DNA of 64,000 bases from Acholeplasma sp. (GTDB lineage: Bacteria > Bacillota_I > Bacilli_A > Acholeplasmatales > Acholeplasmataceae): assembly GCA_012838065.1 (NCBI GenBank), contig DUPY01000045.1, positions 1 to 64,000 on the forward strand, written 5' to 3'. The notes below the pieces were generated by a model that ran no database searches, was not told where the DNA came from, and saw nothing but the letters and a program-made list of their open reading frames with translations. Below, one piece after another: positions 1 through 64,000 of the stretch (the first letter of the stretch is position 1; each line of letters starts with the position of its first letter). The position numbers and the translations under genes are program-made.

Positions 1-30
1 GAGCGGCGGGGCAATAGTGCCCCCCTTTCC

Positions 31-60
31 GACAGCGGAGTTTGGCTGTCTTTTGTTTTT
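31..60 (+). terminator. intrinsic terminator before the tRNA pair
   Basis: A 6-bp stem (GACAGC/GCTGTC, 31-36 with 45-50) is followed by TTTTGTTTTT. A second 6-bp hairpin (GGGGCA/TGCCCC, 8-13 with 18-23) lies just upstream. Both probably belong to the 3' end of a transcript or structured RNA that starts outside the window. I could not identify that gene from 30 bases. Confidence 0.5.
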
Positions 61-62
61 GT

Positions 63-139
63 CGGGGCGTAGCTTAGCTTGGTAGAGCGCCTGGTTTGGG
101 ACCAGGAGGTCGCAGGTTCAAATCCTGTTTTCCCGACCA
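63..139 (+). tRNA. tRNA-Pro(UGG)
   Basis: A 77-nt cloverleaf. The D arm contains AGCTTGGTAGAGC. The anticodon stem is CCTGG/CCAGG with loop TTTGGGA and anticodon TGG at 97-99. The T arm is CAGGTTCAAATCCTG and CCA is encoded at 137-139. The acceptor stem (CGGGGCG against TTTCCCG) is weak at its inner end, with a C-T mismatch and two G-U pairs, but the outer four pairs are normal. It lies three bases before tRNA-Gly, so the two are probably co-transcribed. Confidence 0.93.
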
Positions 140-142
140 TCT

Positions 143-217
143 GCGGGTGTCGTATAATGGCTATTACCTTAGCCTTCCAAGCTAAAGACGTGGGTTCGAT
201 TCCCATCACCCGCTCCA
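143..217 (+). tRNA. tRNA-Gly(UCC)
   Basis: A 75-nt cloverleaf with acceptor stem GCGGGTG/CACCCGC, anticodon stem TTAGC/GCTAA, loop CTTCCAA and anticodon TCC at 176-178. The T arm is GTGGGTTCGATTCCCAT and the encoded CCA is at 215-217. All stems pair well. It follows tRNA-Pro in the same direction and is followed by an intrinsic terminator. Confidence 0.96.
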
Positions 218-229
218 TTATAGAAACAC

Positions 230-264
230 AAGTCTGATACAAGTTATCAGACTTTTTATTTTTT
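230..264 (+). terminator. intrinsic terminator of the tRNA transcript
   Basis: A stem of about ten pairs (AAGTCTGATA with TATCAGACTT, 230-239 with 245-254) is followed by a T-rich tract. It ends the two-tRNA transcript. Confidence 0.85.
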
Positions 265-291
265 GTTGATTTTACGATATTGCTTTATAAT
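263..291 (+). promoter_or_regulatory. sigma-A-type promoter of the aldo/keto reductase
   Basis: TTGTTG (263-268), a 17-base spacer and a perfect TATAAT (286-291). The ribosome binding site AAGGAG follows at 300-305. The -35 element is a poor match, but the spacing and -10 are good. Confidence 0.6.
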
Positions 292-314
292 ATAAGCATA
301 AGGAGATGGTAAAT

Positions 315-1199
315 ATGTTTAAATCAAAATTCTTAAATGATGTGAATTTACAAGATAAACATGCAACATACACATTGAATAACGGTGTTAAAATACCTGT
401 GGTAGGTTTTGGCACATGGCAAGTTAAAGATGGTGAAGAAGCATACAACTCAGTTTTAGAAGCACTCAAAGTAGGCTATCGCCATATTGATACTGCTGAA
501 GTATATAGAAACGAAGAAAGTGTTGGGCGTGCAATTAAAGATAGTGGCATTCCCCGCAATGAAATTTTTGTAACAAGCAAAGTATGGAATAACCACAGCT
601 CTTATGAGAGTGCTAAAGAAGCACTTGAAGCGAGTTTAAATCGCCTTGGATTAGATTATGTTGACTTATACCTCATACATTGGCCAAACCCAGCACATAC
701 AAGACCGAATAACGAACAACGAAATCGTGATGTCTATCGTGCACTTGAAGATGCCTACAAAGCAGGTAAAGTACGTGCGATTGGTATCTCAAACTTTATG
801 GTTCATCACTTAGAATCACTACTTAAAACAGTCACAATAAAACCAGCAGTAAATCAAATCTACATTAACCCAACTGATCAACAAGAAGAAGTTGTATTGT
901 TTAATGATAAAAACGATATTTTAACAGAAGCATATTCACCGCTCGGCACAGGGAAAATCTTTAATGTACCGATGCTTGAAGAACTTGCAAGAAAGTATAA
1001 TAAATCAATCGGACAAGTAGTATTAAGATGGAGTTTGGAACACGGCTACTTACCGCTTCCAAAATCAGTTACACCGAGTAGAATTAAAGAAAATTTGGAG
1101 TTGTTTGACTTTAAACTTGATAAAGAAGATATTGAAAAGATTGATAAACTTCACGGAACATTTGGTAGTGCGCCAAATCCAGATACTAAAGATTATTAA
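315..1199 (+). CDS. aldo/keto reductase
   Basis: An NADPH-dependent carbonyl reductase of the AKR superfamily (294 aa), cytosolic, reducing aldehydes or ketones. The substrate cannot be read from the sequence. The AKR tetrad is present: D59 (GYRHIDTAEVY), Y64, K89 (TSKVW) and H122 (LIHWP). The C-terminal LPKSVTPSRIKEN segment is the usual 2'-phosphate-binding loop, which favours NADPH. The start at 315 was chosen because AAGGAG at 300-305 is 9 bases upstream; an in-frame ATG at 306 would touch the Shine-Dalgarno. Full family length, monocistronic, with its own promoter and terminator. It resembles the 2,5-diketogluconate reductase / YvgN-type group, but a specific activity should not be assigned. 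Confidence 0.93.
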   Translation: MFKSKFLNDVNLQDKHATYTLNNGVKIPVVGFGTWQVKDGEEAYNSVLEALKVGYRHIDTAEVYRNEESVGRAIKDSGIPRNEIFVTSKVWNNHSSYESAKEALEASLNRLGLDYVDLYLIHWPNPAHTRPNNEQRNRDVYRALEDAYKAGKVRAIGISNFMVHHLESLLKTVTIKPAVNQIYINPTDQQEEVVLFNDKNDILTEAYSPLGTGKIFNVPMLEELARKYNKSIGQVVLRWSLEHGYLPLPKSVTPSRIKENLELFDFKLDKEDIEKIDKLHGTFGSAPNPDTKDY

Positions 1200-1216
1200 T
1201 ATTTATAAATAAAATT

Positions 1217-1247
1217 GGTTTGATGTGTATGCATCAAACCTTTTTTT
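1217..1247 (+). terminator. intrinsic terminator
   Basis: A 9-bp stem (GGTTTGATG with CATCAAACC) and seven Ts, directly after the aldo/keto reductase gene. Confidence 0.9.
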
Positions 1248-1295
1248 ATACATCATATGTAAATAAATTACTTAGTAAAGCAGTTAAATTTTTAA

Positions 1296-1676
1296 TTTGC
1301 AATCGATTATGATTATATTAATTCCCATTTAATTATGTTAAAGCAAGCAGGAATCCAAATTTATATTGATGATTTTGGAACAGGATATTCTTCACTTGCC
1401 CGTGAAAGTGAACTTAAGATGGATTTTTTAAAAATTGATAAATACTTTATTGATAAATTATGTACACATGACCATGGGCAATGTATAACAAGCGATATCA
1501 TTTCAATGGCACATAAACTTGGGCATTTAACAGTAGCAGAAGGAGTTGAAAAAGAAAGCCAACTCCAATATTTAAAAGAACACAATTGCGATCGCATTCA
1601 AGGCTATATTTTTAGTAAACCATTAAGTGAAGACGATGCATTCAAATTACTGTTAGAAGAAAAAAATCAAAGGTAA
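1296..1676 (+). pseudogene. EAL-domain phosphodiesterase remnant (C-terminal half only)
   Basis: The reading frame opens after a stop at 1293-1295 and has an ATG at 1335 without a convincing ribosome binding site. It encodes the C-terminal half of an EAL c-di-GMP phosphodiesterase: the DDFGTGYSSL motif, then FLKIDKYFID, VAEGVE and the IQGYIFSKPL ending. The N-terminal half, with the EAL signature and the first metal and substrate residues, is absent, so hydrolysis of c-di-GMP is not expected. Codons upstream of 1335 still resemble the helix that precedes DDFGTG in intact proteins, which suggests 5' deletion rather than a designed short gene. It sits 32 bases before an intact GGDEF gene, so it may be what is left of a paired or fused turnover module. 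Confidence 0.75.
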
Positions 1677-1708
1677 TGTACAAAGAACATTCAACATGAG
1701 GTGTAATA

Positions 1709-2779
1709 ATGAGCGAAAAAGGATTACTAGAAACTTTTTTTGTTGATACGAAACCATTGTATGAAAAAAATAAGGATTCAATTCATAAATATAATACACA
1801 AATTATCCCAAAATCTTTTTTAATAGGGATGGTTACTGTTGCAATACCTATACTTTTTTCAATTTTTAGAAAAAGTATGCGTGCAGCATTACCAGGCTAT
1901 CTATCAGCTTTTTTTGTCATTGGTCTGTTATGGTTACTATATGCTTTTAAAAAAGTAAAAATATATCCGATTTTATATGCCTATGCCTTTGCAACTTCTT
2001 TATATGGATTAGTAATTTATTTAAGTATTGTGCGTTTTCCTGATCGATCTGCTGGTACAGCACTTATCTATTTTGCTATTGTACCGCTACTTATTATGGA
2101 CCGATCACATCGGGTTAATATTTATACATTTTCATTATTTGCTTTTCATCTAATATTTGCATTTATATTCAAAGATATATCTATGGCAATGGTTGATGCT
2201 GTCAATACGTTTATTAGTGTAGTACTAGGTGTACTATTTGGTAGACTATTATTTATTAGTCGTTTAAATACGTTTGAATTTTCAAGGCAATTAATGATTG
2301 AGAAAGAAACAGATTTTTTAACCGGGTTATCCAATCGAAGAAGATTATACAAAGATTTAGAAACTATACGAGATAAAAAGATAAATGATATTGGTATTTT
2401 AATGATGGATATCGACTACTTTAAAGAGTATAACGATAATTATGGACATATTGATGGTGATAGGTATTTACGTGAACTATCGTATATGTTACAAAACTTT
2501 GAAAAAGTTTATCCTGTAAAGTTTTATCGTTTTGGCGGAGAGGAATTTGTCTGTATTACAACAGGTATCAATGAAGGTCAAATATTGAGGCTTGCAGATA
2601 ATATTAGACAGTCGACAAAAAACCTAAGCAACCAAAAAATGATGTTATCCGTTAGCATAGGTGTTTCAATATGTGATATCAACTGTTATAAATCTATCGA
2701 AAGTTTCTTAGTTAAAGCAGATGAAGCATTATATAAAGCTAAAAAACTAGGTAGAGATAGAGTTGAAGTTGAAAGATGA
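1709..2779 (+). CDS. membrane-bound GGDEF diguanylate cyclase
   Basis: A 356-aa protein with about six membrane helices between residues 35 and 185 and a cytoplasmic GGDEF domain from about 195 to 356. The active-site motif is intact (RFGGEEF, GGEEF at 276-280), as are the metal-binding segment MMDIDYFKEYNDNYGH and the DFLTGLSNRR start of the domain. This predicts synthesis of c-di-GMP from two GTP. The inhibitory RxxD site normally found just upstream of GGEEF is missing (VYPV at 267-270), so classical product feedback is not expected. The membrane part has no recognised sensor domain. The ribosome binding site is GAGGTG. The gene ends in TGA, so UGA is a stop in this genome. The EAL remnant upstream is the only other c-di-GMP gene in the window. 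Confidence 0.9.
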   Translation: MSEKGLLETFFVDTKPLYEKNKDSIHKYNTQIIPKSFLIGMVTVAIPILFSIFRKSMRAALPGYLSAFFVIGLLWLLYAFKKVKIYPILYAYAFATSLYGLVIYLSIVRFPDRSAGTALIYFAIVPLLIMDRSHRVNIYTFSLFAFHLIFAFIFKDISMAMVDAVNTFISVVLGVLFGRLLFISRLNTFEFSRQLMIEKETDFLTGLSNRRRLYKDLETIRDKKINDIGILMMDIDYFKEYNDNYGHIDGDRYLRELSYMLQNFEKVYPVKFYRFGGEEFVCITTGINEGQILRLADNIRQSTKNLSNQKMMLSVSIGVSICDINCYKSIESFLVKADEALYKAKKLGRDRVEVER

Positions 2780-2781
2780 AA

Positions 2782-2811
2782 AAAAGTGCTTAGAAGAGCA
2801 CTTTTATTTTT
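2782..2811. terminator. bidirectional terminator
   Basis: A 9-bp stem (AAAAGTGCT with AGCACTTTT) with a T-rich tail on the plus strand and an A-run on the other side. It serves the GGDEF gene and the convergent ABC permease gene. Confidence 0.85.
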
Positions 2812-2828
2812 TGAAGATGATTTTAGTA

Positions 2829-3635
2829 TTAAACAGATAAGTCACGTTTATTAAAATAGAAAATGGTAATTCCAAAGGTAGAAAGTGTAAGTAAAATTAA
2901 CAGACCATTATAGATAAAGGATAGCCCACTATAATTGATACATAGAATAGGGTCAAACAGGCTAAAAGGAGTAAAATAAACAACAAACTTATAGGTATTT
3001 CCAAGATTTGTTATGAGGTTTAAAAAGAAAAATAATACAGGAAGACCAATGCTAAATCCAAGGGCTTTTTTACCCTCGAATATACTGTGGCATAAAATCA
3101 TGAGTGAGCTTATAAAACTAAGAAGTATGAAAAATGATAGGTTTAAGTAAAATAGTTTTCCAAAATCAACATAACCAGGATTAAATATTTCACCGAATAA
3201 ACTTGTAACTAAAAACATGGATAACGCAAGAAGAAATAAATACGTTTGAACAACAAAGATTTGTGTAAGTAGTACTTTTTTTCTAGAGTTTGGTGTTGAA
3301 AGTAAAAATACAATAGAACCTTGATCAATATAACGATAGATCAAGCGACTAGAAATAATATTTGCATAAATAATACCAAACAAAATAAACAACATGCCAT
3401 ACAGATATCCTGAAATGAAATATTGGTAATCCGTAATTTCTGCAAAATTAAAACCGATGAAATCAAGTAATTCTGGATATAAATCTTGCAACGATTGTAT
3501 CCAAGAAAGGTTATCGACATTGGGGTCAAACATGGCCGATACAATCGCTCCATAAAGAAGTATTAAGCCAAGGAATATTAAGAAAAGTATTAAGTTTCGT
3601 TTAAACTCCTTTTTATAGAGTGCGATATTTATCAT
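2829..3635 (-). CDS. ABC-2 type transporter permease
   Basis: A 268-aa integral membrane protein with six predicted hydrophobic helices: near residues 13-35, 75-95, 125-148, 160-182, 190-212 and 238-260. There is a long extracytoplasmic segment after the first helix, as in ABC-2 (NatB/YxlG-like) permeases. It is the second gene of a two-gene operon: its ATG lies 23 bases inside the end of the ATPase gene at 3613-4506, so translation is coupled. It should form a two-plus-two complex with that ATPase. The substrate is unknown; this family includes drug, bacteriocin and sodium exporters. No immunity or lantibiotic gene adjoins it. Confidence 0.8.
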   Translation of the reverse strand: MINIALYKKEFKRNLILFLIFLGLILLYGAIVSAMFDPNVDNLSWIQSLQDLYPELLDFIGFNFAEITDYQYFISGYLYGMLFILFGIIYANIISSRLIYRYIDQGSIVFLLSTPNSRKKVLLTQIFVVQTYLFLLALSMFLVTSLFGEIFNPGYVDFGKLFYLNLSFFILLSFISSLMILCHSIFEGKKALGFSIGLPVLFFFLNLITNLGNTYKFVVYFTPFSLFDPILCINYSGLSFIYNGLLILLTLSTFGITIFYFNKRDLSV

Positions 3636-4506
3636 AGGATTCTCCGTAATAGTTCATAAAAATTTCTTCAAGTTTCAAGGTGTTTTTAGTAATATCTTGT
3701 ATGTTATAGCTTGACAAAGTGTTTATAAGTTCATTGAAAGGTTGTTCAAGCTCAATTAATACAGTTAAGTTATCGACTTGTGTTCCATGGTGTTTTTTTA
3801 AAAAATCATGGACATCGCTTTCTTTGGAAAATTTCACTTCATATTTTCGGATTTGCTCCTTGATTAATTGTTCAATATGACTGTCATTAACGATGTGTCC
3901 ATCTTTAATCATAATAATTCGATCGCATGTTTTTTCTACTTCCTCGAAACTATGGGATGAAAGAAAAATCGTTTTTCCACGTTTTTTATGGTCCAAGATT
4001 AACTCAATAAGTCGTTGTTGCATCAAGGGGTCTAATCCACTTGAAGGTTCATCTAATATTAGTATTTCAGGATCGTTCATGAAGGCAATAACTATAGCTA
4101 GTTTCTGTTTCATTCCTTTACTCATTTTATGAATTTTCATATTGGGTTTTAGTTCAAAAAGTTGTAGCAATTCATAGGCATAGTCAAGATTTGACATTTC
4201 TTTCATTGCTGAAATTAAGTCTATGAGCTCATTGCCTTTAATATCATCGATGAAATTAATTTCACCAGGTAAATAACCAATATATTTTTGAATCTCAACA
4301 CTATCCGTTTTACAGTTTAAATTTTTTATAGAAGCACTTCCGGTATAGTTTTGGATTAAGCCAAGTAAATGACGAATAGTTGTTGTTTTACCAGCCCCAT
4401 TTGGTCCTAGAAAACCTACGCAACTGCCCTCTTTAATTTGAAATGAAAGGTTGAATATACCACGGTTGTTACCGTAGTTTTTGGTCAGATTTCTTACTAT
4501 AATCAT
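3613..4506 (-). CDS. ABC transporter ATP-binding protein
   Basis: A 297-aa ATPase that powers the overlapping ABC-2 permease. Walker A is GPNGAGKTT (34-42), the signature is MSKGMKQKL, Walker B is ILILDEPSSGLDP, and the switch histidine is in LSSHSFEEVEK. An accessory C-terminal domain of about 85 residues follows the nucleotide-binding domain, as in the CcmA/NatA group. AAAGGA lies before the ATG. This is the first gene of the operon and is transcribed toward the GGDEF gene. The transported compound cannot be deduced. Confidence 0.92.
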   Translation of the reverse strand: MIIVRNLTKNYGNNRGIFNLSFQIKEGSCVGFLGPNGAGKTTTIRHLLGLIQNYTGSASIKNLNCKTDSVEIQKYIGYLPGEINFIDDIKGNELIDLISAMKEMSNLDYAYELLQLFELKPNMKIHKMSKGMKQKLAIVIAFMNDPEILILDEPSSGLDPLMQQRLIELILDHKKRGKTIFLSSHSFEEVEKTCDRIIMIKDGHIVNDSHIEQLIKEQIRKYEVKFSKESDVHDFLKKHHGTQVDNLTVLIELEQPFNELINTLSSYNIQDITKNTLKLEEIFMNYYGESYDKYRTL

Positions 4507-4584
4507 CGTTTTGTCCTTTCTTATTGCTTAATGTAACTTATTAAAAGAAAATCGCAATACTTTAATTCACATTTTTAGTAGCTT

Positions 4585-4620
4585 AGATACTATGAGATAA
4601 GTCTAAGTATCTTTTTGTTT
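4585..4620 (+). terminator. orphan terminator-like hairpin
   Basis: In the 240-base gap between the ABC ATPase (minus strand) and the DUF1801 gene, AGATACT and AGTATCT (4585-4591 with 4606-4612) can pair, followed by TTTTGTTT. An alternative pairing is CTTAGA with TCTAAG (4582-4587 with 4602-4607). No gene precedes it on the plus strand. It may end a short RNA or be a decayed leader. Confidence 0.3.
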
Positions 4621-4745
4621 AATATATCATGCTTTTGTATCATTAAATAACAAATTTTATGTGTTTTTAAAATGAATGTATTTTTTTAAATTATATCATA
4701 TGAAAACATGTGACAAAATACAAGAAAAAATAAAGGGGTTGAAAA

Positions 4746-5144
4746 ATGATAAATTCAAATGAACAAGTTTCGAAATATTTAGATGAACTGAATCATCCTA
4801 AAAAAAATATAATTGAAGAGCTTAGGAGCATTTTCTCAAGTGTTAAAGAATTTAGTGAAACAATTAAATGGAACGCTCCTAATTACGCATTTAATCATCA
4901 AGACATTTTTACAATGAAGGTATACCCACTTAAAGTGGTCCAAGTGATTTTACATCGTGGCAGTAAAGTAATGAAGATGTCGATAGAAAAACCAATTAAA
5001 GAAGACTATAGTTTTTTATCATGGCGAACTAATGATTGGGCCATCATGTCATTTAAATCCATAGAAGATATCAGAATTTACAAAGATGATATTTTGAAAA
5101 TCATTAACTGTTGGATGGCTTCTATAAAATCGAATAACACATAA
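4746..5144 (+). CDS. DUF1801 (YdhG-like) domain protein
   Basis: A 132-aa soluble protein of the DUF1801/YdhG family. Typical features are the start YLDELNHPKKNIIEELRSIF, the central ETIKWNAPNY and the closing WAIMSFKSIEDI segment. Some family members (Bacillus Fra) have been proposed as frataxin-like iron chaperones. That role is not evident here and should be taken only as family background. The ribosome binding site AAAGGGG precedes the start. The gene is monocistronic and convergent with the sirtuin gene 20 bases downstream. Confidence 0.78.
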   Translation: MINSNEQVSKYLDELNHPKKNIIEELRSIFSSVKEFSETIKWNAPNYAFNHQDIFTMKVYPLKVVQVILHRGSKVMKMSIEKPIKEDYSFLSWRTNDWAIMSFKSIEDIRIYKDDILKIINCWMASIKSNNT

Positions 5145-5165
5145 AAGGTCGGTTTCAAAATCGCT

Positions 5166-5888
5166 CTATTTTTTTAAATTAATCTTTTTAAAAACTTTAT
5201 CTATTGGTCCTTGAATAAAATATGGTATACCAAGTTTCTCCTTATTTATACCAATTAAATATGTGCCATTAAAGTAATGGATTAATTGTGCAGCAGGATA
5301 TACTGAAAGAGAAGTTCCGCCAACAATTAAGCAATCAGCGTTACGAATATATTGAATGGCCTCATTTAAAACATCATCATTTAGTGGTTCACCATATAAG
5401 ACAACATCCGGTTTTATAAGTTCCCCATTAGTATCATAGGGAATAGAACTAGTGTTTGTAATGCAATCAATACCTTTAATTAGTTTATTGGATTTTACAG
5501 TATAGTTTCGATAGATGCTACCGTGTAGTTCGATGACTTTTTTACTTCCAGCCATTTGGTGAAGTCCATCAATATTTTGTGTAATAACAGCTTTTAGTTT
5601 TCCACTTCGTTCTAGTTCAGCTAAAAAATAATGAGCATCATTTGGTTTAACGCCACTATCTAAAAAAACACTTCGGTAGTACTCGTAAAAAATATCTGTG
5701 TGTTGATAAAAGAAGTTATGACTTAAAATGGTTTCTGGACGATAGCCTTTAAATGTATAGTGATATAGACCATCTGAACTTCTAAAATCTTTTAGGCCGC
5801 TTGCCGTTGACACACCGGCACCACCGAAAAACACGATATTATTTGACATGTTTATAATTTTTTCTAAATCAGAAATTGAAAACGTCAT
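5166..5888 (-). CDS. Sir2-family NAD-dependent protein deacylase lacking the zinc cysteines
   Basis: A 240-aa sirtuin that would remove acyl groups from lysine using NAD+. The NAD fold is intact: GAGVSTASGLKDFRS (23-37), TQNIDGLH (103-110), catalytic H122 in IELHG, KPDVVLYGE (159-167) and GGTSLSVYPA. Normal sirtuins carry a zinc ribbon of four cysteines between the catalytic histidine and RPDVVLFGE. Here those positions read NYTVKSNK and PYDTNGE, so all four are replaced and only one unrelated cysteine (C142) lies in the module. Either the small domain is stabilised without zinc or the enzyme has changed role. GGGAGG is a good ribosome binding site. The gene stands alone, divergent from the DUF2188 gene. 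Confidence 0.9.
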   Translation of the reverse strand: MTFSISDLEKIINMSNNIVFFGGAGVSTASGLKDFRSSDGLYHYTFKGYRPETILSHNFFYQHTDIFYEYYRSVFLDSGVKPNDAHYFLAELERSGKLKAVITQNIDGLHQMAGSKKVIELHGSIYRNYTVKSNKLIKGIDCITNTSSIPYDTNGELIKPDVVLYGEPLNDDVLNEAIQYIRNADCLIVGGTSLSVYPAAQLIHYFNGTYLIGINKEKLGIPYFIQGPIDKVFKKINLKK

Positions 5889-5973
5889 ATCAATCAGCCT
5901 CCCTTATATATGTATTATAACACTTGAAAAATCGATGTTTTAGCGTTTCTATGTGGATAAGAGCCGTGTTAAC

Positions 5974-6001
5974 TTGAAAAGGATAATTTTCTTGATATAA
6001 T
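5974..6001 (+). promoter_or_regulatory. promoter of the DUF2188 gene
   Basis: TTGAAA (5974-5979), a 16-base spacer and TATAAT (5996-6001), followed by AAAGGAGG before the ATG at 6028. Confidence 0.75.
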
Positions 6002-6027
6002 AAAAATAGATAAAGGAGGAACAAAAT

Positions 6028-6471
6028 ATGTGTTTTTTTAGAAAAAGAAGAGCGAAGAAACAAGCCGCTGAACAACAAAAAGCTCTAGAGGTCAAAAAAC
6101 AAGAAGATGTAAAAACTAAAGAGGATGTTATTGTAAAAGAAGCGGAAGTTAAAGTGAGCGAAGAAAAAACAGTAGAAACTAAAGTTCAAGAGCCAGTGAA
6201 AGAAGCTGAAACAACAAAAGATGCTCCTGTAGATAACAAAGCTAAAAAACCTGCTAAATACCATGTTTCTCAAAATAAAGACAGCGATTCACCACACTTC
6301 AAGAGATGGCGTGTAAGAAAACAAGGTTCTCAAAAGACGATTAAGTACTTTGATACTCAAGCAGAAGCTATTGCGTTTGCAGAAGAACTCGCTGAGTCCC
6401 AAGGGTCATCGATTGTGATACACAAAGTTGATGGGTCCATTAGAAAACAAGATTACACAAAAAAAGAATAG
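6028..6471 (+). CDS. DUF2188 domain protein with a charged N-terminal tail
   Basis: A 147-aa protein. Residues 1-75 are a low-complexity Lys/Glu/Val-rich segment that is probably disordered or coiled. Residues 78-145 are a DUF2188 domain, recognisable by YHVSQNKD, HFKRWRVRKQGSQKTIKYF, the AEAIAFAEELAESQG helix and VIHKVDGSIR. DUF2188 proteins are small proteins of unknown biochemical role. No signal peptide or membrane helix is visible. The promoter and AAAGGAGG site are strong, so the protein may be abundant. A highly basic start (CFFRKRRAKK) could favour nucleic-acid or membrane association; this is inference only. Confidence 0.82.
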   Translation: MCFFRKRRAKKQAAEQQKALEVKKQEDVKTKEDVIVKEAEVKVSEEKTVETKVQEPVKEAETTKDAPVDNKAKKPAKYHVSQNKDSDSPHFKRWRVRKQGSQKTIKYFDTQAEAIAFAEELAESQGSSIVIHKVDGSIRKQDYTKKE

Positions 6472-6483
6472 TAACTAAAAATC

Positions 6484-6510
6484 AGATACTCGTTTGGAGT
6501 ATCTTTTTTT
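6484..6510 (+). terminator. intrinsic terminator
   Basis: An 8-bp stem (AGATACTC with GAGTATCT) followed by T7, after the DUF2188 gene. Confidence 0.9.
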
Positions 6511-6554
6511 CATATTTTAATAAAACGTTTTCAAAAAAACCCCGTATTTTCCTA

Positions 6555-6563
6555 TGATATAAT
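6555..6563 (+). promoter_or_regulatory. extended -10 promoter of the Na/Pi transporter leader
   Basis: TGATATAAT matches TGN-TATAAT with no recognisable -35 at the expected distance. Transcription would start near 6570, only about 25 bases before the leader ORF. Confidence 0.65.
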
Positions 6564-6596
6564 GACCTTGGAATTAGACATGTGAGAGGCTTTTAT

Positions 6597-6659
6597 ATGA
6601 AACATATTTTAATTCAAAAAAACAATTTAAAAATACGAAAAATAAAGGTCTTTTTATGA
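6597..6659 (+). CDS. 20-codon leader peptide upstream of the Na/Pi cotransporter
   Basis: ATG at 6597 with GAGAGG about 8 bases upstream, 20 codons, and a TGA stop at 6657-6659. The peptide is basic (it begins MKHILIQKNN and has Lys/Arg/Ile in the second half) and has no known relatives that I recognise. Its last codons run through the 5' arm and loop of the terminator at 6644-6669. A ribosome reaching the stop codon would therefore cover the hairpin and allow read-through into the transporter gene. This arrangement fits a translation-controlled attenuator. That it is translated is an inference from the ribosome binding site and position. Confidence 0.45.
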   Translation: MKHILIQKNNLKIRKIKVFL

Positions 6660-6669
6660 CCTTTTTTTT
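6644..6669 (+). terminator. intrinsic terminator inside the Na/Pi transporter leader
   Basis: A 7-bp stem (AAAGGTC at 6644-6650 with GACCTTT at 6658-6664), loop TTTTTAT and a T8 run. It lies 13 bases before the transporter start and overlaps the end of the leader ORF. It would stop most transcripts unless it is prevented from folding. Confidence 0.75.
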
Positions 6670-6681
6670 AAGGGGTAAAGT

Positions 6682-8403
6682 ATGAATTTTTTAATTGATG
6701 TTGGAGTAAGTGTTGATAGTATACTCTTATTCCTTGGAGGGATTGCATTATTTCTTTATGGCATTGATTTAATGAGTGACTCATTAAAGAAGGCAGCGGG
6801 TAGTAAGTTAAAAACAATTATTGAAAAAACGACAGGAACACCATTAAAGGGGATTTTGGTTGGCACGCTCGTTACAGCATTAACACAGTCTTCCACGGGC
6901 GTTACAGTATTAACTATTGGTTTAGTTCGTGCAGGACTTATGACGACACCACAAAGTGTCGGTATTATTATGGGTGCAAATATCGGTACGACAATAACAG
7001 CGTTTATTATAAGTTTACCTATTGAAGAACTTAGTATGATTATTTTATTTATTGGTGTTGTTATGCTGTTTGTTAAAAATCGAAAAGTACGAAATATCGG
7101 TGGTATTTTAGCTGGGTTAGGGATGTTGTTCTTTGGTTTAGAAACGATGGGCAATGGCTTAAAACCAATTGCGAGTACAGATTTTGCTATTGATATGTTC
7201 CAAGCGTTTTCTAAAGAATCCTTTGGTGGAATTGTGTTAGGTACAGTTTTTGGTACGATTTTTACCGCCGTTGTACAATCATCTTCCGCAGCTATAGGAA
7301 TTTTACAAAAACTTTATGCGTTAAATGATCCTAGCAATGATTTTTATACGATATCCTTAAGAGGAGCTTTACCAATTTTACTAGGATCAAACATCGGGAC
7401 GACACTATCAGCATGGGTTGCGTCATGGGGTGGAAATACAGATAGCAAGCGTACAGCAATTATTCACATTAATTTTAATATTATAGGTTCCATCATATTT
7501 ATAATATTTATCGGGCCATATGACTGGATAGTTCAGTGGATTGAAGACAAGTTCTTAACACCGTACTCTATGGCAAGTATTGCCTATGCGCATGCCGTTC
7601 AAAACGTATTATCAACTGCTATATTATATTTCTTCATTAAACAACAAATAAAACTTGCAAACTTCATGGTGAAAGCAAAAGACGAACGGAAATTACCAGA
7701 ACTTGTATTTGATGAAAAACTAATTAGCGAATCACCAACGATGGCTTTAGACGTTGTTAGAAAAGGTATAAGTTGTATGGGTGAAATCGTTAAAGAGTAT
7801 TATGAAATGGTTAAAGTTTATACGTTTGAAAACAACCCTAAGGTACCAGAAGAAGCAAATATGTTAGAAATCATGATTGATAATTACGATAAGAAATTAC
7901 ACGATTACCTTATTAAAATTTCACAGACAGGTTTATCAAATCGAGATTCCAAACGCCTTTCTAGAAACTTAGACACGATTAAGGATTTCGAACGAATTGG
8001 TGACCATTTAACAAACATCGTTGAGTATTTTGAATTAAGATATGAAGCCAAACAATTATTAAGCGATGCAGGTGCACTTGATTTAAAAGCACTCTATAGT
8101 GTCATTGACTCAATGCTTAGTCGTGCGCTTGAATGTTTACTTACAAAGGATAAAAACCTAGCAAATGAAATTATTGAATTCGAAAAAATTGTAGATAAAA
8201 TGGAGGTAGATGCGCGATATCGTTACATTGACCGATTAAAACAAGGAGAAGTGCCATTTGTCATGTCGGCAAACTTTACAGACGTTTTATCAGACATTGA
8301 ACGTATTGCAGACCATTTAATGAATATTGCATTAAGTGTTATTGAGCCGCTACATTTACCACAAAGTGTATCAACAGGTTTAAAAAAGCATATCGAAAAC
8401 TAA
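6682..8403 (+). CDS. Na+/phosphate cotransporter family protein with C-terminal PhoU domain
   Basis: A 573-aa NptA-type transporter that would import (or export) phosphate with Na+. The membrane part (about 15-330) contains the two inverted repeats typical of the family, each with a QSS motif: TALTQSSTGVTVLTIG and AVVQSSSAAIGIL. Each is followed by a glycine-rich turn (GANIGTT and GSNIGTT). The C-terminal part (about 350-565) is a PhoU-like helical domain with DFERIGDHLTNI and DIERIADHLMNIA. Bacterial members with a PhoU tail are usual at this length. Expression is likely controlled by the leader ORF and terminator just upstream. AAGGGG precedes the start. Monocistronic. Confidence 0.93.
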   Translation: MNFLIDVGVSVDSILLFLGGIALFLYGIDLMSDSLKKAAGSKLKTIIEKTTGTPLKGILVGTLVTALTQSSTGVTVLTIGLVRAGLMTTPQSVGIIMGANIGTTITAFIISLPIEELSMIILFIGVVMLFVKNRKVRNIGGILAGLGMLFFGLETMGNGLKPIASTDFAIDMFQAFSKESFGGIVLGTVFGTIFTAVVQSSSAAIGILQKLYALNDPSNDFYTISLRGALPILLGSNIGTTLSAWVASWGGNTDSKRTAIIHINFNIIGSIIFIIFIGPYDWIVQWIEDKFLTPYSMASIAYAHAVQNVLSTAILYFFIKQQIKLANFMVKAKDERKLPELVFDEKLISESPTMALDVVRKGISCMGEIVKEYYEMVKVYTFENNPKVPEEANMLEIMIDNYDKKLHDYLIKISQTGLSNRDSKRLSRNLDTIKDFERIGDHLTNIVEYFELRYEAKQLLSDAGALDLKALYSVIDSMLSRALECLLTKDKNLANEIIEFEKIVDKMEVDARYRYIDRLKQGEVPFVMSANFTDVLSDIERIADHLMNIALSVIEPLHLPQSVSTGLKKHIEN

Positions 8404-8407
8404 TTAA

Positions 8408-8431
8408 AAAACTCCAGTTCGCTGGAGTTTT
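8408..8431. terminator. bidirectional terminator with UUCG loop
   Basis: A perfect 10-bp stem (AAAACTCCAG with CTGGAGTTTT) closed by a TTCG tetraloop, between the convergent Na/Pi transporter and esterase genes. Confidence 0.92.
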
Positions 8432-8433
8432 GA

Positions 8434-9198
8434 TTATTTTATGAGATAAAGCATCATTTTTTTAACATGATCTTGCCAAAATTGCTCAGTATGTTTACCG
8501 TGAGGTATTAGTTTAAACTTGATGGATTCAACTTTAGTCTTTAAATTTTCATAGGTTTTTTTAGAACTTAAAATATAACGTTCGTTTTTTATAGGGTTGT
8601 TATCACCAGATTCATTACCGCCACAAAGTATAAAGTATCGTTGATTAAGCTTATCATCAAACGTAAGAAGTTCATCTAGTCCATTTTCATTCCACCAAGT
8701 ACTTAATGAAAAGATGCCAATACCCTTAAATACTTTTTGATATTTAATACCAGCATATAAACTTATAAGACCACCAAGGGAAGAACCCGCCATGTAGGTA
8801 TATTCCTTAAGAACCATATAGTTTGACTCAATAAATGGTAAAATTTCTTCGACGATAGATTTTATATAGAGATTACCAAAATAGGGTTTTCTATGTTTAT
8901 CAGAAAAGTTTTCATAGATTCCATCATTGTTAAATGGTACATATTCATCCATACGATAAATCGAATGATCTATACCGACAATAAGTGTAGGGGGAATAAG
9001 ATTATCATTAATAAGTTCTTGAAGTTTGATTGCGGCATCCCAAGTAACGCCTGCATAGGATAATTCGGGAAAAAATAAATTTTGACCATCGTGCATAAAA
9101 AGTATACGATAAGGACCATTTGTAGAATTTGGAATATAAACAGTCAAGCGCTTTTCCATCTTTAAGATTTTGCTATAAATTGTGTGCGTATTAAACAT
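8434..9198 (-). CDS. alpha/beta-hydrolase, esterase family (YbbA/Fes-like)
   Basis: A 254-aa cytosolic serine hydrolase of the esterase-D-like fold that includes siderophore and feruloyl esterases. The nucleophile elbow is GSSLGG (S140). RILFMHDGQNLF (31-42) is the oxyanion region and the C-terminal GKHTEQFW gives the catalytic histidine H236. The acid is probably D199 or E196 in GGNESGDN. There is no signal peptide, so it acts inside the cell. The substrate is unknown. Monocistronic; its 5' side borders the deletion scar that removed the start of the next permease gene. Confidence 0.83.
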   Translation of the reverse strand: MFNTHTIYSKILKMEKRLTVYIPNSTNGPYRILFMHDGQNLFFPELSYAGVTWDAAIKLQELINDNLIPPTLIVGIDHSIYRMDEYVPFNNDGIYENFSDKHRKPYFGNLYIKSIVEEILPFIESNYMVLKEYTYMAGSSLGGLISLYAGIKYQKVFKGIGIFSLSTWWNENGLDELLTFDDKLNQRYFILCGGNESGDNNPIKNERYILSSKKTYENLKTKVESIKFKLIPHGKHTEQFWQDHVKKMMLYLIK

Positions 9199-9331
9199 GA
9201 TAATCTCCTTGTCTATAAATGTTAAATTCGCTTGCCACCTTTATTGAATGGTTCGAGCATATATATATATATATTATATACTTTTATGTATATTATTTAA
9301 AAGCGTTTACATTTTTGTATCAGAAGCATTG
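9199..9331. other. deletion junction with a TA tract
   Basis: Between the esterase start and the first recognisable permease codons lies AT-rich sequence with a (TA)n run at about 9259-9277. The open frame here encodes no recognisable protein. The genes expected upstream of this permease pair (lipoprotein, ATPase and the first half of the permease) are missing, so this is probably the scar of a large deletion. Confidence 0.5.
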
Positions 9332-9790
9332 CATTTTTTTAAGAAAACAACCTTGGGTTATCAACTTCAAGCATCAGGGTTTAACCGGGATGCTTCAAGA
9401 TACGCAGGGATGAATGCGAAGAAGAACATTGTTACTGCAATGGCTATTTCGGGTTCACTTGCTGGTTTAGCCGGTGCAATTATGTATTTAGTACCAGGTA
9501 CAAACTTAGATACATCATTCTATATTTTACCTGGAGGATTTGATGGTATTTCTGTAGCCTTACTTGGTTTAGGAGAACCATTAGGTGCATTATTTGCTGG
9601 TTTATTCTTAGCGCATATTCGTCAAGGCGGTTTCTTCATGCAAATTAATGGTTTTGTACCACAAATTATTGACATGATTATTGCTGCGATTGTTTATGTA
9701 ACTGCTATTAGCACAGGTATACAAATTTATTTACAACACTTGAAAAAGAAAAGACAAGAAAAAATGGCGGAGGTGACTGAAAATGATTGA
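9332..9790 (+). pseudogene. nucleoside-type ABC permease, N-terminal half deleted
   Basis: The C-terminal half of a BPD_transp_2 permease (NupP/YufP-like). Homology begins around FFKKTTLGYQLQASGFNRDASRYAGMN, the conserved cytoplasmic loop, and runs through AISGSLAGLAGAI and FDGISVALLGLGEPLGA to the end. A normal family member has about 350 residues; roughly 150 remain, and the preceding membrane helices are replaced by unrelated sequence. An ATG at 9248 is in frame, but the first 25-30 codons look non-native and lack a good ribosome binding site. The downstream partner permease is intact and its start lies inside this fragment. Confidence 0.8.
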
Positions 9791-10730
9791 TATAATTCAA
9801 TTATCATTCGTTTCCATTATTCCACTATTAATTGTAGCTTTAGGAGGCTTAATCTCTGAAAGAAGTGGTGTAACAAATATTGCCTTAGAAGGTATTATGC
9901 TTATGGGTGCATTCATTGGAATATGGACCATAAGAATTATCGAAGGTGGCTCACTTCCAACACAACTCGTCTTTCTAATTGGTATTATTATTGGTGGTAT
10001 TGTAGGTGCGATTTATTCTATGCTACATGCATATGCATCGATTTATATGAAAGCTGACCAGACAATTAGTGCGACAGCACTTAACTTGTTTGCTCCTGCA
10101 TTTGCAATCTTTACTGCTCGCACAATTATTGGTGGCCAACAAGTTCAATTTAGATCAGTATTTAGAATTAGTGAAGTACCACTTATGAGTAAAATTCCAT
10201 TAATTGGCGATATTTTCTTCAAAAACGCCTTTATAAGTTTCTATCTTGGTATAATATTACTTATTTTGGTTTGGATATTCTTATACAAAACTAAGACTGG
10301 ACTACGTCTTCGTGCTTGTGGAGAAAATCCACATGCAGCTGACTCGCTTGGAATTAATATTTATAAGATTCGATTCTTTTCAGTTGTAGCTTCTGGATTT
10401 TTTGCAGGTATGGGTGGTGTTATCTTTGTTGCGACGACAGCACTTGAGTTTAACGCTACTGTAGCTGGATTTGGTTTCCTCTCATTTGCTGTATTAATCT
10501 TTGGTAACTGGAAGCCGTACCGTATTTTATTTGCAGCAGTGTTCTTTGGTTTAATGCGTACGCTTGCAAACTCTTATATGAATATCGACTTTTTAAACAA
10601 TTTAAATATTCCAACAGAATTTTATCAAATGTCACCATACGTTGTAACATTAATTATTCTTGCATTTTTCTCGAAACGCTCACAAGCTCCAAAAGCAGTG
10701 GGACAAGTCTACGATCAAGGAAAACGATAA
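9783..10730 (+). CDS. ABC transporter permease, nucleoside/BMP-type (NupQ-like)
   Basis: A 315-aa complete permease of the BPD_transp_2 family with eight or more hydrophobic helices. Conserved segments are ALGGLISERSGVTNIALEG near the N-terminus, the TKTGLRLRACGENPHAADSLGI loop and GAGFGFLS-like AGFGFLSFAVLIFGNWKP. The family imports nucleosides in Gram-positive bacteria (lipoprotein BMP, ATPase NupO, permeases NupP and NupQ). Here the lipoprotein and ATPase genes are absent and NupP is truncated, so this gene is probably a relic unless partners are encoded elsewhere. GGAGGTG lies within the end of the preceding fragment; the overlap is 8 bases. Confidence 0.85.
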   Translation: MIDIIQLSFVSIIPLLIVALGGLISERSGVTNIALEGIMLMGAFIGIWTIRIIEGGSLPTQLVFLIGIIIGGIVGAIYSMLHAYASIYMKADQTISATALNLFAPAFAIFTARTIIGGQQVQFRSVFRISEVPLMSKIPLIGDIFFKNAFISFYLGIILLILVWIFLYKTKTGLRLRACGENPHAADSLGINIYKIRFFSVVASGFFAGMGGVIFVATTALEFNATVAGFGFLSFAVLIFGNWKPYRILFAAVFFGLMRTLANSYMNIDFLNNLNIPTEFYQMSPYVVTLIILAFFSKRSQAPKAVGQVYDQGKR

Positions 10731-10731
10731 T

Positions 10732-10757
10732 AAAAAGGCCTTATGGCCTTTTTATTT
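10732..10757. terminator. bidirectional terminator
   Basis: A 9-bp stem (AAAAAGGCC with GGCCTTTTT) with loop TTAT, between the convergent permease and kinase genes. It overlaps the kinase stop codon. Confidence 0.9.
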
Positions 10758-11408
10758 TATTGAGTTAAGTTTATCTTCGATCATTTTTAAAACGGTTTGA
10801 CGGTCATCTATATTATCAACGATGTTGTAATTATCTGTATTAATTACTAAGACCTCGCTTGCTTTATAATGGTTTTTTAACCAGTCCCCATATCCATTCC
10901 ATAGCGTTTTATAATAATCCACTAAACCTGGTTCTAGTTCATATTCACGACCACGACGTTTAATATGGTCAATAACTGTTTCAAATGAACCATCTAAGTA
11001 AACCATAAGTTTTGGTGCCTTTTTTGGTATACCATCGATTTCTGCCATCATATTGTGAAGTAATTTTTCATAGATTGAAAACTCTAAATCACTCATACGA
11101 CCCAAATCATAATTAATTTTCGCAAAATACCAGTCTTCATAAATAGATCGATCAATAACTGCTTTTCCATTTGTTGCGTCTAACGCAGCTTTTTTTATTG
11201 TTTCAAAACGACTATTTAAAAAGTATAACTGTAGTAAAAATGGATAACGCTTAGCCTGAATTTCTTCAGGTGATGCCGTATAGTATAGTGGAAGAATTGG
11301 ATTATCATCCACACTTTCATAATAGATGTTTGCGTTAAAATATTCACTCAAATATTCGGCTAATGTTGTTTTCCCCAACCCTATCATGCCGCCGACAACA
11401 ATTAACAT
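10752..11408 (-). CDS. deoxynucleoside kinase (dAK/dGK/dCK family)
   Basis: A 218-aa kinase that phosphorylates deoxynucleosides for salvage into dNTPs. The P-loop GGMIGLGKTT is at the N-terminus. The DRS motif (IDRSIYED) and the arginine-rich lid (HIKRRGREYE) follow, and YFLNSRFE is also typical. Family length. The start at 11408 was preferred because AAGGGGG lies just upstream of that ATG; an ATG ten codons earlier has no such site. Salvage of this kind is expected in Mollicutes, which lack much of de novo nucleotide synthesis. The exact base specificity is not readable. Its promoter region adjoins the IS element. Confidence 0.88.
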   Translation of the reverse strand: MLIVVGGMIGLGKTTLAEYLSEYFNANIYYESVDDNPILPLYYTASPEEIQAKRYPFLLQLYFLNSRFETIKKAALDATNGKAVIDRSIYEDWYFAKINYDLGRMSDLEFSIYEKLLHNMMAEIDGIPKKAPKLMVYLDGSFETVIDHIKRRGREYELEPGLVDYYKTLWNGYGDWLKNHYKASEVLVINTDNYNIVDNIDDRQTVLKMIEDKLNSIK

Positions 11409-11460
11409 AAAAATCCCCCTTAACATATTTCCATACAATTAGTAAGTTAGAATAATAACA

Positions 11461-11493
11461 GGACATATAGCATAGAGGGTTTCCCTAGTATTT
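11461..11493 (+). repeat. left terminal inverted repeat of the IS
   Basis: It begins GGACATATAGCAT and ends TAGTATTT. It pairs imperfectly, with a two-base gap, with the right end at 12656-12686. It also holds a possible small palindrome, AGGGTTTCCCT. Confidence 0.6.
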
Positions 11494-11524
11494 AAGGTAT
11501 ACTTAAAGAAAGGGGTGAAGCCTT

Positions 11525-11800
11525 ATGCCTAAGATTTATGAAAACTCATTTAAGAACATGATTTGTGAATTGATTTTAAAGCAGCATCAATCAACATTAA
11601 GAACTGCTGAAGAATTTAATGTTCCGATTAAAACACTAGAAAAATGGATTACAGCATATAACAAAGATAATCATGTTTTTGATCCAGACTATTTAAGTCC
11701 TGAACAAAAGATAGCAAAACTTAAACGAGAGCTTAAAGAAAAAGATCAGACGATAGCTATTTTAAAAAAAACGATATCCTACTTAGCAAAGAAAGAGTAA
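11525..11800 (+). CDS. IS3-family OrfA (helix-turn-helix)
   Basis: A 91-aa Transposase_8-type OrfA. A helix-turn-helix (TLRTAEEFNVPIKTLEKWI) is followed by a leucine-zipper-like coiled coil (KIAKLKRELKEKDQTIAILKK). It binds the IS ends and, alone, usually represses. AAAGGGG lies upstream. At codons TTA-AAA-AAA-ACG (11762-11773) an A8 run allows -1 slippage into orfB. Without slippage the frame ends at AKKE. Confidence 0.88.
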   Translation: MPKIYENSFKNMICELILKQHQSTLRTAEEFNVPIKTLEKWITAYNKDNHVFDPDYLSPEQKIAKLKRELKEKDQTIAILKKTISYLAKKE

Positions 11801-12657
11801 CAGTATACGAATCCATTCTTCATCTATCACGTGAATATCCTGTAAGAGCAATCTGTAGAGCATTAAATGTAGGTAAATCAGCTTACTATGAATGGTTCAA
11901 TCGAAAGGATGATAAAGAGGCTATTCTTATTAAGAAACTCATGGATATCCTTGAAATCTACCGTGACTCACATGGGATTTATGGTGCACCAAAAATCAGA
12001 GAGAAACTCGTTGATAGAGGCTATAAAATCGCTGTTAGAACTGTTTCTAAGTATATGAGGATATTAGGTATAAAAAGCGTCTCTAAAGCCTATTTCCCCA
12101 AGAAACAGACGAAACTATCTGAGTCAGAAAAGAAACTTATGATTAATCTGATCAAAGAATTTCCTTTAACTGGTATCAATCAAATATGGACAACCGATAT
12201 CACTTATATAAAGACAGAAACAGAAGGTACATTCTATTTAATCACATTCATTGATTTATATTCTAAGAAAGTTGTTGGATGGAAGCTAGGTAGGGATATG
12301 AAAACTGAAACCATCATTGAAGCATTGAAGATGGCAATACATCAAAGAAAGCCAGATCCTGGACTGATTATTCACTCAGACAAAGGGGGACAATTTAGAT
12401 CATTCTCCTATAAAAAAGAGTTATCCAGGTATGGGGTTATCCCAAGTTATACATCAGTTAATCATTCCAGTGATGAAAATGCAGCACAAGAATCATGGCA
12501 TGCATCGCTGAAAAAAGAATGGTTATCAATTCGAAAGATTTACACATATAAAGATGGTGTAGACATTATTGGAAGTTACATTAAGTTTTACAACACAGAA
12601 AGAATTCATCAGAGTTTAGGTTATAAAACTCCTGTTGAGTTCGAAAATCACCTATAA
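11764..12657 (+). CDS. IS3-family OrfB transposase, made by -1 frameshift
   Basis: The -1 frame runs open from the A8 slippery site to a stop at 12655-12657. The fused OrfAB is expected to have about 375 residues. OrfB has the HTH_21 region (YPVRAICRALNVGKSAYYEW), a second HTH (HGIYGAPKIREKLVDRG) and an rve integrase core. The DDE residues are the Asp of IWTTDITYI, the Asp of IIHSDKGGQF and the Glu of AQESWHASLKKE. No good start codon with a ribosome binding site precedes it; the first ATG in frame is at 11941, inside the protein. Synthesis by programmed frameshift is therefore the best reading. Confidence 0.85.
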   Translation, partial: KKNDILLSKERVTVYESILHLSREYPVRAICRALNVGKSAYYEWFNRKDDKEAILIKKLMDILEIYRDSHGIYGAPKIREKLVDRGYKIAVRTVSKYMRILGIKSVSKAYFPKKQTKLSESEKKLMINLIKEFPLTGINQIWTTDITYIKTETEGTFYLITFIDLYSKKVVGWKLGRDMKTETIIEALKMAIHQRKPDPGLIIHSDKGGQFRSFSYKKELSRYGVIPSYTSVNHSSDENAAQESWHASLKKEWLSIRKIYTYKDGVDIIGSYIKFYNTERIHQSLGYKTPVEFENHL

Positions 12658-12686
12658 ATACTATCGGTTCCCGATAAAATGCGTCC
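12656..12686 (-). repeat. right terminal inverted repeat of the IS
   Basis: The reverse complement begins GGACGCATTTTATC and ends TAGTATTT, matching the left end imperfectly. It overlaps the orfB stop codon. Confidence 0.6.
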
Positions 12687-12783
12687 CCCGGGTTGACTTA
12701 GTTCCCTTATAACACAAATTTTTAAGCGACTCATTCATTTAGATAAATCAAATAAAAATAGAACGTTTTCTTAGTCTTTTATA

Positions 12784-12812
12784 TTGATAAAAAATATTAA
12801 AAGTGCTACACT
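12784..12812 (+). promoter_or_regulatory. possible promoter in the IS/uvrB gap
   Basis: TTGATA (12784-12789), a 17-base spacer and TACACT (12807-12812). Downstream is GAGGTG and a short hydrophobic frame. Confidence 0.35.
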
Positions 12813-12840
12813 TTTCTTGGACTAAATTAGAGGTGTTAGG

Positions 12841-12930
12841 CTGGCTATAATTGTCTTTGTTTCAACGGTCATATTAATGATGATTTCGCTTGTATTTTAT
12901 CCGAAAATTACGATTATAAATAACGAATAA
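12841..12930 (+). CDS. possible 29-residue membrane peptide with CTG start
   Basis: CTG at 12841 follows GAGGTG by 5 bases, and the frame stays open to TAA at 12928. The peptide would be one hydrophobic helix (AIIVFVSTVILMMISLVF) with a short tail, YPKITIINNE. A start at the internal ATG 12877 gives only 17 residues. It could be a real small membrane protein, the end of a deleted gene, or chance. A promoter-like sequence lies upstream. I do not recognise the peptide. Confidence 0.22.
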   Translation: MAIIVFVSTVILMMISLVFYPKITIINNE

Positions 12931-13186
12931 CAATATAACTATTAGTTGAAATGCACGCCTTTTAGTAGATAAGAAATAAAAAGGGTTAGATCAAACTTAT
13001 AAATATAAGAAGGCTTATTATGAGCCCCTTTATGCTGTGTTCATGATAATTTCTCTCAAAATCCTTTCCAATTTCCTAGAAGTGTAAAATGATTATCACA
13101 AACATTTAATCATAAGGTAAAATATAGAACGGTATGCAACCATAAAAAAAGCATTTAAGAATTATTAGTAACTAGGTATACACACT

Positions 13187-13213
13187 AAAAGGCACTATCA
13201 AGTGCCTTTTACA
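13187..13213 (+). terminator. orphan terminator-like hairpin
   Basis: A perfect 10-bp stem (AAAAGGCACT with AGTGCCTTTT) and loop ATCA, weak T-tail. No gene ends nearby, so it probably outlived a deleted gene. Confidence 0.5.
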
Positions 13214-13366
13214 TTTATAACAACTAAACGTGCTGTATGGAAAATACATGAGAATACATTAAGCCCTTTATTCAAATCTTCTAGACAGCCCTCTGCTTGT
13301 TATTGTGCGTAAAAAATGTTAAAATTAAGCGTACTTAAAAGTGACATAAATGCTAATTATCACGAT

Positions 13367-13394
13367 TTGGTTGTAATAAACATTATCTTATAAT
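13367..13394 (+). promoter_or_regulatory. promoter of the uvrB operon
   Basis: TTGGTT (13367-13372), a 16-base spacer and TATAAT (13389-13394), about 100 bases before uvrB. I see no LexA/DinR box between it and the gene. Confidence 0.6.
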
Positions 13395-13491
13395 AGATAG
13401 TTTCAACAAGTATTTATTAGCATTTTTTATTATATTTATGATGTTTACTGTTATAAATAGTCCGATGAAATTTATGAATTGAGGTGTAAAG

Positions 13492-15456
13492 GTGTTTAAA
13501 ATTGTATCTCCATATACGCCAAGTGGTGATCAACCAGAAGCGATAGAAAAAATAGTGAATAACTTTAATAACGGCCTTAAAGAACAAATATTGCTTGGTG
13601 CTACAGGTACGGGCAAGACCTTCACTATGGCTAATGTTATACAAAAAATGGGTAAAAAAACCCTTGTTTTAGCACATAATAAAACCCTTGCAGGGCAATT
13701 ATATGGAGAATTTAAAAGCATTTTCCCTGAAAACAGAGTAGAACTGTTTATTTCGTATTATGACTATTTCCAACCAGAAGCATATGTCGTATCAAGTGAT
13801 ACATACATCGAAAAGGATTCTTCAATTAACGATGAAATTGATGAACTGCGACATAGTGCCACAGCATCTTTATTAAATCGTGACGATGTTATCGTCGTTG
13901 CCTCTGTTTCATGTATCTATGGTATCGGGGATCCTGATGACTATAAAAACTCCGTAATCTTTGCTCGTGTTGGTGAAACATATGGGCGAGATCATTTAAT
14001 AAATAAACTGGTTGAACTTACGTATCAACGCAACGACATTGATTTTCACCGTGGAACGTTTAGAGTTCGTGGTGACATTGTTGATGTTATTCCGGCATCA
14101 GAACGCTCTGAGGGTATTAGAATTGCATTCTTTGGTGATGAAATCGAAAGTATTTTTAAATTTGATGTTTTAACGGGTCAAGTTAAAGAAAAAATAACGT
14201 TTGTAACCATTTATCCAGCAACACACTTTATGACAAATAAAGAAAAGTTACAAAGATCAATTGAACGTATTAAAAACGAGTTACAAGATCAAATAAAATA
14301 TTTTAAAGACCAAGGCAAATTACTTGAAGCACAACGTATTGAAATGCGTACAAAATATGATGTTGAAATGCTTGAAGAAATTGGTATGTGTAGTGGTATT
14401 GAAAATTATTCAAGACATATCGCGCTAAGAGAAGCTGGTGAGACACCATCAACACTAATAGATTTTTTTAATGATGATTTTTTAATGATTATTGATGAAT
14501 CACACGTTACTGTACCACAAGTACGTGGTATGTACTTTGGCGATCGATCTAGAAAGGAAACACTTGTTGAACATGGATTTAGATTACCGAGTGCATTAGA
14601 TAATAGACCATTAACGTTTGATGAATTTGAGAAAAAATTAGATAAAGTTATTTATTTGTCTGCTACTCCAGGTCCATATGAATTGAATAAAGAGTTACCA
14701 GTTGTTGAACAAATTATTCGTCCAACTTACTTATTAGACCCTGAGATTGAAGTTCGCCCTTCGCTTGGTCAAATGGATGATGTCTACTTTGAAATTAAAA
14801 AGCGTGCAGAAAAAAATGAGCGCGTTTTAGTGACAACACTAACAATTCGAATGAGTGAAGATTTAACAGCTTATTTTAAACAGTTAGGATTAAAGGTTGC
14901 ATATTTACATAGTGAAATTAAGTCGCTTGAACGTATTACTATTTTACGTGATTTACGGTTAGGTAAATATGACTGTTTAATTGGTATTAACCTATTAAGA
15001 GAAGGGCTTGACTTGCCTGAAGTATCGCTTGTTGCAATATTAGATGCAGACAAACAAGGTTTTTTGCGTAGTGAACGAAGCTTGATCCAGACTATTGGAC
15101 GTGCTGCACGTAACGTGAATGGTAAGGTTATTATGTATGCAGATAATATAAGTAATTCAATGGATTATGCAATTAAAGAAACTAATCGTAGACGTAGTAT
15201 CCAATTAGCATACAATGAAAAACATAATATTCAACCTGAAACGATACAAAAAGATATTCGTGCGAACATTACTTTAAAAGAAAATATCGAAGTTGATACG
15301 GATACGACTAAGAAATTGACAAAGAAAGTTCTTACAAAGAATATCAAAGCAATTGAATTAGAAATGAAGGAGGCTGCTAAAAATCTTGATTTTGAACGCG
15401 CAGCAACCTTAAGAGACTTACTTTTTGAATTGAAGGCGGAAGTTGATGAAAAATAA
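13492..15456 (+). CDS. uvrB: UvrABC excision nuclease subunit B
   Basis: UvrB (654 aa), the damage-verifying helicase-like subunit of nucleotide excision repair, which works with UvrA and UvrC. Walker A is GATGTGKT (36-43), the beta-hairpin region is [20 protein letters not shown], the DEAD-like box is MIIDESHVT, and helicase motifs VI appear as QTIGRAARN. The C-terminal UVR domain, which contacts UvrC, is [20 protein letters not shown]. Full length. The start is GTG at 13492 with GAGGTG upstream and the expected N-terminus [17 protein letters not shown]. uvrA, often adjacent in Bacillota, is not here; the next genes are an SGNH hydrolase and DegV. Confidence 0.98.
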
Positions 15457-16063
15457 TCTTGATTTTTTTAACGCAATTCTTAAAGCGGATTATGAAAAAC
15501 ATGTTAAACAATTTAATGAATCCACTTACAAAGAACATCAAGTTGTTTTTGTAGGTGATTCATTAATTGCATATATGGATACAAAAAAGTTTCTTAAAAC
15601 AAATATCATCAATATGGGTATACCAGGGGATACATCAGTAGGTGTAATCAAACGATTAGACCAAATCGTTCGTATACAGCCAAGCAAAGTACTTATTAAC
15701 ATTGGTTCAAACGATCTAGTTTTATTTAAAAGTCACCCTGATGAAATTGTAGAAAATATAAAAAATATTGTAAATTACCTATCGACTTATGTATTTGATG
15801 TTAAAATATACGTAACACTTGTTACACCTGTGTTAAAAGATGATGTTATTTCAAATCATTTATATATTCAAAATCGTACAAACGATAGGATTGAAGCGAT
15901 CAATGAGTCCTTAAAGAAAACAAATCTTGAGCTTGTTGACACACATAGGTTATGGTTAAACGGCTCACTTAATAAAGCATATTCGACCGATGGCATACAT
16001 TTAAATGAAGTAGGCTATCGTGTATATATAGAAAGCATCAAACAAGCATTAAAAATAGATTAA
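15446..16063 (+). CDS. SGNH/GDSL-family hydrolase
   Basis: A 205-aa esterase-type hydrolase of the SGNH superfamily. Block I is [11 protein letters not shown] with the nucleophile Ser, block II Gly is in NMGIPGDTS, block III is IGSNDLVLF and block V is [10 protein letters not shown], supplying Asp and His. There is no signal peptide, so it is cytosolic. Substrates of this branch are lipids, acetylated sugars or acyl groups and cannot be assigned. ATG at 15446 was chosen over the TTG at 15443; it overlaps uvrB by 11 bases, so translation is coupled. The following DegV fatty-acid-binding protein makes a lipid-linked role plausible but unproven. Confidence 0.85.
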
Positions 16064-16082
16064 GAAAATAAAGAGGGAAAAA

Positions 16083-16955
16083 ATGAGCAATAAATTTGTA
16101 ATTGTCAGTGACTCAACAACGGATTTACCCGTAGAACTAGCGAATGAAATCGAACTAGTAGTTATTCCACTAAGTGTTCACATTGGTGATAAAACATATG
16201 TGAACTATTTAGATGAGCGAGAAATTAAGACAAAAGATTTTTACGACCAAGTGATGAATGGTGCACTTCCAACAACAAGTCAGGTCAATCCAACAGATTA
16301 TGAAGATACATTGAAACCGATTTTAGATGCAGGAAATGACGTTTTAATTTTATCTTTCTCAAGTGCACTAAGTGGCACATATAACAGCGGTAGAATTGCC
16401 GTAGAAACATTGAAGGCTGAATACCCAGATCGAAAAATTGAAATTATAGATACCAAATCAGCTTCACTTGGTGAAGGCTTACTCGTTTACTTAGCAGGAT
16501 TAGAACGCAAACAAGGTAAAACGTTTGAAGAAGTTCATCAATTTGTTTTAGATACGTATATGCATATTGGTCATTGGTTTACAGTAAACGATATCAATCA
16601 CTTAAGACGCGGTGGTAGAATTTCAGCAATGTCAAGTGTTGTTGCGAATTTGTTAAACATTAAACCCGTTATGCATGCAAACGAAGAAGGAAAACTTGTT
16701 GCACGTTCGAAAGCGGTAGGTCGTAAAAAAGCGATTCGTTCACTTGTTGATCGAGTAAAGGAAACAGCATTGGATGTTGAACAAACCGTATTTATTGGCC
16801 ATGGAGATGACTTAGAAAGTGCGGAAATGTTAAAAACAGAATTAGAAAAAGTATTAAATATTAAAAAGCTTGTTATTCACTATATTGGACCAGTAATTGG
16901 TGCACATACAGGACAAGGAGTACTTGCAGTATTTTTCCTAGCAAAACATAGATAA
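16083..16955 (+). CDS. DegV family fatty-acid-binding protein (FakB-like)
   Basis: A 290-aa two-domain EDD-fold protein. FakB proteins hold a fatty acid while the kinase FakA phosphorylates it for phospholipid synthesis. Typical segments are VSDSTTDLPVELA at the N-terminus, LPTTSQVNPTDY, LSFSSALSGTYNSG (which holds the fatty-acid carboxylate), INHLRRGGRIS and the C-terminal HTGQGVLAVFF. Family length. Acholeplasmas take up fatty acids, so the role fits, but the partner kinase is not in this window. AGAGGG lies before the start. Third gene of the uvrB operon. Confidence 0.93.
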   Translation: MSNKFVIVSDSTTDLPVELANEIELVVIPLSVHIGDKTYVNYLDEREIKTKDFYDQVMNGALPTTSQVNPTDYEDTLKPILDAGNDVLILSFSSALSGTYNSGRIAVETLKAEYPDRKIEIIDTKSASLGEGLLVYLAGLERKQGKTFEEVHQFVLDTYMHIGHWFTVNDINHLRRGGRISAMSSVVANLLNIKPVMHANEEGKLVARSKAVGRKKAIRSLVDRVKETALDVEQTVFIGHGDDLESAEMLKTELEKVLNIKKLVIHYIGPVIGAHTGQGVLAVFFLAKHR

Positions 16956-16968
16956 AGAAGGTTTTATA

Positions 16969-18201
16969 ATGGACGCAAAAGCGTATTATGATATTGGGCT
17001 GTCGTATTTTGGTCTAAACGTTGAAAAAAAAGATATAACAGCAGCAATCAAAAATTTTGAAACATCATTCACTTTAGGTTATAAAGATGCCGCCTATTTT
17101 TTAGGTCATATTTATCATTATGGTCATGGTGTGACTAAAAATTTTCAAAAAGCTCTAGATTATTATTTAAGAGGTTATCACTCAAAAAGCTATAAATGTG
17201 GGTTTGCCCTTGGTATTTTATTTGTCTCAGAATACAATAAAGCTGAAGAGGCATACATATACTTAGAAGCGTCATTTAAAGGGTTACAAGAAGAAGCTGA
17301 CCATGGCGATGTTGTTTCTATGCATTTAATGGGTGGACATTACTACTTAGGGTTTTATGCAAAACGAGATTTAACGTTAGCGCTTGATTATTTCGAAAAA
17401 GCATCTGCGCTTGGTTATGCGGAAAGTAGTTATATGTTAGGATTTTTATACGATAATCCAGAGGTAGGAATCATGGATTCCATAAAAGCACAAACATATT
17501 ATGAACTTTCAGCAAAACATGGTCACGCTGAAGCACTATACATATTAGGAGTACAAAAACTTAAAGACAATGAGTTTAAGGAAGGGTATCGCTATTTAGA
17601 AAGTGCAGCTAGCCAAAATCATATTGACGCGATGTTTATGCTAGCGTCTTATTTAGAAGTTTATGAAAAAACAAATACTGCAGAACGTTTAAAATGGTTA
17701 AAGATGGCGGCAAATCAAGGCCATGTTGAAGCGATGTTTAAACTTGGACAAGGCTATCACATAGGTACATTTGGAAATGTTGACATGGACGAGGCAGTAT
17801 CGTGGTATGAGAAAGCCGCAGTACATCGGGATAAAAACGCGCTTTATAATCTGGCGATGATTGAGCTTGCTAAAAATGATAAAGATATTCCAAGATTGCT
17901 TGATTTATTAGAATCTGCCGCAAAACTTGATCACCCACACGCCCAATATAATTTAGGTATCATGTATCAACGCGGTGAATATGTTAAAGAAAATAAAATA
18001 AAAGCATTTGAATTATTCAAACGCTCAGCAAATTTAGGCTTTGCCCATGCACAATACAACCTAGCAGTAATGTATTATAAAGGTGATGGTATTCCTATGA
18101 ATAAAGAACAAGGTCGTATATGGCCTGAAAAAGCAAGCGATCAAGGATTAGATATTGCAAGTCAATGGTTGTTGAAAATTATTGAGGCGGAAAACAAATA
18201 A
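16969..18201 (+). CDS. Sel1-like repeat protein
   Basis: A 410-aa protein built almost entirely of Sel1-type TPR repeats of about 36 residues. At least nine can be followed by recurring A...LG..Y..G.....A...Y..A segments such as AAYFLGHIYHYGHGVTKNF, AQYNLGIMYQRGEYVKENK and AQYNLAVMYYKGDGIPMNK. It forms an alpha-solenoid that would act as a protein-protein scaffold. There is no signal peptide or membrane segment, so it is cytosolic. The partner is unknown. It is the last gene of the uvrB operon, 13 bases after degV, and is followed by a terminator. Confidence 0.9.
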   Translation: MDAKAYYDIGLSYFGLNVEKKDITAAIKNFETSFTLGYKDAAYFLGHIYHYGHGVTKNFQKALDYYLRGYHSKSYKCGFALGILFVSEYNKAEEAYIYLEASFKGLQEEADHGDVVSMHLMGGHYYLGFYAKRDLTLALDYFEKASALGYAESSYMLGFLYDNPEVGIMDSIKAQTYYELSAKHGHAEALYILGVQKLKDNEFKEGYRYLESAASQNHIDAMFMLASYLEVYEKTNTAERLKWLKMAANQGHVEAMFKLGQGYHIGTFGNVDMDEAVSWYEKAAVHRDKNALYNLAMIELAKNDKDIPRLLDLLESAAKLDHPHAQYNLGIMYQRGEYVKENKIKAFELFKRSANLGFAHAQYNLAVMYYKGDGIPMNKEQGRIWPEKASDQGLDIASQWLLKIIEAENK

Positions 18202-18204
18202 TCG

Positions 18205-18229
18205 AAAGGCACAAAAGGTGCCTTTTTTT
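18205..18229 (+). terminator. intrinsic terminator of the uvrB operon
   Basis: An 8-bp stem (AAAGGCAC with GTGCCTTT) followed by T7. Confidence 0.9.
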
Positions 18230-18260
18230 ATTTTTTGTATAAGACAAACCTTAGTCCTTG

Positions 18261-18269
18261 TGATACAAT
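18261..18269 (+). promoter_or_regulatory. extended -10 promoter of the DUF4886 gene
   Basis: TGATACAAT (TGN-TACAAT), with only a weak AAGACA at the -35 position. AGAGGTGG follows before the start. Confidence 0.5.
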
Positions 18270-18290
18270 TTTTAGTATAGAGGTGGCAAC

Positions 18291-19079
18291 ATGGGAAAAA
18301 AGATATTTAAATTACTAGCAATAGGAAACAGCTTTAGCGTCGATGCGTTAGAGCATTTTTACAAAGTACTCAAGTCCGCAGGATATGAGGACATTGTCCT
18401 TGGCAATATGTTTATTGGTGGCGCACCACTTACGCGTCATTTAGATAACATCTTATCAAATGAACCAAACTATGAATATTGGAAAAACGACAACGATGAA
18501 TGGGTAATTACACCAGAATATCGACTTATTGATAGCATTAAAGATGAATCATGGGATTTTATCACTTATCAACAAGCGAGTGCTTATAGTGGTGAAAAAG
18601 AAACGTATGATACACTTTATATTTTACATGAAGAAGTAAAAAAATATGTTCAAAATAAAGATGTTAAGTATGGATGGCATATGACTTGGGCATATGAACA
18701 AAGGGAAGATGCGCATCCAGAGTTTTATAAATATAACTATAATCAACAAACAATGTATCAAGCGATTACTAATGCTGTTAAAGAAAAAATAACGGGGTTT
18801 AAAGATATTTCATATATGATCCCAAATGGTACAACGATTCAGAATATACGTACAAGCTTCGTTGGCGATAACTTAACTCGTGACGGGTTCCATTTAAGTT
18901 TAGATTTAGGTCGATATGCAGCAAGTTTATCATTTTTCAAAGTGCTTACAGAATTAAATTTAGATCTTGTATCATATAAACCAGATACACTAACAAAAGA
19001 ACAAGTGAATATCGTAAAAAAAGCGGTAGAGGCTGCAGTAAATCATCCATTTGAAATTACGGACATGAAAAAAGAGTAG
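18291..19079 (+). CDS. DUF4886 (SGNH-like) domain protein
   Basis: A 262-aa protein matching DUF4886, a branch of the SGNH hydrolase superfamily. It has KLLAIGNSFSVDALE at the N-terminus (nucleophile Ser in GNSFS), NMFIGGAPLTRHL, FITYQQASAYSG, and DGFHLSLDLGRYAA near the end (Asp/His pair). It lacks a signal peptide although relatives are often secreted. The substrate is unknown; carbohydrate ester hydrolysis is a reasonable guess. It stands alone between a promoter and a shared terminator, convergent with pepT. Confidence 0.82.
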   Translation: MGKKIFKLLAIGNSFSVDALEHFYKVLKSAGYEDIVLGNMFIGGAPLTRHLDNILSNEPNYEYWKNDNDEWVITPEYRLIDSIKDESWDFITYQQASAYSGEKETYDTLYILHEEVKKYVQNKDVKYGWHMTWAYEQREDAHPEFYKYNYNQQTMYQAITNAVKEKITGFKDISYMIPNGTTIQNIRTSFVGDNLTRDGFHLSLDLGRYAASLSFFKVLTELNLDLVSYKPDTLTKEQVNIVKKAVEAAVNHPFEITDMKKE

Positions 19080-19100
19080 GAATTTCCTACTCTTTATTTT
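19071..19100. terminator. bidirectional terminator
   Basis: A 10-bp stem (AAAGAGTAGG with CCTACTCTTT), containing the stop codon of the DUF4886 gene, with T-rich sequence on the plus side. It serves pepT on the other strand too. Confidence 0.88.
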
Positions 19101-20317
19101 TAGTTGTTAACGACAATTTTAGTAATTTCTTTTACAACTTCAAGCGCTTTTTCTGCTTGAGTCATTGAAGCAAATTCAAATCGACCGTGGAAGTTATATC
19201 CACCGGTACCTAAATTTGGACACATTAGTCCATCAAATGTAAGTCTAGCTCCGTCAGTACCCCCACGAATTGGTTCTGTATTTGGAACTAATCCAACATT
19301 CTTAATGGCTTCTTTGGCAATGTCAATCACATACATATGGTCTTTTAATATATCATACATGTTGAAGTAACTATCGGTAATCGTTAGTTCTACAGCATCA
19401 TAACCATACTTTGCGTTCATATAATTTTTGATTGAAACGAAGTCGTCTTTTTGTTTTAGGAATAAAGTCTTATCATGATTACGAATAATATAGTGCATGT
19501 GTGCTTCTTCAACAGCACCTTTTAAGTTTGATAAATGATTAAATCCCTCATAATTTTCGGTATATGCAGGATTTAAAAAAACAGGTAACATTTGATGAAA
19601 TTCAAATGCTAAGTGTAAGGCGTTAATTAATTTTCCTTTAGCAGAACCCGGGTGAATACTTTTACCTATAAAACGAAGGTCAGCGCTTGCTGCATTAAAA
19701 TTTTCATATTCAATTCCGCCAACTTCACTACCATCTAATGTATAAGCGAAGTCTGCTTTAAAGAAATCATGATTAAAGTGATCAGCGCCTCGACCGATTT
19801 CTTCATCCGGTGTGAAACAAATGTAAATATCACCATGTTCATAATTTGGATTTTCAACAATGAAGTTTGCAAATTCCATTATTATTGCGACACCAAGTTT
19901 ATCATCAGCACCAAGCAACGTATGACCATCGGTTACAATTAAATCTTCACCGATGACACGATTTAATACATTAAAAGTGCTTGGTTCCATACTTAAGTGA
20001 TCATTTAGTTTAATAGTATCGCCTTGATAGTTCTTAATTATGCGTGGATTGACATTCGCACCAGGTGCATCAAAAGATGTATCAACATGAGCGATAAATC
20101 CAATTGATTTCACTTGTTTATTTGTGTTTCCTGGTATTTTAGTGTATGTGTAACCCAAATCATCCATAAAGGCGTTAAGCCCCATAGCATTTAACTCATC
20201 AACAAGCAATCGACTTAAGTTTTTTTGTTTTTCAGTCGAAGGAGTTGTCGGGCTATTTGGATCAGACTGTGTATCAATTTTTACATATCTTATAAAACGT
20301 TCTGTTAATCTATTCAT
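19100..20317 (-). CDS. pepT: peptidase T (tripeptide aminopeptidase)
   Basis: A cytosolic two-zinc aminopeptidase of family M20B (405 aa) that removes the N-terminal residue of tripeptides. Metal and catalytic motifs are in place: FIAHVDTS (zinc His and catalytic Asp), LLGADDKLG (bridging Asp), TPDEEIGRGAD (catalytic Glu), TLDGSE (zinc Asp) and NLGTGGYNFHG (zinc His). The lid domain carries the PepT-specific FIGKSIHPGSAKG. Full length, starting MNRLTERFIRYVKIDTQS as in known PepT. AAGAAGG precedes the ATG. Monocistronic. Peptide catabolism fits an organism that imports peptides. Confidence 0.97.
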   Translation of the reverse strand: MNRLTERFIRYVKIDTQSDPNSPTTPSTEKQKNLSRLLVDELNAMGLNAFMDDLGYTYTKIPGNTNKQVKSIGFIAHVDTSFDAPGANVNPRIIKNYQGDTIKLNDHLSMEPSTFNVLNRVIGEDLIVTDGHTLLGADDKLGVAIIMEFANFIVENPNYEHGDIYICFTPDEEIGRGADHFNHDFFKADFAYTLDGSEVGGIEYENFNAASADLRFIGKSIHPGSAKGKLINALHLAFEFHQMLPVFLNPAYTENYEGFNHLSNLKGAVEEAHMHYIIRNHDKTLFLKQKDDFVSIKNYMNAKYGYDAVELTITDSYFNMYDILKDHMYVIDIAKEAIKNVGLVPNTEPIRGGTDGARLTFDGLMCPNLGTGGYNFHGRFEFASMTQAEKALEVVKEITKIVVNN

Positions 20318-20517
20318 AAAAAAACCTTCTTTCTTAGTAATAATTATAGCCTAAATCATCCTTTTTTTGAAGTGTTTTGTAAAATTAAGTATAAAATGAA
20401 TAAAAAAGATTGCATTTAAATAAAAAATCAATATAATTAAATATAAAGTTAAAAAAATTAATTTTGAAATCAATAAAATTTAAAAATATCAAAAATCATT
20501 TAAAAAGAGGTGTTCAA

Positions 20518-20916
20518 ATGAAAACTAATAAACTAATTACTCGTTGCCCAATTACTAACGAAGAATTAATCGTAAAAAAATTATATTCACCAAGTGCGAA
20601 TATTACAATTGAAGGTGATTTCCATTTATCTAAGTATAATTATTTGGATGATGAACTTCTATACTTTATGGAAATATTTATTAAAAATCGCGGAAATATT
20701 AAAGCTGTTGAAAAAGAAATGAGCATCAGTTATCCAACTGTTAAAAAAATGTTAGATGATTTAATAATCAATTTAGGGTATAACCCCGAAGATGAAGATG
20801 AAGAGCCAGCTAAACCAACTCGTAAAGATATTTTATCTAAAGTGGAAAAAGGTTTAATGAGTTTAGAAGAAGCTATGAAAAAAATCGAAGAACTTGGTGA
20901 AAAATATGGATTATAA
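20518..20916 (+). CDS. DUF2089 family protein
   Basis: A 132-aa protein. The DUF2089 part comprises RCPITNEELIVKKLYSPSAN, a beta hairpin, DDELLYFMEIFIKNRGNIKAVE and a helix-turn-helix-like MSISYPTVKKMLDDLI. A highly acidic linker (EDEDEEP) joins it to a SHOCT-like C-terminus (DILSKVEKGLMSLEEAMKKIEEL). Similar proteins sit in yvlB-like envelope-stress operons of Bacillota and may be transcriptional regulators; that is family background, not proof. The start at 20518 was chosen for its AGAGGTG site; a TTG 18 codons upstream has none. First gene of an operon running to 27537. Confidence 0.75.
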   Translation: MKTNKLITRCPITNEELIVKKLYSPSANITIEGDFHLSKYNYLDDELLYFMEIFIKNRGNIKAVEKEMSISYPTVKKMLDDLIINLGYNPEDEDEEPAKPTRKDILSKVEKGLMSLEEAMKKIEELGEKYGL

Positions 20917-21283
20917 AAATAAACGCATGAAAATTCTTGATTTATTAGCTAAAGGCGAATTATCAATTGATGAAGCTGAAGTTATTTTGGATGCTTTAGA
21001 TCAAAAAGAGAAAAAAACATCAGTAGAAATGAATCCATCAAAAAAACAGTTTAAAATGTTAAAAATATTTATCGCAAGTAACGATAGAGAGAAAGTTAAT
21101 TTGTCGATACCACTAGATTTTGTTCGACTATTAAGAAATAAAAAATTTAGTGCAGTTATTAAAAACTCAAACACTGAAATTGATGTTGAAGAAATTATCA
21201 ATTTAGCTCAATCAGGTGTGATGGGTGAGCTTGTGAACATTGAAACACCTAATGGTGATATTGTTAGAATAACAATTGAATGA
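20906..21283 (+). CDS. YvlB/SHOCT-like small protein
   Basis: A 125-aa protein beginning with a SHOCT-like helix pair (KRMKILDLLAKGELSIDEAEVILDAL) that resembles the C-terminus of the preceding protein. A lysine-rich linker and a C-terminal alpha/beta region (FKMLKIFIASNDREKVNLSI) follow. The ATG at 20906 overlaps the DUF2089 gene by 11 bases, so the two are translationally coupled and the shared helix pair may let them interact. No signal peptide or membrane helix. Its function is unknown; an accessory or antagonist of the DUF2089 regulator is the simplest guess. The gene ends in TGA. Confidence 0.6.
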   Translation: MDYKNKRMKILDLLAKGELSIDEAEVILDALDQKEKKTSVEMNPSKKQFKMLKIFIASNDREKVNLSIPLDFVRLLRNKKFSAVIKNSNTEIDVEEIINLAQSGVMGELVNIETPNGDIVRITIE

Positions 21284-21305
21284 CATAAAAGGAGAAAAAG
21301 ACATC

Positions 21306-23063
21306 ATGATATTTAGAAGGCATTTTACAAAGTATTATTTTAAATACTTGTGGGCTTTTTTAATTGGTATAGCAGTATTAGTTTTAATCGATTATATTCA
21401 ATTATTAATTCCAGAATCGGTAGGACTTATTATTGATGAACTCGATAAAGACACAATTAATCGAGCATTAATGGTAGAAAAAATAACACATATAATTTAT
21501 ATTACACTTATTATCGTATTCGGTCGCTTTCTATGGCGTGTAGCCATATTTGGAACATCAAGAAGAATTGAGTATGAAATAAGAAACAAAATGTTCTTAC
21601 ATGCAACAAGACTACCTCAATCTTTCTATAGCCAAGAAAAAGTTGGTGGTCTAATGACATATTTCATTAATGATCTTGAAGCATTGAGAATGGCATATGG
21701 TCCAGGAATTTTGATGTTAATTGATGGACTTGTGCTAGGCGGTCTTGCTGTATATAAAATGTTTAGTTTACAAAAAACCTTGACATATTATGCAGCGATA
21801 CCAATGGTCTTATTAATTATCGTAATGGTCTTAACAGGACGCATCATGCAAATGAAGTATAAAGCAAGACAAGGTGCATTTGAAAGTTTGAGTGATTTTA
21901 CACAAGAAAACTTTTCGGGTATTACAGTTATTAAAGCTTATGTACGTGAAATTAAAGAAGCAATGTTCTTTAGAAAGAAAAATTTAGAATTATACGATAA
22001 AGACTTAAATTTCGTTAAAACAATGATTTTGGTTCAAATTTCAATTTCGATCGCGATTAATGCTGTAATCTTAGTTATTATTGGTTATGGTGGATATGCC
22101 GTACTTTATAGTGGTTTATCCATTGGTGATTTAACAGCTTACTTAAGTTACTTTTTCACACTTATTTGGCCTACAATGGCTCTTGCTCAATTTATTTCAA
22201 TTCATAACCAAGCGAAAGCTAGTTCAAAGAGAATTGGTGCATTTTTAGATGAAAAAGTAACGGTAACGGATGAACTAGACAGCATTTCAGTATCAAAATT
22301 AAGACCAAGAATTCGAGCAAACAATTTAACGTTTAAATATCCAGACGGTGATAAACCGGTGTTGAAAAATGTGAACTTTGAAATCAATGAAGGTGAAATG
22401 GTTGGTATTTTAGGTAGAACTGGAAGCGGAAAGAGTAGCCTTGTTGACCTCTTGTTGCGTATATACAATTTAGATCGTGACATGTTATTCATTGATGAAT
22501 ATGATATTATGAAATTAAAAATTAAAGAAGTTCGCGATTTAATTGGCTATGTTCCACAAGATAATTTCCTATTTTCAGACACAATCTATAATAATATCGG
22601 GTTTTCACATGATATCGTTGATAAAGAAGTTGTACATGATTCAGCAAAGCTTGCGGATGTGTATGATAACATTATGGACTTTAGTGACCAATTTGACACC
22701 GTATTAGGTGAGCGAGGAACAACCGTATCCGGAGGGCAAAAACAAAGAATAAGTATTGCAAGAGCACTTGCAAAAAATCCAGAAATATTAATTTTAGATG
22801 ACAGTGTTTCTGCAGTTGATACAAAAACCGAAGAAGCGATTATTAAAAATTTACATAAGGTTAGAAAAGGTAAAACAACCATTTTTATCGCTCACAGAAT
22901 TTCAACCGTTAAACGGATGGATAAAATTATTTTATTAGACCAAGGTGAAATCGTAGCTATTGGTAACCACAAAACATTATTAAAGACATCACCTCTTTAC
23001 CAAGACATGGTGAAACGTCAAGAACTTGAAAGCATGGTGAAAGGAGAGGAAGTTCATGCGTGA
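21306..23063 (+). CDS. heterodimeric ABC exporter subunit, degenerate-site half
   Basis: A 585-aa exporter half-transporter (YheI/BmrC-like): six transmembrane helices (about 15-310) plus a nucleotide-binding domain. Walker A is GRTGSGKSS (370-378) and the signature is a good VSGGQKQ. Walker B ends in DD (D498-D499), so the catalytic Glu is replaced by Asp. Paired with the next protein, this gives one working and one degenerate ATP site, as in known heterodimeric exporters. The start at 21306 was chosen for AAAGGAG; ten upstream codons lack one. The cargo is unknown: drugs, lipids or peptides are all possible, and TldD/TldE downstream makes peptides worth considering. Confidence 0.9.
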   Translation: MIFRRHFTKYYFKYLWAFLIGIAVLVLIDYIQLLIPESVGLIIDELDKDTINRALMVEKITHIIYITLIIVFGRFLWRVAIFGTSRRIEYEIRNKMFLHATRLPQSFYSQEKVGGLMTYFINDLEALRMAYGPGILMLIDGLVLGGLAVYKMFSLQKTLTYYAAIPMVLLIIVMVLTGRIMQMKYKARQGAFESLSDFTQENFSGITVIKAYVREIKEAMFFRKKNLELYDKDLNFVKTMILVQISISIAINAVILVIIGYGGYAVLYSGLSIGDLTAYLSYFFTLIWPTMALAQFISIHNQAKASSKRIGAFLDEKVTVTDELDSISVSKLRPRIRANNLTFKYPDGDKPVLKNVNFEINEGEMVGILGRTGSGKSSLVDLLLRIYNLDRDMLFIDEYDIMKLKIKEVRDLIGYVPQDNFLFSDTIYNNIGFSHDIVDKEVVHDSAKLADVYDNIMDFSDQFDTVLGERGTTVSGGQKQRISIARALAKNPEILILDDSVSAVDTKTEEAIIKNLHKVRKGKTTIFIAHRISTVKRMDKIILLDQGEIVAIGNHKTLLKTSPLYQDMVKRQELESMVKGEEVHA

Positions 23064-24849
23064 TTTTAACGAACAGAACATTGAAGTAAGTGATTCGAAA
23101 ATTATTGGTCGCTTATTAACATTTATTAAACCACATAAAAAACGTTTTATTATTGCAATGATTCTTATGTTGCTTTCACTAGGTACCGAACTTGTTATTC
23201 CATCAGCGATGGGATACCTTCTCGATATTTTAAGAAAAAACGAAGCACCTGATGTCATACTTAAAGAAGTTATTTTCTTAACGTTGTTATTTGCGATATT
23301 TATCGCATTTACATTTGTAGTTGTCTATTTACAAAGTATATTTTTACAAAAAATTGGATTAAATATCGTTGTAACCTTACGAGATAAAGTCTTTCAACAC
23401 ATTGAAAAATTAGCAATTGGACAAATTAATCAAATTCCGGTTGGTAAACTTGTTACGCGTGTAACAAATGATACAAATAGTATTAGTCAAATGTATACGG
23501 ATGTAGCGATTAACTTTATACGTAATATTTTATATGTTATCGGTATTTATATTATCTTATGGTTTAGCAGTCCAAAAATGACACTGTATTTAACAATTAC
23601 ATTGCCGCTTGTATTCTTATCATCCATTTTATTTAGAAACATTAGTAGAAAATCATATCGCAGAGTTCGTTCAAATGTTAGCGAGATCAATGCGTTTTTA
23701 TCTGAAAACTTATCAGGGATGAAAGTAACACAAATATTTAATCAAGAAGAAAAGGTAAATCGAATTTTTGAAGAACGCAACCGTAATTTAAGAAAAAGTC
23801 ATTTCCGTGAAATCTTAGTTTTTGGTATTTACAGACCAACAATTTATATGATCGCTATGGCTGGTGCAATTATTGTATTATTTACGGGTATAGATGAAGT
23901 TATTGCTGGCGTACTAACAGCAGGTTCACTATATTCATACTATTTATATACACAAAACTTCTTTGAACCAATTCAACAAATGACAGAACAGTTTAATACG
24001 TTACAAAATGCACTTGCAAGTAGCGAAAAAGTCTTTGATGTTCTAGATACAGTTCCAGAAATTGTCGATAGTGAAGATGCTATTGAATTAGAGTCATTTA
24101 GTGGAAGAATTGAATTTAAAGATGTATGGTTTTCTTATATACCAGGCGAATGGGTATTAAAAGGTGTAAGTTTTACGGTGAATCCTAACGAAACTGTCGC
24201 ATTCGTTGGTGCAACAGGTAGTGGTAAATCAACGATTTTATCACTTGTTGTAAGAAATTATGATATACAAAAAGGTCAAATTTTGATTGATGGTATTGAT
24301 ATAAAAAATATTAAAATATCTTCACTTAGAAAACATATTGGTCAAATGATGCAAGACGTCTTCTTATTTAGTGGTACAATTCTCGATAATATTACATTAA
24401 AAGATGATAGTATTACGCGAGAAGAAGCTATCGAAGCGGCAAAATATGTTGGAGCTGACCAATTTATCGAAAGTCTTCCAGATAGTTACGATCACGTTGT
24501 TTTAGAACGTGGAAACAACTTTTCAAGTGGGCAACGCCAGTTAATTTCATTCGCTCGTGCATTAACATACAAACCAAGCTTAATGATTTTAGATGAAGCA
24601 ACAGCAAACATCGATAGTGAAACAGAAAGTATTATTCAAGAATCATTAAATCGTATTATGAACATTCAAACCATGATCATTGTTGCCCATAGATTATCAA
24701 CCATTCAACATGCTGACAAAATCATACTTATGCAACAAGGTGAAATTAAAGAAATGGGTACACATCAAGAGTTATTAAGTAAAAAGAGTTTATATTATTA
24801 CCTTTATGAGTTACAATATGAAGAAAAGGAGAAAGGTGAAAATGATTAA
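23056..24849 (+). CDS. heterodimeric ABC exporter subunit, catalytic half
   Basis: A 597-aa partner of the preceding exporter (YheH/BmrD-like) with six membrane helices and a nucleotide-binding domain. Walker A is GATGSGKST (385-393) and Walker B ends DE (E514, the catalytic Glu). Its own signature is the deviant FSSGQRQ, which would face the degenerate site. The reciprocal defects in the two subunits mark them as obligate partners. The gene overlaps the first subunit by 8 bases and has GGAGAGG upstream. Confidence 0.92.
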   Translation: MRDFNEQNIEVSDSKIIGRLLTFIKPHKKRFIIAMILMLLSLGTELVIPSAMGYLLDILRKNEAPDVILKEVIFLTLLFAIFIAFTFVVVYLQSIFLQKIGLNIVVTLRDKVFQHIEKLAIGQINQIPVGKLVTRVTNDTNSISQMYTDVAINFIRNILYVIGIYIILWFSSPKMTLYLTITLPLVFLSSILFRNISRKSYRRVRSNVSEINAFLSENLSGMKVTQIFNQEEKVNRIFEERNRNLRKSHFREILVFGIYRPTIYMIAMAGAIIVLFTGIDEVIAGVLTAGSLYSYYLYTQNFFEPIQQMTEQFNTLQNALASSEKVFDVLDTVPEIVDSEDAIELESFSGRIEFKDVWFSYIPGEWVLKGVSFTVNPNETVAFVGATGSGKSTILSLVVRNYDIQKGQILIDGIDIKNIKISSLRKHIGQMMQDVFLFSGTILDNITLKDDSITREEAIEAAKYVGADQFIESLPDSYDHVVLERGNNFSSGQRQLISFARALTYKPSLMILDEATANIDSETESIIQESLNRIMNIQTMIIVAHRLSTIQHADKIILMQQGEIKEMGTHQELLSKKSLYYYLYELQYEEKEKGEND

Positions 24850-26227
24850 CAAAGACGATATTCAAAAATTATTAAACGAAGCGTTAACCGATGGTGCCGA
24901 CTTTGCTGAAATCTTCTTAGAAGATACTACTTCTAAAACAACACGCGCCTTAAGTGGTGAGATTATAAGTATTAACGACAGTCAAACATTCGGAGCAGGT
25001 ATTCGCTTATTGCAAGGGACTGATGAAGTATATGGTCATACAAATGATGTTTCATTTGAATCACTTCAAACATTATTGAATCAATTAAAACCAGCTTTCA
25101 AAGGTGAGGCTAAAACTGTTACACCACTTGGGGATAAAAAACCTTATGTGTACTTAATTAAAAAACCTCATTACACCATTTCAAATGCAGAACGAAGCGC
25201 AAAATTAATTGAGTTATCAAACATTATTAAAACTTATGACGAACGTATTGTTCAAGCGGTTGCAATGTTATTAGAAACAGAACAAAAGGTGTGGATTGCA
25301 AATACAAATGGTTTATACCAAGATGATGTACGCACATATACACGTGTAATTTTGCAAGCTGTTGCTAAAGAGGGCGAAAATATGCAAAGTGCTTTCGAAG
25401 GTCCAGGACGACACATGGGCTTTGAAATCTTTGATGAAATTGACTGCAAAGCATTAGCTACGGAAGTTGCTCATAGTGCAATCTTACAATTAAGTGCAGA
25501 AGATATTGAATCACAAGTAATGCCAGTAGTAATTCACAACGGTTTTGGTGGAGTTATTTTCCACGAAGCTTTAGGTCATCCGCTTGAAGCTGTAGCCATC
25601 GCAAAAGGTTTATCACCATTTGTTGGTAAACTTGGTGAAGTCGTTGGAACACCAATCGTAAATGCACGTGATAATGGGACAATTTCAACAGCATGGGGAT
25701 CAACAAACTTTGATGATGAAGGTTATCCAACTCAAGATAATGTATTAATTGAAAAAGGTGTTTTAAAAGGTTATTTAGTGGATCCTAAAAATGGTGCTAA
25801 ATTAGGCTTAAAACATACAGGGTCCTCACGTAGAGAATCTTATAAATACGCACCGGTTTCACGAATGAATTCAACATTCATTGAAAACGGTACAGAAGAT
25901 TATCAAGATATTATTAAAGATACAAAATATGGATTGTTTGCTAAAAAAATGGGTGGCGGAACTGTAAACCCTGCAACAGGTGAATACAACTTTGCTGTAC
26001 AAGAAGGGTACATGATTGAAGATGGCAAGTTAACAAAAGCTGTTCGAGGTGCAATGTTAATTGGTCATGGTAAAGATGTACTTTTCAAAATTGACCGAAT
26101 TGCAAACAACTTAGAACTTGGACAAGGTATGTGTGGAGCGAGCTCAGGTTCAATTCCTGTAGATGTAGGCCAACCTACAATTCGTGTCACATCAATGACA
26201 GTCGGTGGTTCAGGAGGACGTAAATAA
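24842..26227 (+). CDS. tldD: TldD metalloprotease subunit
   Basis: A 461-aa TldD, the catalytic half of the TldD/TldE zinc protease, which cleaves unfolded or modified peptides; in E. coli it matures microcin B17 and helps degrade CcdA. The zinc motif HEALGH is at 241-246 within GGVIFHEALGHPLEA. TldD-specific regions such as GAKLGLKHTGSSRRESY and the C-terminal MTVGGSGGRK are present. ATG at 24842 follows AAGGAG and overlaps the ABC gene by 8 bases. It is directly followed by its partner TldE (TAATG overlap). Cytosolic. The substrate is unknown; the link with an exporter is discussed in the findings. Confidence 0.95.
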   Translation: MINKDDIQKLLNEALTDGADFAEIFLEDTTSKTTRALSGEIISINDSQTFGAGIRLLQGTDEVYGHTNDVSFESLQTLLNQLKPAFKGEAKTVTPLGDKKPYVYLIKKPHYTISNAERSAKLIELSNIIKTYDERIVQAVAMLLETEQKVWIANTNGLYQDDVRTYTRVILQAVAKEGENMQSAFEGPGRHMGFEIFDEIDCKALATEVAHSAILQLSAEDIESQVMPVVIHNGFGGVIFHEALGHPLEAVAIAKGLSPFVGKLGEVVGTPIVNARDNGTISTAWGSTNFDDEGYPTQDNVLIEKGVLKGYLVDPKNGAKLGLKHTGSSRRESYKYAPVSRMNSTFIENGTEDYQDIIKDTKYGLFAKKMGGGTVNPATGEYNFAVQEGYMIEDGKLTKAVRGAMLIGHGKDVLFKIDRIANNLELGQGMCGASSGSIPVDVGQPTIRVTSMTVGGSGGRK

Positions 26228-27537
26228 TGTATAAAAAATGGATTGAATTAGGTCTTAATAAAGGCTTTACAGATATTGAAATCTATGCAACACGCAATAA
26301 AAACTTTTCACTTTCTGTTTACCAACAAAAAGTGGATTCCTATGAAAAAAGTGATGTTGAAGTTGTAAAAGTAAAAGCAATTTATGATGGGAAAGCTGTT
26401 AACGCAAAATTTGAAAATCTATCAACAACAAATTTCGAATCTATCTTAGACCGTTTAATTGAAAATGCAAAAGCATTAACTGTTACAGAACCAGCTTTAA
26501 TTTTTGAAGGTTCAAAAGAATATCCAAAAGTCGATGAAGAATTGTTTGACTTTGATACTGTAGATAACAGTGAAAAGATTGAGTTGTTAATGGCGCTAGA
26601 AGAAGGTGTATTAGCATGCAGCGAAGTTGCGCAAGTGCAATCAACACAATACTCCGAGACATATAGTCAAACGGTTATTGTAAACTCTAAGGGATTAAAT
26701 CTTAAAAAACAATCATCGTATGCTATGGCATATGCGATGGGCGTCTTCCAACGAGGCGAAGACATTAAAACAGCATATGATATTAAAATAGCTAAGAAGT
26801 TTAGTGATTTTAATGTGGATGAAATGATTAAAAACACCATTCAAAAAGGTGTTGATAAATTAGGTGGTTTATCATTAAAATCTGGCCAATATCCAGTCGT
26901 ATTCTCAAAAGAAATGTTTGCACAAATTTTAAGTGTGTTTAGCTCAATCTTTACAGGTGAAGCTGCATACCGTAATCTAACTGCTTTAAAAGATAAAGTA
27001 GGTGAAAAGATTGCTGTGGAGTCATTCAATTTAATAGATGACCCTATGCACAAAGATGCAGTGTTTAAAACACCATTTGATGATGAAGGGGTAGCAACTA
27101 AACGTAACTACTTAATTGAAAAAGGTGTATTTAAAGGCTTTATCCATAACTTAAAAACAGCATCTATTTTCAATGTAGAGCCAACTGGTAATGGATTTTC
27201 TGGGTCAATTGCCCCAGCAAACCTCTACTTAGAACCTGGAACTAAGAGTTTTGATGAACTTATCAAAGACATTAAAGAAGGTGTTTTTATTACCGATTTA
27301 GTTGGTCTTCATGCAGGTGTTAAAACTGTAAGTGGTGAATTTAGTTTACAAGCTGGTGGGCGCATCATTAAAGATGGTAAATTAGATCACGCAGTCAAAA
27401 TGATTGTAGTATCAGGTAATTATTTCAACATGTTAAACAATGTGGTTGGTATTGCAAACGATATTGAGTTTTCAGTATTTGGAGCAAGCAGTCCAAGTGT
27501 TCATGTTGATGGATTGATGATCGGTGGGGAAGCATAA
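26227..27537 (+). CDS. pmbA: TldE/PmbA metalloprotease partner subunit
   Basis: A 436-aa TldE (PmbA), the non-catalytic partner that forms the protease chamber with TldD. It lacks the HEXXXH motif, as normal for TldE. It has the family features KVDSYEKSDVE near the N-terminus, YSETYSQTVIVNSKGL, SGQYPVVFSKEMFA, FDDEGVATKRNYLIEKG and the closing ASSPSVHVDGLMIGG. Its ATG shares bases with the tldD stop (TAATG), which supports one-to-one expression. It is the last gene of the operon; a terminator overlaps its stop. Confidence 0.94.
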   Translation: MYKKWIELGLNKGFTDIEIYATRNKNFSLSVYQQKVDSYEKSDVEVVKVKAIYDGKAVNAKFENLSTTNFESILDRLIENAKALTVTEPALIFEGSKEYPKVDEELFDFDTVDNSEKIELLMALEEGVLACSEVAQVQSTQYSETYSQTVIVNSKGLNLKKQSSYAMAYAMGVFQRGEDIKTAYDIKIAKKFSDFNVDEMIKNTIQKGVDKLGGLSLKSGQYPVVFSKEMFAQILSVFSSIFTGEAAYRNLTALKDKVGEKIAVESFNLIDDPMHKDAVFKTPFDDEGVATKRNYLIEKGVFKGFIHNLKTASIFNVEPTGNGFSGSIAPANLYLEPGTKSFDELIKDIKEGVFITDLVGLHAGVKTVSGEFSLQAGGRIIKDGKLDHAVKMIVVSGNYFNMLNNVVGIANDIEFSVFGASSPSVHVDGLMIGGEA

Positions 27538-27554
27538 GCTTCCCTTTTCTTTTT
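27527..27554 (+). terminator. intrinsic terminator of the ABC-tldDE operon
   Basis: A 7-bp stem (GGGAAGC with GCTTCCC), loop ATAA and a T-rich tail. The stem includes the end of pmbA. Confidence 0.88.
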
Positions 27555-27577
27555 GTTTATTATATCTATAAAATGAA

Positions 27578-27586
27578 TGTTATAAT
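27578..27586 (+). promoter_or_regulatory. extended -10 promoter of the mgtE operon
   Basis: TGTTATAAT matches TGN-TATAAT exactly. Transcription would start at about 27593, placing the leader ORF at the very 5' end of an untranslated leader of about 200 bases. Confidence 0.65.
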
Positions 27587-27612
27587 AGAACTAATGAAAG
27601 AGGTGAGATATT

Positions 27613-27720
27613 TTGAGTAGGATAGAAGAACCCGATAGTAAAAAGCGGTGCCAATTAACTAAAAAGACTTTATTATCATCCACAAGAACACTTAAAAGTA
27701 TCTTGCCGATATATTTTTAA
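27613..27720 (+). CDS. 35-residue leader peptide of mgtE with an EEPD motif
   Basis: A TTG start at 27613 lies 7 bases after GAGGTGA (27600-27606); the frame ends at TAA 27718-27720. The peptide opens with SRIEEPDSKKR: two acidic residues, proline and another acidic residue within the first eight codons. Acidic/proline runs near the N-terminus are known to destabilise translating ribosomes when Mg2+ is low (intrinsic ribosome destabilisation), and the Salmonella MgtL leader has a similar EPDP start. Located between a promoter and a terminator in front of a Mg2+ transporter, it is a good candidate sensor. Translation is inferred; the TTG start lowers confidence. Confidence 0.5.
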   Translation: MSRIEEPDSKKRCQLTKKTLLSSTRTLKSILPIYF

Positions 27721-27747
27721 GTTTACCAATAAGTCTAATTAGTTAAT

Positions 27748-27772
27748 AAGCGTCGTTTTCGATGTTTTTTTT
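27748..27772 (+). terminator. intrinsic terminator in the mgtE leader
   Basis: An 8-bp stem with two or three G-U pairs (AAGCGTCG at 27748-27755 with CGATGTTT at 27760-27767), a TTTT loop and a T8 run, just before the AAGGAGG of mgtE. A 9-base stretch just upstream (27739-27747) is fully complementary to 27654-27662 inside the leader ORF, which could give alternative folds. Confidence 0.65.
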
Positions 27773-27790
27773 AATTAGAAGGAGGAACTT

Positions 27791-29092
27791 ATGAAAAATT
27801 TAGTCTTACAAAATAACAAAAAGAAGTTAAATCAACTTATTAAAAAGATGCATCCTTACGATATTTTGGATGAGTTGAACACATTTACAGAAGATGAAAA
27901 GACGCGCTTTTATGAAATGCTTGATGAAAAGGAAGTTGCTCGTATTGTTGCGTATCTTGAGCCGGAAGATGCAGCATCGGTTATTGATAATTTTGAATTA
28001 GATAGCCAGCAAGAAATTATTGATCACATGGATTTGGATGATGCCGCGGATATATTCGTACACTTAGAAAATCAAGATGCTTTAATCGATACCGAAGAAA
28101 ATAAAGATATTAAAGAAATTTTGACATATGATGAAGATGAAGTAGGGGCACATATGTCGGATGCTTATATTACGTTACCAATCGATTTAGATGTTAAACA
28201 AGCAACTAAGAAAGTTATTAAAGAGGCTGGCGATATTGAAGATATTAATCACTTATACGTCATTGATGAAAACAATCAGTATGCCGGAGTTGTTGAGTTA
28301 AAAACGCTTATTAAGGCTAAAGAGCCTTTAACTGTACAAGATTTAATCCAACAACAACCCTATGTATTTGTTGATGATGATATTGAAGACGCTGTTCATA
28401 AAATTCAAAATTATGGCTTATATGCAATTGCTGTATTGAATCGCACTTTTGAGATTAAAGGAATTTTAACGGTTGATGATGCGATAGAAATTTATCATGA
28501 AGAAGCACTTGAAGACTATGAAAAACTAGCTGCATTACCAGACACACAAACTAAAGGTTTTTTTAAATCAGCAATTAAACGACTACCATGGTTACTTATG
28601 TTACTAGTTTTATCAATACCAATTGCACTTGCAACTAGTAGTTTCGAAGAAGTTATTGCATCTGTTGCAGTTTTAGCACTCTTCCAACCACTAATTTTAG
28701 ATGCTGGTGGTGACGTTGCAACTCAAACACTAGCAGTAACCCTTCGAATTTTAAATAAAGATGAAAAGAGTGCACTTAAAAATGGTACAAAAGAGCTTTT
28801 ATCAGGGGCGCTAAGTGGGTTATTACTTGGTGTAGCTGCAGCAGTAGTTTCGTATATTATTAGTTTACAAATGGGTGTTTTTGAGCCGTTTAATGTTGCG
28901 TTAATTGTAGGAATATCGCTTACACTTACCGTTATTGCTGGACCGTTTTTTGCATTGTTTATTCCAGTGATTTTAAATCGATTTAAAATTGACCCTGCAG
29001 TGGCATCTGGTCCATTTATTACAACACTTATTGACGTTACAAGTGTGTTTATATATTTTGGACTAGCAACATTTTTCTTGGGGGTGATTTAA
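27791..29092 (+). CDS. mgtE: MgtE-family magnesium transporter (first copy)
   Basis: A 433-aa Mg2+ channel/transporter. The N-terminal superhelical MgtE domain (about 1-110) has RIVAYLEPEDAASVIDNF and is strongly acidic. A CBS pair (about 115-245) that senses cytosolic Mg2+ follows, then five membrane helices from about 265. The pore segment KIDPAVASGPFITTLID carries the selectivity Asp. In the loop where MgtE proteins normally have GGN-x-GTQ, this copy reads AGGDVATQ. AAGGAGG precedes the ATG. Expression is probably set by the leader peptide and terminator upstream. A second, divergent copy starts one base after this one ends. Confidence 0.95.
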   Translation: MKNLVLQNNKKKLNQLIKKMHPYDILDELNTFTEDEKTRFYEMLDEKEVARIVAYLEPEDAASVIDNFELDSQQEIIDHMDLDDAADIFVHLENQDALIDTEENKDIKEILTYDEDEVGAHMSDAYITLPIDLDVKQATKKVIKEAGDIEDINHLYVIDENNQYAGVVELKTLIKAKEPLTVQDLIQQQPYVFVDDDIEDAVHKIQNYGLYAIAVLNRTFEIKGILTVDDAIEIYHEEALEDYEKLAALPDTQTKGFFKSAIKRLPWLLMLLVLSIPIALATSSFEEVIASVAVLALFQPLILDAGGDVATQTLAVTLRILNKDEKSALKNGTKELLSGALSGLLLGVAAAVVSYIISLQMGVFEPFNVALIVGISLTLTVIAGPFFALFIPVILNRFKIDPAVASGPFITTLIDVTSVFIYFGLATFFLGVI

Positions 29093-29093
29093 G

Positions 29094-30425
29094 ATGAAAG
29101 AATTTATTTTGCTAAACGACTCTCAACTTAGAAAAAGACTTGCTAAAATGCCTTCTTATGATATTGCTAAATTTATTGAAAATTCATCACCTGATATGCA
29201 AATGCGCATTATTAACTTAATGACATTACCAAAAACGATTGATGTCTTTATTGAATTACCAAAAGAAATTGCAAGACATTATTTTACTTTGTTAACTGAA
29301 GCACAAAAAGTTCAATTTTTATCTGGATTTGAAATGGATGAATTGAAAGTTTTTATTACAAGTTTTGATGAAGATATTCAACCGTATTTAATTGGACTAT
29401 TAAGTCAAAGAAAACAACAAATACTTAAACGCTTGATGAGTTATGATGATGAGTCGATTGCATCTCTTATGACAACAGAGTTTATGACGATTAATGAAGA
29501 TTTAAGTATTAAAGAAGCAACTGCATATGTAATAACTAATGTTAAAGATCATGATTTTATCGATGATATCTTCGTTGTAAACAATCAAGTGCTTAAAGGA
29601 AGTGTTGCACTTAAAGATTTAATTAGTGCTAGAGCAAATCAAACTCTGGATTCTATAACGTATAAAATTGATGAGTATTTGACGGTAGAAGATTCGATCT
29701 ATCAAGGATTTTTAAAGTTTAAAAACTATGGTAAAAACTCTTTACCTGTACTCGATATTAATCACCACATTTTAGGTATCGTAACGGCCGATGACATTCT
29801 AAATGAAATTGTTGAAGGACACGAAGAAGCCATTGAAAAAATAACAGCTGTCGGTGACTTTGATGAAGCATCATCACCAGTGAAACGTACTGTACAGCGC
29901 ATCCCATGGTTATTAGTATCGGTAGTCTTAAACTTAGTTATTGCCTTGTTCTTATCCATTTTTGAAGCAACAATTGCTGAAGTCGTAGCACTAATTTTAT
30001 TTCAACCAATGATTCTTGGTATGGCTGGTAATATTGGTACACAAGCGATTGCTGTGACAATCTTAAAATTAAATCAAGATGAACTAGAACACCAACATTT
30101 AATTAAACGACATGTGGCCAAGGAAATAGGTATTGGTTTTATTAATAGCCTATTGGTTGGTATTAGTGGGTTTCTTTTGTCACTAGTTATCTTAAGCCTT
30201 ATACAAGTAGGTATACAAGATCCAAAATTAGTTGCGGTAACGATTGGGTTGAGTCTTTTTGGAGCGATGATTATATCAACTGCAGCAGGTGTATTTATCC
30301 CATTATTCCTTGCAAAATTTAAAGTAGATCCTGCGGTTGCTTCAGGTCCAATTATTAGTACGATAAACGACTTGTTTGCGCTAATTGTCTATTTTGGAAT
30401 TGCAACGCTCGTTTTTATGATATAA
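29094..30425 (+). CDS. mgtE: MgtE-family magnesium transporter (second copy)
   Basis: A 443-aa MgtE with the same order of domains: an N-terminal helical domain (about 1-120), a CBS pair (about 125-255, with SLMTTEFMTINEDLSIKEA) and five membrane helices from about 275. It keeps the usual GMAGNIGTQAIAV motif and the pore segment KVDPAVASGPIISTIND. The first copy has Asp where this one has Asn in the GN motif, so the two may form a heterodimer or differ in ion handling. The N-terminal domain is shorter in acidic residues. The start is one base after the first copy stops; the ribosome binding site GGGGGTG lies in its end. Confidence 0.94.
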   Translation: MKEFILLNDSQLRKRLAKMPSYDIAKFIENSSPDMQMRIINLMTLPKTIDVFIELPKEIARHYFTLLTEAQKVQFLSGFEMDELKVFITSFDEDIQPYLIGLLSQRKQQILKRLMSYDDESIASLMTTEFMTINEDLSIKEATAYVITNVKDHDFIDDIFVVNNQVLKGSVALKDLISARANQTLDSITYKIDEYLTVEDSIYQGFLKFKNYGKNSLPVLDINHHILGIVTADDILNEIVEGHEEAIEKITAVGDFDEASSPVKRTVQRIPWLLVSVVLNLVIALFLSIFEATIAEVVALILFQPMILGMAGNIGTQAIAVTILKLNQDELEHQHLIKRHVAKEIGIGFINSLLVGISGFLLSLVILSLIQVGIQDPKLVAVTIGLSLFGAMIISTAAGVFIPLFLAKFKVDPAVASGPIISTINDLFALIVYFGIATLVFMI

Positions 30426-30434
30426 GTTAAAATG

Positions 30435-30477
30435 AATAACTTTTTTGCCAATTATGTGTAAAAAAGTTATTTTTTTA
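30435..30477 (+). terminator. intrinsic terminator of the mgtE operon
   Basis: A 12-bp stem (AATAACTTTTTT with AAAAAAGTTATT), a 13-base loop and T7. Confidence 0.88.
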
Positions 30478-30500
30478 TAGAATCATGACACCCGACAAAA

Positions 30501-30545
30501 TGAAACCGTTTGCATGGTAAGTATAGACATCCTTTATGATACAAT
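30501..30545 (+). promoter_or_regulatory. LacI-type operator and promoter of the glgP operon
   Basis: TGAAACCGTTTGCA (30501-30514) matches the LacI/CcpA-family consensus TGWAANCGNTNWCA at all but one position. An extended -10, TGATACAAT, ends at 30545. The operator lies about 25 bases upstream of the -10, so binding would block the promoter. The likely regulator is the LacI-type protein encoded at 40021-40992; CcpA is the alternative. Confidence 0.6.
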
Positions 30546-30590
30546 TAAAGTGCATAGAAATGCGATACCAACAGACATGAAGGAGATACT

Positions 30591-32966
30591 ATGATAAATA
30601 TATTTGATAACAAAGATATGTTCAAAGGTGCCTACGTTCAAAAAATTAGAGAAGTTTATAAAAAGGATGTTAAAGATACAAACATCTTAGAGCAATACAG
30701 TGCTTTAACTTCTTTATTAAACGAAAAATTATATAAAAATTGGCAAGATACAGAACGTATCGTTAAAGAAAAAGGTCTTAAGAAAACCATTTATTTCTCT
30801 ATGGAGTTTTTAATGGGAAGACTTATTACAAATAACTTACAAAATAGCGGTGTATACGACGTTGTAAAAAACGCCTTAGCAGATTTAAATATCGATTTAA
30901 ACGCATTAGAATTATCAGAATCTGATGCTGGCTTAGGTAATGGAGGATTAGGAAGATTAGCAGCTTGTTTCTTAGATTCAGGTGCTTCTTTGGGCTTACC
31001 ATTATACGGAAACAGCTTAAGATATCAACACGGTTTTTTTAAACAAGTAATAAAAGACAATAAACAAGTTGAATTGCCAGATACTTGGTTAGAAAATCCA
31101 TTTGTTTGGGAATATAAACAACCAGAAGACTCTATAAATATTCCTTTTTTTGGTGAAATTAAAAATGCTCAATTTGTAAACCAAACTTGGGTAAAAGCAG
31201 TCCCTTACGATGTTTTAGTTGTAGGTGACCAAAACGATGTTGTTACAACATTGAGAATTTGGTCTACAGAACCTAGTGAATTAATGCCGGTTAAAGATCA
31301 ACATTATATGAAGACTGTACGTAACATCTCAGATGTTTTATATCCTGATGATTCAACTGAAGAAGGGCGTATCTTAAGATTACAACAACAATACTTATTC
31401 AGTTCAGCAGGTGTACAAAACGCGATTAGAGAACATAAAAAATTTAATCGTGACATCATGAAGTTCCATGAATACTATAGTTTCCAAATAAACGATACAC
31501 ACCCTGCATTAGTTATTCCAGAATTGATGCGTATACTGATGGATGAAAATGGATTGGAGTATGTTGATGCATGGGATATTACAACAAAAACATGTGCGTT
31601 TACAAACCACACAATCTTAGCAGAAGCGTTAGAAAAATGGAACATCCATACATTTAAAAAATTATTACCAAGAATATATGAGATTACATTAGAAATTAAT
31701 AGACGCTTTTTAATTCATTTAAATGAAAGCGGTAAATTCTCTAAAGAACAAATCGATAAAATGGCTATTTTAAACGACCACGAAATTCGAATGGCACATT
31801 TATCTATTGAAGGCTCTAACAGTGTAAACGGTGTAGCAAAATTACATACAGATATTTTAACAGATATTGAAATGAAAGATTTTTACACACTATATCCTGA
31901 AAAATTCAACAACAAAACAAACGGTATTACACACCGCCGTTGGTTAATTCATACAAACCATGAATTAGTATCAATATTAGATAAATACATTGGTAAGACA
32001 TGGAGACAAGATTTAAATGAACTTGAGAAACTTGCCGAATTTAAGGATGATAAAAAAGTTCAAATAGAAATTGATGATATGAAGAGAGCCAAAAAACAAG
32101 CTTTAGCTGACCGCATCTTCAATGAACAAGGAATTAAACTCGATGTCAATTCAATCTTTGATATTCAAGTTAAGAGATTACACCAATACAAACGTCAATT
32201 AATGAATATCTTACATATTATTTACGTATATCAAAGATTAAAAACAGATGTAGCGTTTAGGAAAAATTATTTCCCACACTCATTTATCTTTGGCGCTAAA
32301 TCAGCTCCTAGTTATAAAATGGCAAAAGCGGTTATTGAATTAATAAATGCTGCAAGTCATGTTATTAACAATGATCCAGAGACAAATGATTTATTAAAAG
32401 TAGTATTCGTTGAAAACTACAATGTTACATATGCTGAATATATTATGCCAGCCGCAGATTTATCAGAACAAATTTCTACAGCTTCAAAAGAAGCGAGTGG
32501 AACTGGTAACATGAAGTTCATGATGAATGGTGCGTTAACGATTGGTACATTAGACGGCGCAAACGTTGAGATTGTCGACCTTGCAGGCCGTGAAAACGCA
32601 ATTATCTTTGGTTTAACAGCTAAAGAAGTTACCGATATGTACAAAAACAATTCATACAATCCGAAAAGCGTATTTGAAAAGAGTAAAGAGTTACAAGATG
32701 TGTTCGCATTTATTAGAAACCTTGACAAAAACCCACATCATTTTGACTTTATTTTAGATGATTTATTAAACAGTGACTACTTCTTAGTGTTGGCAGATTT
32801 TGATGCTTATAGAAAAGCTCATGAAATAGCTAATGAATTATACAAAGATCGTAGTCTATGGTTAAGTAAATCAATCATGAATATCGCAAAATCAGGATAC
32901 TTTACATCAGACCGTACAATTAATAACTACAACAAAGATATTTGGCACTTACAACCAATTAAATAA
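30591..32966 (+). CDS. glgP: glycogen/maltodextrin phosphorylase
   Basis: A 791-aa GT35 phosphorylase that releases glucose-1-phosphate from alpha-1,4-glucan with inorganic phosphate; cytosolic. The PLP lysine is K642 in GTGNMKFMMNG. Other conserved blocks are SMEFLMGRLITNNL, GLGNGGLGRLAACFLDS, FQINDTHPALVIPELMRIL, FNNKTNGITHRRW and IFDIQVKRLHQYKRQ. Family length. It opens an operon of glgP, a GH13 amylase, pullulanase and branching enzyme. It can attack imported maltodextrin or an internal branched glucan. Whether it prefers maltodextrin or glycogen cannot be told from motifs. GAAGGAG precedes the start. Confidence 0.97.
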   Translation: MINIFDNKDMFKGAYVQKIREVYKKDVKDTNILEQYSALTSLLNEKLYKNWQDTERIVKEKGLKKTIYFSMEFLMGRLITNNLQNSGVYDVVKNALADLNIDLNALELSESDAGLGNGGLGRLAACFLDSGASLGLPLYGNSLRYQHGFFKQVIKDNKQVELPDTWLENPFVWEYKQPEDSINIPFFGEIKNAQFVNQTWVKAVPYDVLVVGDQNDVVTTLRIWSTEPSELMPVKDQHYMKTVRNISDVLYPDDSTEEGRILRLQQQYLFSSAGVQNAIREHKKFNRDIMKFHEYYSFQINDTHPALVIPELMRILMDENGLEYVDAWDITTKTCAFTNHTILAEALEKWNIHTFKKLLPRIYEITLEINRRFLIHLNESGKFSKEQIDKMAILNDHEIRMAHLSIEGSNSVNGVAKLHTDILTDIEMKDFYTLYPEKFNNKTNGITHRRWLIHTNHELVSILDKYIGKTWRQDLNELEKLAEFKDDKKVQIEIDDMKRAKKQALADRIFNEQGIKLDVNSIFDIQVKRLHQYKRQLMNILHIIYVYQRLKTDVAFRKNYFPHSFIFGAKSAPSYKMAKAVIELINAASHVINNDPETNDLLKVVFVENYNVTYAEYIMPAADLSEQISTASKEASGTGNMKFMMNGALTIGTLDGANVEIVDLAGRENAIIFGLTAKEVTDMYKNNSYNPKSVFEKSKELQDVFAFIRNLDKNPHHFDFILDDLLNSDYFLVLADFDAYRKAHEIANELYKDRSLWLSKSIMNIAKSGYFTSDRTINNYNKDIWHLQPIK

Positions 32967-32987
32967 TTGAGAAAAGAGGATATATCA

Positions 32988-34271
32988 ATGGCAAAACAAA
33001 GTGATATTAACTTAAGAAGTAAAGTTTTTTATCAAGTGTTCCCAAGACAACACTCAAAGAAACAAAACTTTATGGGCATAGTTGAAGACTTAGACCGTAT
33101 AAAGTCTTTAGGTGTTGATGTCATATATCTATTGCCGATTCATCCGATTGGACAACTACAAAGAAAAGGGCTTAAAGGAAGCCCTTATTCTATTGTTGAC
33201 TACTATAAAATTGATGAATCATTAGGCACTTTGGATGATTTAAAACATCTAATTAACGAAATACACAAACGTGATATGAAAATTATGATGGATATTGTTA
33301 TAAATCATACATCAAGAGATAGTGTTTTAACAAACAAACATCCAGAATGGTTTTATAAAAAAGCAGATGGTTCGTTTGCAAATCGCATTGGCGATTGGAG
33401 CGATATAACTGATTTGGATTATGGCATTCCAGGAGTTACAGAATACTTTATTGATGTATTAAAATATTGGGCAAGATATTTTGATGGATATCGTTGTGAT
33501 GTAGCACCGATGTTGCCCCTTGACTTTTGGTTAAAAGCACGCGCTGAAATTGATAAAATACGTCCAGATTTTATTTGGCTAACAGAAAGTGTTGAACCAG
33601 GATTTATTAAGTATATTCGTGATATGGGCTACGATGCATTTTCAGATTCGGAAATGTATCAAGCATTTGATATTTGTTACGACTATGACATTTATAAATA
33701 CTTAAATGATTACTTGAAAGATGGTACTAAATTATCTTTATGGCTTGAACGAATTTATGAACAAGAAATAATTTATCCAAAAAATTATATTAAACTTAGA
33801 AGTTTTGAAAACCATGACCAAGAACGTCTCGCTTCTAAAACAAAAAATAGAAATCAACTAATTCAAATGAACGCACTTATGTATTTTTTAAGAGGAACAG
33901 CGTTTCTGTATGCCGGACAAGAGTACTTAAATGAACATAGACCAAATTTATTTGAAGATGATATTATTGAATTTAACTATGACAAGGACTTAGAAAAATT
34001 CTTCTATCGTCTTTCACAAATAAAGAAAGAAAAACTTTTAACTTATGGCAACTTCCATATTTTAAACAAAGAAGATGTCGCTATATTAAAATATGAAGAT
34101 AACAATGAGGCAATTGTTGGTGTTTTCAATTTAGAAGGAAAAGATAAGGTAACAATCGATTTAAAAGATGGAACATATATCAACTTACTAAATGATCAAA
34201 CGATAGTAATTAAAAATCAAACGATAGAATTAAACAATTATCCTGTGATAATTAAATATAAGAGAGTATAA
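32988..34271 (+). CDS. intracellular GH13 alpha-amylase-type enzyme
   Basis: A 427-aa glycoside hydrolase family 13 protein without a signal peptide. The (beta/alpha)8 barrel has YLLPIHPIG, DIVINHT (104-109), the nucleophile D171 (GYRCDVA), the acid/base E200 (WLTESVEP) and the transition-state D277 (FENHDQER). It is short for GH13 enzymes, with a small B domain and a brief C-terminal beta domain. It should cleave alpha-1,4 links of maltodextrins in the cytosol; hydrolysis versus transfer cannot be separated by eye. The ATG at 32988 was chosen for AAGAGGA; an upstream TTG lacks a site. Second gene of the glgP operon. Confidence 0.88.
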   Translation: MAKQSDINLRSKVFYQVFPRQHSKKQNFMGIVEDLDRIKSLGVDVIYLLPIHPIGQLQRKGLKGSPYSIVDYYKIDESLGTLDDLKHLINEIHKRDMKIMMDIVINHTSRDSVLTNKHPEWFYKKADGSFANRIGDWSDITDLDYGIPGVTEYFIDVLKYWARYFDGYRCDVAPMLPLDFWLKARAEIDKIRPDFIWLTESVEPGFIKYIRDMGYDAFSDSEMYQAFDICYDYDIYKYLNDYLKDGTKLSLWLERIYEQEIIYPKNYIKLRSFENHDQERLASKTKNRNQLIQMNALMYFLRGTAFLYAGQEYLNEHRPNLFEDDIIEFNYDKDLEKFFYRLSQIKKEKLLTYGNFHILNKEDVAILKYEDNNEAIVGVFNLEGKDKVTIDLKDGTYINLLNDQTIVIKNQTIELNNYPVIIKYKRV

Positions 34272-34275
34272 AACT

Positions 34276-36222
34276 ATGAAAGCATTCATTGATGATTTAC
34301 GCATTGTTCGTGTTGAAACCGAACATTTCATTTATGATATTCATTTAAGAAACACACGTCTTGTGTGGTTTAAAAATGAAAATGGAAGTCAATATTTTTT
34401 CTGTGAAAAAAATATCGAACTTCATAAAGAAGATACCGTTTATATTAACCATGAAGCGGTAGAGTTACAAATTGGATTAGTAACTTTAACAAAAGAATTT
34501 GAAGCACTTTATCGTTACGACGGACAACTTGGTGCAATCTACTCTAAAAAGGAAACAATTTTCCGAGTTTTTTCACCTGTAGCAAAAGAAATTGTATTAG
34601 TATTAGATGATGAAAGATATAACATGCATTACAACCAAGGGATTTACGAAGTAACGGTACCGGGGGATCACGACAATAAAAATTACTTTTTTGATGTGCG
34701 TCTCGTAAGAGAGTTTCATCGAACAACCGATCCATACGCAAAAGCTAGCAATCTAAAAGGGCCAGTTGTTGTTGATTTTGATAAAACTCAAAAGTTGAGA
34801 AATTTCCGATCAGCTATTAAAAACTATACGGATGCTGTTCTATATGAAGCACACGTTAGAGACCTAACAATTAATTTAGATATCCTTAATAAAGGTTTTT
34901 ATGATGGTTTAATTGAATATAGTCCATCATTAAAAGGCTCAGTCTTAGACTATGTTAAAAACTTGGGCGTTACACATTTACAATTATTACCGATTTTTGA
35001 CTTTGATGATGTATTTGACGACAATAAAAACTTAAAATACAATTGGGGTTATAATCCTGCTCAATACTTTGTTTTAGAAGGTTGGTATTCAAAAGAACCA
35101 AACAATGCATATGATAGAATAAATAAGTTTAAAGATGTTGTTGCATATGCACATAACATTGGGCTTGCCGTAAACATGGATGTTGTTTATAATCATGTGT
35201 ATCAAACGCATACTTTCCCATATGATTATTTAGTACCTGGGTATTTCTATCGACATGATGAAAATAACAAACGTACGAACAACTCATATTGCGGTAATGA
35301 TGTAGAAACAAGAAACTACATGGTTCGAAAATTAATTATCGATAGTTTAAAACACTTTGTTCAAACATATAAAATTGATGGCTTTAGATTTGATCTTATG
35401 GGGTTAATGGACATCGATACGATGTTATTGATTGAAAAAGAACTTAAGGCAATCAACCCGAAAGTGATGTTATATGGCGAAGGTTGGAATATGGATAATG
35501 CAGTTGAAAAAGAAAATAGAAGCCATATGCATAACTATAAAAAGTTTCCAAATTATGCGCATTTTAATGACACGTTTAGAGATACGTTTAGAGGAACATT
35601 ACACGGAAAAGACTTTGGTTATGCCTTAGGTAATCAGAAGTTAGTTAAAAAAGCATTAATGGTTGTTACAGGTTCAAAAGACTTATTTGATTATCCTAGT
35701 CAATCAATTAACTATGTGGAGTGTCACGACAACTATACATTCCATGATCGTATGGTCCAAAGTATGGAGCACGATAAACTTCTTCAAGATTTCGCAACCC
35801 ATGCGGTAATTATCGCAAGAGGTATTCCATTTATTCATGCTGGACAAGAATTTTATCGTACGAAAAAAGGTGTTGAAAATTCATACAATAGTCCAGATGA
35901 TGTTAATATGATTCATTGGCCAAAATCACAAAAAGCGATAAACAAACTTAGAAAACTTATAAGTATTCGAAATAAGTACCCAATGTATCGAAAAAACCGT
36001 GCACTTTCAAAATCAAATACACTTATTAAGGATAATGTCATTATTTTAAAACTTTCTGAAAAAGATATTTTACACAAAGTCTATTTAAAAAATGATTATT
36101 CACCGTTTGAAATCAAGCGTTTAGATGAAAAAATGATCTTCGGAAATGACTTGATAAATGAAAATAATGATACAATCATCTTAGATAAACCAGGAGTTTA
36201 TATTATCGAAAAGCGAGGTTAG
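34276..36222 (+). CDS. intracellular type I pullulanase
   Basis: A 648-aa debranching enzyme (GH13 subfamily 14) that hydrolyses alpha-1,6 branch points; no signal peptide, so cytosolic. A CBM48-like domain (about 84-165) precedes the barrel. The type I pullulanase signature YNWGYNP is at 255-261. The catalytic residues are D373 (GFRFDLMGL), E402 (LYGEGWN) and the Asp in NYVECHDNYTFHD. An N-terminal stretch (1-80) resembles the extra domain of Bacillus AmyX. It lies five bases after the amylase gene. It removes branches left by phosphorylase and amylase. Confidence 0.94.
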   Translation: MKAFIDDLRIVRVETEHFIYDIHLRNTRLVWFKNENGSQYFFCEKNIELHKEDTVYINHEAVELQIGLVTLTKEFEALYRYDGQLGAIYSKKETIFRVFSPVAKEIVLVLDDERYNMHYNQGIYEVTVPGDHDNKNYFFDVRLVREFHRTTDPYAKASNLKGPVVVDFDKTQKLRNFRSAIKNYTDAVLYEAHVRDLTINLDILNKGFYDGLIEYSPSLKGSVLDYVKNLGVTHLQLLPIFDFDDVFDDNKNLKYNWGYNPAQYFVLEGWYSKEPNNAYDRINKFKDVVAYAHNIGLAVNMDVVYNHVYQTHTFPYDYLVPGYFYRHDENNKRTNNSYCGNDVETRNYMVRKLIIDSLKHFVQTYKIDGFRFDLMGLMDIDTMLLIEKELKAINPKVMLYGEGWNMDNAVEKENRSHMHNYKKFPNYAHFNDTFRDTFRGTLHGKDFGYALGNQKLVKKALMVVTGSKDLFDYPSQSINYVECHDNYTFHDRMVQSMEHDKLLQDFATHAVIIARGIPFIHAGQEFYRTKKGVENSYNSPDDVNMIHWPKSQKAINKLRKLISIRNKYPMYRKNRALSKSNTLIKDNVIILKLSEKDILHKVYLKNDYSPFEIKRLDEKMIFGNDLINENNDTIILDKPGVYIIEKRG

Positions 36223-36225
36223 GCT

Positions 36226-38067
36226 ATGAATGCGCATTTTCTAGAAACTTTCTTTAACGGACAAAACGACTATTTACACAAACATTTAGGTTCTCACTTA
36301 ATTAAAAACGAACGAGGTGAAATTGTCGCTACAGAGTTTTTAGTTTACGCTCCACATGCAAAACGTGTGTTTTTAATTGCGGATTTTAACCACTTTTCTG
36401 AAGCAAATGAAATGGAAAAAATCAGTCATTTAGGCTTTTTCTATTTGAGGTTTAATCATTCACTCGAATGGTCTATGTATAAATATAAAATTTATGATAA
36501 AGACGGTAACGTTCATGTTAAAAACGATCCATTTGGATATTTCCATGAAGTTCGACCAGCAACAGCAACAAAAGTTTATAACATTGATGATTATCATTGG
36601 AATGATAGTAAATGGATTTATGAAAAAAAGAAGCCTTATCAAAAACCTTTACTCATTTATGAAATGCATTTAGGTTCATGGCAACAAAAATTTGGTACAT
36701 TTAAAAATTACAATGAACTCGCTGATGATTTAATTGCTTATTTAAAGAAACATAGTTTCACGCATGTTGAATTTTTACCAGTCTATGAACATCCACTTGA
36801 TGATTCTTGGGGCTATCAAGGTACAAATTTTTTTGCCGCAACATCTAGATATGGTTCACCAAAAGACCTTATGTACTTAATTGACCGACTCCATCAAGCA
36901 GGTATTGGTGTATTGATTGACTGGGTATTAGGTCATATTTGTAAAGACAGTCACGGATTATTTAAGTTTGACGGTTCTTATTTATATGAATATGACGATA
37001 ACCTTCGTCGAGAAAACTTAGATTGGGGTACAGCAAACCTTGATTTTTCAAAGGGTATTACACGAAGTTTTATGAAATCCGCATTAACATTTTGGATGGA
37101 TTATTTCCATGTTGATGGATTTAGAATTGATGCCGTATCAAGATTAATCTATTACTTAGGAGATCCAAATAAAGGAACGAATCAGGAAGCAATCCGTTTC
37201 TTACGCGAACTTGGACTACATTTATTCCATAAAGATGACCGCATCTTATTCATGGCAGAAGATTCAACAGATTATGCCAAAGTAACTCACCCAGTTAGTG
37301 AAGGTGGTCTAGGCTTTAACTACAAGTGGAATATGGGTTTTATGAATGATACATTAAGTTATTTTAAAGATGACCCGATTTATCGGAAATATAATCATCA
37401 TAAAATAACATTTGGTATGCATTATGCATACAGTGAAAATTTTATTTTGCCATATTCTCACGATGAAGTTGTTCATATGAAAGGTAGTTTACTAAATAAA
37501 ATGCCCGGAAGTTTAGAAAATAAACTTTCACAATGGCGTATTCTTATGACGCTATTTATGACACATCCTGGAAAAAAACTTTTATTTATGGGTAGTGAAT
37601 TTGCACAACGCAAAGAGTGGAACTTTAGAACGGAAATTGAATGGGAGCTTCTAGCATTTGAAGAACATCAAAAGGCGAATAAGTATTTTATCGATCTTGC
37701 TAGACTTTATAAAAACAACACCCCATTTTATAAGTTTGACCATGAATCTAGAGGGTTTGAATGGTTAGTTGTTGATGATAAAGATCAAAGTGTGTTTGCC
37801 TATATGCGTAAAAGTAATCGCGCAGCCTATGTTGTTGTTTTAAATATGACACCTAACTATCATGAGTTTTATCGCATTGGTGTACCATTTAAAGGCGAAT
37901 ACACTGAAGTACTAAATAGTAATTATTCAATTTATGGTGGTTGGTTAGATGTATCCAAACCACAAGTGCTTGAGTCGATTGATGAACAAGAATTAGGGTT
38001 TAGCCAACACATTCGGCCAACAATTACACCATTTTCAGCAATGATATTTAAGTTACAAAAAAAGTAA
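36226..38067 (+). CDS. glgB: 1,4-alpha-glucan branching enzyme
   Basis: A 613-aa branching enzyme (GH13 subfamily 9) that cuts alpha-1,4 chains and re-attaches them through alpha-1,6 bonds. It has an N-terminal CBM48 domain (about 20-110), the DSWGYQGTNFFAATSRYG region, nucleophile D302 (DGFRIDAVSR), acid/base E345 (FMAEDST) and D413 (PYSHDEVVH). Last gene of the glgP operon, four bases after the pullulanase. No glycogen synthase or ADP-glucose pyrophosphorylase gene is in the window. The enzyme may therefore branch chains made by MalQ or phosphorylase rather than by GlgA. Confidence 0.95.
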   Translation: MNAHFLETFFNGQNDYLHKHLGSHLIKNERGEIVATEFLVYAPHAKRVFLIADFNHFSEANEMEKISHLGFFYLRFNHSLEWSMYKYKIYDKDGNVHVKNDPFGYFHEVRPATATKVYNIDDYHWNDSKWIYEKKKPYQKPLLIYEMHLGSWQQKFGTFKNYNELADDLIAYLKKHSFTHVEFLPVYEHPLDDSWGYQGTNFFAATSRYGSPKDLMYLIDRLHQAGIGVLIDWVLGHICKDSHGLFKFDGSYLYEYDDNLRRENLDWGTANLDFSKGITRSFMKSALTFWMDYFHVDGFRIDAVSRLIYYLGDPNKGTNQEAIRFLRELGLHLFHKDDRILFMAEDSTDYAKVTHPVSEGGLGFNYKWNMGFMNDTLSYFKDDPIYRKYNHHKITFGMHYAYSENFILPYSHDEVVHMKGSLLNKMPGSLENKLSQWRILMTLFMTHPGKKLLFMGSEFAQRKEWNFRTEIEWELLAFEEHQKANKYFIDLARLYKNNTPFYKFDHESRGFEWLVVDDKDQSVFAYMRKSNRAAYVVVLNMTPNYHEFYRIGVPFKGEYTEVLNSNYSIYGGWLDVSKPQVLESIDEQELGFSQHIRPTITPFSAMIFKLQKK

Positions 38068-38074
38068 GTATAAC

Positions 38075-38104
38075 GGATAGTGTAAATAACACTATCCTTT
38101 TTTT
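38075..38104 (+). terminator. intrinsic terminator of the glgP operon
   Basis: A 9-bp stem (GGATAGTGT with ACACTATCC) followed by T7. Confidence 0.92.
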
Positions 38105-38142
38105 ATAAAGTTAAATAATAACTTTATGAGCAATAAAAGTTA

Positions 38143-38151
38143 TGGTATACT
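38143..38151 (+). promoter_or_regulatory. extended -10 promoter of the ABC-2 operon
   Basis: TGGTATACT (TGN-TATACT), 50 bases before the ATPase start. Just upstream (about 38107-38127) AAAGTTA and TAACTTT form an inverted repeat that could be an operator. Confidence 0.45.
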
Positions 38152-38200
38152 CAAATATAATAAGATTCATTAATAAAATAAATAAAAGGAGTAGGCAACT

Positions 38201-39106
38201 ATGAGCACAGTGATTTTGGAAGTCAAAAATCTCAAAAAGTATTTTAAAGACATTAAAGCTGTTGATAACATATCGTTTAATGTTCATCGCGGAAGTTTAT
38301 TTGCTTTTTTAGGTCAAAATGGAGCAGGGAAATCAACAACCATTAAAATGATTACAACCCTCTTACAAAAAGATATGGGAAATGTATATTTAAATGGTTT
38401 AGATGATGAAGGCTTTATTCGAGAAAAAATTGGTGTAGTTTTTCAAGAAAACGTCCTAGATGATTTATTAACTGTTAAAGAGAACTTACTATTACGCGGT
38501 ACGTTTTATTTGAAAGAAAAAGAACTTGTCCATAAGCGTTATAACGAACTGGTTGAATCCCTAGACTTAAAAGATATCGAGAACCAACGTTTTAAAACTC
38601 TTTCAGGAGGTCAAAAACGTCGTGTTGAAATCGCAAGAGCTCTTTTTTCAAATCCAGAACTTTTAATTTTAGATGAACCAACAACCGGTCTTGATCCTGA
38701 GACACGTGTGGTTGTTTGGAAGGTTATCGAACGATTAAGAAAAGAACACGGTATTACAGTCTTTCTAACAACACACTACATGGAAGAAGCAGCAAATGCA
38801 GATTATGTTGTTATTATACATAAAGGAAAAATTGTAGCAGAAGGTACGCCTTCGATTTTAAAAAACGAATATAGCAAAGATTATTTTAAACTTATTCCTA
38901 TCGATAAGGGTGTCTTAATTAAGTATTTGGAAAAATCAGGAAGAGCTTATAAAAAAGTTGCGGATCAATACTTTATTGAAATTAAAAATACAAAGGATGC
39001 AATCGACTTAATTATGGAAATTAAAGATAACATCAAGACATTTGAAGTAGCTAAAGGTACGTTAGATGATGTTTTTGTTAATGTAGTAGGTGAACAACAT
39101 GTATGA
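38201..39106 (+). CDS. ABC-2 exporter ATP-binding protein (DrrA-like)
   Basis: A 301-aa ATPase. Walker A is GQNGAGKST, the signature is LSGGQKRRVE, Walker B is LLILDEPTTGLDP, the switch His is in LTTHYMEEA, and a C-terminal accessory domain follows, as in the DrrA/NodI drug-resistance group. It works with the next gene's permease. Although it stands inside the starch locus, nothing in it points to sugar transport, and it is unlikely to be the MalK of MalEFG because it lacks the long regulatory C-terminal domain. TAAAAGGAG lies upstream. The gene ends in TGA. Confidence 0.93.
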   Translation: MSTVILEVKNLKKYFKDIKAVDNISFNVHRGSLFAFLGQNGAGKSTTIKMITTLLQKDMGNVYLNGLDDEGFIREKIGVVFQENVLDDLLTVKENLLLRGTFYLKEKELVHKRYNELVESLDLKDIENQRFKTLSGGQKRRVEIARALFSNPELLILDEPTTGLDPETRVVVWKVIERLRKEHGITVFLTTHYMEEAANADYVVIIHKGKIVAEGTPSILKNEYSKDYFKLIPIDKGVLIKYLEKSGRAYKKVADQYFIEIKNTKDAIDLIMEIKDNIKTFEVAKGTLDDVFVNVVGEQHV

Positions 39107-39986
39107 AATTATAAGCTTAATTAAACGAAATATTAAAATTTATTTACGTGACCCACTTGCAGTGTTTTTCTCATTTTTATCAACGATTATTCTAATGTTT
39201 ATCTACATTATGTTTTTAGGGGATGTTGGTGGTGCAGAGCTTTCTGCACTTTTATCACCAGGAGAATTAGATTTACTTATCTATAGTAATATGATGGCAG
39301 GCGTTATCGTCTTAAATACATTAACTATTCCACTAGGAAACTTAGGAACAATCATTTCAGACTTTGAATATAATCGAATGAATGCATTTATGGTAACTCC
39401 TGTAAAACGATATAAAATTATTTTAGGATATTATTTCGCATCACTTCTTATTACACTTACCTTTTCACTCATGATTTGGTGGTTAGCATCAATTGTTTTA
39501 GGTTTAGTTACAGGCATATTTTATACCTTTAGCACTGTCATAACTGTTTCAGGTTTAATTGTAGTGTTTGTTTTTATATCAACATCATTTATGATACTAC
39601 TTACAACTTTCATTAAATCAGTGAATGCATTTGGTGCAGTATCAGGTATTTTTGGTAGTATCATTGGTTTTGTTTCAGGTATTTATATACCACTTACAAG
39701 TTCATCACCAAGTGTCTTAAGACATATATCATCGGTTGTACCTTTTACACACATGACGTTAAAGTTAAAAGAAATCTTATTAAAACCATCGCTTGATATT
39801 GTTTATGCAAAGACAAACGGTAATGCTGAAGCGGTAGCTAATATACGGGATGGCTTTGGTGGACAACCAATCGGTCTATTAGGAATGGATATGAGTTTAA
39901 CTTTACTATTGATTTTAGCAGGAATTGTATCAATTCTTGTACTCATATATTCAAGTTATCGCCTTAATAAGCGAATTAAAGCATAA
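39099..39986 (+). CDS. ABC-2 type permease (DrrB-like)
   Basis: A 295-aa membrane protein with six hydrophobic helices of the ABC-2 family: a first helix near 20-45, a large loop, then clusters at about 100-125, 135-160, 175-200 and 265-290. The FVSGIYIPLTSSSPSVLRHISSVVP region is typical of DrrB-like permeases. It should form an exporter with the preceding ATPase; the substrate is unknown. ATG 39099 is preferred (AGGTGA upstream) over the GTG at 39090, and overlaps the ATPase gene by 8 bases. Confidence 0.87.
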   Translation: MYEIISLIKRNIKIYLRDPLAVFFSFLSTIILMFIYIMFLGDVGGAELSALLSPGELDLLIYSNMMAGVIVLNTLTIPLGNLGTIISDFEYNRMNAFMVTPVKRYKIILGYYFASLLITLTFSLMIWWLASIVLGLVTGIFYTFSTVITVSGLIVVFVFISTSFMILLTTFIKSVNAFGAVSGIFGSIIGFVSGIYIPLTSSSPSVLRHISSVVPFTHMTLKLKEILLKPSLDIVYAKTNGNAEAVANIRDGFGGQPIGLLGMDMSLTLLLILAGIVSILVLIYSSYRLNKRIKA

Positions 39987-39991
39987 AAAAT

Positions 39992-40020
39992 AAGCCAAGT
40001 CTAATTGACTTGGCTTTTGT
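39992..40020. terminator. bidirectional terminator
   Basis: A perfect 10-bp stem (AAGCCAAGTC with GACTTGGCTT) between the convergent ABC-2 permease and LacI-type genes. Confidence 0.9.
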
Positions 40021-40992
40021 TTATTTTGTAGAATCTCTTAGCACGATATCTACATCTAAGACTTCGTGAAGTGTTTCAAGTTCAACACTGCGTATTAATT
40101 TCAATAAGTTTACAAAGGCTTGTTTACCAATAAAATTCGTATTTTGGTGAATCGTAGATAAAGATGGCGTTACCCATTTGCATAATGGCATATCGTCATA
40201 TCCAATAACACTAACATCTTCAGGGACACGTTTACCCATTTTCTTTAGTATGTTAATGGCTACCAGTGCCAACGTATCTGAGAATGCAAAAATTGCATCA
40301 ACGTTCGCATTTTGTCTTAAGACTTCCTCCATTAAGACTTCATCAGGTTGAATAAGGTCAAAGTCATAAATATCCGCAAAGATTTTTGTTTTCTTTAACA
40401 CAGATAAAAAACCGATAGTACGTTCCATTGTTGTTAATAAGAATGATGGACCTCTAAATAGCAAAATACTTTTAGCTTCTATAGAAAGTAATTTTTTTGC
40501 AGCAAGTGCTCCGCCCTTAACATTATCAGATGTGATTGAAGGAATTGTTTCATCTAAAACATGATCGACAGTAATGACCGGAATTTTTAAATCAAATAAA
40601 CGGTCTTTATTTGTAAAGTTTGAAGCAATAATAAGACCATCAATATTGTATTGTTCAAAGAACTTTAAATATTCAAGTTCGCGTTCAGGATCATCTTGTG
40701 TATGACAGAACATAATTTTATAACCATAGGTTGCTGCTTGAGTTTCTATACCCTCAAGCAAGGCACCATAGAAGCTTGGTCCAATATGAGGAACAATAAC
40801 ACCTACAATTTTTGAGCTACGACTTGTTAAACTTCGAGCAAGCTGGTTTGGAATAAATCCAAGTTCTTCAATAATTTTATTAACAAGTTCCCTTGTTTCT
40901 TCATGAACATAACCTTTTTGGTTAATAACGCGGGAAACGGTTGAAACACTAACATTTGCCTTTTTGGCAACATCTCTAATTGTCGGTTTCAT
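40021..40992 (-). CDS. malR: LacI-family regulator of the starch/maltodextrin genes
   Basis: A 323-aa LacI/GalR-type repressor. The N-terminal helix-turn-helix is TIRDVAKKANVSVSTVSRVI with hinge ARSLTSRSSKIVGVIVP. The remaining sequence is a periplasmic-binding-protein-like sugar sensor (VSVIGYDDMPLCKWVTPSLSTI near the C-terminus). Co-transcribed with the neopullulanase gene upstream (17-base overlap). LacI-type operators in front of the glgP, alpha-glucosidase and starch-binding/malE operons make it the likely local repressor, released by maltose or a maltodextrin. That link is inferred from position and operator type. AAAGGAGG is an excellent ribosome binding site. Confidence 0.88.
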   Translation of the reverse strand: MKPTIRDVAKKANVSVSTVSRVINQKGYVHEETRELVNKIIEELGFIPNQLARSLTSRSSKIVGVIVPHIGPSFYGALLEGIETQAATYGYKIMFCHTQDDPERELEYLKFFEQYNIDGLIIASNFTNKDRLFDLKIPVITVDHVLDETIPSITSDNVKGGALAAKKLLSIEAKSILLFRGPSFLLTTMERTIGFLSVLKKTKIFADIYDFDLIQPDEVLMEEVLRQNANVDAIFAFSDTLALVAINILKKMGKRVPEDVSVIGYDDMPLCKWVTPSLSTIHQNTNFIGKQAFVNLLKLIRSVELETLHEVLDVDIVLRDSTK

Positions 40993-42766
40993 AAGTTACC
41001 TCCTTTAACAGTAAGAAATCATAAGAATTCATCTTTAGTATATCATTAATTGTTACTTTTTCTTCAGTAAAGAGGTTGATATATGTGCCTTTCATAGAAG
41101 TCATATTAATCTCTACAGCATCTAAAGTGTTATTGATTAATACTAAAATTCGTTCATCATTAAGTTCTTTATAGAAACTTAAGACATTCGAATTAGTGAA
41201 TAAATAATCGGGTGCCTTAAGTGACGGATATTGCTCTCTAATTTGAATAAGTTTCTTCAAAAAGTTAAAGAAGTCCATATCGTATGTCGTTTTATCTTTA
41301 GGAAATGTTCTACGATTATCCGGATCGTGTGCACCAGTCATGCCAATTTCTGTACCATAGTAAATGTTTGGTGCACCACACGATACAAACATAAAGACAA
41401 AGGCTAACATTACACGACGCATATCTTGATTGAGTCTGTGTTTTATACGCATTGTATCATGACTATCTAACATATTAAACATGTTAGTTAGAACATGTTT
41501 TGGTGTTTGAGCCAAGTAATCGTTCATTTGACTTTTAAACTGTTCAAGCGTTATTTTGTGCTCAAAATATTGCCAAACAGGATAAACCCAGTCATAGTTC
41601 ATAACCGAGTCCACCTGGTCTCCTTGTAGCCAAGGCAAAGAAGAATCCCAGTTTTCACCAAATAAGAAGGTGTCTTGTTTTGCGGTTTTCGCAGCAACAC
41701 GCATTTTTCTTAAAAAATCATGACTTATTTCATTTGATACATCAATCCGCCATCCGTCAATATCATATTCTTTAATCCAATAAGTGGTAACATCAAGTAA
41801 ATGCTTTTCTGCTAATGGATCAGATGTGTTCCATTTTGGCATAAATGGTGTAAATGCGAATGTACGATAATTTAAGTTTGTTTTGTCAAAAGTTTTTGGT
41901 TTTCCAAATTCATCTAATGGAAAGTTAATAACAGGGAATTTTTCAATAAAGAAGCTGTTTCTATAAATGCTTTTTTCACCATTTTTAATGACATCTTGAA
42001 AAAAGGGATGGTCGAAACCAGCATGATTAAATACAGCGTCTAAGACAACTTTAATGTTATTTTCGTGACATTTTTGAACAAGTTCCTTAAAGTCTTCATT
42101 TGTTCCAAAAGTCGGATCTATTGTAAAATAATCGCTCGTATCGTATTTGTGTGCAGAGGGAGATTTGAAGATTGGTGTAAAGTAAATACCTGTGACGCCT
42201 AATTCCTTTAAATGAGGTATTTTTTCGATAACACCTTGTAAGTTCCCACCATAAATTTCGTTATTTTTTACGACTTTATTATTCCAGTTAAGCGTGGATT
42301 GATTGTTAACACCGTTGAAACGATCTGGAAATATTTGATACCAAACTGTATTTTTTACCCAGGATGGTGTATTGTGTAAATCTTCATGGTTAATGTAAGG
42401 ATAATTAAAGTACTGACTTAAATTATAGATACGTTCGTGATCATCTTTATGAATCTTTTCGACTCCGCGTGTTCCATAAATATAGACGTCATCATTTTTG
42501 TATAAGATGAAGGTATATTTTGTACGTAAGTATTTTGACTTATATTCGATAAAATAGTAGTCAAAAAGTTCAGACTGATATCTTTTTTTCATTGTAAATA
42601 TTTCGTGAACCCATGCTTGGTTTTTCCATTGAAAAGGATCACCAATCACGATATCTACTCGGTCAAAATCATCTTTTGCAGTTCTTAGTAACAAATGTAA
42701 AGTATCTTTGTTATATGCATATGCGTATTCAGATTTTGATCTATGATAGATTGCATGTTTATTCAT
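40976..42766 (-). CDS. neopullulanase / maltogenic amylase (GH13_20)
   Basis: A 596-aa cytosolic enzyme with an N-terminal CBM34-like domain (about 1-120) and a GH13 barrel. Signature blocks are WYQIFPDRFNG, GGNLQGVIEKIPHLKELG, DAVFNHAGFDHPFF, the nucleophile region GWRIDVSNE, the acid/base FLFGENWD and MFNMLDSHDTMRI. The subfamily degrades cyclodextrins, pullulan and maltodextrins, often releasing maltose or panose. The start is ATG 42766, since GGGTGA lies just upstream; a GTG four codons earlier overlaps that site. It is the first gene of the divergent operon with malR. Confidence 0.92.
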   Translation of the reverse strand: MNKHAIYHRSKSEYAYAYNKDTLHLLLRTAKDDFDRVDIVIGDPFQWKNQAWVHEIFTMKKRYQSELFDYYFIEYKSKYLRTKYTFILYKNDDVYIYGTRGVEKIHKDDHERIYNLSQYFNYPYINHEDLHNTPSWVKNTVWYQIFPDRFNGVNNQSTLNWNNKVVKNNEIYGGNLQGVIEKIPHLKELGVTGIYFTPIFKSPSAHKYDTSDYFTIDPTFGTNEDFKELVQKCHENNIKVVLDAVFNHAGFDHPFFQDVIKNGEKSIYRNSFFIEKFPVINFPLDEFGKPKTFDKTNLNYRTFAFTPFMPKWNTSDPLAEKHLLDVTTYWIKEYDIDGWRIDVSNEISHDFLRKMRVAAKTAKQDTFLFGENWDSSLPWLQGDQVDSVMNYDWVYPVWQYFEHKITLEQFKSQMNDYLAQTPKHVLTNMFNMLDSHDTMRIKHRLNQDMRRVMLAFVFMFVSCGAPNIYYGTEIGMTGAHDPDNRRTFPKDKTTYDMDFFNFLKKLIQIREQYPSLKAPDYLFTNSNVLSFYKELNDERILVLINNTLDAVEINMTSMKGTYINLFTEEKVTINDILKMNSYDFLLLKEVTYETDN

Positions 42767-42783
42767 ATTATCACCCAATTGCT

Positions 42784-42792
42784 ATTATATCA
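42784..42792 (-). promoter_or_regulatory. extended -10 promoter of the neopullulanase-malR operon
   Basis: On the minus strand the sequence reads TGATATAAT, 18 bases before the start codon region. It faces the alpha-glucosidase promoter, with the operator 42839-42852 between them. Confidence 0.6.
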
Positions 42793-42838
42793 TAGTAAAA
42801 TATTGTAATGCTGTTTGGTCCGGCTCTTTAGGAAAAAA

Positions 42839-42862
42839 TGAAACCGCTCACACACATTGAAA
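42839..42862 (+). promoter_or_regulatory. LacI-type operator and promoter region of the alpha-glucosidase operon
   Basis: TGAAACCGCTCACA (42839-42852) fits the TGWAANCGNTNWCA consensus at every fixed position. TTGAAA follows at 42857-42862 as a possible -35, with TATTAT 19 bases further on. The operator sits between the two divergent promoters and could control both. Confidence 0.65.
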
Positions 42863-42920
42863 CGGTATCTATGATACATGGTATTATGTTAAAATAATAT
42901 TAGAATGGTAGGTGTTTTAA

Positions 42921-44606
42921 TTGATTAAAAAATGGTGGATGGAAAGTGTTGGTTATCAAATATATCCGAAATCCTTTTACGATGGAAATAATGATGGCCA
43001 TGGCGACTTACTCGGCATTTATAAAAAACTACCATACTTAAAATCATTAGGTGTAGATTTAATCTGGATTTGTCCATTTTATGTTTCTCCAATGGATGAT
43101 AATGGTTATGATGTTGCCGATTTTTATGATGTTGCACCAAGTTTCGGGACACTTGATGATTTTAAAAAATTATTGAATAAAGCGAAAGAATTAGGCATTC
43201 GCATTATTTTAGATTTAGTTTTAAATCATACTTCTGATGAACATCCTTGGTTCATGGAATCAAGAAAATCAAAGGATAATCCTTATCGTGATTATTATAT
43301 TTGGCAAAAAGGTAAATCAAAAGGTTTACCACCAACAAATTGGGGTTCATTTTTCGGCGGTAGCGCTTGGGCTTATGATGAAGCAACCGACGAGTATTAT
43401 ATGAAAATATTTTCTAATAAAATGCCAGACTTAAACTGGAAAAATGAGAAAGTTCAAGACGCAATGATTGATGTTGCAAAGTATTGGTTAGACTTAGGTG
43501 TTGATGGATTTAGAATTGATGCGGTAGCTCATTTAGCACGTGCACCATTTGTCGATGCAGAACCTAAAGACAAACCCGTAGTCTTGGACTGGCATAAATT
43601 TTCTAATTTACCAGATGTTCACATATATTTAAAAAAGATGTATCAAAAAGTATTCAAACCATACGATGCGTTAACAATTGGCGAAGTTGGTGGTGAAGCA
43701 AACATTGAATCAGCGTATCAATATTCAGCATTTGATTCTGGTGAATTAAACATGGTATTTAATTTTGACCACAACTGGTGTAACAATGTTTTTGATATTG
43801 ATAACCTAGAAAATTTAAAAACGGATGTGAAACGGTTAAAGGAAGTATTTAATAAATGGCAAGTCGCTTTTAAACAACGTGGTTGGCTACCTTTAAACTG
43901 GTTAAATCATGATCAACCAAGACTTATTAGTCACTATGGTGATCAAATGTATCCACTAGAAAGCGGAAAAATGTTAGCGACGGCATTGTATTTAATGCGT
44001 GGCACTCCATTTGTGTATCAAGGTGAAGAGATTGGTATGACAAACTATCCATTTCAATCTATTGAAGATTTTAACGATGTGTCATCAATCAATCGCTATT
44101 ATGATTTAAAAAGGGAAAACAAATATACAGAAGCGGAAATTTTATTTAAATTGAGCATTAACTCACGTGATAATCCACGTAGTGCAATTCAATGGGATGA
44201 TACAAAGTATGCCGGTTTTTCAAAAGTAAAACCAGTTGTTAATGTGAATCCAAATTATATAGAAATCAATGTTAAAAACAATCTAGAAAATAAAGGAAGT
44301 TTATGGTATCATTATCAACATATATTTAAGCTAAGAAAAGACCCAAAATATAAAGAGCTATTTGTTTACGGTACTTATGAACAAGTTCCTACAAGTGATG
44401 AATTATATGTTTATATTCGTGAAAATAGCGCATATAAAGCCTATGTTATTAACTCCTTTAGCAGAGAGAATGTGACATATAAATTAAAGATAAATTTTGA
44501 TTCTGTCTTACTAAATAATTATGAAAATATACTGATTAATGATGACATAATAACATTATCACCGTATCAATCGGTGGTACTTGTTGTTAAGAAGGAGCAA
44601 TTATGA
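42921..44606 (+). CDS. oligo-1,6-glucosidase / alpha-glucosidase (GH13_31)
   Basis: A 561-aa cytosolic enzyme that removes glucose from short isomalto- or malto-oligosaccharides. It begins IKKWWMESVGYQIYPKSF, as in known oligo-1,6-glucosidases. NDGHGDLLGI supplies the calcium-type loop. The catalytic residues are D200 (GFRIDAVAH), E255 (TIGEVGGE) and D331 (NHDQPR). The residue after the nucleophile motif is DAVAH; GH13_31 members with V in region II tend to be alpha-1,6 active, which supports the name. The start is TTG at 42921, backed by AGGTG 8 bases upstream and by the homologous N-terminus. First gene of the operon that continues with malQ. Confidence 0.92.
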   Translation: MIKKWWMESVGYQIYPKSFYDGNNDGHGDLLGIYKKLPYLKSLGVDLIWICPFYVSPMDDNGYDVADFYDVAPSFGTLDDFKKLLNKAKELGIRIILDLVLNHTSDEHPWFMESRKSKDNPYRDYYIWQKGKSKGLPPTNWGSFFGGSAWAYDEATDEYYMKIFSNKMPDLNWKNEKVQDAMIDVAKYWLDLGVDGFRIDAVAHLARAPFVDAEPKDKPVVLDWHKFSNLPDVHIYLKKMYQKVFKPYDALTIGEVGGEANIESAYQYSAFDSGELNMVFNFDHNWCNNVFDIDNLENLKTDVKRLKEVFNKWQVAFKQRGWLPLNWLNHDQPRLISHYGDQMYPLESGKMLATALYLMRGTPFVYQGEEIGMTNYPFQSIEDFNDVSSINRYYDLKRENKYTEAEILFKLSINSRDNPRSAIQWDDTKYAGFSKVKPVVNVNPNYIEINVKNNLENKGSLWYHYQHIFKLRKDPKYKELFVYGTYEQVPTSDELYVYIRENSAYKAYVINSFSRENVTYKLKINFDSVLLNNYENILINDDIITLSPYQSVVLVVKKEQL

Positions 44607-46069
44607 GAAAAAGTGGAATATTACTACATATATCAAGTTTACCAAGCAAACACGGCATTGGTACATTTGGTAAAGAAGCCTATCGATTTGTAGATTTTTT
44701 AGAAAAAGCAAATCAAAGGTTATGGCAAATCCTACCATTAGGACCAACGTCGTATGGTGATAGCCCATATCAAACTTTTTCTGCATTTGCTAATAATCCA
44801 TATTTTATTGATTTAGACTTTTTAGTAAAAGAAAAATTATTAACTCTAAGCGAAATCAAACCACTTATTCGCGAAGTTGGAAATATTAATTATGGAGAAC
44901 TTTATAACACAAGATTTATCGTCTTAAAAAAAGCATTCCGTCGATTTTTACCAAACGATGCATACGTTAAGTTTTTAGAAGACCAAAAATTATGGTTACA
45001 CGATTATGCACTGTTTATGACCTTAAAATTTATGCATGAAGGAAAAGCGTGGAGTGAGTGGCATGATCATTATCGCTTAAGAGACGTAGATGCTTTAAGC
45101 AAATTAGAAACAGAACAAACGGAAGAGATTAATTTTTGGAAATTTGTTCAGTTTAAAGCGTTCGAACAATGGCGAAACTTAAAAAAATATGCAAATGATC
45201 GAAACATTGAAATTATTGGAGATATGCCAATTTATGTTGCATTTGACTCAAGCGATGCATGGGCAAATCCAAATCTCTTTGAATTCGACCATGATAGAAA
45301 ACCAGTCTTAGTTGCCGGAGTACCACCAGATAATTTTTCAGCAGATGGTCAATTATGGGGTAATCCAATTTACAACTGGAAATATATGAAAGAACAAAAT
45401 TATCAATGGTGGGTAGAGCGTGTCCGTGCGCAATCTAACGATTTTGACATTATCCGTATTGATCATTTTATTGGATTCGTAAATTACTTTGCAATTCCAT
45501 ATGGTGAAAAAACTGCAAAGAATGGCAATTGGTTAAAAGGACCAGGGATTGAACTTTTTGACGCCATCAAAGCTCAATTAGGTCAAAAAAACATCATCGC
45601 AGAAGACCTAGGTGTTGTGACGGATGAAGTTCGTGCTGTCATTAAGCAAACCGGTTTCCCAAGTATGAAATTAACGCAGTTTGCATTTGACCCAAGTGAA
45701 TCTAGCGATTACTTACCGTACAACTATGAAAAAAACACCATAGTTTATACGGGTACACACGATAACGAAACAACTAAAACGTGGTTTGAAAAATTAGATA
45801 AAAATTCCTTAAGATTTTGTTTAGAATATATCAATGATCCAAAAGGAAAAAATAAAATTGAGTCATTTATAAAAATGACACTTTCATCCGTATCGAATTT
45901 ATGTGTTATTCCAATGCAAGACTATCTTGAACTTGGAAGTGAAGGTCGTATGAATACACCTTCAACAGTTGGATCAAATTGGCAATTTAGAATTAACCAA
46001 AAAGATGTTCATGCAAAACTTGCGAATCGTATTAAAAAACTATCAAAAACTTATGGTAGAAATCTATAG
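44603..46069 (+). CDS. malQ: 4-alpha-glucanotransferase (amylomaltase)
   Basis: A 488-aa GH77 enzyme that transfers maltodextrin segments between chains and releases glucose. It starts RKSGILLHISSLPSKHGIGTFG, typical of bacterial MalQ. The catalytic residues are D287 (IRIDHFIG), E334 (IAEDLG) and D387 (GTHDNETT). It overlaps the alpha-glucosidase gene by 4 bases. In the pathway it lengthens short maltodextrins so that phosphorylase can use them. With the branching enzyme it could also build an internal branched glucan. Confidence 0.97.
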   Translation: MRKSGILLHISSLPSKHGIGTFGKEAYRFVDFLEKANQRLWQILPLGPTSYGDSPYQTFSAFANNPYFIDLDFLVKEKLLTLSEIKPLIREVGNINYGELYNTRFIVLKKAFRRFLPNDAYVKFLEDQKLWLHDYALFMTLKFMHEGKAWSEWHDHYRLRDVDALSKLETEQTEEINFWKFVQFKAFEQWRNLKKYANDRNIEIIGDMPIYVAFDSSDAWANPNLFEFDHDRKPVLVAGVPPDNFSADGQLWGNPIYNWKYMKEQNYQWWVERVRAQSNDFDIIRIDHFIGFVNYFAIPYGEKTAKNGNWLKGPGIELFDAIKAQLGQKNIIAEDLGVVTDEVRAVIKQTGFPSMKLTQFAFDPSESSDYLPYNYEKNTIVYTGTHDNETTKTWFEKLDKNSLRFCLEYINDPKGKNKIESFIKMTLSSVSNLCVIPMQDYLELGSEGRMNTPSTVGSNWQFRINQKDVHAKLANRIKKLSKTYGRNL

Positions 46070-46103
46070 TATAATAAAGGGTGTTCTAATCAAACACCTT
46101 TTA
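46070..46103 (+). terminator. TATAAT plus hairpin between malQ and the RDD gene
   Basis: TATAAT at 46070-46075 touches the malQ stop. A stem of up to ten pairs (AAAGGGTGTT with AACACCTTTT, 46076-46085 with 46093-46102) follows. It may be the malQ terminator, or an internal promoter with attenuation for the RDD-amylase part. No clear -35 is seen. Confidence 0.5.
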
Positions 46104-46127
46104 AAGTATTTATAAGGGAGCGTTCAT

Positions 46128-46580
46128 ATGGTACCAAAATTTGAAAAGAGAGTCCGTGCATTTGCGATTGACACTTCAGGCGTTTTTATAACAGCTATTT
46201 TATCCTTATTTATACCCAAACCATTCAACTTCATATTAATTGGTGCTGCAGTATTAGGATTTTATATTATGCCTTATTTCATTTCCAATGGACAAACATT
46301 TGGAAAACGTGTTGAAAAGATCAAAGTAGTTAATTTGGATGGTAGTGATGCCAGCATCGCTAAATTATTAATTAGAGAAATAACCAAATTAGTACTAAGT
46401 TTTCTGACAGGTGGCATTTATTTAGTAGTTGCCTTTTTTGCAGTTACAGAAAAGGAAGTTAGTCGCACCATTCATGATTACATTTTTAAGACAAAAATGA
46501 TTGATTTAGATACAACAAAAAAGCATAAAACAGATCCTGTCTTAGGTAAAGGTGAATACGCGAAGAAAAGAGGTTTATAA
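46128..46580 (+). CDS. RDD family membrane protein
   Basis: A 150-aa RDD protein with three hydrophobic helices (about 15-35, 37-55 and 92-115). The defining residues are in KRVRAFAIDTSG (R and D of helix 1), NGQTFGKRVEKIKVV and REITK; the final SRTIHDYIFKTKMI matches the usual DxxxxT/V ending. The family has unclear functions, sometimes ion exchange or membrane assembly. The stop shares bases with the start of the amylase lipoprotein (TAATG), so the two are coupled. A role in exporting or anchoring the amylase is possible but unproven. Confidence 0.85.
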   Translation: MVPKFEKRVRAFAIDTSGVFITAILSLFIPKPFNFILIGAAVLGFYIMPYFISNGQTFGKRVEKIKVVNLDGSDASIAKLLIREITKLVLSFLTGGIYLVVAFFAVTEKEVSRTIHDYIFKTKMIDLDTTKKHKTDPVLGKGEYAKKRGL

Positions 46581-48286
46581 TGATTAAAAAAATTCATATA
46601 TTTTTATTATTACTTACGTTTACATTTATATTAGTAAGTTGTGGTAGCACAACGTATACCGTGACATTTATATATAATGAGGGTACGACTGAAGAAGTAA
46701 ACGTAGTAAAAAATAAAACTGTCGATAGACCAGAAAAAATAATCGAACAGGAGTTTCAAGTTTTTATTGATTGGTTCTTAGGAGAATCCGTCTATGATTT
46801 TAACTTGCCTGTAACTAAGGATTTAGTTATTGAGGCGAAATATTACGATTTTCGTTTGGAATATCCAAATCAAGATATTTATTATCAAATTTTTGTACGT
46901 TCATTTGCTGATAGCGATAACGATGGTATTGGTGATTTAAATGGTATTACGCAAAACTTAGATTATTTAAAATCGCTTGGAATTACCGCATTATGGTTAT
47001 TACCAATTCATCCATCACCCTCATATCATGGTTATAACGTCACCGATTATTATGGTATTCAGCCAGATTATGGTACGATGGAAGATTTTGATAACCTTGT
47101 TGAAAAAGCAAGTGAACTAGGCATAAAAATTGTTTTAGACTTAGTAGTTAACCATACATCAGATCAACATCTATGGTATAAAGAAGCAATAAAAGGTTCA
47201 AACAATCCGTACCGTAATTATTATTTGTTTAACAATAACGGTAATGCCTACGAATCTTTTGTTGGCGGAATGAAAGACTTAAACTTAGCGAATCCTGAAG
47301 TTGTTAATGAAATTTATAACATCATGGATTTCTACATCGAAAAAGGTGTAGATGGTTTTAGATTAGATGCCGCATTGCATTTCTTTGATCGTCATGGTTA
47401 TAAAGCTAAATCTTTTGAAAATGGTGTCTTTATCCATTCATTAAATAGCCATATGAAGGAAAAATATGGAAGAGGATACATCGTATCTGAAGTGTTTGAT
47501 TATAACTACTTAGCATATCCAGATTATTATATCGGTAGCGATTCATTATTTGATTTTTATACTGCACAACAAATATGGCAAAAAATTGGTTCAGGTTCAA
47601 GTTCATATTTATTCGTAAGTAACTTAGCTCGGATGTATAACGATATTAAGAAAGTAGCGCCAGATTTTATACCAGCAACGTTTTTAACAAATCATGACTT
47701 AGACCGCTTAGCATCCATGCCTGAATTTAAGGGAATCAACGCGATGGAGCGTATTAAACAAGCGACCAATGTTTTATTAACATTACCTGGAAACCCATTT
47801 ATTTACTATGGTGAAGAGCTTGGTATGCAGGGTACACGTAAAGAAGGTGTAAATGTCCCAGGTTATGGTACGGCATATGATGAGTTTAGAAGAACACCAT
47901 TCTTGTGGGGAAATGACTATCAAACGTCTTGGTTCCCGGATTCAGAAAATACGTTAACAGCAAATCAGCAACAACAATCCAAGGATTCGAATTCATTATA
48001 CAGTCACTATAAATCTCTTATCGAAATTCGTAAACAAACACCAGCGTTAATGTTCGGTAACAGTTTTATACCTTATAACGGTAACTCTGGCAAGCTACAA
48101 GGCTACATAAGAACTATTGAAACAGAGTACTTTAGACAAGCTGTATTAGTTATCCACAACGTAAGTTTAGATACAATGTCTTTAACGCTTGATCATAAAC
48201 AAATACTTTATGGAAATCTAGAATTAAAGCCTTATGAAACGGTTATTGTTGAAATTGACTATAACAGCATTGGAGACTTTACATAA
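46580..48286 (+). CDS. surface alpha-amylase lipoprotein with an InlB-type repeat
   Basis: A 568-aa GH13 amylase anchored outside the membrane. The lipoprotein signal ends in LVSC with C21 as the lipidated residue. An InlB/Listeria-Bacteroides-type beta repeat (about 24-92, YTVTFIYNEG ... IEAKYYD) precedes the barrel. The catalytic residues are D263 (GFRLDAALHF), E304 (IVSEVFD) and D373 (LTNHDLDR); DSDNDGIGDLNGI is a calcium loop. It cleaves starch or long maltodextrins at the cell surface for MalEFG uptake. Start by TAATG coupling with the RDD gene. Confidence 0.93.
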   Translation: MIKKIHIFLLLLTFTFILVSCGSTTYTVTFIYNEGTTEEVNVVKNKTVDRPEKIIEQEFQVFIDWFLGESVYDFNLPVTKDLVIEAKYYDFRLEYPNQDIYYQIFVRSFADSDNDGIGDLNGITQNLDYLKSLGITALWLLPIHPSPSYHGYNVTDYYGIQPDYGTMEDFDNLVEKASELGIKIVLDLVVNHTSDQHLWYKEAIKGSNNPYRNYYLFNNNGNAYESFVGGMKDLNLANPEVVNEIYNIMDFYIEKGVDGFRLDAALHFFDRHGYKAKSFENGVFIHSLNSHMKEKYGRGYIVSEVFDYNYLAYPDYYIGSDSLFDFYTAQQIWQKIGSGSSSYLFVSNLARMYNDIKKVAPDFIPATFLTNHDLDRLASMPEFKGINAMERIKQATNVLLTLPGNPFIYYGEELGMQGTRKEGVNVPGYGTAYDEFRRTPFLWGNDYQTSWFPDSENTLTANQQQQSKDSNSLYSHYKSLIEIRKQTPALMFGNSFIPYNGNSGKLQGYIRTIETEYFRQAVLVIHNVSLDTMSLTLDHKQILYGNLELKPYETVIVEIDYNSIGDFT

Positions 48287-49095
48287 TGTTTATATCAAAG
48301 TTTTTTATTCAAAGCTTAAAACCTAAAGAAGTGTTTGATCACCTAAGTGATAAACTTTACAAATACTTTATTTATTTTGTATTGTTAATGCTTATTATGG
48401 TATTGCCTCAAAACATTAATATCATACAAAATTATGGTTTTAAACTACATTTTATTGAAAATACATTTCATTTAAGTACACCGACATGGGTATTACCGGA
48501 AGATGTTTATTTTTCAACAAACAAATTGGTAAGTGAGCGCGATATATCATTTACTTATAAACATGAGGGTCTTACATATATTTTTAACTATAAAGGCCAG
48601 TCTTTAAATGATAATGAAAAGTATATTTTATTAAAAGAAGCTGAAGTTACCTATATTGATGAAAAGGGTAATCAAATAACAAGACCATATAAAAACTTTA
48701 CAGAAACGTTTAGTTTGAAAGGCTTGAATCTTGCAACAGGTCAAGATAAGACAAATCTATACATAGAGTTTGCAAATAATTTAGAATCAAGTTTTGGGCC
48801 TTATATAACGCTTTACTCATTATTAACAAATACATTTGTTACACTGTTTATTCAATGTTTATTTGTATTTTTACTGGCACTAGTTGTCCAATTGTTTAGA
48901 TATGGACTTACAAGTTTTATGAGTTATAAAGACACAATTAAGTTTGTTATTTTAATGTTAACAATACCGGTGTTTTTATCGCTAATCGTTGGGATTATTC
49001 AGCCAGCGTTTGGTACAGTAGTCTTTCAGTTTGGAGCAGGTATTACAATCATGTTAGTCATGTTAAAATACGGAAGAAAGTATTATCAATCGTAA
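48286..49095 (+). CDS. DUF1189 family membrane protein
   Basis: A 269-aa membrane protein: a first helix near 26-45, an extracytoplasmic region of about 130 residues, and three helices from about 178 to the end. This matches DUF1189 (MalA-like) proteins found in maltodextrin clusters of Bacillota, whose role is not established. It is coupled to the amylase by TAATG. Its place between surface enzymes and the uptake system suggests help in assembly or regulation at the membrane, but no activity can be assigned. Confidence 0.75.
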   Translation: MFISKFFIQSLKPKEVFDHLSDKLYKYFIYFVLLMLIMVLPQNINIIQNYGFKLHFIENTFHLSTPTWVLPEDVYFSTNKLVSERDISFTYKHEGLTYIFNYKGQSLNDNEKYILLKEAEVTYIDEKGNQITRPYKNFTETFSLKGLNLATGQDKTNLYIEFANNLESSFGPYITLYSLLTNTFVTLFIQCLFVFLLALVVQLFRYGLTSFMSYKDTIKFVILMLTIPVFLSLIVGIIQPAFGTVVFQFGAGITIMLVMLKYGRKYYQS

Positions 49096-49102
49096 CGTAT
49101 AA

Positions 49103-49143
49103 AAAAACTTACACAGCTTAAGTATCTGTGTAAGTTTTTATTT
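49103..49143. terminator. bidirectional terminator
   Basis: A 14-bp stem (AAAAACTTACACAG with CTGTGTAAGTTTTT), between the DUF1189 gene and the convergent lipoprotein gene. Confidence 0.92.
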
Positions 49144-49144
49144 T

Positions 49145-49720
49145 CTATGAAGTAATTAATAGATTTTCTTTCAAACTTAAACCTGGTGTTTCTAAGTTGA
49201 TATTAAACGTTATGCTACCAAATGTTGGTGTTTCGCTTGACTCATCTGCCGTTAATTGTATTGTTAAAATATACACATTATCTTTTACTAATCCAAAATA
49301 TCTGTTATAAATTATACTTGCAACTTGATATGCAACTTCTTGAATATGTTCCTTTGCATCTTCGTTAGTAATGAGCCCACTGAAACGAATATTATTTGAT
49401 AGAATTAATGTTGAAATTTCACCGACTTGTAGTGTCGTTTCTTCAATGATAGGATACCATTTTGCATATAACACTAAGTCGCTTGTAACGGGCTTATCAA
49501 GCGCGAAATATGTAGATAAGTCATCGATATCTGTATACCAACCACCAAACAAGTGGCCTTGTTTTGAAGGTCTTGCGGATGTTATAAAATCACCATCTTT
49601 AACGGTTTCTGTTTTAGTTTTTTGGTCATTGTTATAGTTGTACTCGACTTTATAACTTTTACCACATGCCACTAAAACAACTGTGAATAAAAGTGTAAAT
49701 ACTAATAATGTTTTTTTCAT
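49145..49720 (-). CDS. lipoprotein with an InlB-type repeat
   Basis: A 191-aa lipoprotein with the lipobox LVAC at C19. Residues 22-90 form an InlB/Listeria-Bacteroides-type repeat (VKDGDFITSARPSKQGHLF, GGWYTD, LVLYAKWYP). A C-terminal region of about 100 residues has no recognisable family. It is two bases after the pullulanase gene with GGAGG upstream, so the two are co-transcribed. It may be a surface partner or anchor for the secreted pullulanase, which has no anchor of its own. That role is inference from gene order. Confidence 0.7.
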   Translation of the reverse strand: MKKTLLVFTLLFTVVLVACGKSYKVEYNYNNDQKTKTETVKDGDFITSARPSKQGHLFGGWYTDIDDLSTYFALDKPVTSDLVLYAKWYPIIEETTLQVGEISTLILSNNIRFSGLITNEDAKEHIQEVAYQVASIIYNRYFGLVKDNVYILTIQLTADESSETPTFGSITFNINLETPGLSLKENLLITS

Positions 49721-49722
49721 AA

Positions 49723-52626
49723 CTAACCTCCAAGCTCAACACGATAGTTGTTTCCTCTAACACGTAATGTGTAATAGAGTAGTTGACTATAACCGTTAGT
49801 ATCGGTTGCTTTTACTGTTACTGTGTAGTAACCAGGTAATTGTGTTTGTTGATATGTAGAAGCGGATAATGTGATGTTCTGTCCTACAATTGTCACATTA
49901 TCTAAGGGGTTAAATGGTTGAAGTGGGTCAATTTCGATTAGGTTTTGGTTAATCGTAATAAGGTCCGGTTTCTTTTCAACTAAAATAACGGTTGAGTTTC
50001 CAATAGAATAGGCACGATTTTTAATGGTTGCAATACCATTAAATGTTGCTTGATCGTAGCTTGTAAGCTGAATATATTCTTTATTTGGATTTAAGTCAAC
50101 ATATGCTAAATCACCTTTTGGATGTGATGTGTGTAAAACAATGACATCACCATTAACAGAATCAGAAATTTCGTATGCAATTGCGTGAACGTTATCTGAT
50201 GTTGGTAAGAATTTTAAGTTTGCTTGAATGTCAGCAGCAGTAGACATTCTAAATTGAGGGTATGTTTTACGAATTTGAATTAATGTTTTGTAATACTCAA
50301 AGACATGGATGTTTGTAATTTTTTCATCCCATCGAATTTGGTTTACAGAGTCTGGAGATTCGTAAGAGTTATGGTCATATCCACCATCTTTAAGTGGTTT
50401 AGAACGCATAATTTCGGTACCTGCATGTAAGAATGGAACGCCTTGTGAAGTTAAGATAATTGCGTTGGCTTGTATTTGCATTGATGAAAGTTTATTAAAT
50501 GGAACTTTAGTTAATCGTAATTTATCATGTAATGTGTTATTATCGTGTGCTTCAACGTAATTGATGGTTTTATTTGGGTCTAAGTGCCATGCACTTACGC
50601 CGGTAACACCTGAATGTGTAACGCCACCAACGATGCCATATTTTATGTTGTTTACATGATTTCCAGGATTGTGGTTTTGAATCCATGCACCTTCAGCTGC
50701 ATTAAATACAGAACCCTTAATTGCATCACGAGTAAAGTCGTTAAATGCACCAACATTTTCTAAGTTTTTAATATTTCCTTTATCAGCTGCTAAGCTTGAT
50801 GGAAGTGGAGTGGATCCCCCGTTCCATGGTTCTCCGTAAACAATAATTGTTGGATCAATTTCATGTAGAGCGTTTGAAATAGCATTCATTGTTTCAACGT
50901 CATGTAATGCCATTAAGTCAAATCTAAAACCACTTAAATTATATTCAGTTGCCCAAAATACAGTTGAGTCTACCATGAATTTACGCATCATTGAACGTTC
51001 TGAAGCTGTTTCGTTTCCTGTACCAGAACCGTTAGAAAAACCACCTGTTTCTGTATGTCTAAAGTAGTAACCAGGTAAAATCTTGTGGAAGTTTGAACCT
51101 TCAGACTCACCCGTATGATTATAGACAACGTCCATAATTAGACGAATATCATAATCATGAAAGGCCATTACAGTCTTTTTGAATTCTTCGATTCTTATAC
51201 GACCATCAAAAGGATTTGTTGAATAGGAGCCTTCTAGAGTATTGAAGTTATATGGCATATAACCCCAGTTAAAGATTTTATCGTATGTTGGATCGTTTGA
51301 ACGCACTTCATCAATATAACCGAAGTCAAAGATAGGAAGTAATTGTACAGCATTTACACCTAGTTCAGCAATATGGTCTAACCCTGTTGTTACAGTAACT
51401 CCTTTGTTGGTATACTTTGTGTTCGTCTCAGCCATGCCTAAGAATTTACCACGGTATTGATCTGGTCCTCTCCAAGAACTGTGAGACGTTAAATCACGAA
51501 CATGAAGTTCATAAACAATATAATCCACAGGATTTACAACAGTGTTTGGACGCGCGTTATATACCCAGCCTTCAGGGTTGAGTTTACTAAAGTCAACAAT
51601 CATACCGCGTGTTCCATTAACCCCTGTTGAATATGCATAAGGGTCAACAACTTCGAATGTTCCGCTGCTGTTTTCTACCGTAAATGTATAGTATTTAAAG
51701 GATACATCTTCATCTAGTTTCGCTTCCCATGCACCGTTTTCAATTTTTACTAATTGAACTTGTTTGTATGGTGTCTTTTCTTCGCTTGGCTTACCACTGT
51801 TATCATAGTTTTCATGACCTTGATGATATAGGTTTAATGTAACTGCTTGACTTAATGGTGCCCACAATCTGAAAATTGTTTGATTGTTGACAAATGAGAC
51901 GCCAAGTTGTCCATCGTATGTATAGGCGTCTTCAAACTCCTTCGTGTCGTATAAGTTTTGAATACTTACAGTTAATGTATAAACATGTTGATTTTCAAAA
52001 TGAGCTCTTACTTCGTAGTGGTTTGAAATAACAACATCACCAATGTTAACATTAATTGTTTTTGAGGTAGGAACTTCTGTTTTAATAATTTCATTATTTT
52101 CAAGAATTTCATAACGAATTGGTGTTTTTGTGAAAGTCGCAACAACGTTTTTCGATGTATTGAAGTAGGCATTAATTACTTTATCGCGATAATCTGGAAT
52201 GTTATTTGCTAAATCTGCTTGAGATTTACCGATGTTAATATCCTGTTCAACAAAGTAAACATGATATTTGCCATCGATTTCTTCAACTTCAGACAAATTA
52301 AAAAAACGGTCTCCTCCAATTTCTCGGTAACCATCCCATGCGCCGCGCTTAATAATGATTCCAAGTCTTGTGGCACCAGGATATTTTTCAGTTAAATTTA
52401 CTTCAAGGTATGCACCTTTTTCATCAACATTACTTTGAGAGAAATCAAACTGAATACCATCGCGAGCTACCGGTAAGTTTTCCCACAACCAAATGTTGAA
52501 ACTAGTATAGTTGTTATCGTATCGATAATAATGTACGACAAGCGTTTTATTATCATTGGCGTTTATGTTGCTGGTAAAACCTACAGCACCAAATAAAAGT
52601 ATCAATAAAATAAGTATCTTTTTCAT
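49723..52626 (-). CDS. pulA: secreted type I pullulanase
   Basis: A 967-aa secreted debranching enzyme. The Sec signal (MKKILILLILLFGAVGFTS) has no lipobox. Modules in order are a CBM41 starch-binding domain (about 28-135, VVHYYRYDNNYTSFNIWLW), a linker domain, a CBM48 (about 235-345) and a GH13_14 barrel (about 365-860). The barrel has FNWGYMPYNFN, nucleophile D570 (GFRFDLMAL), acid/base E599 (VYGEPWNGG) and D695 (NYVEAHDNNTLHD). A C-terminal Ig-like segment (about 890-962) ends YTLRVRG. It opens branch points of external starch. It has no sortase or membrane anchor, as expected in a wall-less cell, so it may be held by the lipoprotein encoded next. Confidence 0.93.
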   Translation of the reverse strand: MKKILILLILLFGAVGFTSNINANDNKTLVVHYYRYDNNYTSFNIWLWENLPVARDGIQFDFSQSNVDEKGAYLEVNLTEKYPGATRLGIIIKRGAWDGYREIGGDRFFNLSEVEEIDGKYHVYFVEQDINIGKSQADLANNIPDYRDKVINAYFNTSKNVVATFTKTPIRYEILENNEIIKTEVPTSKTINVNIGDVVISNHYEVRAHFENQHVYTLTVSIQNLYDTKEFEDAYTYDGQLGVSFVNNQTIFRLWAPLSQAVTLNLYHQGHENYDNSGKPSEEKTPYKQVQLVKIENGAWEAKLDEDVSFKYYTFTVENSSGTFEVVDPYAYSTGVNGTRGMIVDFSKLNPEGWVYNARPNTVVNPVDYIVYELHVRDLTSHSSWRGPDQYRGKFLGMAETNTKYTNKGVTVTTGLDHIAELGVNAVQLLPIFDFGYIDEVRSNDPTYDKIFNWGYMPYNFNTLEGSYSTNPFDGRIRIEEFKKTVMAFHDYDIRLIMDVVYNHTGESEGSNFHKILPGYYFRHTETGGFSNGSGTGNETASERSMMRKFMVDSTVFWATEYNLSGFRFDLMALHDVETMNAISNALHEIDPTIIVYGEPWNGGSTPLPSSLAADKGNIKNLENVGAFNDFTRDAIKGSVFNAAEGAWIQNHNPGNHVNNIKYGIVGGVTHSGVTGVSAWHLDPNKTINYVEAHDNNTLHDKLRLTKVPFNKLSSMQIQANAIILTSQGVPFLHAGTEIMRSKPLKDGGYDHNSYESPDSVNQIRWDEKITNIHVFEYYKTLIQIRKTYPQFRMSTAADIQANLKFLPTSDNVHAIAYEISDSVNGDVIVLHTSHPKGDLAYVDLNPNKEYIQLTSYDQATFNGIATIKNRAYSIGNSTVILVEKKPDLITINQNLIEIDPLQPFNPLDNVTIVGQNITLSASTYQQTQLPGYYTVTVKATDTNGYSQLLYYTLRVRGNNYRVELGG

Positions 52627-52699
52627 ATTATCTCCTTTCTTAGTCCAAATATATCATAAAACAATCAAGTATGACCAATTTGGTTATCTGATTCAATTG

Positions 52700-52754
52700 T
52701 GATAGCGGTTTCACAATGTACGCGCTTACATTACGTGCGCTTATGTGATAAAAT
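52700..52754 (+). promoter_or_regulatory. tandem LacI-type operators and extended -10 of the malE operon
   Basis: TGATAGCGGTTTCA (52700-52713) and TGTACGCGCTTACA (52717-52730) each fit TGWAANCGNTNWCA with one deviation. A third, related GCGCTTA half lies at 52737-52743. An extended -10, TGATAAAAT, is at 52746-52754. Repressor here would overlap the -35 and spacer, and could also affect the divergent pullulanase promoter. Confidence 0.6.
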
Positions 52755-52807
52755 TAAAGCATAAAAAGGTATAAACTATACTAAGAAAAAAATAAGGAGG
52801 AAATAAA

Positions 52808-54700
52808 ATGAAGAAAGTCTTACTTGCCTTTATAGTTTTAGTGAGCGCTGTTGTCTTCTCAGCCAACTTCGTAAAAGCTGATGACGCTACAGGCAAACTA
52901 GTTGTCCATTTCCAAAAATGGGATAACGACTATGAAGGATTAGGCGCTCATGGATGGAATGGCATTAGCGCAGTCGGCGAATATACACGTCTAGATGAAT
53001 TCGGTGCAGTATTCGAATATGATGTTGTACCGGGTGAGGGAGAAATCGGATTCATCGCAGTTAACTGGGGCGAACCAGGTGTTGCAGAAACTTGGACAGA
53101 CGCTGTTAAGTTTACAGATGATGTTTTGATTGACAAAACATTGATCGTAGCAGCTGAAGAAACACACATCTATATATTCGAAGGAGCTTCAGTTAAAGCG
53201 GGCTCTGATATGGAATATTTAGTTGCTGATAATGACAAAGCGAACATGATTTTAGTTTACTTTGACCCAGCAGGTTATGGCGAAAACCTCGGTGTTCATT
53301 CATGGGGTGGATGGGACATGACAGAACCAGGTTGGGGTGATCCAGCTAAAATCTTTGTACCAGTTGGTAAAAACCCAGGTGGTCAAGTAGTAATGGGTGC
53401 AATATTAACATTTGCAGTTGATAATACTCCAGGTCTACTTATTTATGAAGGCGCAGATGCTAATAAGAAAACTGGCGATATTTTAGCAGTAGCAAACGCT
53501 GCTGATGAAAAACCAGGTGCATTTGAGGAAACTCCAACTGCAGGAGAAGTAGGAGTTGCTTATGTTTACAGTAAAGGTAATGGCTACACTGAAAATGATA
53601 ACGTTTCATATAACGATGTAGAAGTTTTTGCAGAAGAAGCGTTCAAATTCTCAATTATTCCTGCAAATCCACAAGAAGAACAAGGAACTTATGCAGTTGA
53701 TCCTAGAACTATAAGAGTTGAATTAAACCAACAAGTTTCATCACCATATCCAAAAGCTACGGATAAAGATGCTGCAAGAGCAATTGTTGAAAGTTGGTTT
53801 ACAGTAAAAGAAATCGTAACGCCTGCAACAGAAACAACGCCAGCAGTTTACGGTGATGCTTTAACAATTGAGCGTGTTGACTTTGCGTTAACATCAGAAT
53901 CAATTAGCAGTTTCGTAGTTATTTTAGATGAAGAAACACCTTTAGATAATACAAAACAATATAAATTATTCTTCGACTTAGGGTTTCCAACTGAAGCATT
54001 AGCTGAAGAAAAAGAAGTAACAGTTACGATTAAAGTTAAAGCTCCAGAAAATACTCCAGCTGAAGCAGTATTATCGATCGCTGGTGATTTACCAGAAGCA
54101 AACTGGGACCCAACAGCTGAAGAATATACTGCAACTAAAGAAGGTGACTTCTATGTTGTAACTTTCAAAGTTAAAGTAAAAGAAGTTGCTACAGTATTTG
54201 AGTATAAATGGACAAGAGGTTCTTGGGAAGATGATGAGTTCATAGCTGAAAACCGTAAGTTTGTTGTTTATAACAATCAAGATACAGTAACAATTATTGA
54301 TGAGGTATTAGCTTGGAAAGATATCGATGCTCCAGAAGAAAAATACGATGCACCAGTTGTTAATGTACAAATTAACTTAAGTGCAGATATCGATGTGGAC
54401 ATGGATACAGAAGGTCCAACAATTCAATTCCTTGGTTCATTATTAGGTAAACCAGAAAGTGAAAGAATTATCGTTGTTGACTGGGGTCTACCATTTGACC
54501 AAAACTTATTCCCAGCATATCGCGCATCAGATAATCGCGACAACCGCGATTGGACACCTGCAGTTATCGTACCAAAAGGTGACTTCTCAGTTCTTGATAC
54601 TAGAACAGAAGGCGATTATGTAATTATGCTACAAGTAACTGATAAATGGGGTAATACTACCCAAGAGAAATTTACTTTTAGAGTAACTAAATCACAATAA
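52808..54700 (+). CDS. secreted multi-module starch-binding protein without an enzyme domain
   Basis: A 630-aa secreted protein with signal peptide (cleavage near VKA-DD) and no catalytic domain. Residues 29-135 (LVVHFQKWDNDYEGLGAHGW) and about 145-270 (MILVYFDPAGYGENLGVHSWGG) are two CBM41-type modules. About 285-420 is a beta-rich region with unclear family. About 422-515 resembles a CBM20/E-set starch-binding domain (AGDLPEANWDP and FEYKWTRGSWEDDE). The C-terminal 95 residues look like an Ig-like domain (LQVTDKWGNTT). It has neither lipobox nor membrane anchor. It leads the malEFG operon, so it probably captures starch or dextrin for MalE. Its codon use looks polished, as for an abundant protein. 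Confidence 0.75.
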   Translation: MKKVLLAFIVLVSAVVFSANFVKADDATGKLVVHFQKWDNDYEGLGAHGWNGISAVGEYTRLDEFGAVFEYDVVPGEGEIGFIAVNWGEPGVAETWTDAVKFTDDVLIDKTLIVAAEETHIYIFEGASVKAGSDMEYLVADNDKANMILVYFDPAGYGENLGVHSWGGWDMTEPGWGDPAKIFVPVGKNPGGQVVMGAILTFAVDNTPGLLIYEGADANKKTGDILAVANAADEKPGAFEETPTAGEVGVAYVYSKGNGYTENDNVSYNDVEVFAEEAFKFSIIPANPQEEQGTYAVDPRTIRVELNQQVSSPYPKATDKDAARAIVESWFTVKEIVTPATETTPAVYGDALTIERVDFALTSESISSFVVILDEETPLDNTKQYKLFFDLGFPTEALAEEKEVTVTIKVKAPENTPAEAVLSIAGDLPEANWDPTAEEYTATKEGDFYVVTFKVKVKEVATVFEYKWTRGSWEDDEFIAENRKFVVYNNQDTVTIIDEVLAWKDIDAPEEKYDAPVVNVQINLSADIDVDMDTEGPTIQFLGSLLGKPESERIIVVDWGLPFDQNLFPAYRASDNRDNRDWTPAVIVPKGDFSVLDTRTEGDYVIMLQVTDKWGNTTQEKFTFRVTKSQ

Positions 54701-54713
54701 GGAGGCTAAGTAA

Positions 54714-56228
54714 ATGAAAAAAATATTAACTATTGTATCAATTTTACTATTTGCTGTAATTATTGTGGCGTGTGGTAAAAAAGACTTTAAGGTAACATTT
54801 GTTACAAATGGTGGTACAGCAGTATCTGCTGTTGATGTTAAATCGGGAGATAAAATCTCAGAGCCTACAACTACTAAAAAAGCTCACAAAGTTGATGGTT
54901 GGTATACAACAGAAAACTTTGCAGAAGGAACTAAGTGGAATTTTGCTGAAGATACAGTAACAGCAAACATTACATTATATGTTAAATGGGTTGAAGACAA
55001 TAAAGGTGAAAGAATTGACTTTAGTGATTTATTAAAACCTAAAACAACGATTCGCGTTTGGATGGATGATGAAAAAGGCGATTACATGCGTGCATTAATT
55101 GCTGAATTCAACAACCTATACCCAGAAATCATCGTTGAACATCAACATATGGGTACAGTTGAATCACGTGAAAAATTAAAAACTTTCGGTCCTTCAGGAA
55201 ATGGTGCTGACGTATTCCAATTCCCACATGACCACTTAGCACAAGCTAAGTTAGAAGACTTAGTATTAACTTTACCTAACTCAACAAAAACTTTATTAAC
55301 TGAAAGATCACATCCAGTTGCATTACAAGTTGCAACATTAGATGGCGAAGTTGTTGGTGTACCAAACTCATTAGAATCTGTTGGTTTATACTACAACAAA
55401 GACTTAGTTGATACTCCTGCAACAACATTCGAAGAATTACTTGCAGAAGCGGCTATATGGAATGCAGCTCCTAACGCTGATGATGCTACTCGTACGAATG
55501 CACAAGCTGGTGTTTACTACTTAGGAACATCAAGCCACTGGGCAGACAGCTACTTTATGCAATTTGCATATTCAGCATTTGGATTTACTCCATTTGGACC
55601 TCAATTAAATGATCCAACTTCAGTAGGATTCAATACACCAGCTACAATTGCCGCATTGACATGGATGAGAGATTCATTGAAACCAGCAGTTACTGGTACA
55701 GGTGCTACAGACTCAGTTACAGCAGGTGCAAACTTTGAAAATGGTAAATTACCTTATATTATTGCTGGACCATGGAACGCAGAAGCTTACAAAGCTAAAG
55801 GCCTAAACTATGGTATCGCTAAGATGCCTACAATTAAAGTTGGCGACGAAAATAAGGAAACTAAGACATTTGCAGGTGCACAAATTACAGCTGTTTACAA
55901 ATATTCACAAAATCAAGATGCTGCAATTAAATGGGTAGAATTCTTAACTTCTGACATTGCTATGAAATTACAATATGAATACAAATATAAATTACCAGCA
56001 TTAAAAGAAGAATTACTACAAAACATCCCAGGCGTATTAGATGATGAATTAATGAATATGATGTCTGAGCAATTAGCTACATCAGTTCCAATGCCAGTTA
56101 TTCCAGAAGTAACATACTACTGGGGACCAGGTGAAGCAATGATTAAAGAAATTTGGAACAATAATAAAGCAATAACTACAGCAGTAGCAGATGCAGAAGC
56201 TTCATATAAAGCTTTATCAGGAAGATAA
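54714..56228 (+). CDS. malE: maltodextrin-binding lipoprotein with an InlB-type repeat
   Basis: A 504-aa solute-binding lipoprotein for an ABC importer. The lipobox is IVAC (C20). An InlB-type repeat (about 25-92, GDKISEPTTTKKAHKVDGWYT ... LYVKW) separates the lipid anchor from the binding fold. The MalE-like fold (about 105-500) has IRVWMDDEKGDYMRALIAEF, VFQFPHDHLAQ, GVPNSLESVGLYYNKDL and IAGPWNAEAYKAKGLNYG. Its length exceeds ordinary MalE (about 400-420) because of the repeat. GGAGG and 13 bases separate it from the starch-binding gene. It would deliver maltodextrins to MalFG. Confidence 0.93.
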   Translation: MKKILTIVSILLFAVIIVACGKKDFKVTFVTNGGTAVSAVDVKSGDKISEPTTTKKAHKVDGWYTTENFAEGTKWNFAEDTVTANITLYVKWVEDNKGERIDFSDLLKPKTTIRVWMDDEKGDYMRALIAEFNNLYPEIIVEHQHMGTVESREKLKTFGPSGNGADVFQFPHDHLAQAKLEDLVLTLPNSTKTLLTERSHPVALQVATLDGEVVGVPNSLESVGLYYNKDLVDTPATTFEELLAEAAIWNAAPNADDATRTNAQAGVYYLGTSSHWADSYFMQFAYSAFGFTPFGPQLNDPTSVGFNTPATIAALTWMRDSLKPAVTGTGATDSVTAGANFENGKLPYIIAGPWNAEAYKAKGLNYGIAKMPTIKVGDENKETKTFAGAQITAVYKYSQNQDAAIKWVEFLTSDIAMKLQYEYKYKLPALKEELLQNIPGVLDDELMNMMSEQLATSVPMPVIPEVTYYWGPGEAMIKEIWNNNKAITTAVADAEASYKALSGR

Positions 56229-56256
56229 TATAACTTAGTTAAAGATATACAAATGT

Positions 56257-56280
56257 AGGAGCGGTCGCTTGACCGCCCCT
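56257..56280 (+). other. intercistronic hairpin between malE and malF
   Basis: GCGGTC and GACCGC pair around GCTT, extended by AGG/CCT across one mismatch. There is no strong T-run after it. It probably acts as a 3' stabiliser or partial terminator so that the binding protein is made in excess over the permeases. Confidence 0.5.
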
Positions 56281-56315
56281 CGTTTGTTTTATCTTTATGC
56301 ATTTTTGGAGGATGT

Positions 56316-58712
56316 ATGAAAATACTTAGCATAATAAAAGCGATACTTTCAGGTCTTGTTTGGGGCCTAGGACAAGTATTTAACAAACAATTCTTAAAAG
56401 GGTTATTCTTTTTTGTTTTCTTTATCGGCTTTTTAAGTGTTGAGTTTTTTACAGGAAAATACACAGAAGAAATTGATCCATACGATAAAATTCAAGGGAA
56501 TGCATATGGAGAGTCTTGGGTAAGACAACGTTTCTTTGAAGGTTTATCTGAAGAAAACTTTAATAACCCGGGTTCTGTACAATATGTTTATGATTATATT
56601 GATGAACTTGGAGGCGCTGAATTTTTAACAGAAGATTTATTAATAAAATTCATCGCACAAGATTTAAAAGAAAATAATCAAAACGGTTATATGAACTTAG
56701 GTTCTAAAACATTACTTGAAGAGCAGCCAGATGATACTAATAAAATTCACATAATTAGAAAAGAAGTACTATTATGGGATGATGTAAATAATGTTTACTA
56801 TGAAGAAAAAGATGTAACTGTCGATGGCGTAAACAAAAAAGAATACTATCAGCGAGAAAATCACTTAACTGAAGGCTACGTTTTAGATGAATCTGGCAAC
56901 CCAGTGACTCTATCAGCCGAACAAGTTACAGAATTTGTACGTTTTGAAAAAACAGGGGATGTATATTTTAGACAAAATAACTACTTTGTTGGTGTTAAAC
57001 GTGGAAATGTAACGACAATCAATCAGTATTTAAGATTAAGTGATGGAGCAATCGTAAGTACCTCAGGTACATATCAACCACGTCCACAAGTCGTGGGACC
57101 GATTTATCGTATACCTACGGCGCCAGATGCGACTACATATAATTTATACGAATACTTTGAACCTGAATTACCATATTTAGGAACATATCTACAATATAAT
57201 GACACACCACTTACAAAAGCATTTAAAAATGCGATGAACATTACTTATAACGGTTTAGCAAATAGTTATACAAATACCGATTATACATTCTTTATATTAA
57301 GAGTATATTTTGAACTGCATCCAGAAATTAAAGAAGTATTTGAATCTGGATTTAATCATTTCTTCTATGATAAAGCAGGTTTATTTGTTCGTGGATATTG
57401 GGCAGTATTTACGTTAGGTGAAACAAGAAAAGTAGAATACAAACTTTATTCAACATTATCAGATGCCTTACTATATAAAGCAGGTGAAGGTGGTAAACAA
57501 GCTAACTTGTTACCAAGTGTGCCATTACAAGGACACATCTCAACACAGTTATTATTAGAGGGTCTAATTGGGGTTATTTTATCGTTATTCTTCTTACTGT
57601 TTATGATTTGGAGCATTAGAGATGCTTATCGAGTAAGTGAAGCGAAACGAATGAAAGAAAAAGTTGAAGGGGATAGTACATACTTTAAATCTGTTTGGGA
57701 AAATGGATTCGAATATATCGTCCTTTCACCTGCATTATTTGTATTAGCATTTATTTCAATCATGCCGATTGTTTTTGGCTTTGTAATTGCCTTTACGAAC
57801 ATTTCCGGTAACGAGTCAATGATGGACACGTTTAACTGGGTCGGTTTAGAAAACTTTTTTGCGATCTTTAATTTCTCAGGAAGTTTAGGCGCTTCTTATG
57901 GTGTTGCCTTCTGGAGAGTATTAGGATGGACCATTGTATGGGCAATATTCTCAACGTTTACTGTTTTCTTTGGTGGCTTCATACAAGCACTAATTATTAA
58001 TAACGAAAATGTTATCTTTAGAAAACTATGGCGAACAATATTAATTTTACCTTGGGCAATTCCAGCATTATTATCACAAATGGTATTCGCGGTTATGTTC
58101 AATGAACATGGTTTTGTAAACCAAGTATTAATTGATGTTGGTGTTTATGAGTTCTTCCAAAATCTAGGTATTTTAGGAGTAGACTATGAAAGTTTATCTG
58201 GCCTTAGAAAAATATTTTATTTAGGACCTGAAAATATACAATGGTTTAGAAACTCATTCAATCCAAACTTTGTTCGTGCAACGTTAATTGTCGTTAACAT
58301 TTGGTTAGGATTCCCATACTTTATGGCACTTATGACAAGTGTTATGACGGCAATCGATAAAACATTATACGAAGCGGCAGATATTGATGGTGCGACAAGA
58401 TGGCAAAAAATTAAGTCGATTACCATACCACTGGTTATGTATTCAACCGCACCAATATTAATTATGACATTCTCAGGAAACTTCAATAACTTCGGGGTCA
58501 TCTACTTTATTACAGGTGGTGGACCAAATGAAGGGCATTTCTATCGAGGATTTGCGGGAGATACAGATATCTTAATTTCGTGGATGTATAAATTAACCGT
58601 TGATGAAGCGATTTACAATATGGCCTCTGTATTTTCAGTGCTAATATTCTTGTTTGTTGGTTCAGTTACTGCATGGAACTTGTCAAGAACCAGAGCATTC
58701 CAGGAGGACTAA
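56316..58712 (+). CDS. malF: maltodextrin ABC permease with a large extracytoplasmic insert
   Basis: A 798-aa MalF-type permease. The C-terminal part (about 455-798) is an ordinary importer permease with the EAA loop EAADIDGATRWQKIKSITIPL. The N-terminus has a helix with the motif GLGQVFNKQFLKGLFFF (18-34). A region of about 360 residues (50-410) outside the membrane follows, then a second helix (415-435) and a cytosolic linker. MalF proteins of Bacillota usually have about 430 residues. The insert is not a known domain that I recognise; it starts EEIDPYDKIQGNAYGESWV. It may contact MalE or glucan directly. Confidence 0.88.
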   Translation: MKILSIIKAILSGLVWGLGQVFNKQFLKGLFFFVFFIGFLSVEFFTGKYTEEIDPYDKIQGNAYGESWVRQRFFEGLSEENFNNPGSVQYVYDYIDELGGAEFLTEDLLIKFIAQDLKENNQNGYMNLGSKTLLEEQPDDTNKIHIIRKEVLLWDDVNNVYYEEKDVTVDGVNKKEYYQRENHLTEGYVLDESGNPVTLSAEQVTEFVRFEKTGDVYFRQNNYFVGVKRGNVTTINQYLRLSDGAIVSTSGTYQPRPQVVGPIYRIPTAPDATTYNLYEYFEPELPYLGTYLQYNDTPLTKAFKNAMNITYNGLANSYTNTDYTFFILRVYFELHPEIKEVFESGFNHFFYDKAGLFVRGYWAVFTLGETRKVEYKLYSTLSDALLYKAGEGGKQANLLPSVPLQGHISTQLLLEGLIGVILSLFFLLFMIWSIRDAYRVSEAKRMKEKVEGDSTYFKSVWENGFEYIVLSPALFVLAFISIMPIVFGFVIAFTNISGNESMMDTFNWVGLENFFAIFNFSGSLGASYGVAFWRVLGWTIVWAIFSTFTVFFGGFIQALIINNENVIFRKLWRTILILPWAIPALLSQMVFAVMFNEHGFVNQVLIDVGVYEFFQNLGILGVDYESLSGLRKIFYLGPENIQWFRNSFNPNFVRATLIVVNIWLGFPYFMALMTSVMTAIDKTLYEAADIDGATRWQKIKSITIPLVMYSTAPILIMTFSGNFNNFGVIYFITGGGPNEGHFYRGFAGDTDILISWMYKLTVDEAIYNMASVFSVLIFLFVGSVTAWNLSRTRAFQED

Positions 58713-58715
58713 GAC

Positions 58716-60098
58716 ATGAAACTATTTATTGGAATCCTTATATTTTTAATTATTTGGTATGTGCTTGTACAGCAATCAATGGTTTATGAATATGCTAAGA
58801 AAAAAGGCTATGAAGGTAAACGTATACGTTTTATTGGTTTAATTCCTGTATTTGGGCTATTATATTACAGAAAAAAAGAAAGTCTTGTAAAAGTAACAGA
58901 CTATGAATTAAAAGATGTATTCAACAATGAGAAAACGATTGAAAGAGTAGTTTTATATTTCTTTGGTACGATTGCATTTATACTATTATTCACAATGATT
59001 GCAGTCTTTGGCTATCTATCGATTAAAAACAACGCATTAAGAACAATTGTTGTTACTTTCTTAGTAATTCTAGCATTCTTACTTAATCAAGGACTTGTCG
59101 TTGATTACGCAGCTAAGAAAGGCTATGAAGGTACTCGAGTTGAGCTGATTGCCTCAATACCTATATATGGCGCAATATACTTTAAGAAAAAACAAAGTAT
59201 TAGAAACACATCAAAACTTGCAATTAAAGAAGTATTTAAACCATCAAGAATTTTTGAAAAAATATTTGTTTATGGCGAATTAACGATTGTTGCAACCGTT
59301 GTATTAATACCAATTATTTATATCTTTGGTATGGCGTTTTCAAACATTCAAAGTGATGTACCTAACCAGTTGTGGCCTGAGACACCAACACTCGGTGCAT
59401 TTAAATATTTATTCGATGAAACAAAATTTACAACATGGTATAGCAATACATTATCAATTGCAGTTATTAACATGCTTATAGGAACTGTTATAATTACAGG
59501 GGCTGCATACGTATTTGCAAGATTTAGCTTTAAAGGTAAAAAAGCCGGTTTACTTTCATTATTAGTTCTACAAGCTTTCCCATCATTTATGGGGTTAATC
59601 GCAATGTATGTTTTATTTTGGAAGTTCGGTTTACTTGGTAGACCTTGGGCATTAAGTATTTTATACATTGGCGGTAGTATTCCAGGAAACCTTTGGTTGA
59701 TTAAGGGCTTCTTATCGCAAATTCCTAAGGACTTAGACGAATCCGCAATGATCGATGGTGCAAATAAACTTCAAATATTCTTTAGAATTATTTTACCGTT
59801 GTCAATTCCGATTTTAACATTTGTTGCTGTATCAATGTTCATGGGACCTTGGATGGACTATATGCTACCAGGTTACTTACTTAATATTCCAAAAACTGGT
59901 GCAGAACCAGGTTATGATATTACACAACAATGGACACTTGCTGTTGGTTTATTTAAGTTCATTAATGACCCAACATATCGACACTATTCAGCGTTTGCTT
60001 CAGGTGCGTTATTGGTGGGGCTACCAATTACTGTATTATATGTTGTTTTCCAAAAATACATCATCGAAGGTGTTATGGCTGGTGCAACAAAAGGTTAA
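58716..60098 (+). CDS. malG: maltodextrin ABC permease with a duplicated N-terminal unit
   Basis: A 460-aa MalG-type permease; ordinary ones have about 280-300 residues. The C-terminal part (about 185-460) is standard, with the EAA loop ESAMIDGANKLQIFFRIILPL. The N-terminal 195 residues are a tandem repeat of about 87: 5-92 and 111-197. Both copies carry a membrane helix, YEYAKKKGYEGKRI or VDYAAKKGYEGTRV, then IPVFGLLYYRKK or IPIYGAIYFKKK, and a K(D/E)VF segment and helix. The second copy's last helix is also MalG's first helix. The duplication adds extra membrane helices and cytoplasmic loops. Four bases after malF. Confidence 0.9.
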   Translation: MKLFIGILIFLIIWYVLVQQSMVYEYAKKKGYEGKRIRFIGLIPVFGLLYYRKKESLVKVTDYELKDVFNNEKTIERVVLYFFGTIAFILLFTMIAVFGYLSIKNNALRTIVVTFLVILAFLLNQGLVVDYAAKKGYEGTRVELIASIPIYGAIYFKKKQSIRNTSKLAIKEVFKPSRIFEKIFVYGELTIVATVVLIPIIYIFGMAFSNIQSDVPNQLWPETPTLGAFKYLFDETKFTTWYSNTLSIAVINMLIGTVIITGAAYVFARFSFKGKKAGLLSLLVLQAFPSFMGLIAMYVLFWKFGLLGRPWALSILYIGGSIPGNLWLIKGFLSQIPKDLDESAMIDGANKLQIFFRIILPLSIPILTFVAVSMFMGPWMDYMLPGYLLNIPKTGAEPGYDITQQWTLAVGLFKFINDPTYRHYSAFASGALLVGLPITVLYVVFQKYIIEGVMAGATKG

Positions 60099-60108
60099 TA
60101 ATATTTTC

Positions 60109-60130
60109 GGGTGCTTCGGCACCCTTTTAT
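60109..60130 (+). terminator. intrinsic terminator of the malEFG operon
   Basis: GGGTGC and GCACCC around a TTCG tetraloop, then TTTT. Confidence 0.88.
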
Positions 60131-60183
60131 CTTTTCAAATGCTAAGCATAAGAGTTATTGTCATTTTATAAATCATTGATACA

Positions 60184-60192
60184 TGATATAAT
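60184..60192 (+). promoter_or_regulatory. extended -10 promoter of the mevalonate operon
   Basis: TGATATAAT at 60184-60192, 45 bases before the mevalonate kinase start. No convincing -35 at 17 bases. Confidence 0.6.
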
Positions 60193-60239
60193 ATTTTTGA
60201 ATATTATTATTAGTAAATAATAAATAAAGGATGCAAACA

Positions 60240-61193
60240 ATGGAAGATATTGGATACGGATTAGCAAACGGAAAAATTATATTAATGGGTGAACACTCAG
60301 TTGTCTATGGAAAACCAGCGATTGCTCTCCCTTTTGATAAAGTTCAAATTGAATCACGCATCTATAAAAGTGAAGGCCCAATTACCATTGATTGTCTTTA
60401 CTATAAAGGTGCATTAGAAGAAGCTAGTGATGTAATCGAAGGTATTCGTCAGCTCATACAGTTTGTTTTAACATACTTAAATCAACCAGTAAATGGTTTA
60501 CATATAAAAATTGATTCGAATTTACCTGCTCAACGTGGGCTAGGTTCTTCAGCTGCTGTTTCGGTAGCTGTTGTAAGATCAATTTTTGATGCGTTTAAAG
60601 TACCGCTTAGTGATGAATTGCTTCATTATTTTGTTGGTATCGCAGAGCAAATTCACCACACCAATCCAAGTGGATTAGATGCGACAACAATCTCATCAAA
60701 TCGTGCAATTTTCTTTCAAAAAGAAAAAGGTAAATCCCCGATTCCAATGCAAATGGATGCGATACTAGTTGTTGCAGATACAGGTAGAGTTGGTCAGACA
60801 AAACAAGCAGTAGACGAAGTCCGTCAATTATGGAGTGACAATCCAACAATTGTTAACCCTATCTTAGATCGTTTAGGTGCATTAACAGAGGAAGTACGTG
60901 GATTTTTAAAAAACAACGAGGTGATTCGCTTGGGACTGGCAATGACGGAAGCACATACGTTACTCAAAAAAATTAATGTAAGTGATGAAGGTTTAGAATT
61001 TTTAGTTGAAACTGCATTAAAAAATGGTGCGCTAGGTGCGAAACTAACAGGTGGTGGAAAAGGCGGCTGTATGATTGCCTTAACGAAATCTAAAGAAGAA
61101 GCGATTCATATTTCAAAAGCATTATTAAATGCTGGCGCGCATCATACATGGTTTTACGATTTAGGAGAAATTATTGATGAAGGCAATCGCTAG
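60240..61193 (+). CDS. mvk: mevalonate kinase
   Basis: A 317-aa GHMP kinase that phosphorylates mevalonate with ATP. Motif 1 is KIILMGEHSVVYGKPAIALP, motif 2 (P-loop) is PAQRGLGSSAAVSVAVV and motif 3 is KLTGGGKGGCMIAL. NPSGLDATT holds the catalytic Asp. Family length. The start at 60240 was chosen because AAAGGA then lies 9 bases upstream; the ATG at 60231 directly abuts it. It opens an operon mvk-mvaD-pmk-fni whose genes all overlap. It supplies isoprenoid precursors, which acholeplasmas need for carotenoids and quinone- or tRNA-linked prenyl groups. Confidence 0.95.
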   Translation: MEDIGYGLANGKIILMGEHSVVYGKPAIALPFDKVQIESRIYKSEGPITIDCLYYKGALEEASDVIEGIRQLIQFVLTYLNQPVNGLHIKIDSNLPAQRGLGSSAAVSVAVVRSIFDAFKVPLSDELLHYFVGIAEQIHHTNPSGLDATTISSNRAIFFQKEKGKSPIPMQMDAILVVADTGRVGQTKQAVDEVRQLWSDNPTIVNPILDRLGALTEEVRGFLKNNEVIRLGLAMTEAHTLLKKINVSDEGLEFLVETALKNGALGAKLTGGGKGGCMIALTKSKEEAIHISKALLNAGAHHTWFYDLGEIIDEGNR

Positions 61194-62127
61194 AGCGTAT
61201 GCGAATTTCGCATTAATTAAATATTGGGGAAAAAAAGATGAATTGTTAAAGTTACCTGTACAAAGTAGTCTTTCTTTTACTGTTGATGAGTTTTATACCG
61301 ACATGACTGTAACGTTTAAAGATAATTTAAAAAAAGATGTACTCTACATTGATGAATTATTAATTACGGATAAGAAGTATACTCGAATTCATAACTTTAT
61401 GAATATTGTTAGACAACGTTACAAAATTGATAAATATGCGATTATTGAATCATCTTCAAATGTTCATATCGGTGCAGGTCTAGCTTCATCAGCATCTTCA
61501 TTTGCTGCATTAGCGTATGCGGTCAATCTGGCTTTAAATTTAAAACTATCAAAAAAAGAACTATCGATTCTTGCACGTCTAGGTTCAGGAAGCGCTTCAC
61601 GTTCAATTCATGGTGGATTTTCACTATGGAAAGCAGGCACAGATGAAACAAGTTATGCAACAAGCCTAAAAATTGACTGGCCTGAGTTTCGAATGATTGC
61701 TGTAATTGTTAATGATAATGAGAAAAAAATCGGAAGTTCAGAAGCTATGAAAGCATCACTAAACTCACCATTTTATGATGCCTATGTTAAGCAATCAAAA
61801 AACGATTTGAAAGCTATGCAAAATGCATTGAAAGAAAAAGATATTTATAAAGTTGGCGATATTGCCGAACGAAATGCATTACTCATGCATTCAACGTTAT
61901 TACCACTTGATTTATGGTATTTTTTACCGGACACCATTAAAATCATGAACGAAGTAAAAAAACTTCGAGAAAATAATATTCCAGTGTATTTTACGATGGA
62001 TGCAGGTCCAAACGTAAAACTTATTACAACTCAAGAATATTTAAACGCGATAACATCGCATTTTAAAGAGTATCCACTCATTGTATTGAAAGAAGGGAAA
62101 GCCGTGTATGGAAAACGTATTAGTTAG
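61177..62127 (+). CDS. mvaD: diphosphomevalonate decarboxylase
   Basis: A 316-aa GHMP-family enzyme that converts mevalonate diphosphate to isopentenyl diphosphate, using ATP. The family markers are ANFALIKYWGKKDE and LPVQSSLSFTVD at the N-terminus, the P-loop HIGAGLASSASSFAALAYA, ARLGSGSASRSIHGGF and FTMDAGPNVKL. The ATG at 61177 with AGGAGA upstream overlaps mvk by 17 bases. Full length. The order of kinase, decarboxylase, kinase in the operon is the common bacterial one. Confidence 0.96.
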   Translation: MKAIARAYANFALIKYWGKKDELLKLPVQSSLSFTVDEFYTDMTVTFKDNLKKDVLYIDELLITDKKYTRIHNFMNIVRQRYKIDKYAIIESSSNVHIGAGLASSASSFAALAYAVNLALNLKLSKKELSILARLGSGSASRSIHGGFSLWKAGTDETSYATSLKIDWPEFRMIAVIVNDNEKKIGSSEAMKASLNSPFYDAYVKQSKNDLKAMQNALKEKDIYKVGDIAERNALLMHSTLLPLDLWYFLPDTIKIMNEVKKLRENNIPVYFTMDAGPNVKLITTQEYLNAITSHFKEYPLIVLKEGKAVYGKRIS

Positions 62128-63175
62128 AGTACCGGGAAAACTTTATATAGCAGGTGAATATGCGATTCTAACAAAAGCACGAAGTGCGATTTTAGTTGCT
62201 GTTGATCGATATCTTGAACTAGACATCCAAACATCAAGCGAAGGCGTATTTGAAAGTGATAAAGGTTTTTTAGTATTTGATTTAGACCTACACTTTGTAG
62301 GTGATGATTTATCGCTTGTAAAACAAGCGATTATATATGGCTATAAATTTATTGACTATCACAAAGTAGAAAGAAAACTTGTAAGTATTAAAGCCTTAAG
62401 CGAATTAGATCATAAAGACGGAAGAAAATACGGACTAGGTTCAAGTGCCGCTATTATGGCAGGTATACTTAAAGGTTTAATTTTAATTCATGGTCTAGAA
62501 ATAGATAATTTAGAACTGTTTAAACTCGTATCACTTGCTCAAAAAGAAATAAGTGCATCATCCAGTGGTGGTGATATCGCATCCATCATAAATGGTGGTT
62601 ATATATTTTATCAAAGATACGATGTTGAGTGGTTTTTAAATACGGATTTAAGTATACAATCGATTTATGAACCGTGGCCAAAACTAAAAATAGAGCCTAT
62701 CAAAGTTGATTTACACCAACTCATCGTAGGATGGACAGGGGTTAGTCAAAGTAGCGAAACGTTTATCGAACAGTTCAACACGTTTACAGCGAATAATCCG
62801 TTATATACATTACTATACGCAAATAAGTCGTATATGTACATCCGTAAACTAAAAGAAGCGTTAATGAAACGCGACACTAAAAATATTTATAAATATATAG
62901 TTAAAGTTCAAAACTTATTAGAAAAACTCACGAAGAAAACAGGCATTCCAATCGTTTCAAAAGCGTTTGTTGATATGATTAAAATTGGAAAAAAATATAA
63001 AACGCCAATTAAAGTTTCTGGTGCTGGTTTCGGTGATTGTGGCATTGGTATATTACCTTTAAATAAAACAAGTACAAAAACACTTATTCAAAATGAGTGG
63101 AATGAAATCGGTATTACACCAATTGAACTTAAAGTATCTAAAGGAGGCATACATGCAATCAAAAAGGAAAGATGA
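62108..63175 (+). CDS. mvaK2: phosphomevalonate kinase
   Basis: A 355-aa GHMP kinase that adds the second phosphate to mevalonate phosphate. N-terminal VRVPGKLYIAGEYAIL, P-loop YGLGSSAAIMAGILKGLI, SSSGGDIASIINGGYIFY and the C-terminal KVSGAGFGDCGIGIL identify it as the phosphomevalonate kinase branch (bacterial type). It overlaps mvaD by 20 bases, and its end overlaps fni by 23. It stops at TGA. Confidence 0.94.
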   Translation: MENVLVRVPGKLYIAGEYAILTKARSAILVAVDRYLELDIQTSSEGVFESDKGFLVFDLDLHFVGDDLSLVKQAIIYGYKFIDYHKVERKLVSIKALSELDHKDGRKYGLGSSAAIMAGILKGLILIHGLEIDNLELFKLVSLAQKEISASSSGGDIASIINGGYIFYQRYDVEWFLNTDLSIQSIYEPWPKLKIEPIKVDLHQLIVGWTGVSQSSETFIEQFNTFTANNPLYTLLYANKSYMYIRKLKEALMKRDTKNIYKYIVKVQNLLEKLTKKTGIPIVSKAFVDMIKIGKKYKTPIKVSGAGFGDCGIGILPLNKTSTKTLIQNEWNEIGITPIELKVSKGGIHAIKKER

Positions 63176-64000
63176 GCATATTGCTGAAGCTTTAAATCAA
63201 GAAGTAAAAATGAATGATTTTGATAACATTTCATTTATGCACCATGCATTACCAAAATACGATTTAAAAGATATCTCGCTTAAAACTATGTATTTAAACA
63301 GTGAGTTTAACTATCCATTTTATATTAACGCAATGACTGGGGGCAGTAAAAAAGCGAAAGAAATTAATCGAAAGTTATCAAAACTTGCAAATGAGTTTGG
63401 GCTTATGATGGTACTTGGCTCACAGAGTATCGCGATAAAAGATGGAAGTTATGCCGATACATTTAGTGTTGCTAGACAAGAAAATCCAAATGGGTATATC
63501 GTTGCTAATTTAAGTGCAAATGCCACCGTTAGTGAGGCCAAAAAAGCAATCCAAATGATAGATGCTAATGCATTATCTATCCATATAAATAGTGTTCAAG
63601 AACTTATCATGGTTGAAGGAGATATTGAATTTAAGCATTGGAAAGAAAACATTAGAGAAATTGTTCAAAATATCGATGTTCCAGTGATTGTTAAAGAAGT
63701 TGGCTTTGGATTAAGTAGTGTAACCATTAATGAACTCAAAGATATTGGCGTTAAGTATTTTGACGTCTCTGGAAAAGGTGGTACAAATTTTGCTTCAATT
63801 GAAAATCAGAGAGGCGGTAATTTGCCGTTTTTAGAAGATTGGGGCATATCGACAGTAAATGCACTTATTGATAATAAAAACGTGACAGACGCCGAAGTTT
63901 TCGCCTCAGGTGGCATAAGACATGCATTAGATGTTGTTAAAGCATTAGTGTTGGGAGCTAAGGCTGTTGGATTGTCCAAATTTTTCTTAGAACTAAGCGA
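63153..64000 (+). CDS. fni: type 2 isopentenyl-diphosphate isomerase (partial, runs off the window)
   Basis: The first 282 codons of an FMN- and NADPH-dependent enzyme that interconverts isopentenyl and dimethylallyl diphosphate. The start is ATG 63153 with AAAGGAGG, overlapping pmk by 23 bases. Visible landmarks are RKDEHIAEAL at the N-terminus, SFMHHALP, FYINAMTGGSKKAK, LGSQSIAI, PVIVKEVGFGLS, FDVSGKGGTNFASIE and ASGGIRHALD. The frame is open to the window edge. It completes the lower mevalonate pathway. HMG-CoA synthase and reductase are not in the window. Confidence 0.96.
   Translation, partial: MQSKRKDEHIAEALNQEVKMNDFDNISFMHHALPKYDLKDISLKTMYLNSEFNYPFYINAMTGGSKKAKEINRKLSKLANEFGLMMVLGSQSIAIKDGSYADTFSVARQENPNGYIVANLSANATVSEAKKAIQMIDANALSIHINSVQELIMVEGDIEFKHWKENIREIVQNIDVPVIVKEVGFGLSSVTINELKDIGVKYFDVSGKGGTNFASIENQRGGNLPFLEDWGISTVNALIDNKNVTDAEVFASGGIRHALDVVKALVLGAKAVGLSKFFLELS

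Follow-up and report, generated by a model that had tools for sequence, protein, structure and literature searches.

In Gram-positive bacteria, mgtE typically stands under the control of an M-box riboswitch. This raises the question of how an mgtE gene is regulated where its leader carries no M-box, as is the case in an acholeplasma-like bacterium, a Mollicute with a genome of 1.18 Mb. The stretch of DNA analysed here (64,000 nucleotides on contig C29; referred to as the window) contains such a leader of ∼200 nt. A covariance search with the M-box model (RF00380) returned no match in the leader at E<=10, none in the window and none in the whole genome, in agreement with the original prediction, which had seen no M-box in the leader. 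When the other Rfam cis-regulatory families were searched, only two tRNAs matched in the window, and all matches to the leader were far under the cut-off.

The mgtE locus and its relatives

The locus comprises a pmbA-like gene with its own terminator, the leader, and the tandem genes mgtE1 and mgtE2 (Table 1). The extended -10 element, the GAGGTGA site, the 35-codon frame starting with TTG, the terminator and mgtE, from which the original prediction had been built, were all recovered at the positions predicted for them. No good -35 hexamer lies upstream of the extended -10 element, which is also absent from a scan for two-hexamer promoters. Judged from the position of this element, the leader transcript would start at about 27593. 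An ATG at this putative start opens an 8-codon frame (27594-27620; MKEVRYFE), which is not preceded by a Shine-Dalgarno (SD) sequence and overlaps the TTG of the leader ORF. The score of mgtE2 against TIGR00400 is 228.1 bits, under the cut-off of 232.75.

Table 1. Features of the mgtE leader and its surroundings in the window.
Feature	Position	Strand	Remarks
pmbA-like gene	end 27537	+	
Intrinsic terminator of the pmbA-like gene	27526-27545	+	separates the pmbA-like gene from the mgtE transcription unit
Putative extended -10 element	27578-27586	+	TGTTATAAT; TG-T-TATAAT
SD-like GAGGTGA	27600-27606	+	6 nt 5' of TTG 27613; within H1 left arm
H1 left arm	27602-27618	+	pairs with 27690-27707, 17 bp; masks leader SD and start codon
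Candidate leader ORF	27613-27720	+	35 codons, TTG start, TAA stop; MSRIEEPDSKKRCQLTKKTLLSSTRTLKSILPIYF
EEPD motif	27625-27636	+	leader-ORF codons 5-8
AT (antiterminator) left arm	27642-27670	+	inside leader ORF, ~codons 10-20; pairs with 27731-27759, 25 bp
H1 right arm	27690-27707	+	or else part of hairpin 27690-27722 inside AT
AT right arm	27731-27759	+	overlaps 5' half of the terminator stem
Intrinsic terminator T	27748-27774	+	stem 27748-27755/27760-27767, -7.1 kcal/mol, followed by U run
mgtE1 ribosome-binding site	27780-27788	+	AAGGAGGAA
mgtE1, Mg2+ channel/transporter	27791-29092	+	MgtE_N, CBS and MgtE domains (Pfam); TIGR00400 above cut-off
mgtE2, second MgtE paralogue, in tandem	29094-30425	+	Pfam MgtE above cut-off

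The closest relatives of MgtE1, with 58-60% identity, are four proteins that make up a supported sister group. Three of these four (L005, L006 and L007) have a full M-box with a terminator directly upstream of the gene, scoring 106-152 bits, and the fourth, L004, has no M-box upstream. Of 88 genomes across the family, only 3 contain M-boxes, and the genome studied here branches outside the M-box-bearing MgtE1 group. The leader may have replaced an M-box, or it may have arisen from a plain promoter. In those upstream regions of other mgtE genes of the family that were inspected by eye, the gene begins shortly after its promoter or after the preceding gene. A possible M-box remnant in the leader obtained no covariance score; by eye, there was only a short AGGTGAG string, which is also found at the 5' end of the L006 and L007 M-boxes.

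Several further observations concern mgtE genes and M-boxes in the relatives. The tandem arrangement of divergent MgtE paralogues, which are ∼33% identical, is kept across most of the family and is absent from all 29 small genomes (0.3-0.9 Mb) of genus g11. The pmbA-mgtE gene order is apparently shared by L055 (G015 C2:114740-115380), where inspection by eye reveals a short leader and no attenuator. Of the other two M-boxes of the family, one immediately precedes an additional mgtE gene, the third and a separate one (L037, G075 C3:74363-74525; gene at C3:72806-74131), and one is located 5' of an apparent P-type (MgtA-like) ATPase gene (L038, G009 C1:261008-261168).

The leader itself has no relative at the level of DNA, peptide or structure (covariance model) in 160 genomes of the order, nor in plasmids and viral contigs. 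For an alignment of leaders from relatives, which had been suggested as a check of the original prediction, no homologous leader was thus found in the 160 genomes, with the bacterium studied here being the sole species of its genus in the comparison set. Since these searches returned no homologous leader, there is also neither covariation nor conservation of the ORF or of EEPD to examine. BLAST matches to the leader across the order were short, AT-rich and at chance level, and a weak peptide match in G148 (E 0.05) proved to be antisense to an unrelated gene. A search for repeats or mobile copies within the genome matched only the leader itself, and a second hit of the covariance model in the genome was this self-complementary leader helix read on the other strand.

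Competing helices and the candidate leader ORF

Thermodynamic folding of the leader, performed on the single sequence under standard ionic conditions, revealed three mutually exclusive helices, H1, AT and T (Table 1). Since the 5' side of the terminator stem (27748-27767) is part of AT, the formation of AT precludes that of the terminator. The pairing between 27654-27662 and 27739-27747, pointed out in the original prediction, is exact and constitutes the middle of AT, which also supplies the alternative, terminator-blocking fold overlapped by the leader ORF that had been anticipated there. With -24.1 kcal/mol for the duplex between the right arm and the leader upstream of it (shuffle mean -12.0 kcal/mol), the energy of AT was reached by 1 of 2000 shuffled leaders and by none of 651 window segments. 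The duplex energy of H1 was matched in 12 of 2000 shuffles. A terminator equal to T was found neither in 300 shuffles of 27721-27790 nor in the 48 stretches of 70 nt located 5' of other genes in the window, and the leader as a whole folds better than its shuffles (z -2.34). Computationally, the leader thus possesses the mutually exclusive antiterminator and intrinsic terminator that characterise ribosome-mediated attenuators.

When the transcript is folded at increasing lengths without a ribosome, H1 is dominant at ends between 27710 and 27740 and remains favoured until ∼27745. At transcript ends from ∼27750 to 27775, AT is the more stable fold. Once 27779 has been transcribed, past the U run, H1 and the terminator win again. 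The barrier for nested refolding from H1 to AT, calculated with findpath, is ∼26 kcal/mol, which is an upper bound that ignores pseudoknotted intermediates.

The leader ORF spans the left arm of AT, so that an SD-preceded ORF overlaps the antiterminator, as in a ribosome-mediated attenuator. Its SD match is 7 nt long and its stop codon lies 10 nt 5' of the AT right arm. Shuffled leaders contain an ORF of 35 or more codons in 2.1% of cases; if the SD match must in addition reach 5 nt, a criterion chosen post hoc on data already seen, the fraction is 0.08%. The codon usage of the candidate ORF, which is not gene-like, speaks against translation: the codon log-odds are under those of all 910 in-frame 34-codon samples taken from genes of the window, and the codon adaptation of the ORF falls at the 0.5th percentile. 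Either constraint by RNA structure or a non-coding sequence could explain this. The helices heavily constrain the codons of the ORF, which means that the odd codon usage does not exclude translation, and it still serves as a warning.

Among the rare codons of the ORF are AGG at codon 3 (0.9 per 1000 in the window), CCC at codon 7 (1.2 per 1000 in the window) and ATA at codon 4. The start of the encoded peptide is unusual as well. Four consecutive D, E or P within residues 2-11 occur in none of 49 gene starts, and an acidic/proline run of the EEPD type at these residues was found at 3 of 1346 candidate starts followed by at least 30 open codons.

Predicted role of ribosome position and the possible signal

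The effect of a translating ribosome was modelled by blocking its footprint at each codon of the ORF and folding 27593-27770 or 27593-27775. Four footprint sizes, two temperatures and the two lengths were used, and the pattern was stable throughout. For P-site positions from codon 1 to codons 4-7, folding yields the antiterminator (predicted read-through, ON). From codons 6-8 to about codons 22-24, the terminator forms (predicted OFF). At codons 25-35, all settings give the antiterminator once more. When the P site holds the stop codon, AT or an intermediate results in most settings, and the terminator in two, both with one footprint. The first boundary between ON and OFF coincides with codons 5-8, i.e. 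EEPD, including the rare CCC at codon 7.

This map bears on two predictions made for the leader. Early loss of the ribosome at EEPD had been expected to favour read-through; the direction of the modelled switch agrees, and its boundary lies at the same codons. The second prediction, that a ribosome reaching 27720 lets the terminator form, is not supported by the folding, as AT re-forms there in most runs. Because AT returns at codons 25-35, complete translation of the ORF is not by itself enough for OFF. OFF is predicted to require either a ribosome over the AT left arm when the polymerase gets to the terminator or, without a ribosome, H1. Conversely, a ribosome lost or held at or just before EEPD is predicted to switch mgtE on.

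Taken together, the leader is likely a transcription attenuator of some kind. For the more specific reading, that the 5' leader of mgtE1-mgtE2 is a trp-type attenuator read by a ribosome on the short leader ORF, we consider the chances to be about even or somewhat better, which puts it ahead of every other explanation. According to this model, H1 would form in the absence of a ribosome once 27707 has been transcribed, burying the leader SD, the start codon and the left arm of AT. On kinetic grounds, AT would be too slow to displace H1, and the terminator would keep mgtE off. If a ribosome starts translation or is delayed within the first 5-6 codons, H1 would be blocked and 27642-27670 left free to form AT, turning mgtE on. 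A ribosome on codons 7-24 would cover the left arm of AT, and transcription would terminate. The position of EEPD, a motif that slows or drops ribosomes, and of the rare CCC on the boundary between ON and OFF makes impaired early elongation the likeliest input, and low Mg2+ would be a plausible cause, as in MgtL. Mg2+ is a candidate signal on indirect grounds, namely the MgtE encoded downstream, the M-boxes of the relatives and the rare four-residue motif.

An alternative is that the RNA senses Mg2+ or another ligand directly, as an unclassified riboswitch in which the ORF is incidental. Here, Mg2+ would stabilise an aptamer-like H1 with its enclosed hairpin and so lead to the terminator, and low Mg2+ would lead to AT. 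The competition between H1 and AT works in principle without a ribosome, with the switch at ∼27745, and the better-than-shuffled fold of the leader, the non-coding appearance of the ORF's codon usage and the direct Mg2+ riboswitches that control mgtE in the relatives are all consistent with such a sensor. However, a chance origin is improbable for the SD, start, length and end of the ORF, nothing in H1, a simple extended helix, points to a multi-helix aptamer, and there is no Rfam match. We therefore regard direct sensing as a possible but rather improbable explanation.

Another alternative attributes sensing to the nascent peptide, with EEPD dropping the ribosome at low Mg2+ in functional convergence with MgtL. 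This explanation overlaps with the ribosome-position attenuator, of which it is one form. Acidic motifs destabilise E. coli ribosomes within the first 30 residues (PMC11282234), and EEPD lies well inside this range, at residues 5-8; the leader peptide in this respect possesses the early acidic/proline motif of MgtL-type intrinsic ribosome destabilisation. In MgtL the ribosome is destabilised by an EPDP start, and D-P-E-E is the minimal EttA-dependent motif (PMC11282234); in Salmonella MgtQ, acidic residues act ahead of mgtB (PMC8092293). The position map also places the switch at the EEPD codons, and the genome encodes no EttA-type ABC-F protein above cut-off, with other ABC-F-like proteins being present. 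Yet the proposal concerns one four-residue motif in a single sequence, a ribosome stalled (not dropped) with P7-D8 in the P site mostly gives OFF in the folding, and the folding does not favour the proposed OFF state, in which the ribosome stands at the stop codon. L31 counters ribosome destabilisation in E. coli, and its presence in the genome likewise speaks against peptide-based sensing and counts against the ribosome-position attenuator as well. On balance, this form of sensing appears unlikely.

That the leader is an unregulated element, in which a weak terminator is accompanied by incidental AT-rich pairing or a former M-box leader has decayed, we judge to be quite improbable. The weakness of the terminator, the AT-rich stems, the AGGTGAG string shared with two M-boxes and the reliance on one sequence fit this explanation, but chance pairing rarely or never equalled AT and T in the shuffles, there is no trace of RF00380 even at E<=10, and no other use is apparent for a terminator placed in the leader of a transporter gene.

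Very unlikely is an attenuator that reads charged tRNA, i.e. Arg or Pro charging (compare Salmonella mgtP/mgtL and proline), in which a wait at AGG, ATA or CCC would hold the ribosome at codons 2-6 and cause read-through: AGG and CCC are rare in the window, a ribosome awaiting CCC has codon 6 in its P site and gives AT with the shorter footprints, and proline-responsive leaders are known before Mg2+ genes (PMC3641672), but the leader peptide contains no run of any single amino acid and the cognate tRNA-Pro(GGG) and tRNA-Arg(CCG) genes are present in an incomplete set of 19 recovered tRNAs. Adjacent tRNA genes for Ser(GGA), Arg(CCG) and Pro(GGG), which decode rare codons, were observed at G000 C57:804-1053; the Arg(CCG) and Pro(GGG) tRNAs of G000 would be able to read the CGG and CCC codons of the leader ORF.

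Comparison with known leaders

The ribosome-position attenuator proposed here functionally resembles several known systems. As in MgtL, the mgtA leader of Salmonella and E. coli, a short ORF with an acidic/proline start lies 5' of a Mg2+ transporter gene, and the progress of the ribosome selects the RNA fold such that early ribosome loss favours expression (PMC11282234), which for the present leader is a prediction. In contrast to MgtL, where termination is Rho-dependent, the terminator is intrinsic; EPDP occupies residues 2-5 in MgtL and EEPD residues 5-8 here; and the target of MgtL is mgtA, a P-type ATPase gene, whereas here it is mgtE, with no sequence relation. Nothing beyond the acidic/proline motif is shared, and the leader therefore does not belong to the MgtL family by descent.

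Ribosome position likewise governs alternative stems in mgtM/mgtP of the Salmonella mgtCBR leader (PMC3641672) and in MgtQ, and MgtQ of the Salmonella mgtB leader also has early Asp/Glu residues (PMC8092293). However, the Salmonella mgtM/mgtP leader has no intrinsic terminator and its signals include ATP and proline, and MgtQ acts on the translation of mgtB. With the M-boxes (RF00380) of L005, L006 and L007, the leader shares its place, i.e. a leader with an intrinsic terminator before mgtE, but there is no match in sequence or covariance, and an SD-preceded ORF overlaps the antiterminator.

As in trp-type attenuators, a protective early helix, an antiterminator and a terminator compete and would be chosen by ribosome position. 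The leader differs from these attenuators in the lack of a codon run, in having a transporter as its target, in an early helix that lies over the start site of its ORF, and in the predicted preference for read-through when a ribosome sits on the stop codon. The leader would function like a trp/MgtL-type attenuator, while being neither an M-box nor a homologue of MgtL.

Few regulators have been described in the Acholeplasma-type lineage. Here, an mgtE gene without an M-box is preceded by a different, well-formed candidate attenuator, in which an ORF with an acidic/proline start takes the central place. That a nascent peptide senses Mg2+ specifically in this lineage and acts on an intrinsic terminator, so that the logic of MgtL would have been reached convergently outside the enterobacteria, seems doubtful to us. 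If Mg2+ is the input, ribosome-based Mg2+ sensing would have arisen independently of the enterobacterial mgt leaders. With any other input, the leader would still be a compact candidate for a ribosome-position attenuator in front of a Mg2+ channel gene, with predictions that reach down to the level of single codons.
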